Positions 1-64,000 of a stretch of 64,000 bases of DNA are shown here, piece by piece. Each line of letters begins with the position of its first letter. Position 1 is the first letter of the stretch. A model generated the notes under the pieces. That model ran no database searches. It was given only the letters and a program-made list of their open reading frames with translations, and was not told where the DNA came from. Source of the DNA: Methylocapsa acidiphila B2 (lineage in GTDB: Bacteria > Pseudomonadota > Alphaproteobacteria > Rhizobiales > Beijerinckiaceae); the NCBI RefSeq assembly GCF_000427445.1, contig NZ_KE386496.1, positions 2,274,506 through 2,338,505 on the forward strand. The letters are read 5' to 3'. Position numbers and translations under genes: made by a program.

Positions 1-1504
1 TGTCGCGCAGGATCGCCTGAAGATAGTCCTTCGAGAGCTTGTCTTCCCCCGGAAAATTCGAGAGGGCGCAGGACGTGCGGTTATATTCGATCACGGAATC
101 GATGAGGTGCTGGATAAGCCCGTCGAATGTCTTGAGGATTTCCGGCGTCAAGGATGACCTCCCGCGTTCGACCGCGACATGGCTCATGTCGAAAGACAGA
201 TCCTCGAGCCGCAGAAGGGCGGCGCTGAAAGTCTGCTCCATGGTCGCGACCATCGCCCGCTGCGTTACGATCTCCTTGTCGGCGCTCGCCAGCAGGCGGT
301 TGAGCTGGGTCCGATACGCGTCGAGCAGCTCCGCCTGCCGCCCCGCCACCCATTGGCTGAACAAGGCGACGCTCTCGGCGTTCGAGCCGGCGGGTTTCTC
401 CTCAGTCTCGGAGAAGACCGGAGCGAAACGGCCGATTTCCCTGGCGAGTCGGCGCGCCGAGTCGAGCGCGCCTTCCATATAGCCGCCCGCATAGCTCGCC
501 GTCTCGGAGCCGCCGAAGAACAGCATGCCGCTCCAGGCCGCCTGCCGCAAGAAGGGATTGCCGTAATGAGGATGATCGTCGGGCGGGATCAGGTCGCGCC
601 GCGAGCAGGTATAGGGCTCTGTCGCCCAGTCCTGATAATGTTGCTCGCCATGCTCGAGCTCGGGCCCGAAGAGCTGGCCGATCTGATTGCCGATCAACAT
701 CGGCAGGCCGGCCTTAAAGGATTCGCGCAAGGAGGGCGGCAGAGCGAGAAAGCCGCCGATCGCCGCGCGAGTCGCCGTCGCGTCGCAGGCGTCGAAGACT
801 TCGCCAAGAACGGCTTGCTCATGGGTGACATAGGCGTTGCCGGTATAGCCGGCCTCGCGCCACAAGGGGCGCTCATAGGCGACGACAGCCTTCGCCTCGC
901 CGGCCATCCAGGTGTAGGTCTCGCGCATAGCCTCGACCAATTGGTCGTCCAGGCTCGGCTCGAAACGAACGTGCTCCTCGACGACGCGCGGCGGCATGGC
1001 GAGGACGACCCGCCGCGCCTGAACGACGAGCAAGGCGTCGCCTTGGCGGAAATGCAGCTCGACGTGATCGCCGCGATTGAAGACCGTGGTCAGCGCCTGC
1101 TCGAGGCGCAGCCGCTCGGCGGGGATCTTCTTGGCGAGCGCCTCGATCACCGAAAGCATGCCGCCTTCGACCCGCCGCGCCCCGGCGTGAACGCTTTCAT
1201 TCTCGGTCGGCGAAGGGCGCTTGTCGTGGTCGTGCAGCCGCATGACGGTCCCGCTGTCATGCTGGGCGAAGCTCACAAGGCCGAGATCCGCGACCAGACG
1301 CGTCATGCCGGGCTGCGTGTCGGGCCAATACCAGGTCGGACCGAGATCCACCCGCATGCCGGCCTTTTCGGAGGGCTCGGAAAGCACGCGCCCCCCCAAT
1401 CTTGGGCGCGCCTCGAACAGGGTGAAGGGCCGCCCTTGGGCCTGCAAGCCTGCGGCGAGCGCTAGCCCGCACAAGCCGCCGCCGACGATTGCAGTGTCCA
1501 GCAT
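1..1504 (-). CDS. Flavin-containing amine oxidase, 3' end cut by window edge
   Basis: The reading frame opens at an ATG (1504-1502) and stays open to base 1, so the C-terminus lies outside the window. The N-terminus has the FAD-binding Rossmann signature of the monoamine oxidase family: VGGGLCGLALAAGL, then FEARPRLGGRV, where an acidic residue binds the FAD ribose and GGRV is the family hallmark. This family oxidises amines or amino acids using FAD and oxygen, and the substrate cannot be inferred here. No signal peptide is visible, so the protein is probably cytosolic. The next gene upstream in the same direction is a thioredoxin-like [2Fe-2S] ferredoxin, about 117 bp away. The FAD-domain assignment is firm; the specific function is unknown. 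Confidence 0.85.
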   Translation of the reverse strand, partial: MLDTAIVGGGLCGLALAAGLQAQGRPFTLFEARPRLGGRVLSEPSEKAGMRVDLGPTWYWPDTQPGMTRLVADLGLVSFAQHDSGTVMRLHDHDKRPSPTENESVHAGARRVEGGMLSVIEALAKKIPAERLRLEQALTTVFNRGDHVELHFRQGDALLVVQARRVVLAMPPRVVEEHVRFEPSLDDQLVEAMRETYTWMAGEAKAVVAYERPLWREAGYTGNAYVTHEQAVLGEVFDACDATATRAAIGGFLALPPSLRESFKAGLPMLIGNQIGQLFGPELEHGEQHYQDWATEPYTCSRRDLIPPDDHPHYGNPFLRQAAWSGMLFFGGSETASYAGGYMEGALDSARRLAREIGRFAPVFSETEEKPAGSNAESVALFSQWVAGRQAELLDAYRTQLNRLLASADKEIVTQRAMVATMEQTFSAALLRLEDLSFDMSHVAVERGRSSLTPEILKTFDGLIQHLIDSVIEYNRTSCALSNFPGEDKLSKDYLQAILRD

Positions 1505-1621
1505 GATGCTTCTCCCGAACCGAATATTGCCGCGCCGCGCGGCCTTCTCCGCGATCCGCCCCATGAACTTAGCAAGACATGGGCCGATCGCGGGCGGATC
1601 CCGCGCCTCGCCGCCGTCAGC

Positions 1622-1954
1622 TCAGCGCTGCGGGACGATGATCAGGCGCTCGACCGGATTGCCCTCAACGAAATGCGACTGAATGATCTCGTCGATGTCC
1701 TCGACCTTCTCTGGCTTGTACCAGATCCCCTCGGGGTAGACGACCATCAGCGGACCAGCGCGGCAAAAGCTGAGGCAGCCCGAGGCGCTCACATTTACGT
1801 CGGGAAGCTGCTTGGCCTCGACCTTTTGCATCAGGCGGTCCCAAAGCGGCTGGGCCCCGTTCTCCATGCAACTCCCGCGCGGATGGCCAGGCGGCCGCTT
1901 CGTGAAACAGGCGAATACGTGGTACTTGAAGACTATCGGTATATCGAGCGACAT
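1622..1954 (-). CDS. Thioredoxin-like [2Fe-2S] ferredoxin
   Basis: A 110-residue protein with four cysteines arranged as in thioredoxin-fold [2Fe-2S] ferredoxins: C16, C29, then C60 and C64 in GCLSFC. The N-terminal stretch YHVFACFTKRPPGH followed by GSC is typical of the Shethna-type ferredoxin I group and of related NuoE-like domains. Such proteins carry one [2Fe-2S] cluster in the cytosol; some are known from diazotrophs. It lies between a GST and an amine oxidase gene on the same strand, but no partner can be named from context. The start is the ATG that gives the family N-terminus. Confidence 0.85.
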   Translation of the reverse strand: MSLDIPIVFKYHVFACFTKRPPGHPRGSCMENGAQPLWDRLMQKVEAKQLPDVNVSASGCLSFCRAGPLMVVYPEGIWYKPEKVEDIDEIIQSHFVEGNPVERLIIVPQR

Positions 1955-2039
1955 AAACCCGTCCTAGATTGGCGACTAAACCGCACTTAGAATTATTCAA
2001 TTCTTGTGCCGTTCATGCCGTCATTCGCCCACAGACAGG

Positions 2040-2642
2040 CTAAGACGCCGTCGCCGCGAAGGCTGGAACGTCGGCCGCGAACCCTGCGAGCCAGTGCGCG
2101 AGCCTCGGGCGCGTTTCCCGCCAGGCGCCGTGAAAGCGCAAGTCGAGATAGCCAAGCGCGCAGGCGAGAGCGACATGGGCGACGTCGCGGCGGCCCTCGG
2201 GCGGCGCGCCTTCGAAGGCGGCGAGACCGCGTGCGACCTTGTCCGCCTGATTCGCCAGCCATTTCTCGTTGCGCGCCGCAGGTTCGCGGAGGCGCTCCTC
2301 ATAGATTTGGAGCAGGCTCGCGTCGGCTATTCCATCGGCGAGCGCGGCCTTGGTCAGGGTCCTGAACCGAATCGCCGGATCGGCCGGGATCACGACGTCT
2401 CCGCCAGCGAGAAAATCGAGATATTCGACGATCACGCGACTGTCGTAATAGGACGTCCCGTCGCTCAGGACGAGGGTTGGGATCTTGCCCAAAGGGTTTT
2501 GCTCGCGGAGCACGTCGGCCGGATCGTTCGTGTCGGCGGCGATGATCTCGAGCCGATCCGTCAAGCCGACGAGGGCGGCGATAATTTGGACCTTCCGCCC
2601 GAACGGCGACGCAGGCGAGGTGCGCAAGATCAGCTTCGTCAC
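2040..2642 (-). CDS. Glutathione S-transferase family protein
   Basis: About 200 residues from a GTG start at 2642-2640, preceded by the ribosome-binding sequence AAGGAG six bases away. The in-frame upstream ATG (2696) would add 18 residues that do not fit the family. The protein begins MTKLILRTSPASPFGRKV, the N-terminal thioredoxin-fold domain of cytosolic GSTs in which the SPASPF turn holds the catalytic Ser/Thr/Cys position. PLGKIPTLVL contains the conserved cis-proline, and YYDSRVIVEYLD is the glutathione gamma-glutamyl contact motif. An all-helical C-terminal domain follows. Substrate is unknown; likely roles are detoxification or stress defence. Confidence 0.88.
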   Translation of the reverse strand: MTKLILRTSPASPFGRKVQIIAALVGLTDRLEIIAADTNDPADVLREQNPLGKIPTLVLSDGTSYYDSRVIVEYLDFLAGGDVVIPADPAIRFRTLTKAALADGIADASLLQIYEERLREPAARNEKWLANQADKVARGLAAFEGAPPEGRRDVAHVALACALGYLDLRFHGAWRETRPRLAHWLAGFAADVPAFAATAS

Positions 2643-2846
2643 GACAATCTCCTTGGGCCAGCCAGCGGCGGGCGCAGCATAAGGAACCGTCCGCATAAGG
2701 CGAGCTAAAGGTCAAGCCACCGCCTCCCGCACGACGCGCCCCTCCGCCGCAGGATTATGCTCCAAGGAATATGCTTCGAGTCTTGAGACGTCAGAGCGAT
2801 GCGTCGACCGACAGGATGAGCCCGTTTAGTCGAGAAACGCTCCCCA

Positions 2847-2866
2847 CGCGGCGCTCGGCCGCCGCG
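2847..2866 (-). terminator. Weak hairpin after the cold-shock gene
   Basis: Six-base inverted arms CGCGGC and GCCGCG with an 8-base loop lie 7 bases past the stop codon of the minus-strand cold-shock gene. In the minus direction only three Ts follow closely, so termination is plausible but not strongly supported. Confidence 0.35.
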
Positions 2867-2872
2867 CAGAAA

Positions 2873-3085
2873 CTATTGAACTTGCAAATCGACCGCTTTT
2901 GGCCCCTTGCCTTTCTTATCCGGCTCCACTTCAAAGGCGACGCGTTGCCCTTCCGCGAGCGACGCCAAACCGGCGCGCTCGACGGCGGTGATATGGACGA
3001 AAATATCGCGCCCGCCGTCATCCGGCTTGATAAAGCCGTAGCCCTTGTCCGCGTTGAAGAATTTGACGGTTCCCTGCTGCGACAT
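2873..3085 (-). CDS. Cold-shock domain protein (CspA family)
   Basis: A 70-residue single-domain cold-shock protein. The OB-fold shows RNP1 as KGYGFIKPDDG and RNP2 as DIFVHITAV, the two aromatic nucleic-acid-binding patches, after the usual GTVKFFNADKG strand. Members bind single-stranded RNA or DNA and act as RNA chaperones in the cytosol. I chose the ATG at 3085, which leaves exactly one canonical domain; an in-frame start further upstream would add 42 unrelated residues. The leader contains two perfect inverted repeats (separate entry), in keeping with the structured leaders of csp transcripts. Confidence 0.95.
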   Translation of the reverse strand: MSQQGTVKFFNADKGYGFIKPDDGGRDIFVHITAVERAGLASLAEGQRVAFEVEPDKKGKGPKAVDLQVQ

Positions 3086-3120
3086 AGGACATTTCCCTTC
3101 CCATCGAGTTCTTGCTTTTT

Positions 3121-3187
3121 GGCCCCTTACATAGAGGGGCCGCACTTGGCCTTGCGGCATCGGACTCCGTTTTAGAATGAGTCCGAT
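3121..3187 (-). promoter_or_regulatory. Two inverted repeats in the csp leader / rlmJ-csp gap
   Basis: Two perfect inverted repeats lie between rlmJ and the cold-shock gene. The first has arms GGCCCCT (3121-3127) and AGGGGCC (3135-3141). The second has arms ATCGGACT (3159-3166) and AGTCCGAT (3180-3187). They could be 5' leader structure of csp or transcript-end structure of rlmJ. Neither is followed by a T-run on the minus strand. Confidence 0.4.
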
Positions 3188-3227
3188 TTGAAGAAACTGG
3201 AGCAGCGTCAAGCTTTGGCAAGGCGCC

Positions 3228-4067
3228 TCATGATTTCGCGATCCACTCGATGAGATGGCCGGACGCGCCCTTGGCCAGGCTTTGGCTCAAGCTTGGCAGG
3301 ATGATTTCGGCCTCCGCATCGAGCCGGTACGGCGGATTGACGATGATGAGCCCGGTTCGGACCAGCCCGCTCCCCGTATCGGGCGCGACCTGAAGCTCGA
3401 GCCGCAAGAGCGATTTCGCGCCGGCCTCGGCCAGAGTCCGAGCGAGAGCGTCGACTTGGCCTTTGTCCTTGACCGGATACCAGAGGAGAAAGATTCCGGT
3501 CGCCCATTTGCGCTGCGCCCCCTCCAGGGCTTTGGCCAGCTTCAAGAATTCCTCAGCGTCTTCAAAGGGCGGATCGATCAATACGAGGCCCCGCCGCTCG
3601 ACGGGCGGGATGAACGCTTTGAGGCCCACATAGCCGTCGATCTCGATCAGCTTCGCCCTCCGGTCGGCGCCCAGATGCGCGCGCAGATCCTGAAAGGCGC
3701 GCAGATGCAGCTCGCACAGGATCATGCGGTCCTGGCGCCGCAACAGCGCGCGGGCGATTTCCGGCGACCCCGGATAGCGCCGCGGCTTCGCGTCGAGAAA
3801 TGGGGCGACGACGTTAAGATAGGGCGCGATAAGGGCTTGCGCCTCCGGCGGCAGTTCGGCCGCCGCGAGCCGGCCTATGCCGCCGCGCCATTCGGCCGTT
3901 TTTTCGGCCTCTGGAGCGGAAAGGTCATAGATCCCGCTTCCCGCATGAGTTTCGATATAACGGAAGGGCGCCGGCTTGGCGGCCAGATGCAGAAGGATGC
4001 GGGTCAGAATAATATGCTTGAGCACGTCGGCGAAATTGCCGGCGTGAAATTCATGGCGGTAATTCAT
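3228..4067 (-). CDS. rlmJ: 23S rRNA (adenine(2030)-N6)-methyltransferase RlmJ
   Basis: A 279-residue SAM-dependent methyltransferase that methylates N6 of A2030 (E. coli numbering) of 23S rRNA. The family N-terminus is intact: MNYRHEFHAGNFADVLKH. ETHAGSGIYDL is the SAM-binding loop and LIDPPFE is the catalytic motif IV (D/N-PP-F/Y). Length matches the family. The region upstream of the start carries a 13-bp tandem duplication that copies the start codon out of frame (separate entry). It stands alone, upstream of the cold-shock gene on the same strand and divergent from the DUF4239 gene. Confidence 0.95.
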   Translation of the reverse strand: MNYRHEFHAGNFADVLKHIILTRILLHLAAKPAPFRYIETHAGSGIYDLSAPEAEKTAEWRGGIGRLAAAELPPEAQALIAPYLNVVAPFLDAKPRRYPGSPEIARALLRRQDRMILCELHLRAFQDLRAHLGADRRAKLIEIDGYVGLKAFIPPVERRGLVLIDPPFEDAEEFLKLAKALEGAQRKWATGIFLLWYPVKDKGQVDALARTLAEAGAKSLLRLELQVAPDTGSGLVRTGLIIVNPPYRLDAEAEIILPSLSQSLAKGASGHLIEWIAKS

Positions 4068-4079
4068 GGCGGTAATTCA
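4049..4079. repeat. 13-bp tandem duplication at the rlmJ start
   Basis: ATTCATGGCGGTA occurs twice in tandem (4049-4061 and 4062-4074), followed by a partial third copy. The unit contains the CAT complement of the rlmJ start codon, so two ATGs exist 13 bases apart in different frames. The upstream copy at 4067 gives the conserved N-terminus. Confidence 0.8.
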
Positions 4080-4279
4080 GGGTCCCGCGCGCCGTCGCGC
4101 GCTTGTTTCGCCGTCCGTCGAAACGGCGCGGCCGCAAACCGGATCGGGTCGGTTCGGGATGTGTCAATTCCATTTCGCTCGAATCAACGCAAATAGGGCT
4201 ATGGCGCAAAGACCGGCGCGGGACGCCGCTCCGCCGCCTGCCACCACCATGTCCCTCTCTCCAATAAAGGCGCGTCTCG

Positions 4280-5047
4280 ATGCCGACCCTCTATGGCTAT
4301 CCGGTCTGGATCGCCTTCCTCGCCGGATTGGCGCCGCTGATCCTCGCCACCGAATTTGGGTTTCGCGCCGGGCGGCGCCTCGGCGAGGCCGCGCGGCAAA
4401 GGGCGAAATTCGAGACGGGATCGCTCCAGGCCTCCATCCTCGGCCTTCTCGCCCTGCTGCTCGGCTTCACCTATTCGACCTCGATGTCCAATTACCAGGA
4501 AAGGCGACTGCTCGTCGTGAAGGACGCCAACGCCATCGCGACGGCCCTTCTACGCGCCCAGCTCCTGCCGAAGCCGCTGGCGCAACAGGCGTCCCAGGCG
4601 CTGCGGCGCGTTTTGGACCTTCGCCTCGAATGGGCCGCGGACGACGCCACGCAAGCGCAGTCGGCGGCCAAGCGCGGCGCCGAGGCCCAAAAGGACTTAT
4701 GGGCGATCGCCGTCCGTTTCGCCGAGCAGGATCGATCGGCCGTGGCGGCGCAATTCATCGTCGCGGCCAATGCTGTCATTGACTCCGGCGCGGAGCGGGA
4801 GGCCGCGGCAGCGAATCGCCTGCCCATCCAAATGTTCGGCTTACTCGGCCTACTCGCGCTCGTCGCCATGGCGATCACAGGCTATGGCTGCGGCATCGCC
4901 GGCGACCGGGCTTTCGTCGCGACGACGATCGTCTCGGTCCTCGTCACGGCGGTCACCATCGTGATCTGCGACATCCACGAGCCGCGGCAAGGCTTTATCA
5001 CGAAAAGCCAGCAAAGCCTGATCGATCTGCGCGCCTCGCTGGATTGA
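4280..5047 (+). CDS. DUF4239 (bestrophin-like) membrane protein
   Basis: A 255-residue membrane protein. It has an N-terminal hydrophobic segment (about residues 7-25), a second around 50-65 (ILGLLALLLGFTYS), then a soluble helical middle of about 100 residues, and two hydrophobic segments near the C-terminus (about 188-205 and 210-230). It ends with the DIHEPRQGFI pattern and a short helix. This layout and the terminal D-x-x-x-P-R/x-x-G motif are those of the DUF4239 family, whose biochemical function is not established. It diverges from rlmJ; no operon partner is evident. Confidence 0.7.
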   Translation: MPTLYGYPVWIAFLAGLAPLILATEFGFRAGRRLGEAARQRAKFETGSLQASILGLLALLLGFTYSTSMSNYQERRLLVVKDANAIATALLRAQLLPKPLAQQASQALRRVLDLRLEWAADDATQAQSAAKRGAEAQKDLWAIAVRFAEQDRSAVAAQFIVAANAVIDSGAEREAAAANRLPIQMFGLLGLLALVAMAITGYGCGIAGDRAFVATTIVSVLVTAVTIVICDIHEPRQGFITKSQQSLIDLRASLD

Positions 5048-5063
5048 GGCGTCGACGCAAGCA

Positions 5064-5090
5064 AGAGCGCGTTCCAATTTAATGGAATGG
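5064..5090. repeat. Dispersed GCGCGTTCC-type repeat, short copy
   Basis: AGAGCGCGTTCCAATTT is followed by the inverted arm TGGAA (TTCCA 5072-5076, TGGAA 5083-5087). The same GCGCGTTCC/GGAACGCGC core recurs in other intergenic gaps of this window (near 28.45, 24.25 and 55.85 kb). Confidence 0.5.
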
Positions 5091-5143
5091 TTTAGCTTTC
5101 GACCCAAAGCGGACTCTTTCGTTCAGCAGCGGTAGATTGGGTC

Positions 5144-5866
5144 ATGGTCCCTGTGCCGCCCATCCCAGCGAACATGTCAGCTTCTGAGGCCTGCAAGCTA
5201 TTGGAAGAAGCTGGCTGGCGTCATGTCGGCGCTGGTGACTGGTCGTGGGTTTTCGCGGACCCAAGCGACGCCCGGGCGATACGCGTGACACCTTTCGATC
5301 CCGGCTATCGAATGTTCGTCGATGAATGCCTGAGCGGACCGGCTAATCGCTGGTTGCCCAAGATGGAGGGCGTCTTGCCCCTAATCCGAGATGGCTACGT
5401 CGTCGTAATGGAGAGGTTGTGGCCAGCCGAAGAAACAGACGCGTCGACATTTTGCGCCGCGCTTGGCATAGCAAACGACACCGGTTACCCTCCGCCGACT
5501 CCTGGCCCTGCAGTGGCGCCCGATGAAGCCGATCTCGTCGCGCTACGAGCTCGCATCCGAAACCTGTTGGCGGAAGGGCGAGCGCGTTATCGCCTGTGGG
5601 CCGGGTCTGATGTTCGTGAAGGCAATGTCATGGCCGACCGCAAGGGGAACCTCAAGTTGGTCGACCCGGTCGGCGTGAGCGGATGGAAGATCGTCGAGGC
5701 TCTCCGCAGTGGCCGAACCGAATTGCTCGCCGACTTCTCCAACAGTCAGTTGGTCGACTTCCTGAGCATCCCGTACTTTGGACCTGGACGAGAAGGCGTT
5801 GCTGAAAGGGACGAGCTTCTCAGTCTCGTTGCGCTGCTTGCCGCCAATTCCAGTGGCGCACGGTAA
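5144..5866 (+). CDS. Orphan protein with kinase-like catalytic loop
   Basis: A 240-residue protein that I cannot place in a named family. Features suggest a small kinase or phosphotransferase fold. SWVFADPSDARAIRVTP resembles an N-lobe strand with a basic residue in the lysine position, and VVVMERLWP resembles a hinge. SDVREGNVMADRKGNLKLVDPVG is laid out like a catalytic loop (D...E-x-N) followed by a DFG-like 'VDP' metal site. The usual HxD histidine is replaced by Ser. Codon use appears less GC-biased than that of its neighbours, and it has no operon partner. A second ATG (5174) is an alternative start. The kinase-like reading is inference. Confidence 0.55.
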   Translation: MVPVPPIPANMSASEACKLLEEAGWRHVGAGDWSWVFADPSDARAIRVTPFDPGYRMFVDECLSGPANRWLPKMEGVLPLIRDGYVVVMERLWPAEETDASTFCAALGIANDTGYPPPTPGPAVAPDEADLVALRARIRNLLAEGRARYRLWAGSDVREGNVMADRKGNLKLVDPVGVSGWKIVEALRSGRTELLADFSNSQLVDFLSIPYFGPGREGVAERDELLSLVALLAANSSGAR

Positions 5867-6021
5867 CCAGCCACGGCATGCCCGCACGGAGCATGTCAGG
5901 TGCTTGTTAAGACGACATTCCTCAGCTTTACGCGATCGCGGCGAATGGCAGCTTTCCACCCATCGCAGGCATTCAAACTGAAACATCACCAAAAACTCGA
6001 TCAACTTTTTTGGACCATCCT

Positions 6022-6507
6022 TTAACTGGCGCCGGCATAGGCCCTTTCGAGCGCGGCGACGTCGAGCTTGCTCATTTGCAGCATCGCCTCCATTGCCCGT
6101 TTTGCGCCCGCCTTATCGGGGCCGCCGATCAATTCGGGAAGCCGCGCCGGGACGATCTGCCAGGAAAGGCCATAGCGATCCTTGAGCCAGCCGCAGCGGC
6201 TATATTGGCCGCCGGCGCCGAGCTTGTCCCACAGCTCGTCGACTTCCGCCTGATCCGCGCAATCGACCGATAGGGAAATCGCCTCCGTGAATTTGAAATA
6301 GGGACCGCCGTTGAGCGCGAGGTATTGAACGCCGGCAAGCTCAAAGACGACCGTCAAGACCGAACCCGGCTCTCCCGGCCCGGCCTCACTGTAACGCGCT
6401 ATGTCGAGGATGCGCGAAGACGCAAACAAGGAGACATAGAAATTCGCCGCCTCCTCCGCCTCGCGATCAAACCAAAGGCAGGCCCGCACTTTTTGGCGCA
6501 GATTCAT
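6022..6507 (-). CDS. VOC superfamily protein (PhnB / 3-dmu-9-3-mt type)
   Basis: A 161-residue protein of the vicinal-oxygen-chelate fold. KVRACLWFDREAEEAANFYVSLF is the first beta-alpha-beta module, and CGWLKDRYGLSWQIVP is the characteristic end of the '3-demethylubiquinone-9 3-methyltransferase' domain, a name given to PhnB-like proteins without proof of that reaction. The tail GAKRAMEAMLQMSKLDVAALERAY is also typical. It is the last gene of a leftward run of small SRPBCC and VOC proteins that starts with an ArsR regulator, a grouping common in soil bacteria. Confidence 0.85.
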   Translation of the reverse strand: MNLRQKVRACLWFDREAEEAANFYVSLFASSRILDIARYSEAGPGEPGSVLTVVFELAGVQYLALNGGPYFKFTEAISLSVDCADQAEVDELWDKLGAGGQYSRCGWLKDRYGLSWQIVPARLPELIGGPDKAGAKRAMEAMLQMSKLDVAALERAYAGAS

Positions 6508-6530
6508 GGCTCCCTCCCTTCAATAGGGGC

Positions 6531-7058
6531 TCACGCTTCGGCGCGCGTCTTGAGATCGGCGAGCCCCTTTTCGAACGCGCCGCCGACCATCTTGTCGACA
6601 TTGATGAAAATGCTCATCAGCTTGCCGAAATAGGGCTGTGCGCCGGTCATCGTCCAGGCGACCTCGGTTCCTTCCGGCGCCGGCGTGAGCGCGAACTCGA
6701 CGCGGTTCCGGCATTTCATCGGACGCTCCATGGCGATGGTCATCACCACCTTCGCCGGGACCACGGATTCGATGATTTCCGCCTGGCCCGCGCCGACCTT
6801 GGAGTCGCCCGCAAAGCTGTTGACCGCGCCGACGCCGCTCGCCGGGCCGCTATAGGCGAGCTTGATCGCGGGGTCCGCCTTCACGAAGGGGTTCCATTCG
6901 TTCATCGCGCGAAGATCATTGATGAGCGGAAAGATCCGCGCCCGCGGCGCGGCGATTTGGATGGAGCGGGCGACCCGGCACATGTCCGGCTTCGTCGCCG
7001 CGTAGATCAGCAGGGCGGCGAGAAAAACGACGGCGCCGGCCGCAATGGTCGTCATCAT
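6531..7058 (-). CDS. SRPBCC (polyketide cyclase-like) protein with N-terminal membrane anchor
   Basis: A 175-residue protein. Residues 4-22 (TIAAGAVVFLAALLIYAAT) form one membrane segment or uncleaved signal. They are followed by a START/SRPBCC ligand-binding fold beginning RSIQIAAPRARIFPLINDLRAMNEWNPFVK, the usual 'helix-grip' opening, and ending with GTEVAWTMTGAQPYFGKLM. Proteins of this kind bind hydrophobic ligands; the substrate is unknown. It lies in the ArsR-led leftward run, about 23 bp before the PhnB-like gene. Confidence 0.85.
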   Translation of the reverse strand: MMTTIAAGAVVFLAALLIYAATKPDMCRVARSIQIAAPRARIFPLINDLRAMNEWNPFVKADPAIKLAYSGPASGVGAVNSFAGDSKVGAGQAEIIESVVPAKVVMTIAMERPMKCRNRVEFALTPAPEGTEVAWTMTGAQPYFGKLMSIFINVDKMVGGAFEKGLADLKTRAEA

Positions 7059-7099
7059 GGCGGATGTCCTTTCGCGAGAGGGATGATCCAGCCCGGCCG

Positions 7100-7513
7100 T
7101 CAGGCGGGAACGATCACCATCCAGAGCAGGCCGAAGCGATCCTCGACCATGCCGAAGCGCGACGCGAAAAATGTCTTGCCCAAAGGCATGCGCACCTGGC
7201 CGCCATCGGACAAAGCAGCGAAGATCTTATCCGCCTCGGCCGCGTCCTTCGCGGCGTAGGTGAGCCCGAAGCTCTTGAAGCCGGCATTCTCAGCGCCGCA
7301 GCCGTCGGAGCCGAGAATGATGGAATCGCCGATCTTCAAGCTCATATGCATGACCTTGTCCTCCCAGCCGGGCGGGACCGCGCCTTCCGGCGCAGGATCG
7401 GGACTCTCCTTGTAGCGCAGCAGCATTTGCACCTCCGCGCCGAAGACCTTTTGGTAGAAAGCGACGGCTTCATCGGCGCGACCGCCGAAAAACAAATAGG
7501 GCTGGATGGTCAC
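7100..7513 (-). CDS. VOC family protein (glyoxalase-like)
   Basis: 137 residues from a GTG start at 7513-7511, preceded by AAGGAG six bases upstream; an in-frame ATG at 7573 gives an unlikely extension. MVTIQPYLFFGGRADEAVAF starts the first VOC module, and WEDKVMHMSLKIGDSIILGSD and MVEDRFGLLWMVIVPA are the central and final strands seen in PhnB-like glyoxalase proteins. Metal ligands cannot be assigned securely. It is part of the same leftward cluster as the ArsR, AHSA1, SRPBCC and PhnB genes. Confidence 0.85.
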   Translation of the reverse strand: MTIQPYLFFGGRADEAVAFYQKVFGAEVQMLLRYKESPDPAPEGAVPPGWEDKVMHMSLKIGDSIILGSDGCGAENAGFKSFGLTYAAKDAAEADKIFAALSDGGQVRMPLGKTFFASRFGMVEDRFGLLWMVIVPA

Positions 7514-7569
7514 AAGATTCTCCTTGCCGTGTTGACGGAAAATAGGGGCCGCGCGCGCTCGCCACGCCC

Positions 7570-8472
7570 TCAAAGATGCGCTTGGGCGAGTTCCTCCGCG
7601 AGCTGCGCCAGGCTGTCGAACGCCCCGGTCCAGCCGTGTCGGTGCGACAACGCCGACTCTTCGGTCGCGAGGCCGGACTGGATGAAGCTCATCTCCGTCT
7701 TGCCGTCGCGCTCGTGCAACGCCACGATGATCTTCGTGATCGCGCGGGGCTCAATGTCGTTGCGCTCCCAAGTATGCGTGAAGGCGAGGCGCGAAGGCTT
7801 CTCGATCTCGAGATATTCGCCGCAATGAATGTAATCCTCGCCGTCCGGCGAGCGCATTCCCGAGCGCCATTTGCCGCCGACGCGCAGATCATTCTCCGCG
7901 AAAAGCACTTTGAAGCCTGCCGGGCACATCCATCGCAGCCAATGATCCGACTCCGTCCAGGCTTTCCAGACGAGGAGGCGCGGGGCGTTGAAGCTGCGAT
8001 GAAGCACGAGCGTGTGGCCTTCGCCCGCCTCGCCGGTAGCACGCGCCAAGCCTTCCAGTATGGCCGACCAACCGGCGCGAATGCTGGCGTCGAGCGCCGC
8101 CCATTCCGGCTCGATCCGATGGGTCAGCGTGAGCATGCCGCCGTCGCCGTCCGGCCGGATCTCCACGGTCACAAGAGAAGAGGCGCTTTGCTTGTCGCTC
8201 CCGAAAGCGAAAACGATCCGGCTGGGGCGGAGGATCTCATGATAGGCGCCAAAATGAGTCGCCAAGAGCTCGCCGCGCTGCTCATGGATCGCGAAGCCGC
8301 CGCCAACCCTCGGGTCAATCTCGACATGTTTGGAGACGCCGCCGGGCGTGGCGAAAAGCCAGACGCCGACCGTGGTCGGATCGAACCAGGCGTCGAACAG
8401 GCGTTCGGGATGAGCGGCGAAACGGCGCGAAACGACGATCGCGTCGCGGGTGAGATCAGTTGCGAGGGTCAT
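7570..8472 (-). CDS. Tandem AHSA1/SRPBCC double-domain protein
   Basis: 300 residues from the ATG at 8472-8470, overlapping the end of the arsR-type gene by 17 bases, so the two are translationally linked. The protein holds two AHSA1-type SRPBCC domains in a row. Domain 1 opens IVVSRRFAAHPERLFDAWFDP with WLFATPGG. Domain 2 opens LVLHRSFNAPRLLVWKAWTE with WLRWMCPAGF, and both have the domain's 'GG.f' strand (VGGGFAIHE, VGGKWRSGM). Usually such domains are encoded as separate small genes next to an ArsR regulator. The second domain retains the C-terminal amphipathic helix GWTGAFDSLAQLAEEL. Ligand unknown. Confidence 0.9.
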   Translation of the reverse strand: MTLATDLTRDAIVVSRRFAAHPERLFDAWFDPTTVGVWLFATPGGVSKHVEIDPRVGGGFAIHEQRGELLATHFGAYHEILRPSRIVFAFGSDKQSASSLVTVEIRPDGDGGMLTLTHRIEPEWAALDASIRAGWSAILEGLARATGEAGEGHTLVLHRSFNAPRLLVWKAWTESDHWLRWMCPAGFKVLFAENDLRVGGKWRSGMRSPDGEDYIHCGEYLEIEKPSRLAFTHTWERNDIEPRAITKIIVALHERDGKTEMSFIQSGLATEESALSHRHGWTGAFDSLAQLAEELAQAHL

Positions 8473-8800
8473 CGGGATTCCCCTTCTGCAGGTCCTGGAG
8501 ATAGGCGTCGAGCCTGTCGAAGCTTCCTTCCCAGAACCGCCGGTAGGTCTCCAGCCAGCCCGCGAGATCGCGCAACCGCGCCGCTTCGAGCCGGCACGGC
8601 CGCGACTGCGCCATGCGCCCGCGGCTGATGAGCCCGGCCTGCTCCAGGACCTTGAGATGTTTGGAAATCGCCGGCTGGCTGATCGAGAAGGGCGCGGCGA
8701 GCTCGCCGACGGAAGCCTCGCCTTTCGCCAATCGCGCGAGAATGGCGCGCCGCGTAGGATCCGCGAGAGCGGAAAAGGCGGCGCTGAGAGGATCATCCAT
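8456..8800 (-). CDS. ArsR-family transcriptional regulator
   Basis: A 114-residue winged-helix repressor. ADPTRRAILARLAKGEASVGELAAPF and SISQPAISKHLKVLEQAGLI are the helix-turn-helix of the ArsR/SmtB family. The metal-binding cysteines of metal sensors (ELCVCDL) are absent, as in the subgroup that regulates AHSA1/SRPBCC genes. The gene overlaps the downstream double-AHSA1 gene by 17 bases. A perfect 22-bp palindrome lies 16 bases upstream of its start and is the obvious candidate operator for autoregulation. Confidence 0.92.
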   Translation of the reverse strand: MDDPLSAAFSALADPTRRAILARLAKGEASVGELAAPFSISQPAISKHLKVLEQAGLISRGRMAQSRPCRLEAARLRDLAGWLETYRRFWEGSFDRLDAYLQDLQKGNPDDPRN

Positions 8801-8815
8801 AGATAACCGCCCGCA

Positions 8816-8837
8816 TATATAACTATATAGTTATATA
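8816..8837. promoter_or_regulatory. 22-bp perfect palindrome, probable ArsR operator
   Basis: A perfect palindrome with arms TATATAACTAT and ATAGTTATATA, AT-only except for the C/G pair, in an otherwise GC-rich gap. It sits 16 bases before the ArsR start codon, where it would overlap a -10 region. ArsR proteins typically bind 12-2-12-like imperfect palindromes and repress their own operon. The assignment is inferred from position and symmetry. Confidence 0.75.
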
Positions 8838-8919
8838 GCGTACGACGTTTGGCCCGTCAAGCGCCGCCCATCCCGTCGGCGCCGGGTCGCTAGAATTTCA
8901 ACTTGCGGCCAATGCCTGA

Positions 8920-8945
8920 GCCCTCGTGGCGAGAGCCACGAGGGC
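8920..8945 (-). terminator. Hairpin after mosA
   Basis: An 11-bp perfect stem with arms GCCCTCGTGGC and GCCACGAGGGC and a GAGA loop, about 20 bases beyond the mosA stop codon. It is the strongest hairpin in the gap and a likely transcript end, although no T-run follows on the minus strand. Confidence 0.6.
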
Positions 8946-8965
8946 GGCAGGAGTGGGTGCGATGA

Positions 8966-9799
8966 TCAGGCTGAGCGCGCGCCCGTGTGGATAATCGTCC
9001 CGACATGTTCGCCGCGGAGCGCCGCAGTGAGACGGCCCGGCACAAGCCCATTCACGATCTGCACATGCTCGAGATGGCGCGCGGTGGCCATGACCTCGAT
9101 GAGCGCGCGGTCGAATGGCAACGTGCCCTTATGATTTGCGAGTTCGGCGGCCCCCATCTCGCGGAAGAACTGCGCCTTCTCCCCGCCCGGGGCGTTGGGG
9201 TCGGCGGCGTACACACCATCCACATCCTCCACGATCGTGAGGCCGGCGGCTCCGAGCGCGTCGGCGAGCAGGAAGGCGCCCGTGTCAGCGCGATGAGTCG
9301 GGATGCGTGAGGAGGGAAACTCGTGGTGGTGATATGGAGGAAAGGCGCTCCCCACGACCGCGCGCGCCGCGGTCAGGTGGATCGCGAGCTGGTTTGCGAC
9401 AGTCGGATGCTCAACGTAGGAGACGCCCTCCGGCGCCAGCAAGGACGCAAGGATGTGGCCGTTTTGGCCGGCCTCGCTCGCGGCGAGCGGGGCGAGCGAC
9501 CCGACCGGCAGGCCAAGGTCGAGGCCGACGCCGTAGAGGTGGCGGGCGCGGATGCCGGCGCCGGTCAGGATGAGCAGACGGTGCTCGGGCAGAAGCTTGC
9601 GGAGCTCGTCCACGATGGGGAGGATGGCGTCCGCGCCGCGATCCATGATGGAGCGGCCGCCGATCTTCACGACCTGAAGCCAAGGGAGGATCCGGACCGG
9701 ACGCCTGCCGGCGACAGGACGGGTGAGCGTCCCGTCGAGCAGGGTCTGGCGCGCGAGCGGCGAGGCGACGTGTTTGATGCTGTTGGTGTGTTCGGACAT
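8966..9799 (-). CDS. mosA: Molybdenum storage protein, alpha subunit
   Basis: 277 residues with the amino-acid-kinase (UMP-kinase-like) fold of molybdenum storage protein, which stores about a hundred Mo atoms as polyoxomolybdate clusters in an ATP-dependent hexamer with MosB. It begins [20 protein letters not shown] and contains [20 protein letters not shown] (nucleotide site), [21 protein letters not shown], and the His-rich loop [11 protein letters not shown] (HHH at about 157-159) that lines the cluster cavity in the Azotobacter protein. It ends [20 protein letters not shown]. Length and motifs match Azotobacter vinelandii MosA as I recall it. mosB lies 12 bp upstream, so the two form one operon. 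Confidence 0.93.
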
Positions 9800-9811
9800 G
9801 ATCGTTGTTCT

Positions 9812-10624
9812 CTAGCTCGCGGTGATGATGGTGCCGACGTGTTCGCCGGCGAGCGCGCGGGTCAGGTTGCCGGGGACGAGCCCGTTCACAACTTGCACCT
9901 GACGGATGTGTCGCGCCGTCTTGAGCAGGTCGAGCATTGGGAACTCGAGGATCGAGTCGTGCAGCCCCTGCGCCTTCATCTCGTCAACGGAGATCTTCGG
10001 TATGAATGTGGCGTTCTTCGAGGTTTTCGGGTTTGCCGTGTAGAGGCCGTTTTCGTCCTTCACGAAGATCATCGCCTTGCAGCCGAACTGCTCGGCGACC
10101 AGAAAGCAGCCGGCGTCGGTGCGGTAGGGCGGGATGACGTCCTCGGGGCCTGGGCGCATCCAAAGTCCATAGGGCGGCATGCCGCTGAAGATGACGGCGT
10201 TCACCTCGGCAAGGTAGAGGGGGACAGCCGAGAGACCGGCGCCGTCGACCGAGGAGATGCCGTGCTTCGCGAGGAGCTGTCCTAGGATTACGGCGTTCTG
10301 ATTGGCGACCGACGCGCCGAGCTGCGAGAGCACGCCTGCCGGCAGATTAAGCCCCGCCGCGATCGAATAGAGATGCCGGGCCCTTGTGCCTGCGCCTGTC
10401 CCGATCAGCAGCTTGTGGGCCTTGCGGACGGCGACGATCTCATCCACGAGCGGGAAGAGGGCCGCGCGGCCGCGGTCGATGACGCTCTGTCCGCCGACCT
10501 TGATGACCGTCGCATCCGGCAGAATCCGGAAGTCTTCCGCCGCCTCCGCCGCCGCTAGCAGCTGTGCGTCGTCCAGCGATCGCTGCATGAGGAGCGTCTC
10601 AAGCTCCGCCGTTGTATTGGCCAT
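9812..10624 (-). CDS. mosB: Molybdenum storage protein, beta subunit
   Basis: 270 residues from the ATG at 10624, giving the family start MANTTAELETLLMQRSL; the in-frame ATG 72 bases further upstream is not expected. An amino-acid-kinase fold is shown by ATVIKVGGQSVIDRGRAA and LIGTGAGTRARHLYSIAAGL. FSGMPPYGLWMRPGPEDVIPPYRTDAG replaces the alpha subunit's triple-His loop, as in the Azotobacter beta subunit. It ends [20 protein letters not shown]. The protein should pair with MosA in an alpha3beta3 cage. The first gene of a two-gene operon, it probably serves Mo supply for the nitrogenase cofactor made by the nif genes about 50 kb away. Confidence 0.93.
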   Translation of the reverse strand: MANTTAELETLLMQRSLDDAQLLAAAEAAEDFRILPDATVIKVGGQSVIDRGRAALFPLVDEIVAVRKAHKLLIGTGAGTRARHLYSIAAGLNLPAGVLSQLGASVANQNAVILGQLLAKHGISSVDGAGLSAVPLYLAEVNAVIFSGMPPYGLWMRPGPEDVIPPYRTDAGCFLVAEQFGCKAMIFVKDENGLYTANPKTSKNATFIPKISVDEMKAQGLHDSILEFPMLDLLKTARHIRQVQVVNGLVPGNLTRALAGEHVGTIITAS

Positions 10625-10740
10625 TGGGGCGCCTTTCTTCGTTGCGATGAGTTGTTTTGCCTTAGAACAACTTGTTACAACTAAGAGTGCGGCCAAACAA
10701 CATATGAAAATAGTGTATCATTACGTGAAAATTACGTGTC
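10625..10740 (-). promoter_or_regulatory. AT-rich mosBA leader with repeats
   Basis: This gap is strikingly AT-rich compared with its surroundings. It holds an inverted repeat GTTGTT (10651-10656) / AACAAC (10666-10671), the short palindrome TTGTTACAA (10672-10680), and a direct repeat ATTACGTG at 10720-10727 and 10731-10738, 11 bases (one helical turn) apart. These are plausible binding sites for a molybdate- or nitrogen-responsive regulator, but no sigma-54 site, NifA site or canonical ModE box is recognisable. The remainder up to 10969 shows nothing else. Confidence 0.45.
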
Positions 10741-10969
10741 GCACACCTTGCCGGGAAAATACTCACAAAAACGCAGAACGCGCTATCCTGCGCTCTTGAC
10801 GGCGTCGAGATCACAAAAACTGGACCGAGCGCCAACGAATCGCAAAGCCCGCGGCGACGCGACGAGGCTTCCGTTAAACGGGCGTGCATGCTCGGGCTGC
10901 GGAGCCCAGGAGCGCATCAATGATTTTGGATTGATCCCGTCCGAGCCGAAACTGCGTCCGGGCGTCGGC

Positions 10970-11764
10970 TCAAAGGATGCCGGGCACCGAAATTTCCCGC
11001 GCCCGGCAGCCTTGGCGGCTCACTTCCGGGCAGGCGTGAAAATCGCGAAGATCCTTCGAGAAGCAGATTCTGACTTCCTGCAGAACGCCGCCAGCGCAAG
11101 CGACGCCGATCATTCCCGGCCGCAACCGCCGGTTGGCGGCGATGAAGGCGCGCTCAACGTCGAGCGGCGTCCAGGTTTGATCCTGCTTCGCGGACTGAAA
11201 GGACGGCGGGATCGCGATGGCGTCGCGCGCCCTGCGGACATCGGCGAAATAATCCGTCGGGCTCTTCCCCGAGCAGACGCCATGCTTGCGCCATTCGTGC
11301 CGGGCGAGCCCTTCATCCGGATAGAGTCCGGCAGCCGACTCGAGAGCTATCCGCGACGGCGTCTGCGCGCCGGGCTCGCAATCCGAAGGATAGCCGCGCT
11401 CGTATTGCGGCCAAAGCCCATGGACGACAAAGCCGAGATTGGCGCCCGGATCGCACTGCCCATGCGCCCGCGCCGCCGCCGGCGTGCGGCAAAATCCCGA
11501 CGACCACGATAAAGCGAGAACATAAAAGTCAAATTCGCCGGGAACGCCGCCGCTCGGTCGCCCGCTGCGAAAGCCGCTTTGCGAAGCCGGGGCCGCGGCG
11601 TCGCGCTCAGCGGCGCTGGGCGCTTTATCGGCGCAATTGTCCAGCACGCAGCCCTCGTCGCGCACGGGCCCTTGGGCCGAGCAGATCGGCGACGAGCCGG
11701 CAAGCATGAGCAGGGCGAGACCCAGGACCGCCGCGCCGCGTCTCGCAAGGGAAGAGAGAGCCAT
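10970..11764 (-). CDS. Secreted RNase T2 family ribonuclease
   Basis: 264 residues from the ATG at 11764. Residues 1-30 form a signal peptide (basic start, LGLALLMLAG, cleavage near CSA-Q). Both catalytic segments of RNase T2 are present: VVHGLWPQYE (CAS I, with the catalytic His) and RHEWRKHGVC (CAS II, His-Glu-x2-Lys-His). The cysteines expected to form disulfides are also present (FCRTP, CDPG, DCEPG, CSGK, ICFS, HACPE). The enzyme cleaves RNA via 2',3'-cyclic phosphates in the periplasm or medium, perhaps for phosphate or nucleotide scavenging. An exported small protein is encoded just upstream in the same direction. Confidence 0.93.
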   Translation of the reverse strand: MALSSLARRGAAVLGLALLMLAGSSPICSAQGPVRDEGCVLDNCADKAPSAAERDAAAPASQSGFRSGRPSGGVPGEFDFYVLALSWSSGFCRTPAAARAHGQCDPGANLGFVVHGLWPQYERGYPSDCEPGAQTPSRIALESAAGLYPDEGLARHEWRKHGVCSGKSPTDYFADVRRARDAIAIPPSFQSAKQDQTWTPLDVERAFIAANRRLRPGMIGVACAGGVLQEVRICFSKDLRDFHACPEVSRQGCRAREISVPGIL

Positions 11765-11781
11765 CGGGCGGGTTCGATCCG

Positions 11782-12261
11782 TCAGGGTTGGGCCATTTTG
11801 CACGCGGGCGAATAGGCGTCGTTGCGGTCGAGCCCGGCGACGCACCACTCGACCCCGAAGCCGACCCCCGTGATGCCGAGCTCCTTGCTGATGGAATAGG
11901 AGACCGACCGCGTCCGGCCGTCGTTCAAATAGGCGCGCGCCACGCAAAAGCGCTGCGGAATATAGTCGAGCCCATTCGAGCGGTAGCCGATCTCCCTGAC
12001 CTCGGCGAAGCCGGCGATCTCGAGCCCAGTCTTCCAGAATTCGGCTTCGCGCGCGTAAAAGCGCGATTGGATCCGTTCGAAGACCTCCGGATCGGCGCAA
12101 TCCGGCAGGATTCCGTCCCACGGATAGTAGCGCCGCTCCGCCGGCGTCAGCGGGCGCGCCTCGGCCGAAGGCGCGAAGCCGCCGCCGACTTGAAGCAGCA
12201 TGAGCAAAGCAAGTGCGAAAAGCCCGAGACGCCTAAACATGAATCTTATCGAGACCCGCAT
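11782..12261 (-). CDS. Small exported protein of unknown function
   Basis: 159 residues. An N-terminal signal peptide (RRLGLFALALLMLLQVGGGFAPSAEA) is followed by RPLTPAERRYYPWDGILPDCADPEVFERI. The mature part has four cysteines (DCAD, FCVAR, EWCVAG, ACKM), probably two disulfides, and no recognisable catalytic motif. It lies 17 bp upstream of the RNase T2 gene and likely shares its transcript; the pairing of two exported proteins suggests a common envelope or extracellular role. Either ATG at 12261 or at 12240 could be the start. Confidence 0.7.
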   Translation of the reverse strand: MRVSIRFMFRRLGLFALALLMLLQVGGGFAPSAEARPLTPAERRYYPWDGILPDCADPEVFERIQSRFYAREAEFWKTGLEIAGFAEVREIGYRSNGLDYIPQRFCVARAYLNDGRTRSVSYSISKELGITGVGFGVEWCVAGLDRNDAYSPACKMAQP

Positions 12262-12344
12262 CCGTTAACACGCGCCCGATACGATGCTGCGCCAAGGCCA
12301 AGCCGTCAAGCGGAAAGCCCTGCGGAGTCGGAAGAGGGAGCCTG

Positions 12345-13802
12345 ATGATGTCAGCGAGCCAAGCTTCAGCGACAGGAGGAGGTCGGGGGCTCGGCGCAAC
12401 CACGAAGCGCGCGGCCGCCCTTTGGAAAAACAAGGTCTGGCTCAATGGCGGCTTCGCCATCGCCGCGGCTTGCGCCGATCTCTGCGCGCTCGCCTTCGCC
12501 GGTCTGGCGGCGAATATCCTGACCCAGGCCTACAAGCGCGGCGAAGCGAATATCGGCGAATCGATCGACGAATTCAGCGCGCTCGCGGCGGCGGCCTTTC
12601 TCGTCATTTCCTTCGCGCGCCAAGAATATTCCTACGAGCGCTATCTGTCCTTCAAGACCCATGTCGAACGCTGCGGCCTAACCTGGAGCCTCGCCTTTCC
12701 GGCGGCTGTGATGATGGCTTTCATGATCAAGGCGACGCCAGATCTGTCGCGATTGTGGGTATGCCTTTTCTTGATCCTGGGCTTCGCCGTGCTGTTGCTG
12801 GCCCGCTATGGCCTCGTCCGCGCGGCGCGCACGACGGCCGCAAAAGGGGGCCTCGCGGCGCGGCGCGTCCTGCTGCTCGGCTATGAGGACCAGATCGAGG
12901 AATTCTATCGCAACTACGACCTCAACGCTTTCGGCATGCGGGTCGTCACCGCTTCCGTGCTCCGGGGACCGGATCATCTCGACGAGGACCTTGCCCTGGC
13001 GGCCGCGGCGGCGCGCATTTTTCTCCCCGAGGACGTCTTCATCCTGCTTCCCTGGACGGAGAAAGACTCGATCGACCGCTGCATCAACGCCTTCCTTCGC
13101 ATCCCGGCCGCGCGGCATCTCGGCACGAACAGCTTCCTCAACCGATTCGCCAAGGCGAGAGTCGCCAATGTCGGGCCGATCTCGAGCCTCAACCTCACCT
13201 TGCCCTGGTCGCCTCTTCAAGTCCTGGGAAAGCGCCTGTTCGACATTTTCGGCGCGCTCGCCGCGCTCATCCTGCTGTCCCCTGTTTTCGCGGCGCTCGC
13301 CCTCGCGATCAAGCTCGACAGCAAGGGGCCGGCGATCTTCAGGCAGCGCCGCTACGGCTTCAACCAGGAGCCATTCCGCATCTTCAAGTTTCGCTCCATG
13401 CGGGCGCTCGAGGACGACCGCCATGTCCGGCAGGCGACGGCGCAGGATTCGCGCGTGACGCGGATCGGCCGCTTCATGCGCAAGACCAATCTCGACGAGC
13501 TGCCACAACTCATCAACGTGCTCATCGGCGACATGTCTTTGGTCGGGCCGCGCCCGCATGCGCTCGCGCATGACCAGCTCTATGAGCCGTCGGTGACGCT
13601 TTACGCCCGCCGCCACAACGTCAAGCCGGGGATCACCGGATGGGCGCAGGTCAATGGCCTGCGCGGCGAGATCACGCCAGAGACGCTCAAGGCCCGGATC
13701 GAGCATGATCTCTATTACATCGACAATTGGTCGCCCTGGCTCGATCTCCAGATTTTGTGGGACACACTGATGTCGAAGAAGGCGTTTCGGAACGCCTATT
13801 GA
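12345..13802 (+). CDS. Polyprenyl-phosphate hexose-1-phosphate transferase (WcaJ/PssY-type)
   Basis: 485 residues. Four N-terminal membrane segments and a CoA-binding-like domain ([15 protein letters not shown]) precede the C-terminal transferase domain. That domain has a membrane helix ([20 protein letters not shown]) and the family motifs [49 protein letters not shown], and [16 protein letters not shown]. This class attaches glucose-1-P or galactose-1-P to undecaprenyl phosphate at the inner membrane, starting an exopolysaccharide repeat unit. manC, which supplies GDP-mannose, lies 2 kb away on the other strand, beyond an AT-richer insert. The start has AGGGAG upstream. Confidence 0.93.
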
Positions 13803-13956
13803 TTGGAGGATATGAAACTGCATATTCCTCTGCATGCGAAAGGATCGACTGAGTTACGTCAGCGCGCTGCTGGGCAGAGGCTTGAGCTATACGGATATTC
13901 AGTCGACCGACCGCGCATTTCGATACGCGGCCGTGTGAACACAAGGAAGAGCGACT

Positions 13957-15519
13957 ATGCTAGATCAAGCGAAAGCGCTGGTTGTGTCGCATCCATTCCT
14001 AATACTAACCGCTATGGTCATCGGATTGTTTCTGAGCTGGTTAATAGTTGAGATAGTTAAGGATGCGAAAGCTCTTCGTAAGATAGAGCAGCTGTTTTCT
14101 GCTCCTTTGCATTACCAAGGACTTCTCAAGCAGGCCCCGCTTGGTGGGCTAGTAGTGAAAGCTGACTTAGGGCGTGTCTCTGAGAGATATTATCCCGGTG
14201 ATGCAGCAAAGAAAGCTACCCTAACAGTCCACGGGTGGAAAACCGCATATGATCGAATCATAGCTGAAAACGATTATATTGACCTAGTAGATAGGGGCAG
14301 GCTGGAACTGCTCGGCTATGAGATGGGTATTCCTCCAAGAGACCCAACATTTCAAAAGGGCTTACATCGGTTGAACTTGTGCGCATTCCTAGATCAGATG
14401 GACCATGGCCCTGTTGTTCCAAAGGAACTTGATTCCTATTACACTGGAACCGGTAGACAAGCCGATGCCGATGTGTGGCGTTTAAAGGATCATATGCCCA
14501 AAGACCTGCCCGTACGTATCAAGCAGGGCGAAAATATAGCTTGGGCTTGGAAAAATGTCGGTCTCGGGCAGGACATGGTCTATCGCGAATATCACGGAGA
14601 CTGGAAGTCAGTGAGCGTGCCCATAGGAAAACGCACTGGAATCCGTTTCCATGCCGGCAGAAAGCATGGCGTGTCCGTGCCGCGCATGCAACGTGTCCAG
14701 GTGGACAGTGGTGCTTTTGCTATCACTGATAAAGCAATCTATTATGGCGGTGCGCACAAGGCGTTTCGTATCCCCCACGATAAGATTGTATCAGTGGAAG
14801 AGATGTCTGACGGAATTACGATTCTGAAGGATTCGTCTTCTTCAGCAGCAACTAAACCTTGGGCTCTGTATTTACCGGACGCTTGGTTTGCCTACCGTCT
14901 CTTAATGCACTTCGCCCCGTCAGAAAATAACTATCTATCTCAAGATGAAAACTCTCCTCGCGGACCTACTCAAGACTTTCCTTCTGATGAACCTGAATTA
15001 AATGAGACTATCAAGGAGGCTCCTAGGGCGGTCATGGTCGACCCTGATGAGGCCATGTTGCGTAGTTTGACTGAACGAGATGGTAACTACGAGGACGAAA
15101 CTCAACCACCGCCCCGCAATGAAGACAAGGTTAATGGTGCAGAGGAAGGCACCGCTTACAAAGCTGGGGATCCAGTTCAAGTCGCGTTACCTGAAAAAAA
15201 TGGCAAGACAGCTTGGTACAATGGGCAAGTCCTGCGAGTTTTAAAAAATAGAAAATATAGAATAAAAATGGAGACGGGCGAGGAACTTTCCCGCGTCGAA
15301 GAAGACTGTTTGAAGCCAGCAAAAAGGGACTTGCACCGTGTGGAAAATAGTGAACCAAAGTTCGAGATTGGTGACAGAGTAAAAGTAATGTTCGGGGAGG
15401 AATGGTATGCAGGCGAAGTTAGGCAGATGTATAATAACGACCGTTATAAAGTAGAGTTTGATGACGGCGACACTTTTAATGACATAAGAAAAGATGAGAT
15501 GAAGCCGTTAGCTGAATAA
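13957..15519 (+). CDS. Membrane-anchored protein with PH-like middle and two C-terminal Tudor-like modules
   Basis: 520 residues. Residues 13-34 form one membrane anchor. The region 205-320 looks like a PH/GRAM-like beta domain (RVQVDSGAFAITDKAIYYGG, then AFRIPHDKIVSVEEMSDGI). Residues 322-400 form an acidic, Pro/Glu-rich linker. Two related modules follow: 401-455 (YKAGDPVQVALPEK, AWYNGQVLRVLKNRKYRIKM) and 468-518 (FEIGDRVKVMFGEEWYAGEV, DRYKVEFDDGD). The modules share the G-D-x-V-x-V ... W-Y-x-G-x-V ... Y-x-V/I pattern of Tudor/Agenet-type beta barrels. The gene is visibly richer in A/T-ending codons than its neighbours and sits between two exopolysaccharide genes, suggesting horizontal gain. 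AAGGAAGA precedes the start. The gap 13803-13956 holds no convincing gene. Function unknown. Confidence 0.85.
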   Translation: MLDQAKALVVSHPFLILTAMVIGLFLSWLIVEIVKDAKALRKIEQLFSAPLHYQGLLKQAPLGGLVVKADLGRVSERYYPGDAAKKATLTVHGWKTAYDRIIAENDYIDLVDRGRLELLGYEMGIPPRDPTFQKGLHRLNLCAFLDQMDHGPVVPKELDSYYTGTGRQADADVWRLKDHMPKDLPVRIKQGENIAWAWKNVGLGQDMVYREYHGDWKSVSVPIGKRTGIRFHAGRKHGVSVPRMQRVQVDSGAFAITDKAIYYGGAHKAFRIPHDKIVSVEEMSDGITILKDSSSSAATKPWALYLPDAWFAYRLLMHFAPSENNYLSQDENSPRGPTQDFPSDEPELNETIKEAPRAVMVDPDEAMLRSLTERDGNYEDETQPPPRNEDKVNGAEEGTAYKAGDPVQVALPEKNGKTAWYNGQVLRVLKNRKYRIKMETGEELSRVEEDCLKPAKRDLHRVENSEPKFEIGDRVKVMFGEEWYAGEVRQMYNNDRYKVEFDDGDTFNDIRKDEMKPLAE

Positions 15520-15721
15520 AGCAAAGCTCTCACGGTTAGCAAAGAAATATTATCTAAGCTGCCCTGTGTAACACAGTTTCTACAAGACCGTATCCTTTTA
15601 CACGATACATCGTGAGCCTGTAGTTCCATTCACAATGCGCCAATACACGCCCTCCCTTTATAGAAGGACAAATTTGATTCAAGATGTGACGAGTGCCCTT
15701 AGGCGAGTTAAGTTCGCGGCG

Positions 15722-15760
15722 GAGGCCGCGTCCCATCCTCGATCTTAATGGGACGGCCTC
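15722..15760. terminator. Long hairpin between the Tudor-like gene and manC
   Basis: Arms GAGGCCGCGTCCCAT (15722-15736) and ATGGGACGGCCTC (15748-15760) pair over about 13 bp with a two-base bulge and an 11-base loop. The hairpin lies between two convergent genes, 35 bp past the manC stop, and could end transcripts from either side. There is no clear T-run. The rest of 15520-15794 shows no convincing gene. Confidence 0.5.
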
Positions 15761-15794
15761 GTCTATGTAACACCCCGACACATAAAGGCACGCC

Positions 15795-17207
15795 TCATCC
15801 CCGATTATAAACGTCCTGAATGCGGACGATGTCGTCCTCGCCGAGATAGGAGCCGGTCTGAACCTCGATCAATTCGAGATCGATCTTGCCTGGATTGGCC
15901 ATCCGATGGACCGAGCCAATCGGCAGATAGATCGACTCGTTCTCATGCACGAGATGAATCTCATTGTCGCGCGTGACTTCCGCGGTGCCCTTGACCACGA
16001 TCCAATGTTCGGCGCGGTGGAAATGCTTCTGCAGCGACAGCCGTTCGCCCGGCTTAACGACGATGCGCTTGACCTGATAGCGCGTGCCTGAGTCGACCGA
16101 TTGATAATATCCCCAAGGGCGAAACGAGCGCTTATGTGCGAGCGCCTCCGGCCGGCCCTCCTCCTTCAAGCGGTCGACCAGTTGCTTGACCTTGTCGCCA
16201 TGGGCCTTGTTGAGGACAAGCACGGCGTCTTGCGTGGTGACGACGATCACGTCGTCGACCCCGACCACGGTGGTCAAATGCTCATCCGAGCGAATATGGA
16301 CGTTCTCGGCGTTCATCACGACGCCGTGGCCGCGGATCGAATTGCCGCTTTCGTCGCGGTTCGACAATTCCCAAACCGCCGACCAATTGCCGACGTCGGA
16401 CCAGCCTATGTCGGCAGGCACCACCGCCGCCTTGTCGGTGCGCTCCATGACCGCATAATCGATCGAGATTTTCGGCGCCCGCGCGAACGCATCGGCGTCG
16501 AGGACGATGAACTTGAGATCCTGCTTGGACTTGGCGACGGCGTCGGCGGCAGCCTCCGCGATCGCAGGCTCATATTGCCGCAGCTCCGCCTGCATCACAT
16601 CGGCGCGGAAGAAGAAATTGCCCGAGTTCCAAAGATAGCCTTCGGCGACATAGCGCTCCGCCGTCTCGACATTGGGCTTTTCGACAAATCCGTCGACCCG
16701 AAACACGTCGCCCTCGGCCGTGACCGCCTTGCCGGGCTTGATATAGCCATAGCCGGTCGCGGGACCCGTCGGCTTGACGCCGAGCGTCACGATATAGCCG
16801 AGCGCCGCCGCCTCAGCCGCCTGCTTGCACAAAGCGACGAAGCCCGCCTTGTTCTGCACCACATGATCGGCGGCGAGCACCGCGACGATTGTCTCCGGCC
16901 CTGCCTGCGCCGCAAACTCCGCGGCGACGGCGACGGCCGGACCCGAATCGCGGCGGACGGGCTCCAGGACGATGCGGGCGTCGCGCTTCACCTGCGCCAG
17001 TTGATCGGCGACGAGGAAGCGATAATCATGATTGGAGATGACGATCGGCGTCTCGAAAACTTCGTCCTCGAGAATTTCGAGGGCGAGCTGAAAGGTCGAG
17101 TTCGCGCCGACGAGCGAAATAAATTGCTTCGGAAGGCTCTCACGCGATTCCGGCCAAACCCGCGTTCCCGAACCGCCGCACATAATGACCGGAAGGATCT
17201 TTACCAT
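15795..17207 (-). CDS. manC: Mannose-1-phosphate guanylyltransferase / mannose-6-phosphate isomerase
   Basis: 470 residues, the full length of bifunctional type-II PMI/GMP enzymes (AlgA/ManC/XanB). The N-terminal nucleotidyltransferase has PVIMCGGSGTRVWPESRE (the GGxGxR pyrophosphorylase signature) and FVEKPN. The C-terminal cupin isomerase has RPWGYYQSVDSG, QKHFHRAEHWIVVKGTAEVT (metal ligands) and YLPIGSVHRMANPG. The enzyme makes GDP-mannose for exopolysaccharide or lipopolysaccharide. GGGGAG precedes the ATG. It converges on the Tudor-like gene; the glycosylphosphotransferase beyond it suggests a split exopolysaccharide locus. Confidence 0.96.
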   Translation of the reverse strand: MVKILPVIMCGGSGTRVWPESRESLPKQFISLVGANSTFQLALEILEDEVFETPIVISNHDYRFLVADQLAQVKRDARIVLEPVRRDSGPAVAVAAEFAAQAGPETIVAVLAADHVVQNKAGFVALCKQAAEAAALGYIVTLGVKPTGPATGYGYIKPGKAVTAEGDVFRVDGFVEKPNVETAERYVAEGYLWNSGNFFFRADVMQAELRQYEPAIAEAAADAVAKSKQDLKFIVLDADAFARAPKISIDYAVMERTDKAAVVPADIGWSDVGNWSAVWELSNRDESGNSIRGHGVVMNAENVHIRSDEHLTTVVGVDDVIVVTTQDAVLVLNKAHGDKVKQLVDRLKEEGRPEALAHKRSFRPWGYYQSVDSGTRYQVKRIVVKPGERLSLQKHFHRAEHWIVVKGTAEVTRDNEIHLVHENESIYLPIGSVHRMANPGKIDLELIEVQTGSYLGEDDIVRIQDVYNRG

Positions 17208-17431
17208 TCTTGCTCCCCCATAGCGCTATTCGCAGGGTAATTTCGCTTCATATCAACCGTCGCCAGCGCGCGGGAACGGCCTTTGCCTGAGCCGGCTATC
17301 GGGGTAAAACTTATATACGCATACGCCGGAAATGTCGCCCTTTTCCGCGCGCGGCAGGCGCTCGGATGAACCTGTTTTTCGTGACGCTGACATGAATTCG
17401 CTCCGATTTCGGCGCGCGATCGACGAGCTTG

Positions 17432-18040
17432 ATGGCCGAGCCCAATTTTCACCTTGAACGACGACGTCTGAAGCTGCGGGCTTGGCCCGCCGCGGGCGTG
17501 GACGAGGCGGGACGCGGCCCGCTCGCCGGCCCGGTCGCCGCGGCGGCCGTCATTCTCGATCCGCGCGACCTGCCGGCCGGGATCCAGGATTCGAAACTTC
17601 TAAAGTCCGATGCGCGCGAGCGGCTCTATGAAGAGATCATGCGACGCGCGCTCGCAGTCGCCGTCGGCCTCGCGAGCGCCGAGGAGATCGACGCGATCAA
17701 CATTCGCCAGGCGACTTTCGTCGCGATGCGCCGAGCGATCTCCGCGCTGTCCATCGAGCCGCGCTCGCTGTTGATCGACGGCAATGATCCGCCGCCGAAC
17801 CTGCCCTGCCCCGTTGAAACGATTGTCAAAGGCGACGCGACCGTCCTCTCGATCGCCGCCGCCTCCATCATCGCCAAGGTCACCCGCGATCGCCTGATGC
17901 GTAGCCTTTGCGCAAGCTATCCGGCCTATGGTTTCAGCCGGCATTTCGGCTATGCCACCGCGGCCCATCTCGCCGCGATCGCCGAGCACGGTCCCTGCCC
18001 GTTCCACCGGATGAGCTTCAGGCCGCTGCGAACCGATTGA
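17432..18040 (+). CDS. rnhB: Ribonuclease HII
   Basis: 202 residues from the ATG at 17432 (an adjacent TTG would add one residue). GVDEAGRGPLAGPVAAAAV holds the first catalytic Asp-Glu pair, QDSKLLK follows, LLIDGND carries the next acidic residue, and KGDATVLSIAAASIIAKVTRDRLM contains the last. The enzyme nicks RNA-DNA hybrids at single ribonucleotides and removes primers, in the cytosol with Mg2+ or Mn2+. The neighbouring downstream gene is ccrM, a linkage seen in many alphaproteobacteria. Confidence 0.95.
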   Translation: MAEPNFHLERRRLKLRAWPAAGVDEAGRGPLAGPVAAAAVILDPRDLPAGIQDSKLLKSDARERLYEEIMRRALAVAVGLASAEEIDAINIRQATFVAMRRAISALSIEPRSLLIDGNDPPPNLPCPVETIVKGDATVLSIAAASIIAKVTRDRLMRSLCASYPAYGFSRHFGYATAAHLAAIAEHGPCPFHRMSFRPLRTD

Positions 18041-18145
18041 ACCGAGAAAGCCCAACACGTTCAAAAACGGGACGCCTCGGGCCGCGCGCCCCAGGACGCT
18101 TTGTTAACGCCGCGTGACGCAAGGTCATTTCCGCAAGTTGCGTAG

Positions 18146-19339
<1,194 letters not shown>

Positions 19340-19444
19340 GCGACACTCGTCGCGCAATCAAAATTACTTCACGCGCTCGAGCCATGCTGGCCCGCCGGTC
19401 CGCCGCGCCCTATCCTGCGTCCGACGCTGGCTCACGAGGAAAAC

Positions 19445-20020
19445 ATGCTTGTTCTGGCAATAGGGATCGTCGTCTTTCTCGGCGGGCATATTTTCACGAC
19501 CTTTCGCGAAACCCGGGACCGGCTGATCGCCCGTTATGGCGAGGCGACCTATAAGGCCGCCTATTCGGTCGTCTCCCTCATCGGCTTCGTCCTGATCGTA
19601 TGGGGCTTCGCCCGCTATCGGGCGGAAGGGTTGATCCCTCTTTGGAGCCCGCCGATCTGGGCGCGCCACCTCACCATCACGCTGATGTGGTTCGCCTTCG
19701 TGGCCCTGGCTTGCGTCAATCCGGCGCCGTCGCGGATCAGAGGATGGCTGCGCCATCCGACGCTGGTCGCGGTGAAGATCTGGGCGCTCGCCCATTTTTT
19801 GGCCAATGGCGACGCGGGCGGTCTTTTGCTGTTCGGATCGTTTCTCGCCTGGGCGGTTTATGATCGAATCGCGGTCAAGAGGCGCGGCGACATGGGGGCG
19901 CCCCGGATCGCCGCCTTCACGCGCGGCGACGCCATCGCCTTGGGCGCTGGGACCATCGCCTATGCGGCCATGATCCTGTTGCACCCCTACCTCATTGGGG
20001 TCCCGGTGATCGGCCGCTGA
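19445..20020 (+). CDS. NnrU family membrane protein
   Basis: 191 residues with five or six membrane helices. MLVLAIGIVVFLGGHIFTTFRE is the family start, with a His in the first helix, and KAAYSVVSLIGFVLIVWGFARYR forms helix two. Later helices include HLTITLMWFAFVALA and VKIWALAHFLANGDAGGLLLFGSFLAWAVYDRI. This is the NnrU domain, first seen with denitrification genes and related to the isoprenoid-modifying 15-cis-zeta-carotene isomerase (Z-ISO); its role in most bacteria is not settled. GAGGAAAAC precedes the start. It stands alone here, downstream of ccrM. Confidence 0.88.
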   Translation: MLVLAIGIVVFLGGHIFTTFRETRDRLIARYGEATYKAAYSVVSLIGFVLIVWGFARYRAEGLIPLWSPPIWARHLTITLMWFAFVALACVNPAPSRIRGWLRHPTLVAVKIWALAHFLANGDAGGLLLFGSFLAWAVYDRIAVKRRGDMGAPRIAAFTRGDAIALGAGTIAYAAMILLHPYLIGVPVIGR

Positions 20021-20048
20021 AACGGCCGAAGGAAGCGAGCGTCAAAGC

Positions 20049-20094
20049 GTGTTCCGAAGAAGCGCTCGGCTTATTCGGAACATGTTCCAACTTA
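20049..20094. repeat. Dispersed palindromic repeat
   Basis: Perfect inverted arms TGTTCCGAA (20050-20058) and TTCGGAACA (20074-20082) are followed by CATGTTCCAACTTA (20081-20094). The copy at 28.39 kb has the same layout, with the near-identical tail CATGCTCCAACTTA. The repeat also stands directly after a stop codon, so it could double as a transcript-end structure. Confidence 0.65.
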
Positions 20095-20198
20095 TTTGAT
20101 CTGGCGCGCGTGCTCGTCGTTTGGACAGCGCGCTAAAGCGCATTCCATCGGGTTGAGGCCCCGCCGATTGGATTGAACCAACCTGATCTCGTTCGGGC

Positions 20199-20789
20199 CT
20201 AAACGAGCGCCGCGAGACAAAAATCGATGACTTGATCGATGGTGGGCTCCGGCTCTTGCGCACATTGCACCATCAGCCGCGGATGGCAGAAGCGCACGCA
20301 GGCGCAGCGAACGAGAATCGCGGCGAGATCTGGGTCGCCGGAGTGAAACTCCCCAGCCTCCATGCCGCGCCGGATAATTTCCGCGATGATCTTGTCCATT
20401 TTATCATTGTGCTCATGAACAACCGGCCAGTCCTCGTCATAGGCGGTCTCTAGAAGTTCATGCAGTTTTCTATCCTGGAGGAAACGCTGCGAGTTCATCG
20501 CCTCGATTGCGGCGATAACTTCGCGCAGAGCCTTGGCCGCCGGCTCCGTCGACCCCGCGATCTCCTCGGCCGAAGCTGCGATCCGGGCTAAGAGCCGCGC
20601 GCAGACAGCGGCATTGATCTCCGCCTTCGCTGAAAAAAACCGATACACATTGGCCGGCGACATGCGCAACTCTCGCGCGATGTCGGCGACGGTCGTCTTT
20701 TGAAACCCAACGTTGCTATAAAGCCGCTCGGCAACCTCCGCTATATCGAGCTGCATGTTGGTTTCTCTCTCGGCGAACGAATTTTTCAT
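20199..20789 (-). CDS. TetR-family transcriptional regulator
   Basis: 196 residues. The N-terminal helix-turn-helix reads AERLYSNVGFQKTTVADIARELRMSPANVYRFFSAK, a textbook TetR DNA-binding domain, followed by an all-helical ligand domain with a C-terminal TetR_C-like region (HELLETAYDEDWPVV, LVRCACVRFCHPRLMVQ). Regulators of this subgroup often control efflux pumps, but no such gene is adjacent, so the target is unknown. ATG at 20789 or the one at 20756, which follows GAGAGAGAAACC, could be the start. Confidence 0.9.
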   Translation of the reverse strand: MKNSFAERETNMQLDIAEVAERLYSNVGFQKTTVADIARELRMSPANVYRFFSAKAEINAAVCARLLARIAASAEEIAGSTEPAAKALREVIAAIEAMNSQRFLQDRKLHELLETAYDEDWPVVHEHNDKMDKIIAEIIRRGMEAGEFHSGDPDLAAILVRCACVRFCHPRLMVQCAQEPEPTIDQVIDFCLAALV

Positions 20790-21148
20790 TTATATCTAAA
20801 CCAAAACTTTCTCAAACGATGAAATGTGAACTGATTTCAACTGTATTTATGAAATCAGGATAACTATGCAAGATGGATTTTCCAATTAAGAATCCGTAAC
20901 CACATGTCGCGAAGAACTCACCGCGATCGGACTGTGCGCGCTGGCGGGCCAAGTGCTGAAAAAAAGCCCATTCGCACGGGGAAAAAGCGAACAAAATCGG
21001 GGAGAGACCATCCGACAGCGTTAAATGATGCGCGAATATGGGGCATTCACAATAATTTGGTTTGGACCAGCGTCACATAATCGTGGTCGGTCTCGATGCA
21101 ATAGGCCGAGACGCCGCATCCCCTACTCCCCGACGCAGCCCGCGCGCC
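20790..21148. other. Intergenic region upstream of the TetR gene
   Basis: About 360 bases with no convincing gene. The first 100 bases beside the TetR start are AT-rich (several runs of A and T) and probably hold its promoter. The rest is ordinary GC-rich spacer. I see no tRNA, terminator or operator with clear symmetry. Confidence 0.6.
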
Positions 21149-21418
21149 TCATTCGAACGCGACGACGAGACCGCGTCTTTCGCATTCGGCTTCGATCGCC
21201 TGCATGATTTCCTGCAAATCCTCGACCTCGATCGCATTGGCGTCATGCGGCGCGTCCCAACTCACGATCGCGTCGAGGTCGACGACGAAATCCGCCGGCT
21301 CTTCGCCGTCGGAAAGGTCCGGCGCATTCACGATGGTCAGGACCTTCTCGCGCCATAAAATGCGTATCGACCCTTCGGTCAATGTGACTTGTGGTCCGGA
21401 ACGACGTCGCGCAGGCAT
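21149..21418 (-). CDS. Imm74-like small protein
   Basis: 89 residues. The pattern VTLTEGSIRILWREKVLTI, FVVDLDAIVSWD and LQEIMQAIEAECERRGLVVAFE resembles the Imm74 family of small predicted immunity proteins: a beta-hairpin start, an acidic 'D-x-I-x-x-W-D' centre and a C-terminal helix and strand. The name comes from association with polymorphic toxins, but no toxin is encoded nearby. The gene follows mutY with a gap of only three bases, so the two are probably co-transcribed. The family call is from pattern recall and is moderate. Confidence 0.6.
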   Translation of the reverse strand: MPARRRSGPQVTLTEGSIRILWREKVLTIVNAPDLSDGEEPADFVVDLDAIVSWDAPHDANAIEVEDLQEIMQAIEAECERRGLVVAFE

Positions 21419-21421
21419 GTT

Positions 21422-22516
21422 CTAGCTTCCCCGGCCGCGCTGCTCGCGGCTCATGGCGGCGGCCGCGACCTTGCGCATCACGCTCGGCAGAGCTTCCTTC
21501 GCGAGCGCGTCGGCCGGAACCCAACGGCAGCCGGCCGGCGGCGCGCTCGCATTTGGAACTTCAGCGGCATAAATGTCGAGCCGCAAAGCGAAATGCGTGA
21601 ATATTTGCTCGACGACGGCGTCGAGCTTTTCGTAGCGCGCCGGCATCGGCGCCTCGAGCAAGGCGGAATCCGCGTCGAAATCCGCGCTCCAGGCGGTGCT
21701 CGGGAATTCCGCCATGCCGCCGAGCAGGCCCTTGGGCGGCCGCGTGCGAATCAGCGTGGCGCCGTCCCCGCGCCGAACGAAAAACGCCGCGCCGCGCCAG
21801 CGCGGCCTTTCGCGCTTGGCCGCCTTGACCGGGAAGCGCGCAGGCTCGCCCGAGACGCGCCCGGCGCAGAAGGCCGCTAACGGACAAAGGGCGCAGGCGG
21901 GGCGCCGCGGCGTGCAAATCGTCGCGCCGAGATCCATGATCGCTTGCGCATAGTCGCCAGGACGCCGCTCGGGCGTCAGTAGGCCGGCCTTCTCCCGGAT
22001 CTCAGCCTTGGCCGTGGGCAACGGGGTCGCGATCGCGAATAGGCGCGCGACGACCCGCTCGACATTGCCGTCGACGACGACCGCCCGCCGTCCGAAGGCG
22101 ATCGCCGCGATCGCCGCAGCCGTATAGGGGCCGAGGCCAGGCAGCTTACGCAATTCCTCTTCCGCCGCCGGAAAAACGCCGTCGAACGCATCGGCGACGA
22201 TCCTGGCGCAAGCATGAAGATTTCGCGCGCGGGAATAATAGCCGAGCCCAGCCCATGCCCGCATCACCTCCTCGACCGGAGCTTGCGCCAAATGCCGGAC
22301 ATCCGGCCATCGGCGCAGAAAATCGGCGAAATAAGGCTTGACCGCCGCCACCGTGGTTTGCTGCAGCATCATTTCGGACAGCCAGACGACATAGGGATCG
22401 GCCGTCGCGCCCGGCGCCGCGCGCCACGGGAGGGCGCGGCCATAGCGATCATACCAGGCGAGCGCCGCGGGGGCGGCGGACTGCGCGGTCAAAGCGTCGG
22501 AAGCCATGTCGTCCAT
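21422..22516 (-). CDS. mutY: A/G-specific adenine glycosylase
   Basis: 364 residues. The helix-hairpin-helix glycosylase domain has catalytic Glu48 in VWLSEMMLQQTTV, the hairpin LPGLGPYTAAAI, and catalytic Asp149 in VVVDGNVERVVARL. The [4Fe-4S] loop is C201-x6-C208-x2-C211-x5-C217. The C-terminal NUDIX-like domain that reads 8-oxoG starts near 225 (RGAAFFVRRGDGATLI, RPPKGLLGGMAEFP). The enzyme removes adenine mispaired with 8-oxoguanine. The divergent neighbour dciA and the next gene dsbA give the usual Hyphomicrobiales order. Confidence 0.96.
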   Translation of the reverse strand: MDDMASDALTAQSAAPAALAWYDRYGRALPWRAAPGATADPYVVWLSEMMLQQTTVAAVKPYFADFLRRWPDVRHLAQAPVEEVMRAWAGLGYYSRARNLHACARIVADAFDGVFPAAEEELRKLPGLGPYTAAAIAAIAFGRRAVVVDGNVERVVARLFAIATPLPTAKAEIREKAGLLTPERRPGDYAQAIMDLGATICTPRRPACALCPLAAFCAGRVSGEPARFPVKAAKRERPRWRGAAFFVRRGDGATLIRTRPPKGLLGGMAEFPSTAWSADFDADSALLEAPMPARYEKLDAVVEQIFTHFALRLDIYAAEVPNASAPPAGCRWVPADALAKEALPSVMRKVAAAAMSREQRGRGS

Positions 22517-22715
22517 GCGCGTTCATAGAGCATTTTCGCGCGAAACAGATACCGCTCGCGTCAAGAAAATGGGGAAAAACAAAGGTGTAGGGCCGCTCTC
22601 GCCGCGGCGAGCCGAAGACGAGCCCTAGTCGCCCCGCCGCGGCGAAGAGTCCCGGTCCCGCGATTGACGCAAAGCGCGGAAACATGGGTATAGTCATGCA
22701 TCAAAGGATCGCCCC

Positions 22716-23216
22716 ATGCTCACGCGACGCAGCGAGAAACGGACTTGGCCGCGGCCGCTTGCCGATTTGGTCGGACGCGCGCTCGACACTGTCCTAGCGC
22801 GGCAAGGGTTCGGGCAGTCCGATCTCATCCTATATTGGGACGATATCGTCGGCGCCCGGCTTGCCGCAATGTCGCAGCCGATCAAGCTGCAATGGCCGGC
22901 CCGCGACCCGCGCGGCGGCCAGGCGACGGCCACGCTAGTCGTGCGCGTCGAAGGCGGCTTCGCTCTCGAGTTGCAGCATCTCTCGGGCGCGGTCGTCGAG
23001 CGGGTGAACGCGCATCTCGGCTGGCGCTGCGTTTCGCGCCTTAGCCTCAAGCAAGGCCCCATCGTGCGACGCGCCGACGCTGACCGCTCGGTTCGCGCGC
23101 CAGATCCCGCTGCGATCGAAGCCGCCGAACAATCGGTCGCCGGGATAAAGGACGAAGGACTGCGGGCGGCCTTGGCGCGCCTCGGCGCCCATGCGCTGAG
23201 CGGAGGCAGGACATGA
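22716..23216 (+). CDS. DciA-type DUF721 protein
   Basis: 166 residues. PLADLVGRALDTVLARQGFGQSDLILYWDDIVGARLA is the DUF721 helix-rich start, and GGQATATLVVRVEGGFALELQHLSGAVVERVNAHLGWRCVSRLSLKQGP is the KH-like core. DUF721 proteins include DciA, which loads the replicative helicase DnaB in bacteria lacking DnaC. Alphaproteobacterial members are assigned by similarity, so the exact role is inferred. AAGGATCG precedes the start. It diverges from mutY and precedes a DsbA-like gene. Confidence 0.85.
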   Translation: MLTRRSEKRTWPRPLADLVGRALDTVLARQGFGQSDLILYWDDIVGARLAAMSQPIKLQWPARDPRGGQATATLVVRVEGGFALELQHLSGAVVERVNAHLGWRCVSRLSLKQGPIVRRADADRSVRAPDPAAIEAAEQSVAGIKDEGLRAALARLGAHALSGGRT

Positions 23217-23470
23217 GCCGGATCCAACTCGAGCCCTGGCCCAACTCGGCTCGGCTTGATAGTTTTTGCGAGAGGGCCATTATAAGCTTATGGCCTAGCT
23301 TGTCGTCCTGGGACTAGCGTCCTTTGGGAGGGCCTGGCAGATCTCCGTTCCGTTTGGAACGGGGCGCCGCAAGATGCTTGGAAAATAAACGTCGAGGCCG
23401 GCTCTGCGATCCTGTCGATCAGAACCGGCTCCCGCTAAATTCGCCCTCTTCCAGCGAGTGGATCAAATTC

Positions 23471-24163
23471 ATGCGTTCGCTTTCTAAATCTGCGGCTTCG
23501 TTGAAAAGCCGCCGGGAAATCTTCGAGATCGCGGTCGCCGCGGGCCTGACCCTTGCCGGGATTGCTGGCGTGATCATCGATTCGCGCGCGCCGGCCTTGG
23601 CCCAAAGCGCCAGCGTGACAGCCGACCAGTTAATGGCGGGCGAAGCCCTGCCCGACGTGGTTCTCGGCAAGGCGGACGCGCCGGTGACCATCGTCGAATA
23701 TGCCTCGATGACCTGCTCGCATTGCGCGGCGTTTCACGCGACGACCTATCCCGAGCTGAAGAAGAAATATATCGACGCCGGCAAGGTGCGCTTCATCTTG
23801 CGCGAATTTCCGCTCGACCCGCTGGCGACGGCTGGATTCATGCTGGCGCGCTGCGCCGGCGACGATAAGCGCACGGCGATCGTCGACCTGCTGTTCGCGC
23901 AGCAAAAGAATTGGGCCTTCACCGAAAAGCCGGTCGAATCGCTCGCCACTCTGGTCAAGCAGGCCGGCGTGACTCAGGAAGCGTTCGAGACCTGCCTCAA
24001 GGATCAGACTCTTTACGACAAGATCAACAAAGTGCGCGATCACGCCGCAGAAAAATTCGGCGTGAACGCGACGCCGACCTTTTTCATCAATGGCAAGAAG
24101 CAAACCGGCGAAATAACCCCGGAGACCCTCGACAAATTGCTCGAGCCGCTGCTGAAAGGCTGA
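23471..24163 (+). CDS. DsbA-family thiol-disulfide oxidoreductase
   Basis: 230 residues from the ATG at 23471. Residues 20-45 form a signal or anchor (IAVAAGLTLAGIAGVII, cleavage near ALA-QSA). The thioredoxin domain has the active site TCSHC in YASMTCSHCAAFHATTYPEL. The cis-proline loop NATPTFFINGKKQTGEI is intact, and the inserted helical domain is of DsbA type. It probably oxidises cysteines of exported proteins in the periplasm. The gap from dciA (23217-23470) shows no separate gene. Confidence 0.92.
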   Translation: MRSLSKSAASLKSRREIFEIAVAAGLTLAGIAGVIIDSRAPALAQSASVTADQLMAGEALPDVVLGKADAPVTIVEYASMTCSHCAAFHATTYPELKKKYIDAGKVRFILREFPLDPLATAGFMLARCAGDDKRTAIVDLLFAQQKNWAFTEKPVESLATLVKQAGVTQEAFETCLKDQTLYDKINKVRDHAAEKFGVNATPTFFINGKKQTGEITPETLDKLLEPLLKG

Positions 24164-24208
24164 GCGCGGCTGGCTTCGAGGGGAAAGCCATCGTCGAAAG
24201 GACGGCGG

Positions 24209-24262
24209 CTGTTCCAATTGGATGTAATCGTCCAATCGACAAGAACGCGCTCCAGTCCAAAA
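24209..24262. repeat. Dispersed repeat, degenerate copy
   Basis: TGTTCCAATTGGATG, GTCCAATCGAC and AAGAACGCGCTCC reproduce, in the same order, parts of the copy at 28.46-28.50 kb (GATTGGAC, TCCAATCGGAACGCGCTC). The copy lies just after the dsbA-like stop codon. Confidence 0.5.
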
Positions 24263-24369
24263 AGGCGGAGCCTGTTCCTATCGAAATAGCGAGGCTTCGG
24301 CTGCGCGACGCCGCCGGATGATCGGAAACGTTTCGGTCCAATCACCCGGCCACGCGACCGGTCGCTTCG

Positions 24370-24771
24370 TCAAAACATGTCGAGCGAGACGCGCGCCTCG
24401 TCGGACATGCGGCCTTGATCCCAAGCCGGCTCGAACACGATCGTGACGATCACGCCCAAGGTCCCGGGCACGGTGCCGACGGCCGTCTCGATCGAGCGGG
24501 TGATTTCGCCGGCGACCGGACAGCCCGGCGCGGTCAAGGTCATTTCGATCTTGATCAGGCGATGCTCGTCGATCTCGACCTTGTAGATCAGGCCGAGTTC
24601 ATAGACGTCGCAAGGAATCTCAGGATCAAACACGGTCTTGAGCGCGGCGACCACGTCATTCGTGTAGCGCGTCCGCTCATGCGGCAAAACCGAGCCGTCG
24701 AAGATCCATTGCGGTTCGTTCGGCAAAGTTTCCGTGGCGTCTTGGGCTTCGATGGTTTCCGATTCGGCCAT
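24370..24771 (-). CDS. sufT: SUF-associated Fe-S maturation protein SufT (DUF59/MIP18)
   Basis: 133 residues. The MIP18/DUF59 domain starts at DVVAALKTVFDPEIPCDVYELGLIYKVEI and ends with EMTLTAPGCPVAGEI, holding the conserved DPE motif and the reactive cysteine in APGCP. Such proteins assist iron-sulfur cluster delivery. It is the last gene of the suf operon, 18 bp after sufS. No sufA/A-type carrier gene follows; the only A-type protein in the window is in the nif cluster. Confidence 0.92.
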   Translation of the reverse strand: MAESETIEAQDATETLPNEPQWIFDGSVLPHERTRYTNDVVAALKTVFDPEIPCDVYELGLIYKVEIDEHRLIKIEMTLTAPGCPVAGEITRSIETAVGTVPGTLGVIVTIVFEPAWDQGRMSDEARVSLDMF

Positions 24772-24789
24772 GGCGGACTCCTCATTCCT

Positions 24790-26034
24790 TCAGGCAAACA
24801 GGCCTTCGGCCTTGATCAGGGCTTCGGCGAGCTTATCGACCTCCTCGAACGTATTGTAGAGGGCGAAAGAGGCTCGGCAGGTTGACGTCACGCCGAAACG
24901 GGCGAGCAACGGCTGGGCGCAATGGGTGCCGGCGCGCACGGCGACGCCCGAGCGGTCGATGATCGTCGCGACGTCATGCGCATGGGCGTTCTTCATCTCG
25001 AAGGCGATGATCGCGCCCTTGCCTTTCGAGCGGCCGAAGATGCGAAGCGAATTGATCTTCGACAGACGCTCGTGGGCATAATCGCCCAAAGCGCTTTCAT
25101 GGGCGTGAATGCGGGCGCGGCCGACCTTCTGCATATAGTCCACCGCGGCGCCAAGGCCGATCGCCTGCACGATTGGCGGCGTGCCGGCCTCGAAGCGATG
25201 CGGCGGCTCGTTATAGGTGATGCGGTCCTTGGTGACTTCGTTGATCATCTCGCCGCCGCCGAGGAAGGGCGGCAGCTTCTCCAGCCATTCCTGCTTGGCG
25301 TAAAGCGCGCCGATGCCCGTCGGCCCATAAAGCTTATGGCCGGTCACGACATAGAAATCGACGTCGAGATCGCGCACGTCGACCTCGAGATGCACGGCGC
25401 CTTGCGAACCGTCGATCAGCACGGGAATGCCTCGCTCATGGGCGATCTTGATGATCTCCTTCACCGGCGTGACGGTGCCGAGCATGTTCGACATATGGGT
25501 GATGGCGACGATCTTGGTCTTCGGCGTCAGCGCCTTCTCGAATTCCTCGAGGGAGAAATTGCCCTCGTCGTCGACGTCCACCCAACGCAGGACGGCTCCT
25601 TTGCGCTCGCGCAGGAAATGCCACGGAACGATATTGGCGTGATGCTCCATGATCGAAAGAACGATCTCGTCGCCTTCCTTGATGAAAGCCTGGCCGAAAG
25701 AGGACGCGACCAAATTGATCGATTCGGTCGCCGATTTCGTGAAGATGATCTCGTTGACGGAGCCCGCGTTGAAAAAGGCGCGAAGGCTTTCGCGCGCGAC
25801 TTCGAATGCATCCGTCGCGGCGTTGGCTAGAAAATGCAGGCCGCGATGAACATTGGCATATTCATGGTAGATCGCATGGACCATGCGATCTACGACCTCC
25901 TGCGGCTTTTGCGCGGACGCGGCATTGTCTAGATAGACCAAGGGCTTGCCATAGACTTCCATCGACAGGATCGGAAAATCCTGACGAATGCGCGTTACGT
26001 CCAACGGCGCCTCGGCTGTGATGTGCTTGTTCAT
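24790..26034 (-). CDS. sufS: Cysteine desulfurase SufS (class II)
   Basis: 414 residues from the ATG at 26034 (MNKHITAEAP), which has GGAG at a good distance; an ATG four codons upstream is the alternative. A PLP enzyme that takes sulfur from cysteine. YVVTGHKLYGPTGIG has the PLP-binding Lys, and VRAGTHCAQPLLARFG has the active-site Cys in the class-II (SufS/CsdA) context. EIVLSIMEHHANIVPW holds the PLP-stacking His. It sits between sufD and sufT on the minus strand and needs SufE or SufU as partner, which is not seen in this window. Confidence 0.96.
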   Translation of the reverse strand: MNKHITAEAPLDVTRIRQDFPILSMEVYGKPLVYLDNAASAQKPQEVVDRMVHAIYHEYANVHRGLHFLANAATDAFEVARESLRAFFNAGSVNEIIFTKSATESINLVASSFGQAFIKEGDEIVLSIMEHHANIVPWHFLRERKGAVLRWVDVDDEGNFSLEEFEKALTPKTKIVAITHMSNMLGTVTPVKEIIKIAHERGIPVLIDGSQGAVHLEVDVRDLDVDFYVVTGHKLYGPTGIGALYAKQEWLEKLPPFLGGGEMINEVTKDRITYNEPPHRFEAGTPPIVQAIGLGAAVDYMQKVGRARIHAHESALGDYAHERLSKINSLRIFGRSKGKGAIIAFEMKNAHAHDVATIIDRSGVAVRAGTHCAQPLLARFGVTSTCRASFALYNTFEEVDKLAEALIKAEGLFA

Positions 26035-26146
26035 GCCCTGCTCCATGCTCGGCGTCCGACGTCAAGCCTACGCATCGCCCTAACGGTTCCATTCTTCGAA
26101 GCGGGGCGGGACAGACATGCGCCCCGCCGCCAATTCCATTCGTTGC

Positions 26147-27481
26147 TCAGCCCTTCGACCGCGCGGACAGCCATTTGGCGATTTCAGCGCGAAAGCCCGC
26201 GACCAGGGCTTCATTCTCTATTTCATCGACCAATTCGCCCGCGAAGGCGTCGAGAAGAAGCGACTCCGCCTCGGCGAAAGGCAGGCCCCTCGCCTGGAGG
26301 TAGAAGAGTTGATCGACATTGAGACCGCCGCAGGTCGCGCCATGTCCGCAGGCGACGTCGTCGGCGAAGATCTCGAGCTCCGGCTTGTTGTTCATCGCCG
26401 CCGTATCGGACAGCAGCAAAGCCCTGCTGAGCATCTTGCCGTCGGTCTTTTGCGCATGCGGCGCGACATGGATCTTGCCCTGGAAGACGCCAGTCGATTC
26501 CTCGTCGAGAATATATTTGAACGTCTCCCGACCGGAGCAATTCGGCGCGCCATGCTCGACGAACAGGGTGGTGTCGGCGTGCTCGCGGCCGCGCAGCAGC
26601 GACACGCCCCTCAGCGAAGCGACGGAATCCGCGCCGTCGAAGCGCATGAAGATCTGCCGCCGCACGAGGCCGCCGCCGGTGATGAGCGCGAAACTGTCGA
26701 ATTTCGCCTCAGCGCCGACATGCGCGATAAAAGTCTCGAGCCGCACGCTGCCCGCGACGGTTTCCGTCACCATAGCCGTGTGATCGAATTTGGCGCCGTC
26801 GCCGACCGAGACGACGAGACAGCCAAAGGTTTGGCCCCTGCGCGCGCCTTTGCCATGGCTCGTTTCAGCGAGGCGGACCGAGGCCCCGGCGCCGACGACG
26901 ATGAGCGACCGCGTGAAACAGGCTGACGGAGCGCTCGCCGCCGTAGCATAGACGAGATTGATGGGCTCGGCGATCTGCGCGCCGGGCGCGACCTCGATCA
27001 CGACGCCGTCCTGCATCAGGGCCGCATTCAAAGCCGCGATCGGATCTTTCGCGCCGAGACCCTGCCCCGCCAATAAGGCGATGAGATCGGGACGGCCTTC
27101 GGCTAAAACGGACGCGAGCGACCGGACCACGACGCCTGCCGGCATGGAATCGGACAATTCGGGCGCGAAGGCGCCGTCGACCAAAACCAAGCGCTGAGCA
27201 AGCGCGCCGGGACCGGCGAATTCGGCGCGAAGCGCCTCGATCGCCGCCGCGGCGGGGAGCGGCGCGATCGGAAGCGCCTCCCGCATTAGCGCGCGCAGGT
27301 CGGTATAGTGCCACGCCTCGACGCGACGATGCGGAAGACCCGCATCATGAAAGGCGGCGAAGGACTCTTCGCGCAGCTTGGCCACCTCGGCGCCGCCAGG
27401 CAGAGCCGGCTTGGCGGCGGCGAAGGCCTCGGCCAAAGCGGTTTCGGCCGGCGTGCGCGTGGGGATGATTTGAGCGCTCAT
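26147..27481 (-). CDS. sufD: Fe-S cluster scaffold complex protein SufD
   Basis: 444 residues. The N-terminal helical part (FHDAGLPHRRVEAWHYTDLRALM) is typical of SufD, then a right-handed beta-helix rich in G and V follows. The C-terminal region contains HGATCGGLNVDQLFYLQARGLPFAEAESLLLDAFAGE, the conserved SufB/D end; the His shown is the SufD residue needed at the SufB-SufD interface. SufD forms the SufBC2D scaffold. It begins 12 bp after sufC, so the two are co-transcribed. Confidence 0.96.
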   Translation of the reverse strand: MSAQIIPTRTPAETALAEAFAAAKPALPGGAEVAKLREESFAAFHDAGLPHRRVEAWHYTDLRALMREALPIAPLPAAAAIEALRAEFAGPGALAQRLVLVDGAFAPELSDSMPAGVVVRSLASVLAEGRPDLIALLAGQGLGAKDPIAALNAALMQDGVVIEVAPGAQIAEPINLVYATAASAPSACFTRSLIVVGAGASVRLAETSHGKGARRGQTFGCLVVSVGDGAKFDHTAMVTETVAGSVRLETFIAHVGAEAKFDSFALITGGGLVRRQIFMRFDGADSVASLRGVSLLRGREHADTTLFVEHGAPNCSGRETFKYILDEESTGVFQGKIHVAPHAQKTDGKMLSRALLLSDTAAMNNKPELEIFADDVACGHGATCGGLNVDQLFYLQARGLPFAEAESLLLDAFAGELVDEIENEALVAGFRAEIAKWLSARSKG

Positions 27482-27493
27482 ATCGGCTTCCCC

Positions 27494-28249
27494 TTAGGCG
27501 ACGGCCTGCTCGGTCACATAATCGCGATAGCCGCTCTTTTCGAGCTCGAGCGCGAGTTCCTTGCCCCCGGTCCGCACGATCTGGCCTTGGGCCATCACAT
27601 GCACGGTGTCGGGGACGATATAATCGAGCAGCCGCTGATAATGGGTAATGACGAGGAAGCCGCGCTTGGGCGAGCGCAGCGAGTTGACGCCTTCGGCGAC
27701 CACGCGCAACGCATCGATGTCGAGGCCCGAATCGGTTTCGTCGAGAATGCCGAAGGAGGGCTCCAGCAAGGCCATCTGGAGAATGTCCATGCGCTTTTTC
27801 TCGCCGCCCGAGAAGCCCACGTTCAGCGCGCGCTTCAACATGTCGGACTTGATTCCGAGCTTGTCCGAGGCCTGCTTCACGCGCTTCATGAAGTCGGGCG
27901 TCGAGAGTTCTTCCTCGCCGCGCTGCTTGCGTTGCGCGTTCAAGGCCGCCTTGAGAAAGGTCAGGGTCGCGACGCCGGGGATCTCCAACGGATATTGGAA
28001 GGCGAGAAACAGGCCCTTGGCGGCGCGAACGTCCGGCTCGAGCTCGAGCAGATTGACGCCGTCCAGGAACACTTCCCCGGTCTCGACCGTGTAATCCTTG
28101 CGCCCGGCGATGACATAGGAGAGCGTCGATTTGCCAGTCCCGTTCGGTCCCATGATCGCAGCGACCTCTCCGTCCTGAACGGTGAGGTTGAAATCATTGA
28201 GGATCTTGCGATCGCCGATCGAAACGTTGAGATTTTTGATTTCGAGCAT
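27494..28249 (-). CDS. sufC: Fe-S assembly ATPase SufC
   Basis: 251 residues from the ATG at 28249 ([17 protein letters not shown]). An ABC-type ATPase: Walker A is GPNGTGKST, the signature is [14 protein letters not shown], Walker B with switch is [12 protein letters not shown], and the H-loop is VITHYQRLL. SufC energises rearrangement of SufB-SufD during cluster formation on the SufBC2D scaffold in the cytosol. The gap to sufB is 314 bp, unusually long for this operon, and is filled by a dispersed palindromic repeat. Confidence 0.97.
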
Positions 28250-28390
28250 CGTGTTTGGTCCTCGTTTCCACTCGAAAGGCGCAGCCGCCGGCATCGCTTC
28301 GCCGCAGGCCTGGAGACGGCGCAGCTCATCCGCGCCCGCAAGGACATGAAAGTCCTGTCTCTCGCCGCAAAAAAAGATTTTGGAAGCCGC

Positions 28391-28505
28391 TAGAACATGT
28401 TCTGAAAAGACGATCGAACTTTTCGATCAGAACATGCTCCAACTTATCAATTTCTAGCGCGTTCTTGGTGATTGGACGCGTCCATCCAATCGGAACGCGC
28501 TCTTG
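28391..28505. repeat. Dispersed palindromic repeat, fullest copy (between sufB and sufC)
   Basis: Two hairpin units follow each other. Unit 1 has perfect arms ATGTTCTGA (28397-28405) and TCAGAACAT (28427-28435). It is followed by CATGCTCCAACTTAT, nearly identical to the tail of the 20.05-kb copy. Unit 2 has arms GCGCGTTC (28457-28464) and GAACGCGC (28493-28500) enclosing GATTGGA/TCCAATC. The insertion splits an otherwise tight operon, so it probably lies within the suf mRNA. The remaining bases of 28250-28563 show nothing else. Confidence 0.7.
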
Positions 28506-28563
28506 GCGCGAAGGGCGGAGCGATGATCGCGCCCGGTCCTTCGCCCATGCGCACGGGCTTTCG

Positions 28564-30039
<1,476 letters not shown>

Positions 30040-30109
30040 GCCACTCTCCTCACCTCGGCGGTTTCAAGGACCGCTGGTTGAGACATCACTTCGACCGGCA
30101 ATATCCCGA

Positions 30110-31318
30110 TCAGCCTGCGCGGCGCGTTCCGCCCGCCGCCTTTTCACGCCTCGCTTCAATTCCGCCGACCGCCGCCTCGAGCGCCCGAACAAATATAGCA
30201 TAATCGTCAGGATGCGAATTCCACCCCAGACTGACCCGAATCGCGCAACGCGCCAATTCGGGCTTGACGCCCATCGCCGCCAAAACATGCGAGGGCTTGA
30301 CCTTGCCGGAAGAGCAGGCCGATCCAGAGGATACGGCGACTCCTGCCAGGTCCAACAACATTAGCAAGACCTGTGCCTCCGTCTCCGGCACTGCGAAGCA
30401 GGAGGTGTTTGGCAAACGCTCGACTTCGGCGCCAAAAAAATAGGCGCCTGGAGCGATGCGGGCGATTTCCGCCTCCAATTGGTCGCGCCATGCCGCAAAG
30501 CGCGTCGCTTCCGCCGCCCGCTCGGCCTTTACGGCGCGAAGCGCCGCGCCCAAGCCGGCGATCCCCGCGACATTTTCGGTTCCGGCCCGCAGGCCCCGCT
30601 CCTGCCCGCCGCCGCGCAGCAGCATCTCTTCTATGTGGGGGGCGCGCGTCGCGAAACACAGCGCCCCGACCCCTTGCGGGCCGCCGAATTTATGCGCTGA
30701 GAGCGCCAAGGCGTCGGCGCCGAGCCGGCTGATGTCGCAATCGATCTTGCCCATCGCCTGAACCGCGTCGCAGACAACGAAGCCGCCGGCGGCATGGACG
30801 CGCTCCGCGGCGGCGCTCACCGGCTGCACGACCCCCGTCTCATTATTGGCCGCCTGCAAGACCAGCATCATCCGGCGCCCCTCATGACGCTGCAAGGCGG
30901 AGTCGAGCGCGTCCAGATCGAGGGTTCCTTGCGCCGTCAGGTCGACGGACTCCACCGCGGCCGCGGGAAAACGATGTCCGGCCCGGACCGCCGCATGCTC
31001 GCCGGCCCCGAGCAGGAGCAAATCGAACGGCCTACGATCAGCTTGATCGGCGCGCAAATGCGGCGTCAGCGCCAAATTGAGCGCCTCCGTCCCGCCGGAG
31101 GTGAACGCCGCTTGGCCCGAAGGCGCATTGACGAAGGATAGAAGCTCCGCCCGCGTCTCCTCGATCAAAGCGCGCGCGGCGCGGCCCTCGGCGTGAACGG
31201 AGGAAGCGTTGCCGCAAAGGTCGAAGGCCGCCGCCATGGCCGCGCGGGCTTCCGGGCGCAAGGGCGTCGTCGCATTATGATCGAGATAGACGCGCCGCCG
31301 CGCGGTCGAGGGAGCCAT
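30110..31318 (-). CDS. Cysteine desulfurase, class I (IscS/NifS-like)
   Basis: 402 residues. VYLDHNATTPLRPEARAAM is the class-I N-terminus, LSAHKFGGPQGVGAL holds the PLP Lys, and VSSGSACSSGKVKPSHVLAAMG holds the mobile active-site Cys loop that is long in class I and short in SufS. QAANNETGVVQPV is also typical. The gene heads the suf operon, as in many Hyphomicrobiales, giving the operon two desulfurases. Because no nifS occurs in the nif cluster within the window, this enzyme could also supply sulfur for nitrogenase maturation (inference). The start is the ATG at 31318; no iron-regulator gene is adjacent. Confidence 0.94.
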   Translation of the reverse strand: MAPSTARRRVYLDHNATTPLRPEARAAMAAAFDLCGNASSVHAEGRAARALIEETRAELLSFVNAPSGQAAFTSGGTEALNLALTPHLRADQADRRPFDLLLLGAGEHAAVRAGHRFPAAAVESVDLTAQGTLDLDALDSALQRHEGRRMMLVLQAANNETGVVQPVSAAAERVHAAGGFVVCDAVQAMGKIDCDISRLGADALALSAHKFGGPQGVGALCFATRAPHIEEMLLRGGGQERGLRAGTENVAGIAGLGAALRAVKAERAAEATRFAAWRDQLEAEIARIAPGAYFFGAEVERLPNTSCFAVPETEAQVLLMLLDLAGVAVSSGSACSSGKVKPSHVLAAMGVKPELARCAIRVSLGWNSHPDDYAIFVRALEAAVGGIEARREKAAGGTRRAG

Positions 31319-31598
31319 GAGTTCCGCAAAAAGGGATTAAGACCGGCGCCCGGGCCAAAGTGCTTGCAATCCGTCCAGGCGAACATGCTAATAGGGTTTT
31401 CGCGGCCCTACCTGGATCGTCGGGTTTCGGCGCGCCTTGTCCGAATTCCGCGAGCTCGCCCCTATCTCGTTGCAAGCGCAGCAGAAGAACTTTGAGGCCG
31501 CCGGGTTGGCGAGTCAAGCGCGGCGCAGACGACGCGCAAGTCGTGTGCGATCCACGCGGCGCGTTTATATCATAAATCAGCTAGGTGACGGAGAGACG

Positions 31599-32288
31599 AT
31601 GCCCGAGGTCATGTTCAACGGTCCCGCCGGCCGCATCGAGGGACGGTTTCATCCTTCGACGGCGCGCGGCGCCCCGATTGCGATCATTTTGCACCCGCAC
31701 CCGCAATTCGGCGGGACGATGAACAATCAGATCGTCTATAATCTTTATTACGCCTTCGCCGAGCGGGGCTTCGCTGTGCTGCGCTTCAATTTTCGCGGGG
31801 TCGGGCGCTCGCAGGGCGGCTTCGATCACGGCCAGGGCGAGCTCTCCGACGCGGCGTCGGCTCTAGATTGGGCGCAGGCGCAGAACCCGGACGCGCGGGC
31901 CTGCTGGATCGCCGGCATTTCCTTCGGCTCCTGGATCGGCATGCAGCTTTTGATGCGCCGTCCCGAGATCGAAGGCTTCGTCTCCATCGCCCCGCCGGCC
32001 AACCGGTTCGATTTCTCCTTCCTCGCGCCTTGCCCCTCGTCCGGGCTGTTCGTCCATGGCGATCAGGATCGCGTCGCGCCCTTGAAGGAGGTCACCGGCC
32101 TCATCGAGAAGCTCAAGACGCAAAAGGGCATCCAGATCGAGCACGCGGTGATTCCCGGCGCCAATCATTTCTTCGAAAATTGCGTCGAGCCGCTGATCGA
32201 GGAAGTTGGACTCTATCTCGACCGCCGCTTGGGCAATCCGCCAAGGCTGCCGACGCCGACCCGCAGCGAGCCGGCCGAGCGGAGGTAG
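31599..32288 (+). CDS. Alpha/beta-hydrolase family protein
   Basis: 229 residues from the ATG at 31599, which has GGAG upstream. IAIILHPHPQFGGTMNNQIVYNLYYAFAERGFAVLRFNFRGVGRSQG is the opening of a prokaryotic alpha/beta-hydrolase group that often annotates as 'dienelactone hydrolase-like'. WIAGISFGSWIGMQ is the nucleophile elbow with Ser in G-x-S-x-G form, GLFVHGDQDRVAPL supplies the Asp, and PGANHFFENC supplies the His. Substrate unknown. It diverges from the suf operon. Confidence 0.88.
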   Translation: MPEVMFNGPAGRIEGRFHPSTARGAPIAIILHPHPQFGGTMNNQIVYNLYYAFAERGFAVLRFNFRGVGRSQGGFDHGQGELSDAASALDWAQAQNPDARACWIAGISFGSWIGMQLLMRRPEIEGFVSIAPPANRFDFSFLAPCPSSGLFVHGDQDRVAPLKEVTGLIEKLKTQKGIQIEHAVIPGANHFFENCVEPLIEEVGLYLDRRLGNPPRLPTPTRSEPAERR

Positions 32289-32379
32289 GACTAGTCCCGA
32301 ACGGCGCGCGCCTTCGCGCGTTCTCCTTCGCCGATCATCCACGCGGCCTACGGGCGCGAGAAATAGGCGGAGCGAAAAA

Positions 32380-32838
32380 ATGCAAAAATCGCCATTCTAT
32401 TTCGCATTGCTTATCGCGGGCGTCAGCCCCGCTTTTGGCGAAGACGCAGGAAAACCTGTCAAGGCGGGCTCCCTCGAATGGACGGACGCGCCGCCGGTTT
32501 TCCCCAGCGGCGCAAAAGCCGCGATCGTTTCGGGAGACCCTGCGAAGGAGGGGCCTTTTGTGGTCCGGCTGCAAATGCCCGCGAACTATAAGATTCAAGC
32601 CCATCATCATCCGACGGCCGAATATGTCACCGTGCTCGCCGGCGACATTCACTTTGGCATGGGCGACAAGTTCGACGGCGGCAAGGGCCAGGAACTCGGC
32701 GCCGGCGACTTCATCGGGGCTCCCGCAGAGATGAACCATTACGCCTGGACGATGGCCGGGGCCACAATCCAGGTGCATGGGCAAGGCCCATTTACGATGA
32801 CTTACGCCGACCCTGCCGACGATCCGAGCAAGCGCTGA
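32380..32838 (+). CDS. Exported cupin-domain protein
   Basis: 152 residues from the ATG at 32380. Residues 1-20 form a short signal peptide (YFALLIAGVSPAFG-E). The cupin core shows VRLQMPANYKIQAHHHPTAEYVTVLAGDIHFGMGD, with the metal-binding HHH...E ligands of cupin motif 1, and GDFIGAPAEMNHYAW, which ends with the His of motif 2. A periplasmic metal-dependent cupin of unknown reaction. It follows the hydrolase gene by 91 bp in the same direction. Confidence 0.88.
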   Translation: MQKSPFYFALLIAGVSPAFGEDAGKPVKAGSLEWTDAPPVFPSGAKAAIVSGDPAKEGPFVVRLQMPANYKIQAHHHPTAEYVTVLAGDIHFGMGDKFDGGKGQELGAGDFIGAPAEMNHYAWTMAGATIQVHGQGPFTMTYADPADDPSKR

Positions 32839-32861
32839 GCGAAATCGAAACCGTCGGCTTT

Positions 32862-32883
32862 GCGCGGAGAGCGTTCTCCGCGC
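32862..32883. terminator. Terminator hairpin between cupin gene and anmK
   Basis: Perfect 9-bp arms GCGCGGAGA and TCTCCGCGC with a 4-base loop lie between convergent genes. CGCGCTTTT follows on the plus strand, so it fits best as the end of the cupin transcript. Confidence 0.65.
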
Positions 32884-32923
32884 CGCGCTTTTCGAAAGGA
32901 GAGGCCGACTTCCGTAAAGCGCT

Positions 32924-34036
32924 TCAACGCCCTTGCGGCTCCGCCAGAACGCCGCCGGTCAATGGCCCCGAGACCCCGGTCGTGAGCGGAAAGGTGATCG
33001 GCAAGTTCTTCAGGCTTCTGACCGCCAGATAGGCGAAGGCCTGGGCCTCCATGAACTCGACCGACCAACCGACAGAATCCGCGTCCGTCACCGGGCATGG
33101 CAGGCGGCGGGAAAGCTCCCGCATGAGCGTCGGATTGCGGGCGCCGCCGCCGCAAATCACCGCGCGCGTCGGCCGCGCCGGCAAAAGTTCGAAGGCGCGG
33201 GCGATGCCGGCCGCCGTGAAGGCGGTGAGCGTCGCCGCCGCATCCTCGAGGCCGAGCCCCGCGACCGGCGCTCGCGAAAAATCATTGCGGTCGAGCGATT
33301 TCGGCGGCGGCAGGGCGAAATAGGCGTTGGCGAGAAGCGCGGCCAGAATGGCCTCGTCGATCTTGCCTCTCGCGGCCGTCGCGCCGTCGCGGTCGAGCGC
33401 CGCGCCGGTCCGCTCCAGCATGAGGTCATCGAGAAGCGCATTGCCTGGCCCGGAGTCGAAGGCTGCCGGCTCCGCGCCCGGAGCGACCAAGCTCACATTG
33501 GAGACCCCGCCGATATTGACGACGGCCACGGGCTCGGAAAAGCCCGAGGCCGCCGCCAGCGCGCGATGGAAGACGGGCGCGAGCGGCGCCCCCTGCCCGC
33601 CGCGCGCGACGTCGGCGGCGCGAAAATCATAGGCGACCTTGAGCTTCAGCCGCTCGGCGAGCGCCGCGCCGTCGCCGATCTGGGCGGTCAGGCGCCGCTC
33701 GGGCCGATGCAGGACGGTCTGCCCATGAAAGCCGACGAGGTCGATTGAATCGCGCGCGATCCTCTGGTCGGCGAGAAACTCCTCGACCGCTTCGGCGTGG
33801 CGCGAGGTGACCATGGCCTCCGCCTGCGCCAAAGCGCCCGGCCGCGCGCGCCGGTCTTCGAGCGCCAGCGCATCGGCGAGCGCGCCGCGCAACAGCGCCC
33901 GATCCTCCGGCGCATAGGGGAAAGATCCCGCCGCATGAAGCGCGATGGCCTCTTCGCCATCGGTCTCGATATAGGCGACGTCGACGCCGTCCATCGACGT
34001 GCCGCTCATCAGGCCTATGGCGCGGGTGAAGCTCAT
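32924..34036 (-). CDS. anmK: Anhydro-N-acetylmuramic acid kinase
   Basis: 370 residues. AIGLMSGTSMDGVDVAYIE is the N-terminal ATP-site signature, VGFHGQTVLHRP is the sugar-binding motif with the catalytic Asp nearby, NIGGVSNVSLV is the second phosphate motif, and FDSGPGNALLDDLM and VICGGGARNPTLM complete the ASKHA fold. The enzyme phosphorylates 1,6-anhydro-MurNAc released from the wall, feeding peptidoglycan recycling in the cytosol. GAGGAG precedes the ATG. It diverges from tyrS, the usual partner in alphaproteobacteria. Confidence 0.96.
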   Translation of the reverse strand: MSFTRAIGLMSGTSMDGVDVAYIETDGEEAIALHAAGSFPYAPEDRALLRGALADALALEDRRARPGALAQAEAMVTSRHAEAVEEFLADQRIARDSIDLVGFHGQTVLHRPERRLTAQIGDGAALAERLKLKVAYDFRAADVARGGQGAPLAPVFHRALAAASGFSEPVAVVNIGGVSNVSLVAPGAEPAAFDSGPGNALLDDLMLERTGAALDRDGATAARGKIDEAILAALLANAYFALPPPKSLDRNDFSRAPVAGLGLEDAAATLTAFTAAGIARAFELLPARPTRAVICGGGARNPTLMRELSRRLPCPVTDADSVGWSVEFMEAQAFAYLAVRSLKNLPITFPLTTGVSGPLTGGVLAEPQGR

Positions 34037-34219
34037 TGCCAGATTCTCCTCGAGGCGGAAGAATAGCCCGAACGATCGCCGCCCGGCGCCCGAATCGCTT
34101 CGTCGCGCGTAAATTTGCTTAGCGTTGCATAAAGGCCACGTTGCTCTTAAAGCTCACCGGTCGCACGGCGGCGACCGCACCCCAAGCCTGCCGGCAAAAT
34201 GCGCTTGAAGGAATTGATT

Positions 34220-35479
34220 GTGTCCGACGATTTCCGCCCCGCGTCCGACTTTCTCGCCGTCCTGACCGAACGGGGATTTCTGCACCAATGCTCCGATCTC
34301 GCCGGGCTCGACCTGCTGGCGAAGAGCGGCGACCTTGTCGCCTATATCGGGTTCGACTGCACGGCGGCCTCACTCCATGTCGGCTCGCTCGTCCAGATCA
34401 TGTTGCTGCGCTGGCTGCAAAAGACCGGCGGCAAGCCGATCGCGCTGATGGGCGGCGGCACGACGCAGGTCGGCGACCCCTCAGGCAAGGACGAGAGCCG
34501 CAAGATTCTCACGCTGGAGACGATCGCCGCCAACAAGGACGGCATCAAGCGGATCTTCTCGAAATTCCTGACCTTTGGGGAGGGCCGGCATGACGCGATC
34601 ATGCCCGACAACGCCGAATGGCTCGGCGCGCTCAACTATATCGAGTTCCTGCGCGAGGTCGGACGGCATTTCTCGGTCAACCGCATGCTCGCCATGGATT
34701 CCGTGAAAATGCGGCTCGAGCGGGATCAGGAATTGTCCTTCCTCGAATTCAACTACATGTGCCTTCAGGCCTATGATTTCGTCGAGCTGCACAGGCGCCA
34801 TGGCTGTGTGTTGCAGATGGGCGGCTCCGATCAATGGGGCAACATCATCACCGGCATCGATCTCGGCCGCCGCATGGGCGCGAGCCAGCTCTACGCCCTG
34901 ACCTCGCCGCTGCTGACGACGGCCTCGGGCGCCAAAATGGGCAAGACGGCGCAGGGCGCGGTCTGGCTCGAGGAAAGCATGCTGCCCGTCTTCGACTATT
35001 GGCAATATTGGCGCAATTGCGAGGATCAGGACGTCGGGCGCTTCCTGAAGCTCTTCACCGAATTGCCGCTCGACGAGATCGCGAGGCTCGAGGCGCTCGG
35101 CGGAGCCGAGATCAACGAAGCCAAGAAAGTCTTGGCGACCGAAGCAACCGCCATGGTTCACGGCCGCGAGGCGGCGCTCCGCGCGAGCGAGGCCGCACGC
35201 AAGACCTTCGAGGAAGGCGCCTTGGCGGAAAGCCTACCCGCGATCGAGATCGCGCGTGGCGAGGTCGAGGCGGGCCTCGGCGTTCTGACCGCTTTCGTGA
35301 AAGCCGGGCTCGTCGCCTCGACAGGCGAAGCCCGTCGCCAGATCAAGGGCGGAGGGCTCAAGATCAACGATCGGACGGTCGAGGACGAGCGCGCGGTCGT
35401 CGGCCTCGGCGACGCGACCGACGATGTCGTGAAGCTCTCGCTCGGCCGCAAGCGCCATGTGTTGCTGAAGCTCGTTTAG
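34220..35479 (+). CDS. tyrS: Tyrosyl-tRNA synthetase
   Basis: 419 residues from a GTG at 34220 that follows AAGGAA; the in-frame ATG at 34199 lacks a ribosome site and gives an unusual extension. A class-I synthetase. [16 protein letters not shown] carries the HIGH-type motif, [17 protein letters not shown] recognises tyrosine, and [13 protein letters not shown] is the KMSKS-type loop. A C-terminal S4 RNA-binding domain ends the protein ([19 protein letters not shown]). The lone tyrS, divergent from anmK, is a common arrangement. Confidence 0.96.
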
Positions 35480-35509
35480 GACGAGATTTTTCAGCGGAGA
35501 GCGCAAAAA

Positions 35510-35533
35510 GGGGGCGGATCATGACCCGCCCCC
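35510..35533 (-). terminator. Intrinsic terminator of the secreted glycosidase-like gene
   Basis: Perfect 8-bp arms GGGGGCGG and CCGCCCCC with an 8-base loop. Read on the minus strand, the stem is followed at once by TTTTTGCG, a true T-run. It lies 17 bases past the stop of the minus-strand gene and 30 bases past the tyrS stop, and may serve both directions. Confidence 0.8.
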
Positions 35534-35549
35534 GAACAGACTAGCGATA

Positions 35550-36935
35550 TTACTTAGGCACTACAACGCCGCTGCCGCCGCCGCTGCCGCACTGGGGCGG
35601 CGTGCCCGTGCCGAAATACACCTTGGCGACTTCGCAATAGGCCTGCCTCGGATTTTGCGGATCGATCTGATATTGAGCGCTCCAGAGGGTCCCGATCGGC
35701 GCGTTCGGGTTCTGATAGGTTTGCGTGTGCACCGACATGGCGGCGGGCTTGCCCCAGTTTCCCGGCCCTTGATTGAAGTTCGTGATCGTGAAATTGGGCT
35801 CCGGCGGAGCGATCCAATAGCGATATTCATTCACGAAAGCCATCGCTCCAAGGAAATTCGTCGGCTTGTTCGTCCACATGGTCTGGAACTGGGTCTTGAC
35901 CCACGCCGCCTGACCCGTCTCGTCCGGAGGGGTCGTTTGGTCCGAGCTCCGACCATATTCCGTGAACACAACAGGCGTGGCGGTAGGAATGCCGTGTTGG
36001 GTGAACCATGCCGGAAGCGTGACAGTCAGCCAATTGCGCATGAAGGCGCCGTCATTGAACGTGTTGACGGCGTAAACGATCCGGGCCTTCCAAAAATCTA
36101 TGCCGAGGGTCGGAGCGGCGACGATGGCGTTGAACACGCCGAGAACATTGCCCCCCGGGAGGCCGTTCGCAATGCCGAAAGTGACGGGAAAGCTGATCAA
36201 CAGCCGTTGCGCGTCGGGGATATTATTCTGATCCTCCATGCGCTTCCATTCCGCAGCGACTTGCGCCACGAAATTCGGGTTCTTGCAGTAATTGACATCG
36301 AACTCGTTGAAGATTTCCAACATCCCCGCGGCCTTGTCGACGACGCTGGACTTGTAGATTTGACCGAAGACCCAATCCACATTCTGCTTCCAATCGCCGG
36401 AGGCGTCGCCGCACATGATCTTCAAAGTGTAGGTCGATATCGGAATGGAGACATGCATGCCAAGCGTCTTGGCGTAGTTCAGAAATGGCTGATGGTTACG
36501 GATGGCGGGGTTCGGTTGCCAATCGTAAGGACGGATATAATTCGCGTTGAGCTCAGCTTTATATCGCCCGAGATCGTCGCGATATTGGCTCCCCGAGACC
36601 CCCCATAGCGGCGTGAAATCGGCATTGTAGAAATCGGAATCGTTGTAAATGGTATATTTCGCGTCAAGAAGGGCGGGCTGTGGATTGCCTTGACAATCAT
36701 AGACTTGGGTTTGGCCTAGGAAATAAGGCAGTGGGCCCGGGCATTGCTGGTAAAGCGCCGGGTCGAAAGGATGTGCCGGTCCCTGCGGCGCGGGAATGTA
36801 GACCATGCCGCGCATGTCTGTGAGGCCAAAACTTGTCGCGCGTTGCATGGCGGTCATGCGAGTCGCCGCATGAGCAATCGTCGTCGCCCCTATAAGGGCG
36901 CAAAGTGCAATTGCCATTCTATGCCATAGACGCAT
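35550..36935 (-). CDS. Secreted glycoside-hydrolase-like (TIM-barrel) protein
   Basis: 461 residues from the ATG at 36935. A signal peptide (residues 1-23, IALCALIGATTIAHA) is followed by a mature protein with barrel-like features. NANYIRPYDWQPNP is an early strand, MLEIFNEFDVNYC looks like an N-E acid/base site, and PVVFTEYGRSSDQT looks like a strand ending in a nucleophile Glu, the clan-A arrangement of two glutamates. The middle is rich in aromatic residues suitable for sugar binding. The C-terminus is a flexible GGGSGVVV tail. Codon use is slightly less GC-rich than its neighbours. The exact family and substrate are unknown. Confidence 0.75.
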   Translation of the reverse strand: MRLWHRMAIALCALIGATTIAHAATRMTAMQRATSFGLTDMRGMVYIPAPQGPAHPFDPALYQQCPGPLPYFLGQTQVYDCQGNPQPALLDAKYTIYNDSDFYNADFTPLWGVSGSQYRDDLGRYKAELNANYIRPYDWQPNPAIRNHQPFLNYAKTLGMHVSIPISTYTLKIMCGDASGDWKQNVDWVFGQIYKSSVVDKAAGMLEIFNEFDVNYCKNPNFVAQVAAEWKRMEDQNNIPDAQRLLISFPVTFGIANGLPGGNVLGVFNAIVAAPTLGIDFWKARIVYAVNTFNDGAFMRNWLTVTLPAWFTQHGIPTATPVVFTEYGRSSDQTTPPDETGQAAWVKTQFQTMWTNKPTNFLGAMAFVNEYRYWIAPPEPNFTITNFNQGPGNWGKPAAMSVHTQTYQNPNAPIGTLWSAQYQIDPQNPRQAYCEVAKVYFGTGTPPQCGSGGGSGVVVPK

Positions 36936-37362
36936 ATAAATCTCCTGAGCTGGATCACGATGCTTTCGGATGGAATCCTTCAAAGCATGAGGCGCGATCG
37001 ATCCTCCACGATGAGTGCGGGATTTTGTGCGGAAAACCCACTTTTTTGCATCCCGCGCTAGCAACGGAATCGCCGATTCCGTCGCGACAGCCTACGGCAA
37101 TTTGGTTTGGCTTCAATTGATGAATATCATCAGAGAGAGTTAATCCCTATAATCGCACCGCCCACGATCTTGGCGTCCAGTTCGATGACCGCAGTTTGGG
37201 TTCATCTGGCTTCGATTAAGATAAGAAAAGGCGGAAGCCGGCTGTCCGCCCAGGCCGCTTTGAGCAAGGCGCCGATCACATCACATTTATGGGGCGCGCA
37301 CGAAAAGCGAAGGGCCAAGCGCGGCGACCGCCCAGCCGACGCGCGCGGAAGCGGCTCAGGGT
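36936..37362. other. Gene-free region between the glycosidase-like and AsmA-like genes
   Basis: About 430 bases. Near 37065-37082 is a short inverted repeat CGGAATC/GATTCCG that could end the AsmA-like transcript, which reads toward it. The zone 37090-37220 is AT-richer and may hold the promoter of the leftward secreted-protein gene. I see no tRNA and no convincing small gene. Confidence 0.55.
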
Positions 37363-40300
37363 CTATTGCCTCACCGCGCCCGGCTGCTGGAAATTGCCCC
37401 CGACGCCGAAAATCTGCCGGAAGATTCCAGGCGCGATCGCCGAAAGCGGATTGATGTTGAGAGTCGGCGCACTGACCAATCCATCGACCCGGTAATTGAC
37501 TCCGAAGAGCCCTTCCTCGCTGCCGCCGCCGAGGATCATCCCGAAGACGGGAATCTTCGAGAACAGATTGTTGACCGCGTAGACGGGCACGAATGTGCCG
37601 TGCATATCGACTCGATCATGCGCGTAATCGACCCAGCCGTCGACGGTGAGTCCGATCGCCTCGCCGTGCATCGTGCCCTCGCGCAACTCCACGCGGCTGC
37701 CGACGCGCTCGAATTGCACCCGCAATTTCGCAAAGGCCATGGAGCCGGCGTCGATCTTTCGGCCGCGCGCGACTTCGCCCGAAGGGACCCCTTCGGCGAC
37801 GAGCCGACGCAAGGCCGGCTCGTCGCGCAAGATGAAAGATTCGATCTCCAGCGTTCCATCCAACGTGTCGGGGCCGGTCCGCATCGCGACCGCAAGGCGG
37901 CCACGCTCCATGTGCTTGTAGAGATCGATGAAGGACAGAAGCGAGCCGGCGTCCTCCGACAGGAAGTTGATCTGCGGCGCCGTCGGGAACCCGGTCAAAT
38001 TGCCCGAGATCGGATCACGGCCGAAACGCCCGGCGAAGGACAGTTGCTTGATCTGATCATCGCCCCGCACAAGCCGCAATTCGGCGCCCGAGATGACCTG
38101 CTTGTTATAGCCGGTCAAAAGCCCGGTCTTGAGATCGAGCTCGATCTCCTTCGGGCCTAAATCCTTCGCCGGCTCGCCGGCGGCGAGGGTTGGTGCGCTC
38201 GAGGCCGGATCCTTCGGATCTTTGGCGTCCTTCGCGTCCTTGGCGCCTTTCGCTGCGGCGGCGGGAGGCGCCGGATCGGGCGAAGCCGCGATCAGCCATT
38301 TGACAAAGGGCCTGGCGTCTATGGTCGAGCCGCGGATCATGACCTTGAGGCTGTCCCCGACGCGTGTCGCGTCGAGCTTCATGTCGTCGCCGGTCGAGGC
38401 CTTGAATTGCGACAGCTTGACCGAGGCGAGAGATTGATCGGGGCCGAGCTCGACCGAGCCGCGCGCCTGGATCGCGCCGGCGTCGACCACGATCTGATCG
38501 AGCGAGGTCGAGTTTTCATTGACGGCGATCGAGAATTTCGCCTTGCCCGGCTTGCCGGCCGGCTTCGACATGCCGAGCCAATCAAAATTCACGCGCTGGA
38601 GATCGAGTTCGGCCTGAGCCTTGAGCTTGTCGCCGGTCCCGATCGGCGCCTTGAGGGTTGCGCTGATCGGCCCGGTGAGGCCCGGCAGGACGGAGATATT
38701 ATGTTTCGCTCGCGTGGCGTCATCGAGAACCAGGCTGATCGAGGCGTCGGCTGGCTTGCCCGCCGGGCGCAGCACATCGACGGTCGCTGGCGCGTCGAAC
38801 ATCCGGCCCTGCCCGCTGACGTGCATGCCGACCGGATCGACGGCGACGACAAGCGTGGCCGCCTCGAGCCTTTCCTTACCGATCAGGTTTTCGGCGCTGA
38901 AATTCGTGACGCCCGCGTTGATCCTCAGGCTGATGTCGTCCGGGGTCATCGCCGGTCCGAGATTCATGTCGATCTCAAGCCGCCCATCGACCTGCCCCTT
39001 CAAGGTCGTGGGATCGAGCGGCAGGCCGGCGTAAGGCTTCAACGCGTCATGCGCGAGAAGATCGCCGACCGCCTCGACGCTGCTCGAGACCTTGGCCACG
39101 ATCACCCCCGGCGTGGGCTTCAGCGCCGCGTCAGCGACGTGAAAGCTGCTGCCCTCCGCGACCAGCAGGCGCCGCCCGTCGCCGACCTCGATGAAGCCTG
39201 TGTTGGTCGTCGTGAAGGTCGAGCTCCGGCCCGTGACATGGCCGACCCCGTCGACGCCGCGCAGATAGGGAACGCCGGAGAGAAATTCCAAGCTTCCGTC
39301 GGACACGGTGAAATCGAGCGAAACCGTATCGTCCGGCGGGGGAATCTCGGCGCGCATGGCGTTCAGCACCTCCGCGTTGAAGTCGAGCCGAAGCGCTGCG
39401 CTTTCGACCATCCCGCCCCGGGCGTGCGAGGTCAAATAGGAGCGCACCGGCGCGACCATGAAGGAAGGCCAAAGGCGGGTCACGATAGAGATCGGCGTCG
39501 GCGCGATCGAGGCGCCGAGGCGCATGTGCGGCCCGTTCGTCCATTCGACCTCGCCAGCCATGGCGAATCCGCATAGAGGGCCGCTGAAAGCAAAGCGATC
39601 GAGCAGGAATTTCTTTTCGTCGAGGAACAATCGTCCCTTTAATTCGCCGTGGTCGATTTGGACGGGCTTTTGGCCCGGCCGTTCCGCGGCCGCGACATTC
39701 GGCTCTTCGCTGACGAGATTGAAGGTCCAGGGATCGCCTTCGCGAATCGGCGGCGCGATGGAGCCCATGACCGCCGCATGGGTCGCGTCGGCCTTGAGCG
39801 TCGAGCGATCGATTATGATGCGGCGCGCCGCCGAGTCCCAATGAAATCCAGCATGGATGGAATCAACCAGCATGGGCTCGTCATTGGGGTCGTCGAACCG
39901 CAGATAGCCCGCGCCGAAATCAATTTTGCCGGACGCCTCCGAGAGAGATCCGTCGGGATATAGGCCGAGATCGAAACTGGCCGAGGCGGGCATGTCAAAA
40001 TCCGCGCCGATCGACCGCGCGCCGGTGGCGAGGAGCATCTCGTCCAACGAGATATTGCGCAAGGCCAAGGCGAGGCGACGCTCCTTGCCCGGCGTCCCCC
40101 GCGCGAAGCCAGCCGCCTCCCAGCGACCGTTCGGCCCATCGACCGAGAGATTGAAAGTCGTGTTGCCGGTGGATTTGTCGAAGCCGAGCTTCACCCCGTT
40201 GAAAACCATCGTCTGATCGGCGGTGCGGTCCTCGATCACGACGCGGCCGCGCGAGATGCCGACCCGGTCGACGGCGGCGATCGGGCTTTCGGGACTGGTC

Positions 40301-41034
40301 AAGGCGTCGACCGCGAGCCGGATCGAGGCCGCCAATTGCTTGACGAGCCTGGCCCTCGGCCGGACTCCGGCGGGCGCGCCTTCCGCGCGGACCTCCAATG
40401 ATCCCGCGACGGGTTCGGTCGCCTGCGGCGGGGCAACCGCGCCTTGCGGAAAAGCGCCGGCGCGCGGCGGCGAGGCCGCCTCCTTGCCTTGCGGAACGCC
40501 CGGAAGCTCCAGCGACCCATCCGGCGACAAGACCATATGCAGCTCGACGTCGAAGACCTCGAGGCGCTTCGGCGTCACCCGGCCGCCGACAAGCGCCAAA
40601 AGATCGACCGAGACCTCCGCCCTCGGGGCGGCCAGGATCGTCTTGCCGCTCGCGTCCTTGAGGGCGAGCCCATCGATGCTCAACGTCGGCGCAAAGCCGC
40701 GCTTGACGATAGAGGCTTGTCCAAGCCGAAAATCGTAGCCATGGCCGAAACGCTCGTCGAGCGCGCTCGCGATTTGGGCGCCGAGGCCAGAAATCGCGAT
40801 AGGTCCTTGCGCCAGCCGCACGACAAAGAGACCGACGGCGAGCAGCGCCAACGAAAAACAGCCCAAGAAAATATAGCACGTGGACCAGGCCACCCGCGCC
40901 GCGCCGCGCGCTCTCCGCGGCGCCGTTGCGCCAAATGCGCCCCCTGGCCCCGCCTGACCGGCGGGACAAACGCCCTGCGGGGCCGTCTGTTCCTGACGAT
41001 GCTCGACCAACCGCGCGCGGCCCTTCCGTGGCAA
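37363..41034 (-). CDS. Giant AsmA-like (DUF3971/YhdP-type) envelope protein
   Basis: 1223 residues. After about 50 basic residues there is one membrane anchor (about 51-75, CYIFLGCFSLALLAVGLFVV). A very long beta-rich region follows, with the N-terminal pattern GYDFRLGQASIVKRGFAPTLSIDGLALKDASGKTILAAPRAEVSVDLLAL and a C-terminal AsmA_2-like ending (VDGWVDYAHDRVDMHGTFVPVYAVNNLFSKIPVFGMILGGGSEEGLFGVNYRVDG). Such proteins (YhdP, TamB, AsmA relatives) span the periplasm and are thought to move phospholipid to the outer membrane. A low-complexity AKDAKDAKDPKDP stretch lies near residue 930. The first ATG is uncertain. Confidence 0.88.
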   Translation of the reverse strand: MPRKGRARLVEHRQEQTAPQGVCPAGQAGPGGAFGATAPRRARGAARVAWSTCYIFLGCFSLALLAVGLFVVRLAQGPIAISGLGAQIASALDERFGHGYDFRLGQASIVKRGFAPTLSIDGLALKDASGKTILAAPRAEVSVDLLALVGGRVTPKRLEVFDVELHMVLSPDGSLELPGVPQGKEAASPPRAGAFPQGAVAPPQATEPVAGSLEVRAEGAPAGVRPRARLVKQLAASIRLAVDALTSPESPIAAVDRVGISRGRVVIEDRTADQTMVFNGVKLGFDKSTGNTTFNLSVDGPNGRWEAAGFARGTPGKERRLALALRNISLDEMLLATGARSIGADFDMPASASFDLGLYPDGSLSEASGKIDFGAGYLRFDDPNDEPMLVDSIHAGFHWDSAARRIIIDRSTLKADATHAAVMGSIAPPIREGDPWTFNLVSEEPNVAAAERPGQKPVQIDHGELKGRLFLDEKKFLLDRFAFSGPLCGFAMAGEVEWTNGPHMRLGASIAPTPISIVTRLWPSFMVAPVRSYLTSHARGGMVESAALRLDFNAEVLNAMRAEIPPPDDTVSLDFTVSDGSLEFLSGVPYLRGVDGVGHVTGRSSTFTTTNTGFIEVGDGRRLLVAEGSSFHVADAALKPTPGVIVAKVSSSVEAVGDLLAHDALKPYAGLPLDPTTLKGQVDGRLEIDMNLGPAMTPDDISLRINAGVTNFSAENLIGKERLEAATLVVAVDPVGMHVSGQGRMFDAPATVDVLRPAGKPADASISLVLDDATRAKHNISVLPGLTGPISATLKAPIGTGDKLKAQAELDLQRVNFDWLGMSKPAGKPGKAKFSIAVNENSTSLDQIVVDAGAIQARGSVELGPDQSLASVKLSQFKASTGDDMKLDATRVGDSLKVMIRGSTIDARPFVKWLIAASPDPAPPAAAAKGAKDAKDAKDPKDPASSAPTLAAGEPAKDLGPKEIELDLKTGLLTGYNKQVISGAELRLVRGDDQIKQLSFAGRFGRDPISGNLTGFPTAPQINFLSEDAGSLLSFIDLYKHMERGRLAVAMRTGPDTLDGTLEIESFILRDEPALRRLVAEGVPSGEVARGRKIDAGSMAFAKLRVQFERVGSRVELREGTMHGEAIGLTVDGWVDYAHDRVDMHGTFVPVYAVNNLFSKIPVFGMILGGGSEEGLFGVNYRVDGLVSAPTLNINPLSAIAPGIFRQIFGVGGNFQQPGAVRQ

Positions 41035-41224
41035 GTGAATCCGATGACCGCCATGTTACGCGAAGGGGCTTGCCTTGTCGAAGGGCCGCGCCCTTGCCCA
41101 ACAGGAACTTCCGCCGACGGCTTTTGTCGAGAACGAGACGGCCAAGGCCAAGAAAAGATGTAAACTGATAAAGCTCGTGAAATAGCTACAGGTCTAACCC
41201 GATCATCACGCCGATCGGTAGAAG

Positions 41225-41293
41225 GCTCAAAGTTTTTTGAGCTCGCGCTTTTTGGGCTCGAGCGAATTATCGATCGGCCGAAGGACCCTTCGG
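41225..41293 (+). promoter_or_regulatory. Two hairpins upstream of the peroxiredoxin gene
   Basis: Inverted repeats GCTCAAA/TTTGAGC (41225-41242) and CCGAAGG/CCTTCGG (41278-41293) lie in the 330-base gap before the peroxiredoxin gene. The first encloses a T-run and could terminate upstream transcription; both could belong to the leader. Apart from these, 41035-41362 holds no recognisable gene. Confidence 0.4.
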
Positions 41294-41362
41294 TCAGGCA
41301 GCGCGTCAGGCCGATCTCCTAATTGGGAAAAGGTCCTCACATTACGACGAAAGGAAGGCGAA

Positions 41363-41833
41363 ATGGGCGGAAAATTGGCGGCGGGCGACAAGGCCCCGGA
41401 GTTTACGCTGCCTGACGACGCCGGTGGAAAGGTCTCGCTCGCGAGCTTCGCCGGCAAAAAGCTCGTGCTCTATTTCTATCCGAAGGACGACACCTCCGGC
41501 TGCACCAAGGAAGCGATTGATTTCAACGGATTGAAAAAGGACTTCAAAAACGCGGGAGCAGAGATTCTCGGCGCCTCGCCCGATTCGGCGGCGAGCCACG
41601 CCAAGTTCAAGACCAAGCACGCGCTCGACCTCGCCCTCGCCTCTGACGAATCGAAGGCCATGCTCGAGTCCTATGGCGTATGGGTCGAGAAAAGCATGTA
41701 CGGCCGGAAATATTTCGGCGTGGAACGGACGACCTTTCTCATCGGCCCGGACGGCCGGATCGCGAAAGTCTGGAACAAGGTGAAAGTCCCGGGCCATGCA
41801 GCGGCTGTCCTCGACGCCGTGAAAGCGCTGTGA
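41363..41833 (+). CDS. Peroxiredoxin, BCP/PrxQ family, one-cysteine form
   Basis: 156 residues from the ATG at 41363, preceded by AAGGAAGG. APEFTLPDDAGGKVSLASFAGKKLVLYFYPKDDTSGCTKEA is the thioredoxin-fold start, with peroxidatic Cys47 in the T-x-x-C motif. The resolving Cys found five residues later in classical BCP is Ile52 here, and the protein has no other cysteine, so it must depend on an external thiol. YGRKYFGVERTTFLIGPDGRI is the conserved end. It reduces peroxides in the cytosol. A strong hairpin follows the stop. Confidence 0.93.
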   Translation: MGGKLAAGDKAPEFTLPDDAGGKVSLASFAGKKLVLYFYPKDDTSGCTKEAIDFNGLKKDFKNAGAEILGASPDSAASHAKFKTKHALDLALASDESKAMLESYGVWVEKSMYGRKYFGVERTTFLIGPDGRIAKVWNKVKVPGHAAAVLDAVKAL

Positions 41834-41837
41834 CGCC

Positions 41838-41874
41838 GATTGGTTGCTGCGCCTTCCAGGCGGGGCAACCAATC
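41838..41874 (+). terminator. Strong hairpin after the peroxiredoxin gene
   Basis: Perfect 10-bp arms GATTGGTTGC (41838-41847) and GCAACCAATC (41865-41874), with an inner stem CGCC/GGCG. It begins five bases after the stop codon. No T-run follows, but its position and strength suit a transcript end. Confidence 0.65.
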
Positions 41875-42050
41875 GTATCGAAAGGCAAACTACCCTCGCG
41901 AAGAGGCCCAACCCGCCACGGCGCGAGCGTGTCGATTTCCGCGCGTTGCTGAGAAGTTTCTATTGAATACAACTAAAAGTTGATTATACTTACCTCGCAT
42001 CGGATCACGCGCAGCAAGCGTGCAAAACCTTCGGAGGGGCGGGTCGAAAC

Positions 42051-42368
42051 ATGGTTGCGCCGAATATGCTCGAATCTCCGCAGCCTCTCGCTAAAGGGAA
42101 GGTCCGGGCCGCAACGTGGCCAAGTCCTGCGGGCGGCGTGACGGCGGAGGCGACGGCCCATTACATCGCGCAATTGACCGCCGCGCTGGCGCCGCTCTCG
42201 AAGCGCAGCGGGCTTCGCCTGTTGACATATTTGCTCGACATGGCGCGGCTCGAAGCCGAGTTCCATTGTCATTGCGCGGCGATCAAAAGTCCGGCGCGGC
42301 GGGCGGCGCTCGAAACAGGGCTGCCGAGCGCGCCGCCCCGCGCGCGGCTTGAAGCGCATCGGATGTGA
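42051..42368 (+). CDS. Small hypothetical protein
   Basis: 105 residues. The centre, THE stretch TAEATAHYIAQLTAALAPLSKRSGLRLLTYLLDMARLEAEFH, is predicted to form two amphipathic helices; the ends are Pro/Ala-rich. No family recognised. GGAGGGGCGGG lies upstream of the start, and an AT-rich stretch further up (41960-42000) could be a promoter. The regular helical pattern and codon use favour a real gene, but without homologues in hand this is moderate. Confidence 0.5.
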   Translation: MVAPNMLESPQPLAKGKVRAATWPSPAGGVTAEATAHYIAQLTAALAPLSKRSGLRLLTYLLDMARLEAEFHCHCAAIKSPARRAALETGLPSAPPRARLEAHRM

Positions 42369-42490
42369 AATCGGACCGCAACTGGTCGATTTGCAGCCGC
42401 CGCGACTTTGGTCCTCGTCCGCTCGTCGTGCGCAATGGCCGAAAAGGCGCGGGCTTGATCCGCGGACGTTAGGCGACGCGAAAGGCGCTG

Positions 42491-42517
42491 AGTCTAGTCG
42501 ATCAGATCGACTAGACT
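42491..42517. repeat. Dispersed palindromic repeat, copy after the small hypothetical gene
   Basis: Perfect 12-bp arms AGTCTAGTCGAT (42491-42502) and ATCGACTAGACT (42506-42517) with a 3-base loop. They are followed by ATGCTCAAATCTCC and then GGCGCGCTTCC, the same order of elements as in the 28.39-kb copy. The gap 42369-42622 contains nothing else I can name. Confidence 0.55.
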
Positions 42518-42622
42518 ATGCTCAAATCTCCGAAGCTGGCGCGCTTCCCAACCGAATGAGTCCATTCAATTGGAAAGCCCACCGGGCGGCGAACCGCCTC
42601 CGAATGTCGGCTGTAGCCGCAT

Positions 42623-43639
42623 TCACCCGTTTCGACCGTGCGATCGCCGCGCATCGACATTCGCACCATCAGATGACTCGTCGGCCGGAGCGTGACGAAG
42701 CCGATAGTCGCGCGGAGATGCGCCGTAAGTCTGTTTGAACGCGCGGCTGAAATGGGAAAGGTCGTTAAAGCCCCAGCCGAAGGCGATGTCCGAAATCGTG
42801 CGCCCGGCGCAGGCTGCGCTGAGCAGATCGTCGCGACAATGTTCGAGCCGGCGGCGCCAGACATAGCGCATCGGCGACGCGCCATCCTCTCTAAACAGAT
42901 CATTGGCGTAGCGCGGCGAAAGCCCGACGCCGGCGGCGATCGTCGCAACGTCGAGATCCGGATCATGCAGGCGTTGCTCGACAAAGCGCTTGAGCCGGCC
43001 TTTCGTCATCGCTCGGCCTCGTTCCGGCGCGGCGTCTCGCCCCTGGACCGAGGTCAGGGCCAAGGCGAGTAGGTCGGCGCAGGGGCCGGACAGGGCGCTG
43101 AATTCCATTTGCGAGAGTTCGCCGGCGCGGCGCGCGGCGGAACGGACGAAATCCGCCGTCACAGCGCCAAGTCCCGAACCGCCATCGATCCGCCGCGCGG
43201 TGCAATGCTCGACGCCAGCCGCCTTTTCCCGCAGGAGCGCGCGCGGGATAGAGACGATGAGTTTCACAAAGCGCGTCGGGCAGATAATGTTGTGAGGCCG
43301 TGCAGCGTCATAGATCGCCATGTCTCCCGGCCTCAGCACGGCCTCGCGCCCATCCTGTTCGAGGCGATATTCGCCGGAAAGGAGGACCACCGCGAGATAG
43401 GCGTCATGACAGTCATGGCGAGGCTCCCCGGCCGGCCGCTCGATGCCGATCGCGTTCGATCGAATCGACGAGAGCCGCAAATCCCGCCAGGGATAGATGA
43501 TCATCTCATTGAACAGAGGGGCGTCCTTGGGCGGCGCGATTTCTACGTCGGCATATTCGCGGCCAATCACCTCGCGCAGCCACTCGGGCCTCTGACGAAG
43601 CGGTAGATCTTCTGTGCAGAGCTTGACGCCGTTGACCAT
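42623..43639 (-). CDS. AraC-family transcriptional regulator
   Basis: 338 residues from the ATG at 43639, which follows GAGGAACGAGG. The C-terminal AraC/XylS DNA-binding domain has two helix-turn-helices: LDVATIAAGVGLSPRYANDLFREDGASPMRYVWRRRLEHC and RTISDIAFGWGFNDLSHFSRAFKQTYGASPRDYR. The N-terminal half has the AraC-binding-like beta domain (YLAVVLLSGEYRLEQDGREAVLRPGDMAIYDAARPHNI) found in the group related to AlkR/FeaR. It diverges from a small four-helix membrane protein gene, which is its likeliest target. Confidence 0.93.
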   Translation of the reverse strand: MVNGVKLCTEDLPLRQRPEWLREVIGREYADVEIAPPKDAPLFNEMIIYPWRDLRLSSIRSNAIGIERPAGEPRHDCHDAYLAVVLLSGEYRLEQDGREAVLRPGDMAIYDAARPHNIICPTRFVKLIVSIPRALLREKAAGVEHCTARRIDGGSGLGAVTADFVRSAARRAGELSQMEFSALSGPCADLLALALTSVQGRDAAPERGRAMTKGRLKRFVEQRLHDPDLDVATIAAGVGLSPRYANDLFREDGASPMRYVWRRRLEHCRDDLLSAACAGRTISDIAFGWGFNDLSHFSRAFKQTYGASPRDYRLRHAPADESSDGANVDARRSHGRNG

Positions 43640-43790
43640 CCCGCCTCGTTCCTCTCCGCATTGACGCGGACGAAGATCGCGCGCGGAAACCGCCGCTTCA
43701 ATCAAATTCTTGCGCCGTTGCAGGCAAGCGGCGGGACGCCGCATCTTTTATGATGCGGCTCTCTTTACGCCGCGCATGTCGAGGACGACG

Positions 43791-44261
43791 ATGAAGCAAG
43801 GTTCACATCAACGCCTGAATATCGAACTGCCGATTGGAGCGGCCCTCTGGCTGCTGGTCGCCCTGGTCCTTGCGTGGTGCCTCGTCGGGCTCAATCTCGG
43901 GGTCCCATTTCTAAAGGCGATTTTCGCCGGCAAGCAGGTCAGGCTGGTTCAGGCCCATATCGACTTCCTGCTCATGACCGCCTTGATCCTGGGGATTTAC
44001 GCCACGAGGACGCCGCTGCACTGGACGCTTCGCTGGTCGATGGTCCTCGGCGCATTCACCAACTCAAGCCTGTTCCTGCTGATGGCGATATTTCCTGTCC
44101 TGGATTCGCCGACGGCCGCGGACAATGGGTTGGTCGCGCTCTACAAAATCTACACGCTGGCGAGCGTCTCCATGACGAGCTATGGATTCGCCGGCGCCGC
44201 CATCACGATCCTTTGGCGCATATTCCAAGGCGCGGCCATGGGCCCTTTCGCGAAGGAATGA
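43791..44261 (+). CDS. Small four-helix membrane protein
   Basis: 156 residues from the ATG at 43791, chosen because GAGGA lies six bases upstream; the ATG at 43776 is possible. Four hydrophobic helices are visible: ALWLLVALVLAWCLVGLNLG, then QAHIDFLLMTALILGIYA, SMVLGAFTNSSLFLLMAIFP, and SVSMTSYGFAGAAITILW. A conserved-looking polar pair, His and Asp in VQAHIDFLLM, sits at the start of helix two, as in small membrane proteins that bind heme or isomerise small substrates. I do not recognise the family with certainty. It diverges from the AraC gene. Confidence 0.65.
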   Translation: MKQGSHQRLNIELPIGAALWLLVALVLAWCLVGLNLGVPFLKAIFAGKQVRLVQAHIDFLLMTALILGIYATRTPLHWTLRWSMVLGAFTNSSLFLLMAIFPVLDSPTAADNGLVALYKIYTLASVSMTSYGFAGAAITILWRIFQGAAMGPFAKE

Positions 44262-44300
44262 CCTTCACGGTTCGCCGCGCGCGAACCGAGACCGAGCCCG

Positions 44301-44894
44301 TCAGAACGGGTTCCAGGTCGAGGCCTGCGTGAATTTCAGATAGCTGACATTGAAGCCGAGGCGAGCCCCGACGCCGGACCGGATCGGCACGACATAGACG
44401 CCGTCATTGACGAGCGCGGTCATGCCCAATCCGCCGATGATATAGGCCGAGCCGTCCACGCCGCCGTAGCGGCGATAGATCGCGTCGGTCGCCGGCAGGT
44501 TGTAAACCAGCATCATGGTTCGGTCGCCGTCGGCTCCCGCGTCGAGCCCGAGCGAAGGCCCCTGCCAGAACACCCGCAGATCCCCGGCGTTGCGCGTATG
44601 CATGACGCCCTCGCCGTAGCGCAAGCCGCCGAAAAAGGCGCCCGTCGCCTCTTGGCCGAGGATATAGCCGTTCGGACGACCCCATTGCTTGGTCGCCTTT
44701 TCGACGAGCTCGGCGAGCCCCCGAGAGATCGAGCCGAAAAAGCGATGGCCATTGGCGACGATTTCATCCGGCGCATATTCGTCCGGCCGTCCCGCCGGCG
44801 CGTTCGCCCGCGCGCCGCCCGCATTTAACGAGAGTCCCGAAATCCCAGCGGCCAAAGCCGCGAGTTGAAGCGTCAATTCTCTTCGCGTCTGCAT
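44301..44894 (-). CDS. DUF1134 (EipA-like) envelope protein
   Basis: 197 residues from the ATG at 44894. A signal peptide with a twin-arginine-like start (MQTRRELTLQLAALAAG, cleavage near GARA) is followed by the DUF1134 core DEYAPDEIVANGHRFFGSISRGLAELVEKA and GQEATGAFFGGLRYGEGVMHTRNAG. It ends GARLGFNVSYLKFTQASTWNPF. DUF1134 proteins are almost confined to Alphaproteobacteria. The Brucella member EipA supports cell-envelope integrity in the periplasm. The gene is single and converges with the four-helix membrane protein gene. Confidence 0.92.
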   Translation of the reverse strand: MQTRRELTLQLAALAAGISGLSLNAGGARANAPAGRPDEYAPDEIVANGHRFFGSISRGLAELVEKATKQWGRPNGYILGQEATGAFFGGLRYGEGVMHTRNAGDLRVFWQGPSLGLDAGADGDRTMMLVYNLPATDAIYRRYGGVDGSAYIIGGLGMTALVNDGVYVVPIRSGVGARLGFNVSYLKFTQASTWNPF

Positions 44895-45130
44895 GTCTTG
44901 TCCTCCGCGAAACGGACGCGTCCTTGAGCTCCTTCGGACGGGTCGAGACGAGGAGCTTTGAAGCAATGGCGTTAAGGAAAGATTGACGCCTCGTCCGATC
45001 CGGTTTTGCCGCCCGCTTCCGAGGCGCCATCGGCGGCAGGGACAATAGCCGGGCCTTGAGGCGAGAAAACGACGGATGCAGCCTCAAGCGGCGGCTTGTC
45101 CTCGAATCCGCCCCGAGGCGGAGATGCGCC

Positions 45131-45985
45131 TTAGTATCCGCTCGCCGGCGGGTCGCCCCAAGCGACGAAAGGCCCGTTCCTGAATTGCGCCCCGGCCTTG
45201 CCATAGCGCAAGGGGCGCCGCTCGCGATCGAGGACAATGCCGCCCGCTGCGCGCAAGACGGCGTCGCCCGCCGCCGTATCCCATTCCATCGTTTGGCCGA
45301 AGCGCGGATAAATATCCGCTTCACCCTCGGCGACCGCGCAGAATTTCAAGGAAGACCCGGCGGCGCGGCGCTCACGAATGGGAAGATCCGCGAGGAAAGC
45401 CTCTGTCTCGGCGTCGGAATGGGAGCGGCTCGCAACCGCCGTCAGACCTTGGCGCGGCGCGGGCCGGACATGAATCTCGCGGCGCTCGCAAAGCGGCGGC
45501 AGGGGTGCGCCGGGCGCGACAACGCAGCATGTCGCTTTTGCGCCGCCGAGCCAAAGCCGTCCGAGCGCGGGCGCGTAGACCACGCCGGCCAAGGGCTCGC
45601 CCTCGACGATCAATCCGATATTGATGGTGAACTCGCCATTATGGCTCAGGAACTCGCGCGTTCCATCGACCGGATCGACGAGGATGAAGGTCGAGCCGGA
45701 GACGGTCTTCTTGCCATGAGCAGCCGCCTCCTCCGCAAGCACCGGCAGATCGGGCAGGACCGCGGCCAGCCGCTCGAGAATAATGGCCTCGGCGTTTTCG
45801 TCGGCGTCGCAGACCGGGCTCTTGTCGGGCTTGCGCCGCGCATGGCTGTCGCTCGCATAGACCTCCATGACGGCGACGGCCGCCTCGACGGCGATCTCGG
45901 CGAAAATTTCCGCGATCGCGTCGCGATCGAGGGTCTGGCGGCTATAGGGCGACGGACTTTTGGCGAGCGGCGCTTCTATGGGCAT
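45131..45985 (-). CDS. cysQ: 3'(2'),5'-bisphosphate nucleotidase CysQ
   Basis: 284 residues of the inositol-monophosphatase superfamily. KPDKSPVCDADENAEAII, LAEEAAAHG, FILVDPVDGTREFLSHNGEFTINI and EWDTAAGDAVLRAAGG are the four metal-site segments; the DPVDGTREF form identifies CysQ. It removes the 3'-phosphate of PAP made during sulfate assimilation. The start is the ATG at 45985 (MPIEAPLA). No other sulfate genes are adjacent. Confidence 0.94.
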   Translation of the reverse strand: MPIEAPLAKSPSPYSRQTLDRDAIAEIFAEIAVEAAVAVMEVYASDSHARRKPDKSPVCDADENAEAIILERLAAVLPDLPVLAEEAAAHGKKTVSGSTFILVDPVDGTREFLSHNGEFTINIGLIVEGEPLAGVVYAPALGRLWLGGAKATCCVVAPGAPLPPLCERREIHVRPAPRQGLTAVASRSHSDAETEAFLADLPIRERRAAGSSLKFCAVAEGEADIYPRFGQTMEWDTAAGDAVLRAAGGIVLDRERRPLRYGKAGAQFRNGPFVAWGDPPASGY

Positions 45986-46349
45986 TTTCTGCGTCGATTT
46001 GGAGCGCGTTCCGGCATCCGGTCAAAACGCCGCTCGACCTATGACTTTCGGGCCGTCGCGCGTTGCGATCGGATGGATGAGCCCGACCTTCCGCGATCTC
46101 GCCGCTTCAATAGCTCAAATATGTCGCGGGATCGGCCCCGCCCTCTCGGCTCACGCGATTCCCGTAAGCCTTGCAACAGGCTAAAGCCCGTTCCGTCCAA
46201 TAGAAAGATCTTTTCGATTAAATTCTGCGACATACCCTCAGATTCGCTCAAACATCCGTGATTTGTTGCGGCGCAGCGCGTCTTGACGCGTCGCAAAACT
46301 GTTCACGTCGCCAATATAGACTGCGGCGCAGCAAGCAGCGGCGCGCGGC
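45986..46349. other. Gene-free region between carA and cysQ
   Basis: About 360 bases. GGAGCGCGTTCCGG near 45992-46003 and CCGTTCCGTCC near 46189-46200 resemble the dispersed repeat core, suggesting one or two decayed copies. GAAAGATCTTTTC near 46204 is a short AT-rich palindrome and may be part of the cysQ promoter region. Nothing else is recognisable. Confidence 0.4.
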
Positions 46350-47552
46350 TCACGCCGGCCGCGCTTTCGCCTTCTCCATCATTTCGACGAAACGGCGAAA
46401 CAGATAATGGCTGTCGCGCGGGCCGGGCGAGGCCTCCGGATGGTGCTGCACCGAGAAGGCCGGACGATCGGTCAGCTCCAGCCCGCAGTTCGAACCGTCG
46501 AAGAGAGAACGATGCGTCTCGCGCGCATTGGCCGGCAGGCTCGCCGGATCGACGGCGAAACCGTGATTCATCGACACGATCTCGACCTTGCCGGTGGTGA
46601 AGTCCTTCACGGGATGATTGGCGCCGTGATGGCCTTGGCGCATCTTCTTGGTTTTGGCGCCGATCGCGAGGCCGAGCATCTGATGGCCGAGGCAGATGCC
46701 GAAAGTCGGAATCTTGCTCTCGAGAAGGGTCCTAATGACCGGAACCGCATATTTGCCCGTCTCCGCCGGATCGCCGGGCCCATTGGAGAGAAAGACCCCA
46801 TCCGGCCGGAGGCCCTCGATCGCCTCGGCCGAGGTCGTCGCCGGCACGACCGTCACCTCGCAGCCGGCGTCGGCCAGAAGGCGCAGGATGTTGCGCTTGA
46901 CCCCATAATCGATGGCGACGACCTTGAACTTGCCCGCGCCCGCCGCGCGATAGCCGTGATCCGGAGTCCAGGCCGCCTCTGTCCAGCCATAGCGTTCCGG
47001 CGCCGTGACGCCGGGGACGAGATCCATGCCCTCGAGCCCCGGCCATTGGCGCGCCTTCGCGCGCAGGCGCTCGATGTCGAAGACGCCGTCGGGAGAATGA
47101 GCGATCACGGCGTTCGGCATGCCATTGTCGCGGATGTAGGTCGTGAGCGCGCGCGTATCGAGCCCATAAAGGCCGATGATTCCGCGCGCCTTCAGCCAGG
47201 CGCCGAGCGACTGAGTCGCACGGTGATTGGACGGCTCGGTGATCGGGGCGTAAAAGATCGCGCCGCGCACGCCCTCGGGCGCCGCAAGATTGCTCGTCTC
47301 GACATCCTCGTCATTGACGCCGACATTGCCGATATGGGGAAAAGTGAAGGTGACGATCTGTCCCGCATAGGACGGATCGGTGAGAATCTCCTGGTAGCCC
47401 GTCATGGCCGTGTTGAAGCAGACCTCGCCAACGGCCTCGCCGACCGCGCCCTGCCCGAAGCCTTCATGGACAAGGCCATTGGCCAAGACGAGAAGCGCCG
47501 TCGCGCGGGGCTTTCGCCAAAATCCAGAGGCCTGATCTTGATCCTGCGTCAT
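46350..47552 (-). CDS. carA: Carbamoyl-phosphate synthase small subunit
   Basis: 400 residues. The N-terminal CarA-specific domain starts LLVLANGLVHEGFGQGAVGEAVGEVCFNTAMTGYQEILTDPSYAGQIV. The C-terminal class-I glutaminase has FLSNGPGDPAET, TFGICLGHQMLGLAIGAKT with the catalytic Cys, and VQHHPEASPGPRD with the His/Glu. It supplies ammonia to CarB for arginine and pyrimidine synthesis. carB is not in the window. A perfect 12-bp hairpin of the dispersed repeat class lies about 100 bp upstream of the start. Confidence 0.97.
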   Translation of the reverse strand: MTQDQDQASGFWRKPRATALLVLANGLVHEGFGQGAVGEAVGEVCFNTAMTGYQEILTDPSYAGQIVTFTFPHIGNVGVNDEDVETSNLAAPEGVRGAIFYAPITEPSNHRATQSLGAWLKARGIIGLYGLDTRALTTYIRDNGMPNAVIAHSPDGVFDIERLRAKARQWPGLEGMDLVPGVTAPERYGWTEAAWTPDHGYRAAGAGKFKVVAIDYGVKRNILRLLADAGCEVTVVPATTSAEAIEGLRPDGVFLSNGPGDPAETGKYAVPVIRTLLESKIPTFGICLGHQMLGLAIGAKTKKMRQGHHGANHPVKDFTTGKVEIVSMNHGFAVDPASLPANARETHRSLFDGSNCGLELTDRPAFSVQHHPEASPGPRDSHYLFRRFVEMMEKAKARPA

Positions 47553-47651
47553 GCTCTGTTTACACCCATGCGCTTCGCGCCGCTTCGACGCGGAGGCGAC
47601 GCGAAGCGAACGGCGAGCCGGAACCGGCTTTCGTGATTTTCGAGCGCGTCC

Positions 47652-47680
47652 CTTTCGATCGGAATGAATCCGATCGAAAG
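47652..47680. repeat. Palindromic repeat between carA and the YqeY-like gene
   Basis: Perfect 12-bp arms CTTTCGATCGGA (47652-47663) and TCCGATCGAAAG (47669-47680) with an ATGAA loop, preceded by CGAGCGCGTCC. The GCGCG(T)TCC plus hairpin design is that of the dispersed family. It lies between divergent genes and could affect either promoter. Confidence 0.6.
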
Positions 47681-47792
47681 CGCCAGCTCAAGGAAATTTC
47701 GGGGTCTAGGACGCCCGGAACCTAGGCGCAGCGGCCAAATACGTCAATTCGCGCCCTCGTCCCGGCGCCCTACGCGGACATCAGGAGATCCC

Positions 47793-48242
47793 ATGCGCGA
47801 ACAATTCACAAGCGAACTCAAGACGGCGATGAAGGCCGGCGACAAGCGCCGCGTCGAGACGATCCGCATGATCACGGCCGCGCTGAAGGATAAAGACATC
47901 GAGGCGCGCGGGCAGGAAAAATCCGTCTCGAACGACGACATCCTCGCGCTGCTGCAAAAAATGGTGAAGAGCCGTAAAGAATCCAAGGAGATCTATGAGA
48001 AAGCCGGCCGCGCCGACCTCGCGACGCAGGAAGGCGAGGAAATCGCCATTATCGAGAGCTTCCTGCCGCAGCCTTTGAGCGAGGCTGAGGTCGAGGCGGC
48101 GATCGCCGCCGCCATCGCGGAGGCCGGCGCCGCGTCGATCAAGGACATGGGCAAGGTGGTCGCGGCGCTCAAAAGCAAATATGCCGGGAGGGTGGATTTC
48201 GGCAAGGCGAGCGCGCTGGTCAAAGCCAAGCTCGGCGGGTGA
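47793..48242 (+). CDS. GatB/YqeY domain protein
   Basis: 149 residues from the ATG at 47793, preceded by AGGAGATC. An all-helical YqeY fold: MREQFTSELKTAMKAGDKRRVETIRMITAALKDKDIEARGQEK, then FLPQPLSEAEVEAAIAAAIAEAGAASIKDMGKVVAALKSKYAGRVDFGKASALVKAKL. The same domain forms the tail of GatB, the tRNA-dependent amidotransferase, where it binds tRNA; free-standing members probably bind tRNA too, but their role is unproven. It lies divergent to carA, a frequent neighbour in Hyphomicrobiales. Confidence 0.93.
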   Translation: MREQFTSELKTAMKAGDKRRVETIRMITAALKDKDIEARGQEKSVSNDDILALLQKMVKSRKESKEIYEKAGRADLATQEGEEIAIIESFLPQPLSEAEVEAAIAAAIAEAGAASIKDMGKVVAALKSKYAGRVDFGKASALVKAKLGG

Positions 48243-48299
48243 CCTTTTAATCCCAAAGCGCCTCGGATCTCGCGCGGAATTGTTTGTCGCGCGGCCCGC

Positions 48300-49166
48300 C
48301 TATTTCAGGCTGGCCCCAGCCTCGTTCAAAAAAATCTCCAGTTCCTCCTTCGCCATATGGAGGACATTGGCCTCGGCCGGAAAGCTCTTTGTCCGGATGT
48401 CCGACACATAGGCTTTCGCCGCCTCCTGCATGGCCAAACCGACCTCCTGATAGCGGCGGTTATGTCGGTAATTGGCCGGGGTGAAGCCGAGCACGTCGCA
48501 AATGACGAGGACCTGGCCATCGGTCCTCCGCCCGGCGCCTATGCCGATGGTCGGAGCTTTCACGGCGCGCGTGACCTCAGCCGCGACCTCTTCCGGGATG
48601 AGTTCGAGGACGAGCAACGCCATGCCCGCGTCGTCGAGCCCGATTGCGTTCTGCACGAGCTTAGCGGCCTCCTGCGCCGAGCGCCCCTTGAAACGCTTTT
48701 CGGCATGATGCTGGGGCTCGAGCCCGAGATGGCAGCAGACCTCGATCGAGGCCGAGGCCAAGGCTTCGACAAGCTCTGGCCGGAAGCCCTCGAATTTCAC
48801 AATGTCGGCGCCAGCGTCGACGAGGCGGCGCGCATTCTCGACCGCGGCGCCCGGCGTTTCATAGGTCTGATAGGGAAGATCGGCGATAATCGCGGCGTTC
48901 GGCGCGCCGCGCCGCACCGCGCCGACATGATGTGCGATTTCGGCGAGCGTCACGTCTGTTTCGCTGGCGTAGCCGAGCATGTTCGCGCCGACGCTGTCGC
49001 CGACGAGGAGAATGTCGACGCCGGCCTCCGTCTCCGCTTTGGCGGTCGGCGCATCATAGGCTGTCAGGACCGAGATCGGCCGGCCCTGCCGCTTCATCTC
49101 AAAAAATCGGTCGGTCTTGCGCATCGGCTTCGGATCGGCCTCCAGCCCGTTTGGCTTCGACACCAT
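48300..49166 (-). CDS. panB: 3-methyl-2-oxobutanoate hydroxymethyltransferase
   Basis: 288 residues. The TIM barrel of ketopantoate hydroxymethyltransferase shows ISVLTAYDAPTAKAETEAGVDILLVGDSVGANMLGY, with the Mg-binding Asp, then VKFEG, HLGLEPQHH and APTIGIGAGRRTDGQVLVICDVLG. It makes ketopantoate for pantothenate and CoA synthesis. Either the ATG at 49166 or the one at 49124 (MRKTDRFFEMK) could be the start; neither has a clear ribosome site. The first overlaps a perfect inverted repeat (separate entry). panC is not adjacent. Confidence 0.95.
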   Translation of the reverse strand: MVSKPNGLEADPKPMRKTDRFFEMKRQGRPISVLTAYDAPTAKAETEAGVDILLVGDSVGANMLGYASETDVTLAEIAHHVGAVRRGAPNAAIIADLPYQTYETPGAAVENARRLVDAGADIVKFEGFRPELVEALASASIEVCCHLGLEPQHHAEKRFKGRSAQEAAKLVQNAIGLDDAGMALLVLELIPEEVAAEVTRAVKAPTIGIGAGRRTDGQVLVICDVLGFTPANYRHNRRYQEVGLAMQEAAKAYVSDIRTKSFPAEANVLHMAKEELEIFLNEAGASLK

Positions 49167-49197
49167 GATATTGGGGCTGCCGGGTCCAATATCATGG
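49163..49197 (-). promoter_or_regulatory. 12-bp perfect inverted repeat covering the panB start codon
   Basis: CCATGATATTGG (49163-49174) and CCAATATCATGG (49186-49197) are perfect complements separated by 11 bases. The lower arm includes the panB ATG (49166-49164). In the mRNA the hairpin would bury the start codon; in DNA it could be an operator. The other arm carries a second, out-of-frame ATG. Confidence 0.65.
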
Positions 49198-49256
49198 GGA
49201 TTGATCCCGCTCCATGAGAGCGCGGTCTGGAAAAGTTGCTAACCCCGCGCTTGGCC

Positions 49257-49772
49257 TCAGCGCAGCGGCGCGCCTCGGGCGTTGAGCTGATCCGCCAAAT
49301 AGCTCAGAGCCTTGGCGCGCTTTCGGTAAAAGGTGTGCGGAGCCCATTTCTTTTCGGCGCACAAGGCCTTCACCGAGCGTCCACGCGCCGCCCGCATCGC
49401 CCAAAAGGTCGTCACCAGAGCCATCCCGGAATCCACGTCGCGCAATTCGCGCAGCCAATCGAGCGCGGCCTCCATTTGCGTGATCTCGACGCTGGTCGGG
49501 CGGATAAGCGCGCGATTGGCGATCCGATGACGCTCCTTGCGCTCGCTTTCGTCGAGTTCGGCCTGAGCCAGGAGGTCCTCCCATTCGACGGCGCAGCGCG
49601 GCCAATGCCCGCCGGGCTCGCGCGGCCCGCGTGGGCGCGGCAGGCGGTCGAGCGTCACGAAAGCCTTCACGAGCCGCTTTGCGACCTGATCCGGGTCCCA
49701 GCGGGAAGGCGTGGCGTCGCCCTCGAAGGAGTCGAAGCCTTGATCTATGTTTATGTTTTGTTCTTGCGACAC
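49257..49772 (-). CDS. DUF6362-like phage-type regulatory protein
   Basis: 171 residues. WDPDQVAKRLVKAFVTLDRLP, then EITQMEAALDWLRELRDVDSGMALVTTFWAMRAARGRSVKALCAEKKWAPHTFYRKRAKALSYLADQLN has the layout of DUF6362 proteins. In these, a 'W-L' helix precedes a C-terminal helix-turn-helix (GRSVKALCAEKKWAPHTFYRKRAKAL). Such genes occur in alphaproteobacterial prophage-like regions. It starts 2 bases after the next gene upstream and should share its promoter, which lies beside two repressor operators. The family call is by pattern recall. Confidence 0.65.
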   Translation of the reverse strand: MSQEQNINIDQGFDSFEGDATPSRWDPDQVAKRLVKAFVTLDRLPRPRGPREPGGHWPRCAVEWEDLLAQAELDESERKERHRIANRALIRPTSVEITQMEAALDWLRELRDVDSGMALVTTFWAMRAARGRSVKALCAEKKWAPHTFYRKRAKALSYLADQLNARGAPLR

Positions 49773-49774
49773 GC

Positions 49775-50131
49775 TCAGGCTCCGTCGTCGAGAATATTGT
49801 CGAGCAAGGAAGGATCGGCGGCGACGACCAAAAGCAGCAGCCGGATCATGGATTCGCGCGTGAGGCTGCGCTTGGCCGCCGCGGCGTCATAGAGGCTCGC
49901 GGCCTCCGGCGGCAGGCGCAGGGCGACGGCGGCCGCGGCGGCGCGAAAGGCGAGGCCGAAACGCTGCGCCTGGCGATGGACATTATTGGGCGTCGAGTCG
50001 ATCAGCGGATCCTCGGCGATGCGCTTTGCGTCCCAGCCGAGGCCCAGAAGAAAACCGAGTCGAGCGATGCGCTCCCCGGTCCAGCGCGCCTTTCGGATTT
50101 CGGTGCGAACAGTCACGGCCATGCACTCCAT
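49775..50131 (-). CDS. GcrA-like small DNA-binding protein
   Basis: 118 residues. ARWTGERIARLGFLLGLGWDAKRIAEDPLIDSTPNNVHRQAQRFGLAFR resembles the N-terminal helix-turn-helix of GcrA-type proteins (W-x-E-R-x-x-x-L ... G-x-S/D-A-x-x-I-A ... N-x-V). The rest is Ala/Leu-rich helix (SLTRESMIRLLLLVVAADPSLLDNIL). It is the first gene of a leftward pair with the DUF6362-like gene. Its promoter region holds two operators of the adjacent repressor, so it is probably under that repressor's control. Confidence 0.6.
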   Translation of the reverse strand: MECMAVTVRTEIRKARWTGERIARLGFLLGLGWDAKRIAEDPLIDSTPNNVHRQAQRFGLAFRAAAAAVALRLPPEAASLYDAAAAKRSLTRESMIRLLLLVVAADPSLLDNILDDGA

Positions 50132-50196
50132 TTTTCCTTGTGCTCTTTCCTTTTGGCGGAGCCTGAAGCCAAGCTTGGGCTCGCAAGAAAAGAAGT

Positions 50197-50212
50197 ACGG
50201 TAGCTCTACCGT
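50197..50212. promoter_or_regulatory. Operator O1 (ACGGTA-N4-TACCGT)
   Basis: A 16-bp palindrome with arms ACGGTA and TACCGT around GCTC. It is the first of five sites of the type GGTA-N4-TACC flanking the S24 repressor gene, and lies upstream of the leftward GcrA-like gene. Confidence 0.75.
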
Positions 50213-50219
50213 TCTGTCA

Positions 50220-50233
50220 AGGTAATTTTACCT
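50220..50233. promoter_or_regulatory. Operator O2 (AGGTAA-N2-TTACCT)
   Basis: A perfect 14-bp palindrome, AGGTAATTTTACCT, in the divergent promoter region between the GcrA-like gene and the repressor gene. A different short inverted repeat, CCTGG/CCAGG (50231-50246), overlaps its end. Confidence 0.78.
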
Positions 50234-50253
50234 GGTGCATTCCAGGCCATGTA

Positions 50254-50267
50254 CGGTTATTCTACCG
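50254..50267. promoter_or_regulatory. Operator O3 at the repressor start
   Basis: CGGTTATTCTACCG, matching the GGTA-N4-TACC pattern with one mismatch (GGTT). It ends two bases before the ATG at 50270, so repressor bound here would block its own expression. It also argues that translation begins at 50270, not at the ATG at 50249 that lies just before the operator. Confidence 0.7.
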
Positions 50268-50269
50268 CT

Positions 50270-50905
50270 ATGGATCTCGAAGACGTTCTCGCCCGAATCG
50301 AAAGCCGGCTCGCCGCGCTGGGCCTTTCCGCTCATGCCGCGTCGATCGCCGCGAAAAAGCCGGACGCCATCCGCAACCTGAAGCGCGCAGTCAAGAACGG
50401 CGAGCGCCGCGGCGTGACGACCGAAACCTTGACCGCACTGGCGCCGGTCCTGAAAACGACCGCCGCCTGGCTTCTCGAAGGCGTCGGCGAGCCGACGCCG
50501 GGCAATCGCGTCCGCGTCGTCGGACGCATTGGCGCGGGAGCCGAGATTCAGCCCGAATTCGAGCAGATTCCGCCCGAGGGACTCTATGAAATCGAGGTGC
50601 CGTTTCCGATAGATAAGGATGCGATCGCCTTCCTGGTCGAGGGCGACAGCATGTGGCCGCGCTACGATCCCGGCGACGTCATCATCTGCTGGCGTCAGGG
50701 GGCCAACGCCGAGGAGGTCGTTGGCTGGGAGGCGGCGGTGCGGACGGCGGACGGCAAGCGCTACTTGAAGCGCATTCAGCGCGGCTCGTCGCCGGGAACC
50801 TTCGATCTCGAAAGCCATAACGCCGCGCCGATCCGCAGCGTGCGTCTCGAATGGGCCGCGGAGATCCAGGGTGTCGTGCGATCCGGTCAATGGCGCCGGA
50901 GGTAA
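50270..50905 (+). CDS. Phage-type S24 (CI/LexA-like) repressor
   Basis: 211 residues from the ATG at 50270. The N-terminal helix-turn-helix region (VLARIESRLAALGLSAHAASIAAKKPDAIRNLKRAVKNGER) is divergent, followed by LKTTAAWLLEGVGEP, as in prophage regulators. The C-terminal S24 peptidase domain has the candidate Ala-Gly cleavage site in VGRIGAGAEIQ, the catalytic Ser in FLVEGDSMWPRYDPGD, and the Lys in GKRYLKRIQ. It should self-cleave when stimulated by RecA filaments, linking derepression to DNA damage. Matching operators lie on both sides of the gene. No phage structural genes are near. Confidence 0.88.
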   Translation: MDLEDVLARIESRLAALGLSAHAASIAAKKPDAIRNLKRAVKNGERRGVTTETLTALAPVLKTTAAWLLEGVGEPTPGNRVRVVGRIGAGAEIQPEFEQIPPEGLYEIEVPFPIDKDAIAFLVEGDSMWPRYDPGDVIICWRQGANAEEVVGWEAAVRTADGKRYLKRIQRGSSPGTFDLESHNAAPIRSVRLEWAAEIQGVVRSGQWRRR

Positions 50906-50930
50906 GATGCCGCTTCGATCGGCCCTTATT

Positions 50931-50944
50931 CGGTAATAATACCT
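50931..50944. promoter_or_regulatory. Operator O4 (CGGTA-N4-TACCT)
   Basis: CGGTAATAATACCT, the GGTA-N4-TACC pattern again, 20 bp before O5 (start to start, about two helical turns) and upstream of the small gene at 50996. Confidence 0.75.
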
Positions 50945-50950
50945 TGTTAC

Positions 50951-50964
50951 AGGTAAGTATACCT
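50951..50964. promoter_or_regulatory. Operator O5 (AGGTA-N4-TACCT)
   Basis: AGGTAAGTATACCT, a GGTA-N4-TACC site on the same face of the helix as O4. Together they should control the rightward gene that begins at 50996. Confidence 0.77.
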
Positions 50965-50970
50965 AATAGC

Positions 50971-50990
50971 GTCTCCAGCTTACCGGAGAC
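50971..50990 (+). promoter_or_regulatory. Hairpin enclosing the ribosome site of the 50996 gene
   Basis: GTCTCC (50971-50976) pairs with GGAGAC (50985-50990). GGAG is the only ribosome-binding sequence ahead of the ATG at 50996, so the hairpin could reduce translation of the small gene. Confidence 0.5.
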
Positions 50991-50995
50991 GCTCG

Positions 50996-51376
50996 ATGCC
51001 GAATCCATCATCCGATTTCGAAAGCGCTCTGCAGGCTCAAGCGCGCCGCACCGCGGCGCGAATGGTCAAGAGTCGCGCCAGAGCCTATTTGCGTCGCCCT
51101 ATCGCCCTGGACAGTCTTTCGCCGGGCCTCGCCAGCGCAGGGCCGAAAGCGACCATCGCGGCGGCAATTCATCTGCTGGAAAAAGAGAAGCATAGGCCGC
51201 GGCGCTGGTGGGGCTTCGGCGGCGAGACGCCGACGCTCAATGCGCGCGCGGCGCTTTTGCTCGGTCGGGCTTTGAGGCGCGCGCAACGCCACGAAGCCCA
51301 AGGCCCGTCCGCGCAGGTTGAAGGAAGCGCGGCTCAGCCGAACTTGAACAGGACGCCGAAGCCGCCGCGCGGATAA
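50996..51376 (+). CDS. Small basic protein under repressor control
   Basis: 126 residues, rich in Arg and Ala. [42 protein letters not shown] is the most structured part, with a WWGFGG motif followed by a helix. I recognise no family. Operators O4 and O5 lie just upstream and the ribosome site is folded in a hairpin, so the gene is most likely induced when the S24 repressor is inactivated. Its last 43 bases overlap the end of fixX on the other strand. A DNA-damage-induced effector is a possibility only. Confidence 0.55.
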
Positions 51377-51630
51377 TTCCAGGTGATGTCGCCCGCCGGT
51401 TCGGCGACGACGCGGCAGGTGCCGCATTCGACGCATCCGTCGGTCGAGATCTCGACCTGACCCGAATCCGTTTGCGAATAGCATCCGGCCGGGCAAATGC
51501 GGGTCAAGGACAAAAGCCGCTGCGAGGGAACCGTATGCGGCGTCACCGTGATATGGGGGCGCCCGGCGTCCACGAGATAGCGGTTCTGAAAGAGCTTGTC
51601 CTCGACGCGGACCATGGTTTCAACACTCAT
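51334..51630 (-). CDS. fixX: Ferredoxin-like protein FixX
   Basis: 98 residues from the ATG at 51630. RICPAGCYS and [16 protein letters not shown] give five cysteines (C46, C50, C66, C69, C72), the [4Fe-4S] pattern of Fix[19 protein letters not shown] is the family C-terminus. FixX accepts electrons from FixC in the electron-bifurcating FixABCX complex that supplies nitrogenase with low-potential electrons. It is the last gene of fixABCX, 84 bp after fixC. Confidence 0.96.
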
Positions 51631-51714
51631 CGCTCGCTCCTTGCTCGACACGCCGTGAGCGGCGCGGCCGTGACATAATCAGCTGTCGGCTTGCCGCCAC
51701 GAAATCGTCATTCT

Positions 51715-53016
51715 TCAACGCCAAGCACGGGCCATGCCAAGCACGTCCCCGATAAGGCCCTTAAGCCGACGGGTCTGGAAGAAGGATTTGACGATCGCAT
51801 TTTCCTTCGACTTCTTGTCGAGCCCGTCGACCCTGAACCAGGTTTGAGCGGCCTTGGACAGAAGCTGGGGATAGGTCGTGAACAAGTGCTTGTTATGCAG
51901 CGTGCCCGGAAGGTTCTTGTATTTCTTCAGATCCTTCATGACGAATGAATCGTCGAGCCGCGCCTTGTAGCTCGCCAGATTGGCCGCCGTCGGCGGCGCG
52001 TGGCGCGATTTCAGATCGGCGATCGTCTCGGCGGCGAGGCGGCCGGTCGTCATCGCGAGATTGGAGCCTTCACGATGCACGGCGTTCACGAACTGGCCCG
52101 CGTCGCCGACAATGAGCCAGCCGTCGCCGAAGAGCTGCGGGATCGCCTTATAGCCGCCCTCGGGAATCATATGGGCGGCGTATTCCTTGACCTCCGAGCC
52201 GGCGAGCAGCGGCTTGATCGAAGGATGCGCCTTGAAGGACTCGAGCAGGCCATAGGGCGTCTGGCCCTGATCGGCGAAGTCCGAAATGAGGCAGCCTATG
52301 CCGATCGAGATGCTTTCCTTGTTGGTGTAAAGGAAGCCGGTGCCGGTCATGCCTTTGGTGATCGTGCCGGCGGCCTCAATGACCACGCCTTCGTCGCCTT
52401 GCAGGTTGAAGCGCGCCTCGATCGTCTCCCGCGGCAGGAAGTGCATTTCCTTGACGGCGAGGGCCACCGTGTCCGGCGGCGGCACCGCCCGAAGGCCCGC
52501 GCGCGCGCCAACGAGGCCGCTCACGCCCTCGGCCAGGACCACGACGTCGGCATAGATCGGATCCCCGTCGCGGTCGGTCCGCACGCCGATCACCTTGCCG
52601 TCGGCGTCGCGAATGAGCTCGACGACTGTGGTCTCGCAGAGCAACAGCGCGCCCGCCTGCACGACGCGGCGGGAGAACCATTTATCGAACTGCGCCCGAA
52701 TGATCGTGTAGCGGTTCGGCCGGTCCTCGTTGAAATCCTCCGAGCGATAATGCGCGCCGCAAAAGGAACGGTCGTCCATCATCCAAATGCGCTGCTCGAT
52801 GATGTGGCGTTCGAGCGGCGCATCCTCGCGAAAGTCGCCAACAAGGCCTTCGAGCGCGTCGGCGTAGAGAATCGCACCCTGCACATTCTTCGAGCCCGGA
52901 TACTCCCCGCGCTCGAGTTGGAGAACCTTCAGGCCGCGCGTCGCCAAGCTGAAGGCGCACGCATTGCCCGAAGGGCCGGCGCCGACGACGATCGCATCGA
53001 ATTTCTCTTGCGCCAT
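51715..53016 (-). CDS. fixC: FixC flavoprotein (ETF-quinone oxidoreductase-like)
   Basis: 433 residues. The N-terminal FAD fold [36 protein letters not shown] is followed by [11 protein letters not shown] and the ETF-QO-like FAD contact [27 protein letters not shown]. FixC passes the high-potential electrons to quinone and, with FixX, the low-potential ones to ferredoxin. It lies 11 bp after fixB. Length matches the family. Confidence 0.97.
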
Positions 53017-53027
53017 GGTGGGCTCCT

Positions 53028-54134
53028 TTATTCTGCCGCGGGCCGCGTGGCGGCGGCTGACAGACGTTTGCGAAACGCTTCGGTCAGGGCTGGAAGCGCC
53101 AATGCGGCGTCGGCGACGATTCCGACATGGGCGAAATCGAAGATCGGGGCGTTCTTATCCGTGTTGATCGCGACGATCAGATCCGCGCCTTCGACGCCGA
53201 CGCGATGCTGGATCGCGCCCGAAATGCCCGCGGCGATATAAAGGCGCGGCCGGATCGTCTTTCCGGTCTGGCCGATCTGGCGATCGGAACTGATCCACCC
53301 CTTTTGCACGAGCGGCCGCGATCCGCCCCATTCGCCGCCGAGCACGTCGGCGAGCTGGCGCACCAGCAGATAATTATCCGCGTTCTGCATCCCGAGGCCG
53401 CCCGCGACGACAATATCCGCATAAGGCAGATTTGCCTTGTCCGTGCTGCCGTCGGGCAGAAACGCCAGGATCTTGGTGATGATGTCGTCCTCGGGCAAGG
53501 AGACGTCGTGGCGGACGATCCGACCGGTGCGGCCCGCCTGATAGAGCGGCATGGGCGCAACGCGCGGACGCATCGTCGCCATTTGCGGCCGGTAGTTCAG
53601 CGTGTAGATCGTGCAGAGAAGCGATCCGCCGAAGGTCGGGCGCGTCGCCGCGAGCGAGCCGTCGGCGTCGACCGCAAGCTCGGTGCAATCGGCGGTGAGG
53701 CCGGTGAGCAGGGTCGTCGCCACAGAACCCGCAAGATCGCGACCGAGATTGGTCGCCCCGAGCAGGAGAATCTCGGGCTGATATTTATGGACGAGCTCGG
53801 TCATCACCGCCGTGTAGGGTTCATTGCGGTAATCGACGAGGGCAGGATTTTCGACAACATAGCAGACGTCGGCGCCATAGGCGAAAGCGTCAGCGACAGA
53901 AGCGTCGGTTCCGCCCGGCGGGCCGAGGACGACCGCGCCGAGATCGACTTTGAGCTGATCCGCCAGCTTGCGGCCTTCGCCGAGAAGCTCCCAAGAGACC
54001 GGATGAACGACCCCGCGCTCGAGCTCAAGCATGACCCACACATGCTTGTAGCTCTTCAAATGCTCCGGCAGCTCCTTCTTCTGATTGGCGCGGCTCTTGG
54101 GTTCCGCAGCTGGAGCTTTCGCCTTCTCGTTCAT
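53028..54134 (-). CDS. fixB: FixB, electron-transfer flavoprotein alpha-like subunit
   Basis: 368 residues. The C-terminal FAD domain has [41 protein letters not shown] and [26 protein letters not shown], the canonical ETF-alpha signature. The N-terminal ETF domain starts near [30 protein letters not shown], after a Lys-rich extension. FixB forms the bifurcating flavoprotein core with FixA. It begins 28 bp after fixA. Confidence 0.97.
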
Positions 54135-54162
54135 AGGAAGCTTCCTTCAATACGAATGCGCA

Positions 54163-55017
54163 TCAATAGCTCATCGCCCCTTTGAGCATGTCCCGCTCGA
54201 GCACGGGTTGCCGCTTGCCGATTTCCGCGATCAAGGCGTCGGAAATATCGCTCATTGACTTGCCCTCCACCTCGATCTGGAAGGCTTTTTCATCGCGCGG
54301 CTTAGGCGCGAAGACTTTCTTCACGATCGTCGGAGAGCCGCGCAATCCGCATAAGGTCAAATCCGTGATGCCGGCTTGCGCCGCGTTCCACGTGATGATC
54401 TCGGTGCGGGCCCCCCGTAGCGCGTCCTCGATGCTGCCGCGCCTAATGTCATTCGTGCCCTCGAGCATGGTGATCAAGCAAGGCAGCTTGGTCTTCAACA
54501 CTTGAATGCCGCCCTCGGCGCGGCGATCCACCGTGATCTCGCGCGCCTCCATATCGAAACTCTCGATCTTGGACACATAGGTCAATTGCAGCAGGTTCAA
54601 TCGCTTCGCGACGCCGGGGCCGACCTGCGCCGTGTCCCCGTCGATGGTCTGCTTGCCGCAGAAAATAAGGTCCGGCGCGCCCCAATTTTCAGAGACTTTC
54701 TTGATAAGGAACGACAGGGCGTAGGAGGTCGCCAGCGTGTCCGACCCAGCGAAGAAGCGATCGGTGAGCAGCACGGCGCGGTCAGCGCCGAAGGTCAGGC
54801 ATTTCCGCAGGGCGGTGTCGGCCATCGGCGGCCCCATGGTCACTACGGTCACTTCGCCGCCGTGACGATCGCGGAGACGCAAAGCTTCCTCGAGCGAAAA
54901 AAGGTCATAAGGATTGATGATCGTCGGCACGCCCTGCCGCATGATCGTGTTCGTCACCGGATGGACGCGAATTTGCGCGGAATCCGGCACCTGCTTGACG
55001 CAGACCACAATATGCAT
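54163..55017 (-). CDS. fixA: FixA, electron-transfer flavoprotein beta-like subunit
   Basis: 284 residues from the ATG at 55017 (MHIVVCVKQVPDSAQIRVHP). INPYDLFSLEEALRLRD and VEVKLPCLITMLE-type segments (here LKTKLPCLITMLEGTNDIRRGS) are ETF-beta signatures; the second FAD used in bifurcation binds between this subunit and FixB. It heads fixABCX. A sigma-54-like promoter lies 48 bp upstream, so the unit can be transcribed apart from nifW. Confidence 0.97.
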   Translation of the reverse strand: MHIVVCVKQVPDSAQIRVHPVTNTIMRQGVPTIINPYDLFSLEEALRLRDRHGGEVTVVTMGPPMADTALRKCLTFGADRAVLLTDRFFAGSDTLATSYALSFLIKKVSENWGAPDLIFCGKQTIDGDTAQVGPGVAKRLNLLQLTYVSKIESFDMEAREITVDRRAEGGIQVLKTKLPCLITMLEGTNDIRRGSIEDALRGARTEIITWNAAQAGITDLTLCGLRGSPTIVKKVFAPKPRDEKAFQIEVEGKSMSDISDALIAEIGKRQPVLERDMLKGAMSY

Positions 55018-55064
55018 CGATCGCCTCTCGTCTACGCGCAAAATTTTTCCTGATATATGAAAAC

Positions 55065-55080
55065 AGCAAGTCCCGGACCA
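55065..55080 (-). promoter_or_regulatory. Sigma-54-like promoter of fixABCX
   Basis: On the minus strand TGGTCCGGGACTTGCT matches the -24/-12 consensus TGGCAC-N5-TTGC with the invariant GG and GC ten bases apart; CAC is replaced by TCC. It lies 48 bp before the fixA start. I see no NifA site (TGT-N10-ACA) within about 150 bp upstream. Confidence 0.65.
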
Positions 55081-55185
55081 TTGGCGACGGACCGGGCGAT
55101 TGCCGCATCGCCGATTGGAATTTGCGCTTCGGAAGCCGCCGAAGCGCAAATATGTCTAATGTTTAGGCAAACGAAGCCTGGACGC

Positions 55186-55518
55186 TCATTTCAAAAGATC
55201 GGTGAAGGGCACGATCGGGGGAGGCGCTGGCGGCGCCTTTTCCTGTACCGCTTCCTTCAAAACCTTGAACACGCGCTCCTTCAACGGATCTGATTTCTGA
55301 AAATCCTCATAGGCGCGCTCAAGCGTCGCGCGGCACCGTTGCTTGACGATGTTGTCGGGGAGTCCATCGAGATCCTCGGTCGCCAAATATTGCCCCATGC
55401 GTTTCATAATGTGCATGCGGACAACGTTGACCTTGGTGGAATCGTAGGGAACCTCAAGCAGTTTGAAGAAATCTTCCGCGGAAGACATGGATTGTAGAGC
55501 CTTCAAAGTCTCGCTCAT
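55186..55518 (-). CDS. nifW: Nitrogenase-stabilising protein NifW
   Basis: 110 residues from the ATG at 55518. MSSAEDFFKLLEVPYDSTKVNVVRMHIMKRMGQYL and CRATLERAYEDFQKSDPLKERVFKVLKEA are the NifW pattern. NifW helps full assembly or oxygen protection of the MoFe protein. AAAGGACG precedes the ATG. It is 168 bp before fixA. Upstream lies an unexplained gap of 756 bp before nifV. Confidence 0.95.
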   Translation of the reverse strand: MSETLKALQSMSSAEDFFKLLEVPYDSTKVNVVRMHIMKRMGQYLATEDLDGLPDNIVKQRCRATLERAYEDFQKSDPLKERVFKVLKEAVQEKAPPAPPPIVPFTDLLK

Positions 55519-56274
55519 GACGATGCGTCCTTTACGAATTATCAACCCTTCGACGACGGGCGCCCGTAGACGGGGATCGGCCAGAACCAAGCACGCATCG
55601 TGCTATTCCACGCGATCCTGCAGAGATCCGATCGGGTCGCCGATTTTGCGCCGCGCCAGCAGGGTCGCGTCAACGACCCGCGAGCCGGCGAACGCCGGCT
55701 ACGCGCATCCTGAACGGATCCTCCCGAACCTCCGACGATGAACGCAGACTCGAAACGGCGCGACAGCGGCGCCCGCCGAGCAGACGCCAAGTCGCGACAT
55801 CAAGCCTTTCGCGATCATCCGCTCCGGAACTTTTTTGCGTCGCTGTCCGCGCGCGTTCCAATTTCGAGCGTGGTCGCCGTCTTCCAGGCTCCCAGAACGA
55901 GCCGCCGCGCGCAAAGTTTCAAACGAACGTTGCGCTATCGCCGTTGGCCGCCACGTCACCTATCACGACGCAACCGCCGCGATCAATAAAGAATCGTCGT
56001 CCAAACGTCGCACTGAGACCGACTTTCCGCACGCATATGACGCTTGCATCAGCGAGCGGAGGCAAGCGAACCTCTGCTTTCCCGACCGTCGAAAAAGACG
56101 CGCGAATCGCCGCCCAATCAACATCTGCTCCGGTCGATCAACAAGGAGTTGGTCTCGTCCAACCATCCGCGACGACGTAAACCGCGTTGTTCAGCCCGAC
56201 GCTTGGCGGCGACGAAAACCAAGCCAAGAGCTGCCCAGACCGATCAGCCGAAACGCCGCCGGCGAACTCATTCC
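55519..56274. other. Unexplained 756-bp gap between nifV and nifW
   Basis: No frame in this stretch gives a protein I consider real. It holds the perfect hairpin AGCCGGC/GCCGGCT (55683-55700) and a decayed dispersed-repeat core GCGCGTTCCAATTTCGAG (about 55851-55868). A sigma-54-like site at 55595-55610 (minus) has an 11-base instead of 10-base spacing between GG and GC, and no NifA site is visible. It may be the remains of a lost nif gene or a promoter region of unknown type. Confidence 0.6.
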
Positions 56275-57495
56275 CTAATGCGGCAATGCCGATCCATCAC
56301 AAGGCGGCCTGGCGCGACCCGCGCGCGACTCCGAGCCGCTCACGGTCTCATAAATTCCTGTGAGCCGATCCATGGAGACGCCCGCCTTGGTCCGTTGCGC
56401 GTCCGCCTTGATCTCGCTCAAGACAATCCTGGCCTCTTCCAAAGAGGCGTCGAAGCCGAGCTCCTTCAGCGCATTCACCACAGCGCCGACTCCAGAGTGC
56501 TTGCCCAGAACCATCCGGTGGCTGCGCCCCAGCACAGCGGGGTCGAGCGCCTGATAGCAATCCCGATTCTTCAAAAGTCCATCGACGTGAATGCCGGATT
56601 CATGGGTGAAAACCGCATCGCCGACAATCGCTTTGGATTCCGGGATTGCGCGCCCCGCAGCCCGCGCGACAAGCTCGGCGACCTCCGAAAGACAGCGAAG
56701 GTCGATCCCGCTTCGATAACCGTAGAGCACTCCCACCGCCACCGCGACCTCCTCGAGCGGCGCATTTCCGGCGCGCTCGCCAAGCCCGACGACCGTCACG
56801 CTGGCATGGCCCGCCCCCGCCCTCAACGCGGCGAGCGTGTTGGCGGTCGCCAAACCGAGATCATCATGCGCGTGGATCTCGATTTCCAAATCGCTCGCGC
56901 GCCGCAAACGCTCAATCATCGCGTAAGTCGAGAACGGGTCGAGCACGCCCAGCGTATCCGCGAAACGAATGCGCCGCGCCCCGGCCTGCGCCGCGCAATC
57001 GGCGACATGGAGCAGGAAATCCATATCCGCTCGGGAGGCGTCCTCACAGCCGACCGCGATGTCGAGCCCCTTGTCTCGCGCATAGGGGACGACATCGGCG
57101 ATCAGGGATAAGGCGTGGTCACGTCCCGCCCGAAATTTCGCCTGAAGCTGAATATCGGAGACGGGAACCGAAACATTGGCCATAGGCACGCCGGATGAGA
57201 CCGCGGCGTCGACGTCGGAGCGCCGCATGCGGCACCAGGCGATGGGCGTCGGCCCCAAGCGCTCGCAGACGATTGCATTGATCGCCGCGATTTCATCAGC
57301 GCCCATAGCAGGGGTGCCGACTTCAATTTCCGATACGCCGGCCCGGGCCAAGGCCCGAGCAATCGCGACTTTCTCGCCAGCGGTGAACGCCACCCCTGGC
57401 GCCTGTTCGCCATCCCGCAAGGTCGTGTCGTTCAAGGCGATCGACGACGAGCCGTCGGGCGAGGCGATGGACTGGACGTCTGGCCTTACAGCCAT
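56275..57495 (-). CDS. nifV: Homocitrate synthase NifV
   Basis: 406 residues from the ATG at 57495, which has GGAG upstream; an ATG seven codons earlier is possible. [20 protein letters not shown] is the N-terminal signature of the isopropylmalate/homocitrate synthase family, [25 protein letters not shown] holds the metal-binding His-x-His, and [25 protein letters not shown] is the C-terminal motif. NifV condenses acetyl-CoA with 2-oxoglutarate to homocitrate, the organic ligand of FeMo-cofactor. It lies 113 bp after the nifU-like gene and likely shares the iscA promoter. Confidence 0.95.
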
Positions 57496-57608
57496 TTTGG
57501 CATACTCCGGTCCCAAGCCAAGACTTCGAGCAACAAGACTTCAAGCGACACGGTTACGAGCGAGAGAAGCCGTTGCCTCCCGCCCAAAGAGACATCCAAT
57601 GCGCAACA

Positions 57609-57932
57609 TTACAAATGGGGCAAATTGCCGCCGACCGGGATGACGCGGATCATGCGCCCCGTCGCCTCGACAAGCTTGGCCTGCACGCCATTGAGGGTCA
57701 TGGAGGACAATTGGCAACCGACGCAGGCGCCCGTCATCTTGACGAAGACCTTATCGCCCTGAACGTCAATCAACTCGCAATCGCCCTTGTCTCTTTGGAG
57801 ATTGGGCCGAATGCTCTGGATCGTCGCCTCGATCACCTTGCGCCGCTCGATGGCGGCGTCATCGGCGACAGTCTCGGCAGGCGGCGAAGCAGCTTCGTCC
57901 TTGGCGTCGATCTTCTGCGCGGAATTCAACAT
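57609..57932 (-). CDS. nifU: NifU C-terminal (Nfu-type) domain protein
   Basis: 107 residues from the ATG at 57932. Only the C-terminal Nfu domain is present: VIEATIQSIRPNLQRDKGDCELIDVQGDKVFVKMTGACVGCQLSSMTL, with the cluster-binding C70-x2-C73. The IscU-like scaffold domain and the central [2Fe-2S] domain of full NifU (about 300 residues) are missing, and the ATG leaves only about 25 linker residues before the domain. It lies 10 bp after the A-type carrier gene. It can hold a [4Fe-4S] cluster for nitrogenase but cannot be a de novo scaffold of the IscU type. Confidence 0.92.
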   Translation of the reverse strand: MLNSAQKIDAKDEAASPPAETVADDAAIERRKVIEATIQSIRPNLQRDKGDCELIDVQGDKVFVKMTGACVGCQLSSMTLNGVQAKLVEATGRMIRVIPVGGNLPHL

Positions 57933-57942
57933 TAAACGCCCC

Positions 57943-58266
57943 TTAACTGAATGACTTGCCGCAAGAGCAGGAATTTGTCGCATTCGGATTTTCGAAAACG
58001 AAGCCCGCGCCTTCGAGGCTTTCGACAAAATCGATCTGCATGCCGGACAGCAGCGGCTGGGACAGAGAGTCGACGAATACCTTGACGTCGTCGCCAGCGT
58101 CCACGACCGTGTCGCCTTCGCGCGCCTCGGAATCGAGCCCGATCTGATATTTATAGCCGGCGCAGCCGCCTGCTTCGGCCTTGACGCGAAAGCCCGCCCC
58201 TTCTTTCCCGGAACGAACGAGGGCGTTCTTCACGGCGCTGAGCGCGGTGTCGGTGAGAGAAATCAT
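57943..58266 (-). CDS. A-type Fe-S carrier (HesB/IscA-nif)
   Basis: 107 residues from the ATG at 58266, preceded by the strong ribosome site AAGGAGGTT. The three ligands of A-type carriers are present: Cys35 in EAGGCAGYKYQIGLD and C100, C102 in SCSCGKSF. In diazotrophs this nif-linked form, usually upstream of nifU, carries clusters to nitrogenase. It heads the iscA-nifU-nifV unit and has a good sigma-54 promoter plus a NifA site. Confidence 0.95.
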   Translation of the reverse strand: MISLTDTALSAVKNALVRSGKEGAGFRVKAEAGGCAGYKYQIGLDSEAREGDTVVDAGDDVKVFVDSLSQPLLSGMQIDFVESLEGAGFVFENPNATNSCSCGKSFS

Positions 58267-58305
58267 GCAGCGAACCTCCTTGACCCTATTCACAAGCCCT
58301 ATTCG

Positions 58306-58321
58306 AGCAAGTCTTGTGCCA
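58306..58321 (-). promoter_or_regulatory. Sigma-54 promoter of iscA-nifU-nifV
   Basis: On the minus strand TGGCACAAGACTTGCT matches TGGCAC-N5-TTGCW without a mismatch. GG (58320-58319) and GC (58308-58307) have the right spacing, and the site lies 40 bp before the iscA start codon. Confidence 0.88.
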
Positions 58322-58365
58322 CGCCCGAACCAGGCCGACGTCCTCGGCGCACGAGCATACGCGCC

Positions 58366-58381
58366 TGTCGTGATCCAGACA
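58366..58381. promoter_or_regulatory. NifA upstream activator site
   Basis: TGT-CGTGATCCAG-ACA fits the NifA consensus TGT-N10-ACA exactly. It lies about 45 bp before the -24 element, roughly 80 bp before the expected transcript start, a usual distance for NifA. The rest of 58382-58623 holds no recognisable gene. Confidence 0.78.
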
Positions 58382-58623
58382 TGCGTCACAACGCAGACAG
58401 GCTCTCGCATGAATAGCGCGAAAATACGACGCCGTCGCCCGCCACGGGTCGACGCACGCTTCACGTCTCGCCGCTATAGATTACAGCATGGATATAAGGA
58501 GATGAGCCGGAAGATCTGCTATTCAGGGGCCATCAGCGGAGGGCGACAGGCAAGCATCCAGACATCTCCCAATAGCAACTAGGCGCATGCGACGCCCGAA
58601 GATCAGAGACAGGACGGCAGGAC

Positions 58624-59259
58624 TTAGCCTGCATTCGCGTCGCGGTTCGCACGCGCTAGAGCGGAGGGACCGGATTCGTCTGAAAAACAAATATGAAATT
58701 CGGCGCAGGCGTCGCAGGTGGGCGAAGGACACATCGAAAAGCCCTCGGCCTCACAAAGCGCGCGATAAAGAAATTTTTTCCAGCGCATATTGCGGGTGTT
58801 CTTTTCCGCGAGCCCCGGAAAATGCCGAAGGAGCAAGGTCGAGAGATCCGTCCTCTTCGCGAGGCCGAGATCCTCCCACAAATGATTGCTCTCCAGCGAC
58901 CGCCGGGCGATAATGCCGCTGAGCCAAGAGCCGATGGGATTAGCTTTCGAACAATTCTGCCTGAGCAGAGTTCGCACCATGGTTTCTTCGTCTTCCGGCG
59001 CCGCGTTGCGCGACGCCGCGTCGGCGCTCAAACCGACGACGCCCAAATAATCGGCGAGAGCCTGCAACTCGTCGGTCTCGAGCCCAAGTCGATCCGAGAC
59101 AGGATCGCCTAGCCGATCCGCCTCGGACGCGGACAGAAGAAACACGCGCCCCAGGACATGGCGGTCGAAACTCTCGCCGGTCAGCGCGGCCCCTTGGCTC
59201 GCGCCGCCTGTCGACATCCCGCCGCCAGAACCCCTATCCGTCGCCTCGATGACGCGCAT
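58624..59259 (-). CDS. nifQ: Molybdenum-processing protein NifQ
   Basis: 211 residues. NCSKANPIGSWLSGIIARRSLESNHLWEDLGLAKRTDLSTLLLRHFPGLAEKNTRNMRWKKFLYRALCE is the NifQ core, and CPSPTCDACAEFHICF gives the C-x4-C-x2-C-x5-C site for the Mo-Fe-S cluster. NifQ donates molybdenum to NifEN/NifH for FeMo-cofactor. MosAB in this window would be a natural source of its Mo. It starts 3 bp after fdxB. Confidence 0.95.
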   Translation of the reverse strand: MRVIEATDRGSGGGMSTGGASQGAALTGESFDRHVLGRVFLLSASEADRLGDPVSDRLGLETDELQALADYLGVVGLSADAASRNAAPEDEETMVRTLLRQNCSKANPIGSWLSGIIARRSLESNHLWEDLGLAKRTDLSTLLLRHFPGLAEKNTRNMRWKKFLYRALCEAEGFSMCPSPTCDACAEFHICFSDESGPSALARANRDANAG

Positions 59260-59262
59260 GGC

Positions 59263-59577
59263 TCAGGCCCCGATTTCCTCCAACTCACCCGCCTTCGTAT
59301 GCGTCTGGCAGTCCTTCGGACAGACCCGAGCGCAAGCGCCGCAGCCGATGCAGGCGCCGATGTCATTCATCGCCATGACCTTGCGATCGAAATCATCGTC
59401 GTCCTCGTCTTCGAGCTCGACAATGTCGCCGTCCTCGTTGACGCCTTTCAGCGTCATGACGTCGCGCCCGCAGACCTTGTAGCAGCGGCCGCAGCCGATG
59501 CAGGTTTCCGGATCAATCGCCGTCAGAAACTCCGGCTCCCACATGCGCCCGTCGCGCGTTCCCTTCGCTTCCATCAT
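59263..59577 (-). CDS. fdxB: Nif-specific ferredoxin III (FdxB)
   Basis: 104 residues with two 4Fe-4S motifs: CIGCGRCYKVCGRDV and ACIGCGACARVCPKDC. An acidic loop (ELEDEDDDDFDRK) lies between them, and METMWEPEFLTAID-type residues (here RMWEPEFLTAIDPETC) come before. This is the nif-linked ferredoxin III family, an electron carrier for nitrogenase or cofactor assembly. The first or second ATG could be used. The gene lies between DUF683 and nifQ. Confidence 0.94.
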   Translation of the reverse strand: MMEAKGTRDGRMWEPEFLTAIDPETCIGCGRCYKVCGRDVMTLKGVNEDGDIVELEDEDDDDFDRKVMAMNDIGACIGCGACARVCPKDCQTHTKAGELEEIGA

Positions 59578-59600
59578 TCCGTTCCTTCAACAAGGTCGAC

Positions 59601-59801
59601 TCATGCGGGCTGCGACGCATTCAGCTCGGCCCGCTTGCTTTCCAACAATTCAAAAGCTTCATGAGCGCGCTGGGCGACAGAGAGGATTTGCTGCCAATTG
59701 ATCGGCAGCTCCTCGGAAAGATCATGCAAGTCCATCTTGGCCTGCATCGCCTTGGCCGAAAGCTTCTTGATTTCCGCCTTCAGTGCGTCCGCGTCGCTCA
59801 T
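59601..59801 (-). CDS. Nif-associated DUF683 (CCE_0567-type) protein
   Basis: 66 residues. KAEIKKLSAKAMQAKMDLHDLSEELPINWQQILSVAQRAHEAFELLESKRAEL is an all-helical protein of the DUF683/CCE_0567 family found only in nif clusters; the LP-x-x-W pattern is typical. Function is not established; some members bind metal. It lies between the DUF269 and fdxB genes in the usual order. Confidence 0.92.
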   Translation of the reverse strand: MSDADALKAEIKKLSAKAMQAKMDLHDLSEELPINWQQILSVAQRAHEAFELLESKRAELNASQPA

Positions 59802-59831
59802 GCAACAAACCTCCAGATCTTCTGCAGCAAC

Positions 59832-60302
59832 TTAATATTTCGCCACTTCGGGATATTTTTCGATCATCTCGATTCCCGCGGCGACCGCCTTCTCGCCTTC
59901 GTCGGCGAGCTTTTCCAGGCTGTCGTAGCCGTAGCGATGCACGTCGCGCAGCATCTTGTTCACGACGATGAGGCGGCCGGCCATCAAAATCATGCGGCCG
60001 AAGCCCTCATGCGACATTTTCATCATTGGCGAGACCATGCAGCCGGTAGAACGCTCGATGGTGAGGCCGATCGCATTGTAGAAAAGCTCAAGGCGCCACA
60101 GCGTTTCCGGGTCCGGATCGCCGACGAGGGGGATTTCCTTCCGCTTGACCTTATCCACGATATAGGGCTCGAGAAGATCGAGATCCGACTTCCCGTCCCA
60201 AGCGCCGTGCATATCTTGCGCGCGCCACTGCTTGACCAATTCCTTGACGAAAACCCTATCCATCGCCGCCGGCTTGGCCGACTCAATTACAACCTCTGAC
60301 AT
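59832..60302 (-). CDS. NifX-associated DUF269 protein
   Basis: 156 residues. [32 protein letters not shown] and [64 protein letters not shown] are characteristic of the NifX-associated family. The gene always follows nifX in this group of diazotrophs. Its exact role is unknown, probably cofactor handling. It lies 9 bp after nifX. Confidence 0.93.
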
Positions 60303-60311
60303 GATGCGCCC

Positions 60312-60713
60312 TCAATCGTCGTAGTCGACTGTCTCTTTTTCTGCGTTCTTAGCCATCGCCTTGCGAAGCCATGGCGGCGGCGCCGGCGCCTTCAAAACAT
60401 CCTGCAGCTTGGTCAAAAGATCGGAAATCGACTCCGGCTCCTTGACCTTCATGGGGAAAATATTGTTCGCGACGACGCGCGCCGCCCCCGAGCCGCCGAT
60501 GGCTGCGACATAAAGAATCGCGCAGTCCTTCACCGCATTGATTTTCGGCTCGAGCTTGTCTTCGTTGCCGTCTTCTTGAAGATCGCCATTGAATTCAATC
60601 GTCTCAAGGAATTCATGACCATCGGGCGACACGTCGTAAATCGAGATATTCTTCGCCCAGCCGAAGTGAGCGTCGACCCTCACCAGATCCTGAGTAGCAA
60701 ACGCGACCTTCAT
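60312..60713 (-). CDS. nifX: FeMo-cofactor carrier NifX
   Basis: 133 residues from the ATG at 60713 (MKVAFATQDLVRVDAHFGWAKNISIYDVSPDG), of the NifX/NifB-C-terminal/NafY fold. LEPKINAVKDCAILYVAAIGGSGAARVVANNIFPMKVKEPESISDLL completes the domain. NifX binds NifB-co and passes it to NifEN. It lies 43 bp after nifN, in the same unit as nifE. Confidence 0.95.
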   Translation of the reverse strand: MKVAFATQDLVRVDAHFGWAKNISIYDVSPDGHEFLETIEFNGDLQEDGNEDKLEPKINAVKDCAILYVAAIGGSGAARVVANNIFPMKVKEPESISDLLTKLQDVLKAPAPPPWLRKAMAKNAEKETVDYDD

Positions 60714-60756
60714 GCGACCTCCACAATCTTTCCTGCGTGACCCGCCCGAACCGAAT

Positions 60757-62133
60757 TCAATGCGCGACCGTCGGCGAAGCGAGGCTGTCCGCCCCTTCAG
60801 CCGGATGCGGATACCAGGTGTCGGGCCTGGCGACATGCGCATTGGCGATAAACATATTCGCTATATCGAAAATCAAATCGCGCGCGCCCCTGTAGCCGAC
60901 CGCCGTGATATGCCCGGCGCCGAGCCGATCGAAGATCGGCAAGCCCATGCGGAAGAGCGGTATGTGCAAGCGTTCGGACGCTTGCCGGCCATGGGCATGC
61001 GTGATCAAGAGATCGCAGCCCGCGCCAAGCCTTTCCAAATCCTCCAAATCCCCGATCAGCACGGATTCGCACTGAACTTTTTCCAGGATCGGCGTCGCGT
61101 TTGTCGAGACAGCCGCGGTAATATGGCAGCCCATTTCGACGAGAAAGCTCGACAGGTCGTAGAAGAAGTCCGGCTCCAGACCCATAGCAATTTTCTTGCC
61201 GCCAGTATGGAAATGCCCGTCGAGCATCGCGTCGACGAGCTGGCTGCGTTGGCGCTTGATCCGAAGCGGAACCTCACGACCGCTGATCTCCATCAGATGC
61301 GCGATGAACGCGTCCGTGGGCAGCAGCCCGATCATCCGTTCGAAAAGCTTGAACGGAACGCCCGCCTTTTTCTGAAGGGTTTCCGCCGCCAATTTCATAT
61401 GAGAGCCGAGCGCGATGCAATGCGCGGCGTCGCCAAGCGCGGCGATCTCCTCGAGCGAGATTCCGCCGAGCGAAGTCGGCGTGAAATCGTCGGGGATATG
61501 CCCGTCGAGCGAAGCGGCGAGATCGGGCAAGAACAAAGGCTCGAAGCCGAAGCCTTCGATAATGTCGCGCAATTCGTCGAGATCGCCCGGCGTGTATTGA
61601 GAGCCGGGCAACACGACGAGCTTTTTTTGATCGCGCGCGACGTCAGGCTCGGGTTCCTTCACCAGCTTTTCGATGATCTTCGCAACGGTCTTTTCCCAGC
61701 CGTCCTGAAAGGCGTCCTTGAAGTCTGGCGTCGAGACATAGACGAGCGCGATGTCGTCTAGTTCCGGATGCTGTTGCCGAACCAGGGATATATAGGCGTC
61801 GACATCGTCGCCCTTGGTTTCCGTCACGCCGGTGGAGCAAATGCCGATCAGGCGCGCCTTCTGCTTGTTCGAAATATTGACGATCGCCTGCTCGACATTT
61901 TCATAACCGCCGAGCACCGTCGCCACCTCGCTCATCGCGGTGGTTTGGAGCGGGATGGCTTCCTTGAAATGGCGCACGAAAAGAACAAGTCCAAAGGACG
62001 TGCAGCCTTGCGAGCCGTGGAACAGCGGCATGCTGTCCCTGATGCCCATGAAGGCGAGCGCCCCACCGATCGGCTGACTCATTTTCAAAGGATTGACGGC
62101 GCAGGCCTTCTTGCCGATCTCGACGATGGCCAT
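60757..62133 (-). CDS. nifN: FeMo-cofactor scaffold subunit NifN
   Basis: 458 residues. KKACAVNPLKMSQPIGGALAFMGIRDSMPLFHGSQGCTSFGLVLFVRHFKEAIPLQTTAMSE is the conserved NifN start, with cluster cysteines C11 and C44. LIGICSTGVTETKGDDV and GDLEDLERLGAGCDLLITHAHGRQASERLHIPLFRMGLPIFDRLGAGH are also typical. NifN forms the alpha2beta2 scaffold with NifE, on which the FeMo-cofactor precursor matures. It starts 9 bp after nifE with GAGGTGAT upstream. Confidence 0.97.
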   Translation of the reverse strand: MAIVEIGKKACAVNPLKMSQPIGGALAFMGIRDSMPLFHGSQGCTSFGLVLFVRHFKEAIPLQTTAMSEVATVLGGYENVEQAIVNISNKQKARLIGICSTGVTETKGDDVDAYISLVRQQHPELDDIALVYVSTPDFKDAFQDGWEKTVAKIIEKLVKEPEPDVARDQKKLVVLPGSQYTPGDLDELRDIIEGFGFEPLFLPDLAASLDGHIPDDFTPTSLGGISLEEIAALGDAAHCIALGSHMKLAAETLQKKAGVPFKLFERMIGLLPTDAFIAHLMEISGREVPLRIKRQRSQLVDAMLDGHFHTGGKKIAMGLEPDFFYDLSSFLVEMGCHITAAVSTNATPILEKVQCESVLIGDLEDLERLGAGCDLLITHAHGRQASERLHIPLFRMGLPIFDRLGAGHITAVGYRGARDLIFDIANMFIANAHVARPDTWYPHPAEGADSLASPTVAH

Positions 62134-62142
62134 AGGATCACC

Positions 62143-64000
62143 TCATTCAGCAGCGACAGCGATGGGAGCGACGATTTCCGACAAAATGTCGTCAATCGTA
62201 TCGCAGCAGCTCGTGCAGCCGCCGCCTGCGTTGGTCGCTTCGGTCACTTCCGCGACCGTAGTCAAATTTTTGGCGTGCACGGCGTCTTCGATCATGCCGC
62301 GCGTGACGTCCTTGCAATTGCAGATCTTGACCGCGCGCCGCTCTTCCAGCGTCAGCTCGACGACCGGACCGCCGGCCAGACCTTCCAGAATGCCGCCAAT
62401 CGCACCCCGGCACCCTGTGCAGCCCGAACCGGCATGGGTGATGTCGACAACCTGTTCGACCGTCGTCAGCGCGCCGGTCGAGATCGCATCTTCGATCGTG
62501 CCGAGATCAACCGTCTTGCACTTGCAGATTTTCTTCGAACGGCGCTTGGCCTCAGCCTTCGCCGGATCGGCGGCGAGTTCGGCGGCTTCGCGCGCGGCCT
62601 CGGCGTCGGCTTTGGCCTGCCAGCTATCGGCGGCGTTTTGCCAGGGCGCGATCGTCCGAACCTGATCCCAGATCGGATTATAGAGCGCCTTGTCGATCTC
62701 CTTGACGAGATCGACCATGCCCTTGTAGCCGGAATAAGCGTGATGACGCTCCTGGTTGATGTCGAGCCAGGGCATATTGGCCTTGAGTGCGATGAACTGG
62801 GACCGGCCGCCCGAAAGCATGATGTCGGCCCGCGCGTCCTTCAACATCTTGTACATTTCGCGCGGCGACATGTCGTCGAAGGCATGCGCGTCCTCACCCA
62901 TCAATTCCTTGATGCGCTCTTTATCTTCCTTGGTCGACTTCTTGACCGAGGTGCCGACGATCTCCATGCCGACTTCCTGCAGCGCCGCGACGACCGACCA
63001 GGACTTGACGCCGCCGGTGATGAGCAGGACCTTCTTGCCCTTCAGCCGCGGCAGATAGGACATGATCTCGTCCCAGGCGAGCTTTTCCTCGCGTGCGATC
63101 ACCGCCTCGACACGGTCCATGAATTCCGCCGGAGCGCCCCGGTCGATGACAAGCTGGGCAAGTTGCCGCAGCGAGTCGCTCATATCGCCAATGCCGTAGA
63201 AGGAGCCTTCAAAATAAGGAATTCCGTATAGATCCTCGAGCTTGCGCGTGATGTTGATCATCGCCTTGGAGCACACCATCATCGTCGCCCGGGCGCGATG
63301 CGAGCTCGCGACATCCGTATATTTAGCGTCGCCGGAAATGCAGGAGAGGATCCGAAAGCCAATTTCCTTCAGAAGCGGCTCGACCTGCCACATTTCACCG
63401 GCCAGATTATATTCGCCGATGATATTGACGTCATATGGCGTGGTATATTCGGGCTCGACCGTGCCGATCACATGCGCAAGCAAAGCCTCGCCCGCGAGCT
63501 TATTGCCGAGATTCTTCGGTCCAACGAAACCCGGCGAATTCACCGGCACGATCGGCTTGCCGAATTTCTTCGAGGCCGCCTTGCAAACCGCGTCGATGTC
63601 GTCGCCGATCATGGCGGGGACGCAGGTCTGATAAACAAAGACAGACGGAGGATTATATTTCTCGATAATTTCCTTGATGCTCTTATAGAGCCGCTTCTCG
63701 CCGCCGAACACGACGTCGGTCTCGTTCAGGTCCGTGGTGAAGCCGGTCCGATAGAGCGTGGAGCCCGAGGAATAGGCGCCGCGATTGTCCCAGGAATTGC
63801 CTTCGCAAGCGATTGGGCCATGCACGAGGTGAGCGACGTCGGTGATCGGCTGCAGCGCGATTTTTGCGCCGTCGAATGCGCATCCACCCGCGGCCCCGCC
63901 CGGCTGCAATTGCTTTGTGCAGCCCTTCTTGCGTTCCTTCTCCGATTTCGCCGCATTTTTTGGACATGCGGGCTCGTTGAAAACGTCCTGGACCGTCGCC
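62143..64000 (-). CDS. nifE: NifE with two extra C-terminal [2Fe-2S] (BFD-type) domains, 5' end cut
   Basis: The frame runs past base 64000, so the N-terminus is missing. The body is NifE: VFNEPACPKNAAK, GGAAGGCAFDGAKIALQPITDVAHLVHGPIACEGNSWDNRG and MLSGGRSQFIALKANMPWLDINQERHHAYSGYKG. After an Ala-rich linker come two BFD/NifU-central-type domains. The first (about 62535-62380) starts KKICKCKTVDLG and ends SGCTGCRGAIGGIL. The second (about 62328-62180) starts VKICNCKDVTRG and ends GGCTSCCDTIDDIL. Both have CxC-x32-CxxC, the spacing of the permanent [2Fe-2S] site in NifU. NifE normally lacks a tandem pair. It is the lead gene of the nifENX unit visible here; its promoter is outside the window. 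Confidence 0.95.
   Translation of the reverse strand, partial: ATVQDVFNEPACPKNAAKSEKERKKGCTKQLQPGGAAGGCAFDGAKIALQPITDVAHLVHGPIACEGNSWDNRGAYSSGSTLYRTGFTTDLNETDVVFGGEKRLYKSIKEIIEKYNPPSVFVYQTCVPAMIGDDIDAVCKAASKKFGKPIVPVNSPGFVGPKNLGNKLAGEALLAHVIGTVEPEYTTPYDVNIIGEYNLAGEMWQVEPLLKEIGFRILSCISGDAKYTDVASSHRARATMMVCSKAMINITRKLEDLYGIPYFEGSFYGIGDMSDSLRQLAQLVIDRGAPAEFMDRVEAVIAREEKLAWDEIMSYLPRLKGKKVLLITGGVKSWSVVAALQEVGMEIVGTSVKKSTKEDKERIKELMGEDAHAFDDMSPREMYKMLKDARADIMLSGGRSQFIALKANMPWLDINQERHHAYSGYKGMVDLVKEIDKALYNPIWDQVRTIAPWQNAADSWQAKADAEAAREAAELAADPAKAEAKRRSKKICKCKTVDLGTIEDAISTGALTTVEQVVDITHAGSGCTGCRGAIGGILEGLAGGPVVELTLEERRAVKICNCKDVTRGMIEDAVHAKNLTTVAEVTEATNAGGGCTSCCDTIDDILSEIVAPIAVAAE

Follow-up and report, generated by a model that had tools for sequence, protein, structure and literature searches.

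The NifE protein encoded at one end of the window, the whole 64,000-nucleotide stretch of Methylocapsa acidiphila B2 DNA analysed here, ends in two genuine tandem copies of a BFD-type [2Fe-2S] domain; in many alphaproteobacterial NifE proteins this domain occurs once, at the C terminus. We propose, tentatively and with a probability of about 0.4, that this tandem, set on a conserved arm, serves as an electron relay bound to NifEN; the most likely role of the tail is that of a redox module held on NifEN. The preliminary description of this DNA had reported NifE joined to two [2Fe-2S] repeats of the NifU kind and had offered a redox relay or cluster-delivery module as their putative role, which is plausible.

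The nifE reading frame (62143..63999, minus strand) is open at the window end and runs uninterrupted through NifE and the C-terminal extension. In the genome it spans 685 codons from stop to stop; a plausible ATG, with AGGAGAATGAC directly before it, lies 14 bases past the window end, and this likely start gives a protein of 623 aa. The body (62635..63999, minus strand, the gene's first 14 bases lying outside the window) belongs to the NifE family by TIGR01283, with 652.3 bits against a curated cut-off of 505.1, over in-window residues 2-453 and model positions 4-459 of 459; the Oxidored_nitro match covers in-window residues 40-439 (2.6e-107). In the predicted full-length model, built from 38 sequences, the body resembles NifEN structures, the best solved match being A. 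vinelandii NifEN at 53% identity. Because 17 distinct genomes have the identical architecture, the tandem NifE is no sequencing artefact, and two genes joined by a sequencing frameshift are ruled out.

The first domain (62377..62532, minus strand) and the second (62176..62328, minus strand) were scored against Fer2_BFD (PF04324) with the repeats cut apart, giving 56.1 bits (E 4.6e-15) and 61.8 bits (E 7.6e-17), respectively, each above the gathering cut-off of 26 bits. Both contain the four-cysteine pattern of Fer2_BFD, CxC-x(about 31-33)-CxxC, with a spacing of x32. The profile search that the preliminary description had proposed thus bears out its reading of NifE followed by two [2Fe-2S] repeats of one spacing, in a frame free of frameshifts. 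By NCBIfam score the tail is closest to NifU_proper (TIGR02000, 81.7 bits), ahead of NirB (60.3) and Bfd (17.1), but it is not a three-domain NifU, for which the cut-off is 273.3 bits. Block pLDDT values in the full-length model are 82-88 for the first BFD and 72-89 for the second. A predicted model of the extension (7 sequences) has a mean pLDDT of 67, and only four Bfd chains of Pseudomonas aeruginosa match its fold convincingly, with TM 0.73-0.76 by target length but modest E-values (0.07-0.25). Each tail domain is predicted to bind a stable [2Fe-2S] cluster, like its relatives. Of the extensions read, the 20 that exceed 150 aa, from 17 distinct genomes, each have two intact cysteine motifs; 33 of their repeats have the x32 spacing and 7 have x31. 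In six pairs of relatives, which share genomes and include some dS values above 1, dN/dS is 0.04-0.27 for the repeats (12 comparisons) and 0.02-0.04 for the NifE body, the BFD domains changing faster than the body. The extension had no match in a plasmid collection.

Ahead of the first BFD lies a conserved arm of 33 residues (62533..62634, minus strand), predicted to be helical in both the extension model and the full-length model. Its amino acid identity is 88% in one of the six pairs (L028/L031) and 94-100% in the other five, against 63-94% for the BFD domains of the same pairs, and with dN/dS below 0.07 it is conserved nearly as well as the NifE body. This stretch had been called an Ala-rich linker; what gives way is the loose-spacer reading of that name, given the predicted helices and the 88-100% identity between relatives. 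The stretch is probably a positioned arm. Two NifE proteins from the same order (L050 in G354 and L068 in G385) keep the arm start (WEQRADEA and WQERAIAQ, respectively) and have no BFD, as if the domain had disappeared or given way to low-complexity sequence.

NifE proteins with a single BFD are common in Hyphomicrobiales. In 28 genomes of the window genome's family, the 33 NifE-like places read divide into 7 with two BFD motifs, 13 with a single motif and 13 lacking it. When named genomes were scanned for the extension, a search that favours conserved tails, 122 loci came up, and of the best 80 of these 79 adjoin at least part of NifE; recounted, these 80 comprise 13 tandem forms, 42 single forms, 23 of a GGCC variant, one that is unreadable in frame (L152) and one with too little sequence to show NifE (L154). 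The tandem form is thereby known from 17 distinct genomes of Beijerinckiaceae and Xanthobacter: the window's own, six others of the family, L091, Methylocapsa aurea (L092) and eight Xanthobacter, after removal of overlaps (L089 = G050, L090 = G126, L119 = G003). The suspicion that a tandem pair is unusual agrees with these counts (13 in the best 80 of 122 loci and 7 of the 33 family places), the form recurring in two groups. In the order, NifE scores above cut-off in 62 of 347 genomes. Sequence was read for 33 of the 60 NifE-bearing genomes besides G000 and G017, and the other 27 were judged tail-less by open frames shorter than 515 aa, that of G433 being cut at a contig end; the 34 further places read in the 33 genomes include 7 intact single BFDs (L049, L052-L057) and two GGCC forms (L064, L070). 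Across 385 genomes of the class and 398 of the phylum, NifE and BFD in one frame occur only in the window genome's own order among the matches listed, and NifE-like matches without BFD, some of which may be NifD, were counted by eye outside the order in at least 11 genomes of the class list and at least 33 of the phylum list. The fusion is not confined to the order, since the scan of named genomes also found it in Acidocella, Acidiphilium, Nitrospirillum and an Azospirillaceae MAG.

The GGCC variant marks one Bradyrhizobium clade (L118, L138-L140, L143-L148, L153, L156-L158, L160-L168, L064 and L070), in which the BFD at the NifE C terminus lacks two residues, so that GGCxxC becomes GGCC and the CxxC pair becomes CC, the rest being well kept. 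By sequence it is a natural variant with altered putative ligands. Its hosts are, as we take from their species names, mostly legume symbionts; this clade presumably still fixes nitrogen, which would count against the relay.

The history of the tail was followed in a tree of NifE cores. The 147 loci read (33 + 34 + 80), less 6 partial or second copies and 4 short cores, left 137 cores, 124 of them distinct; 26 near-duplicates, mostly GGCC-type Bradyrhizobium and Methylocystis, were removed by hand, leaving 98. All BFD-bearing proteins fall in one clade of 75 (SH-aLRT 96), and six tail-less members at several places within it fit one gain followed by several losses. The GGCC form arises at one place (96) and the tandem form at two. 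Two independent origins of the tandem would follow from this best tree, which parts the Beijerinckiaceae from the Xanthobacter tandems with two changes forced by starred branches. That the tandem was instead one shared invention, or was exchanged between the two groups through gene transfer, is a real possibility, if not the one that the best tree favours: an AU test with all tandem NifE held together does not reject the grouping (p-AU 0.118), and the second domains of three of the eight Xanthobacter proteins group with Beijerinckiaceae domains. Yet the first and second Beijerinckiaceae domains themselves fall in one group (SH-aLRT 95) that includes the three Xanthobacter domains, which speaks against a single origin. 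The domain tree behind these groupings has weak resolution (114 rows with near-duplicates left out, 56 columns, 12 of 109 inner branches starred); it places 24 NifU BFD domains in a group of their own (SH-aLRT 91), with the NifE tails outside, the BFD of the NifU L183 having no row in it. The preliminary assignment of the repeats to the NifU kind of BFD therefore stands by profile score and not by this tree. The idea that a resident NifU recently donated the BFD is likewise unsupported, the NifU domains grouping apart in this weak tree.

In the relay that we favour, a Nif/Fix ferredoxin would supply the tail with electrons, and the tail would hold the iron-sulfur clusters of the NifEN scaffold in a reduced and properly assembled state, a task that the [2Fe-2S] part of NifU may perform in other diazotrophs. 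In lineages that lack NifU and may draw on the general SUF machinery for clusters, the second BFD might let the relay carry more or reach further. The uninterrupted frame that matches both NifE and BFD, the intact cysteine motifs of every tandem extension read, the low dN/dS of the repeats and the conservation of the arm all argue for this reading. Directly downstream of nifE lies the gene of the partner subunit (60757..62133, minus strand; Oxidored_nitro 1.9e-111), whose likely identity as nifN is taken from its position beside nifE. A 4Fe-4S dicluster ferredoxin in the gene run of nifE (59263..59577, minus strand; Fer4_7 3.1e-12) is a candidate electron donor, and together with genes resembling fixABC in the same region it is consistent with a relay. 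These fixA-, fixB- and fixC-like genes (51715-55149), near nifV (56275-57516), match below the curated cut-offs and are a possible electron supply for nitrogenase.

Beside nifV the window genome keeps only the C-terminal domain of NifU, as a NifU-like protein with an Nfu domain alone (57609..58028, minus strand; PF01106 1.6e-21, residues 66-130 of 139), which has neither scaffold domain nor BFD and whose TIGR02000 match is confined to positions 188-290. This gene and an IscA-like gene remain in the nif cluster; outside the cluster, the only NifU_N match in the genome is a 201-codon frame with 28.8 bits (cut-off 22). The genes sufS, sufD, sufC and sufB (24790..30039, minus strand; TIGR01979, TIGR01981, TIGR01978 and TIGR01980, all above cut-off) lie about 31-32 kb from nifE, and the SUF system is the likely source of clusters in the absence of NifU, a setting that also suits the relay. 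A separate NifS/IscS-like cysteine desulfurase is encoded at 30110-31318 on the minus strand (TIGR03402, 289 bits, below cut-off). The other BFD proteins of the genome, by reading of open frames, are NirB-like, nitrate-reductase-like and small Bfd-like, kinds known as redox carriers, which again points to a relay.

Full-length NifU is found in none of the 17 tandem genomes, although G050 is 78% complete and L089-L091 and L136 come from MAGs, so that its absence there is weaker evidence. In the 28 NifE-bearing genomes of the family it occurs in 0 of 7 with the tandem, 6 of 13 with a single BFD and 6 of 8 without BFD. NifU was searched for in the genomes behind 40 of the best 80 named loci and found in four, none of them among the 13 tandem ones. 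Sixty further genomes of the order include 23 with full NifU (3/7 with a single BFD, 0/2 with GGCC and 20/51 without BFD). A rule that BFD appears wherever NifU was lost is ruled out by the 31 of 51 BFD-less order genomes that have no full NifU either (33/53 with the two GGCC-type genomes; 27 of these order genomes were called BFD-less from open-frame length alone). The lack of NifU thus does not require a BFD tail, and the 6/13 family and 3/7 order genomes with both show that a single BFD can occur without NifU loss. These tail-less genomes without NifU, and the single-BFD genomes that keep it, weaken the relay reading. A phylogeny-corrected test of the link had no power, as the NifE tree offers only 2-3 starred independent contrasts. 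An apparent swap within one genus, with three genomes having NifU and no BFD and two having the tandem and no NifU, was set aside because their NifE proteins lie on different branches of the tree, which looks like different nif inheritance rather than a swap on the spot. The NifU copies L083 and L084 (of G128, Methylosinus according to L117, and of G078) have a long low-complexity Ala/Pro-rich insert between BFD and C-terminal domain, longer than in the other NifU copies compared.

The permanent cluster of NifU sits in its BFD domain. The same gene contents could mean that the tail hands over clusters, accepting or storing [2Fe-2S] from SUF, IscA or Nfu carriers for NifEN in place of NifU, with the cluster at the NifE-NifN interface as the target, a reading that we consider doubtful. 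It would account for the restriction of the tandem to genomes without full NifU and for the IscA-like and NifU C-terminal domain genes kept in the cluster. NifS scores above its cut-off of 530.75 bits in 20 of the 27 genomes searched and in none of the six tested Beijerinckiaceae tandem genomes (of nine; best 480.8-495.7 bits), which also favours hand-over; it does so, however, in four of five tested Xanthobacter tandem genomes, the fifth, a MAG, having the gene in two pieces. The accessible part of PMC3169532 (2011) describes in A. amazonense a BFD-bearing NifE together with a NifU without N-terminal and BFD domains, a pattern that the window locus matches and that hand-over would explain. 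Against it stand the retention of NifU in 6 of 13 single-BFD family genomes and the account in PMC11605450, as far as its accessible text goes, of the NifU [2Fe-2S] cluster as permanent and of those in its N- and C-terminal domains as transient.

A bolder possibility, which we judge unlikely, is that NifE has taken over the [2Fe-2S] job of NifU. In hosts that have shed NifU, and in Beijerinckiaceae the nif-type NifS as well, the BFD pair on its rigid helical arm would tie the housekeeping SUF system directly to FeMo-cofactor assembly, and nitrogen fixation would then run without a dedicated NifUS pathway. We know of no settled answer to the role of the [2Fe-2S] middle domain of NifU, and the natural series of NifE proteins (no, one, CC or two BFDs, in hosts with or without NifU) is a direct way to probe it. 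Such a series shows which nif parts are dispensable, a point of importance when nitrogen fixation is to be transferred to new hosts.

It is quite improbable that the tail is a tolerated passenger, an old fusion of little function duplicated and lost by drift. The tail-less proteins within the BFD-bearing clade (6 of 75), the altered cysteine motif of the Bradyrhizobium clade and the faster evolution of the BFD domains relative to the body would suit such a passenger, but dN/dS never exceeds 0.27 across the 12 comparisons of repeats and is under 0.07 in the arm, and the cysteines are intact in the 42 single and 13 tandem tails of the best 80 loci, from a scan that favours conserved tails. Least probable is a part in oxygen or redox sensing or protection, in which the tail clusters would serve microaerobic diazotrophs as a switch, either sacrificial or regulatory: the hosts Methylocapsa, Beijerinckia, Xanthobacter, Bradyrhizobium and Methylocystis are largely aerobic diazotrophs, but no sequence feature points that way and aerobic diazotrophs such as Azotobacter manage without the tail (465-residue chain, PDB 9i0f).

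Among known systems, Bfd is a free-standing protein that reduces bacterioferritin, and the predicted tail model has the same small helical [2Fe-2S] fold (PDB 6e6r, 4e6k). NirB-type nitrite reductase has a tandem BFD too, as in the 820-aa protein of the window genome named NirB-like by reading, but that tandem sits inside a larger enzyme and its domains lie on long branches away from those of the NifE tail. With the NifU middle domain (TIGR02000 positions 133-188 of 290, the best-matching stretch) the tail shares CxC-x32-CxxC and its top NCBIfam score, whereas no IscU-like or Nfu domain is attached to it and the KAGGGCxTCF/Y segment common in NifU copies reads differently. The A. vinelandii NifE (PDB 9i0f, 9ian, 3pdi) is 53-54% identical in the body and has no BFD tail. 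A 2026 paper on the NifEN structure describes, in its accessible part, NifX tethered to NifEN via its C terminus. In literature judged mostly by titles and abstract openings, we found no functional study of a NifE-BFD fusion or of a tandem. The single fusion itself, whose existence elsewhere had been rightly anticipated, has been in print since 2011: the accessible text of PMC3169532 assigns a BFD [2Fe-2S] domain to NifE of A. amazonense, Bradyrhizobium, Xanthobacter and Azorhizobium and reports none in NifE of A. brasilense Sp245, Azospirillum sp. B510 and R. palustris. The NifE studied here is the same fusion beside a similarly shortened NifU, with two copies where that text speaks of "a" BFD domain, although the Xanthobacter tandem may already be drawn in its Additional file 2; the duplication is accordingly a variant of a known fusion and looks lineage-specific. 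This analysis adds to it the doubling, the arm, the GGCC variant and the observation that no tandem genome seen has full NifU.
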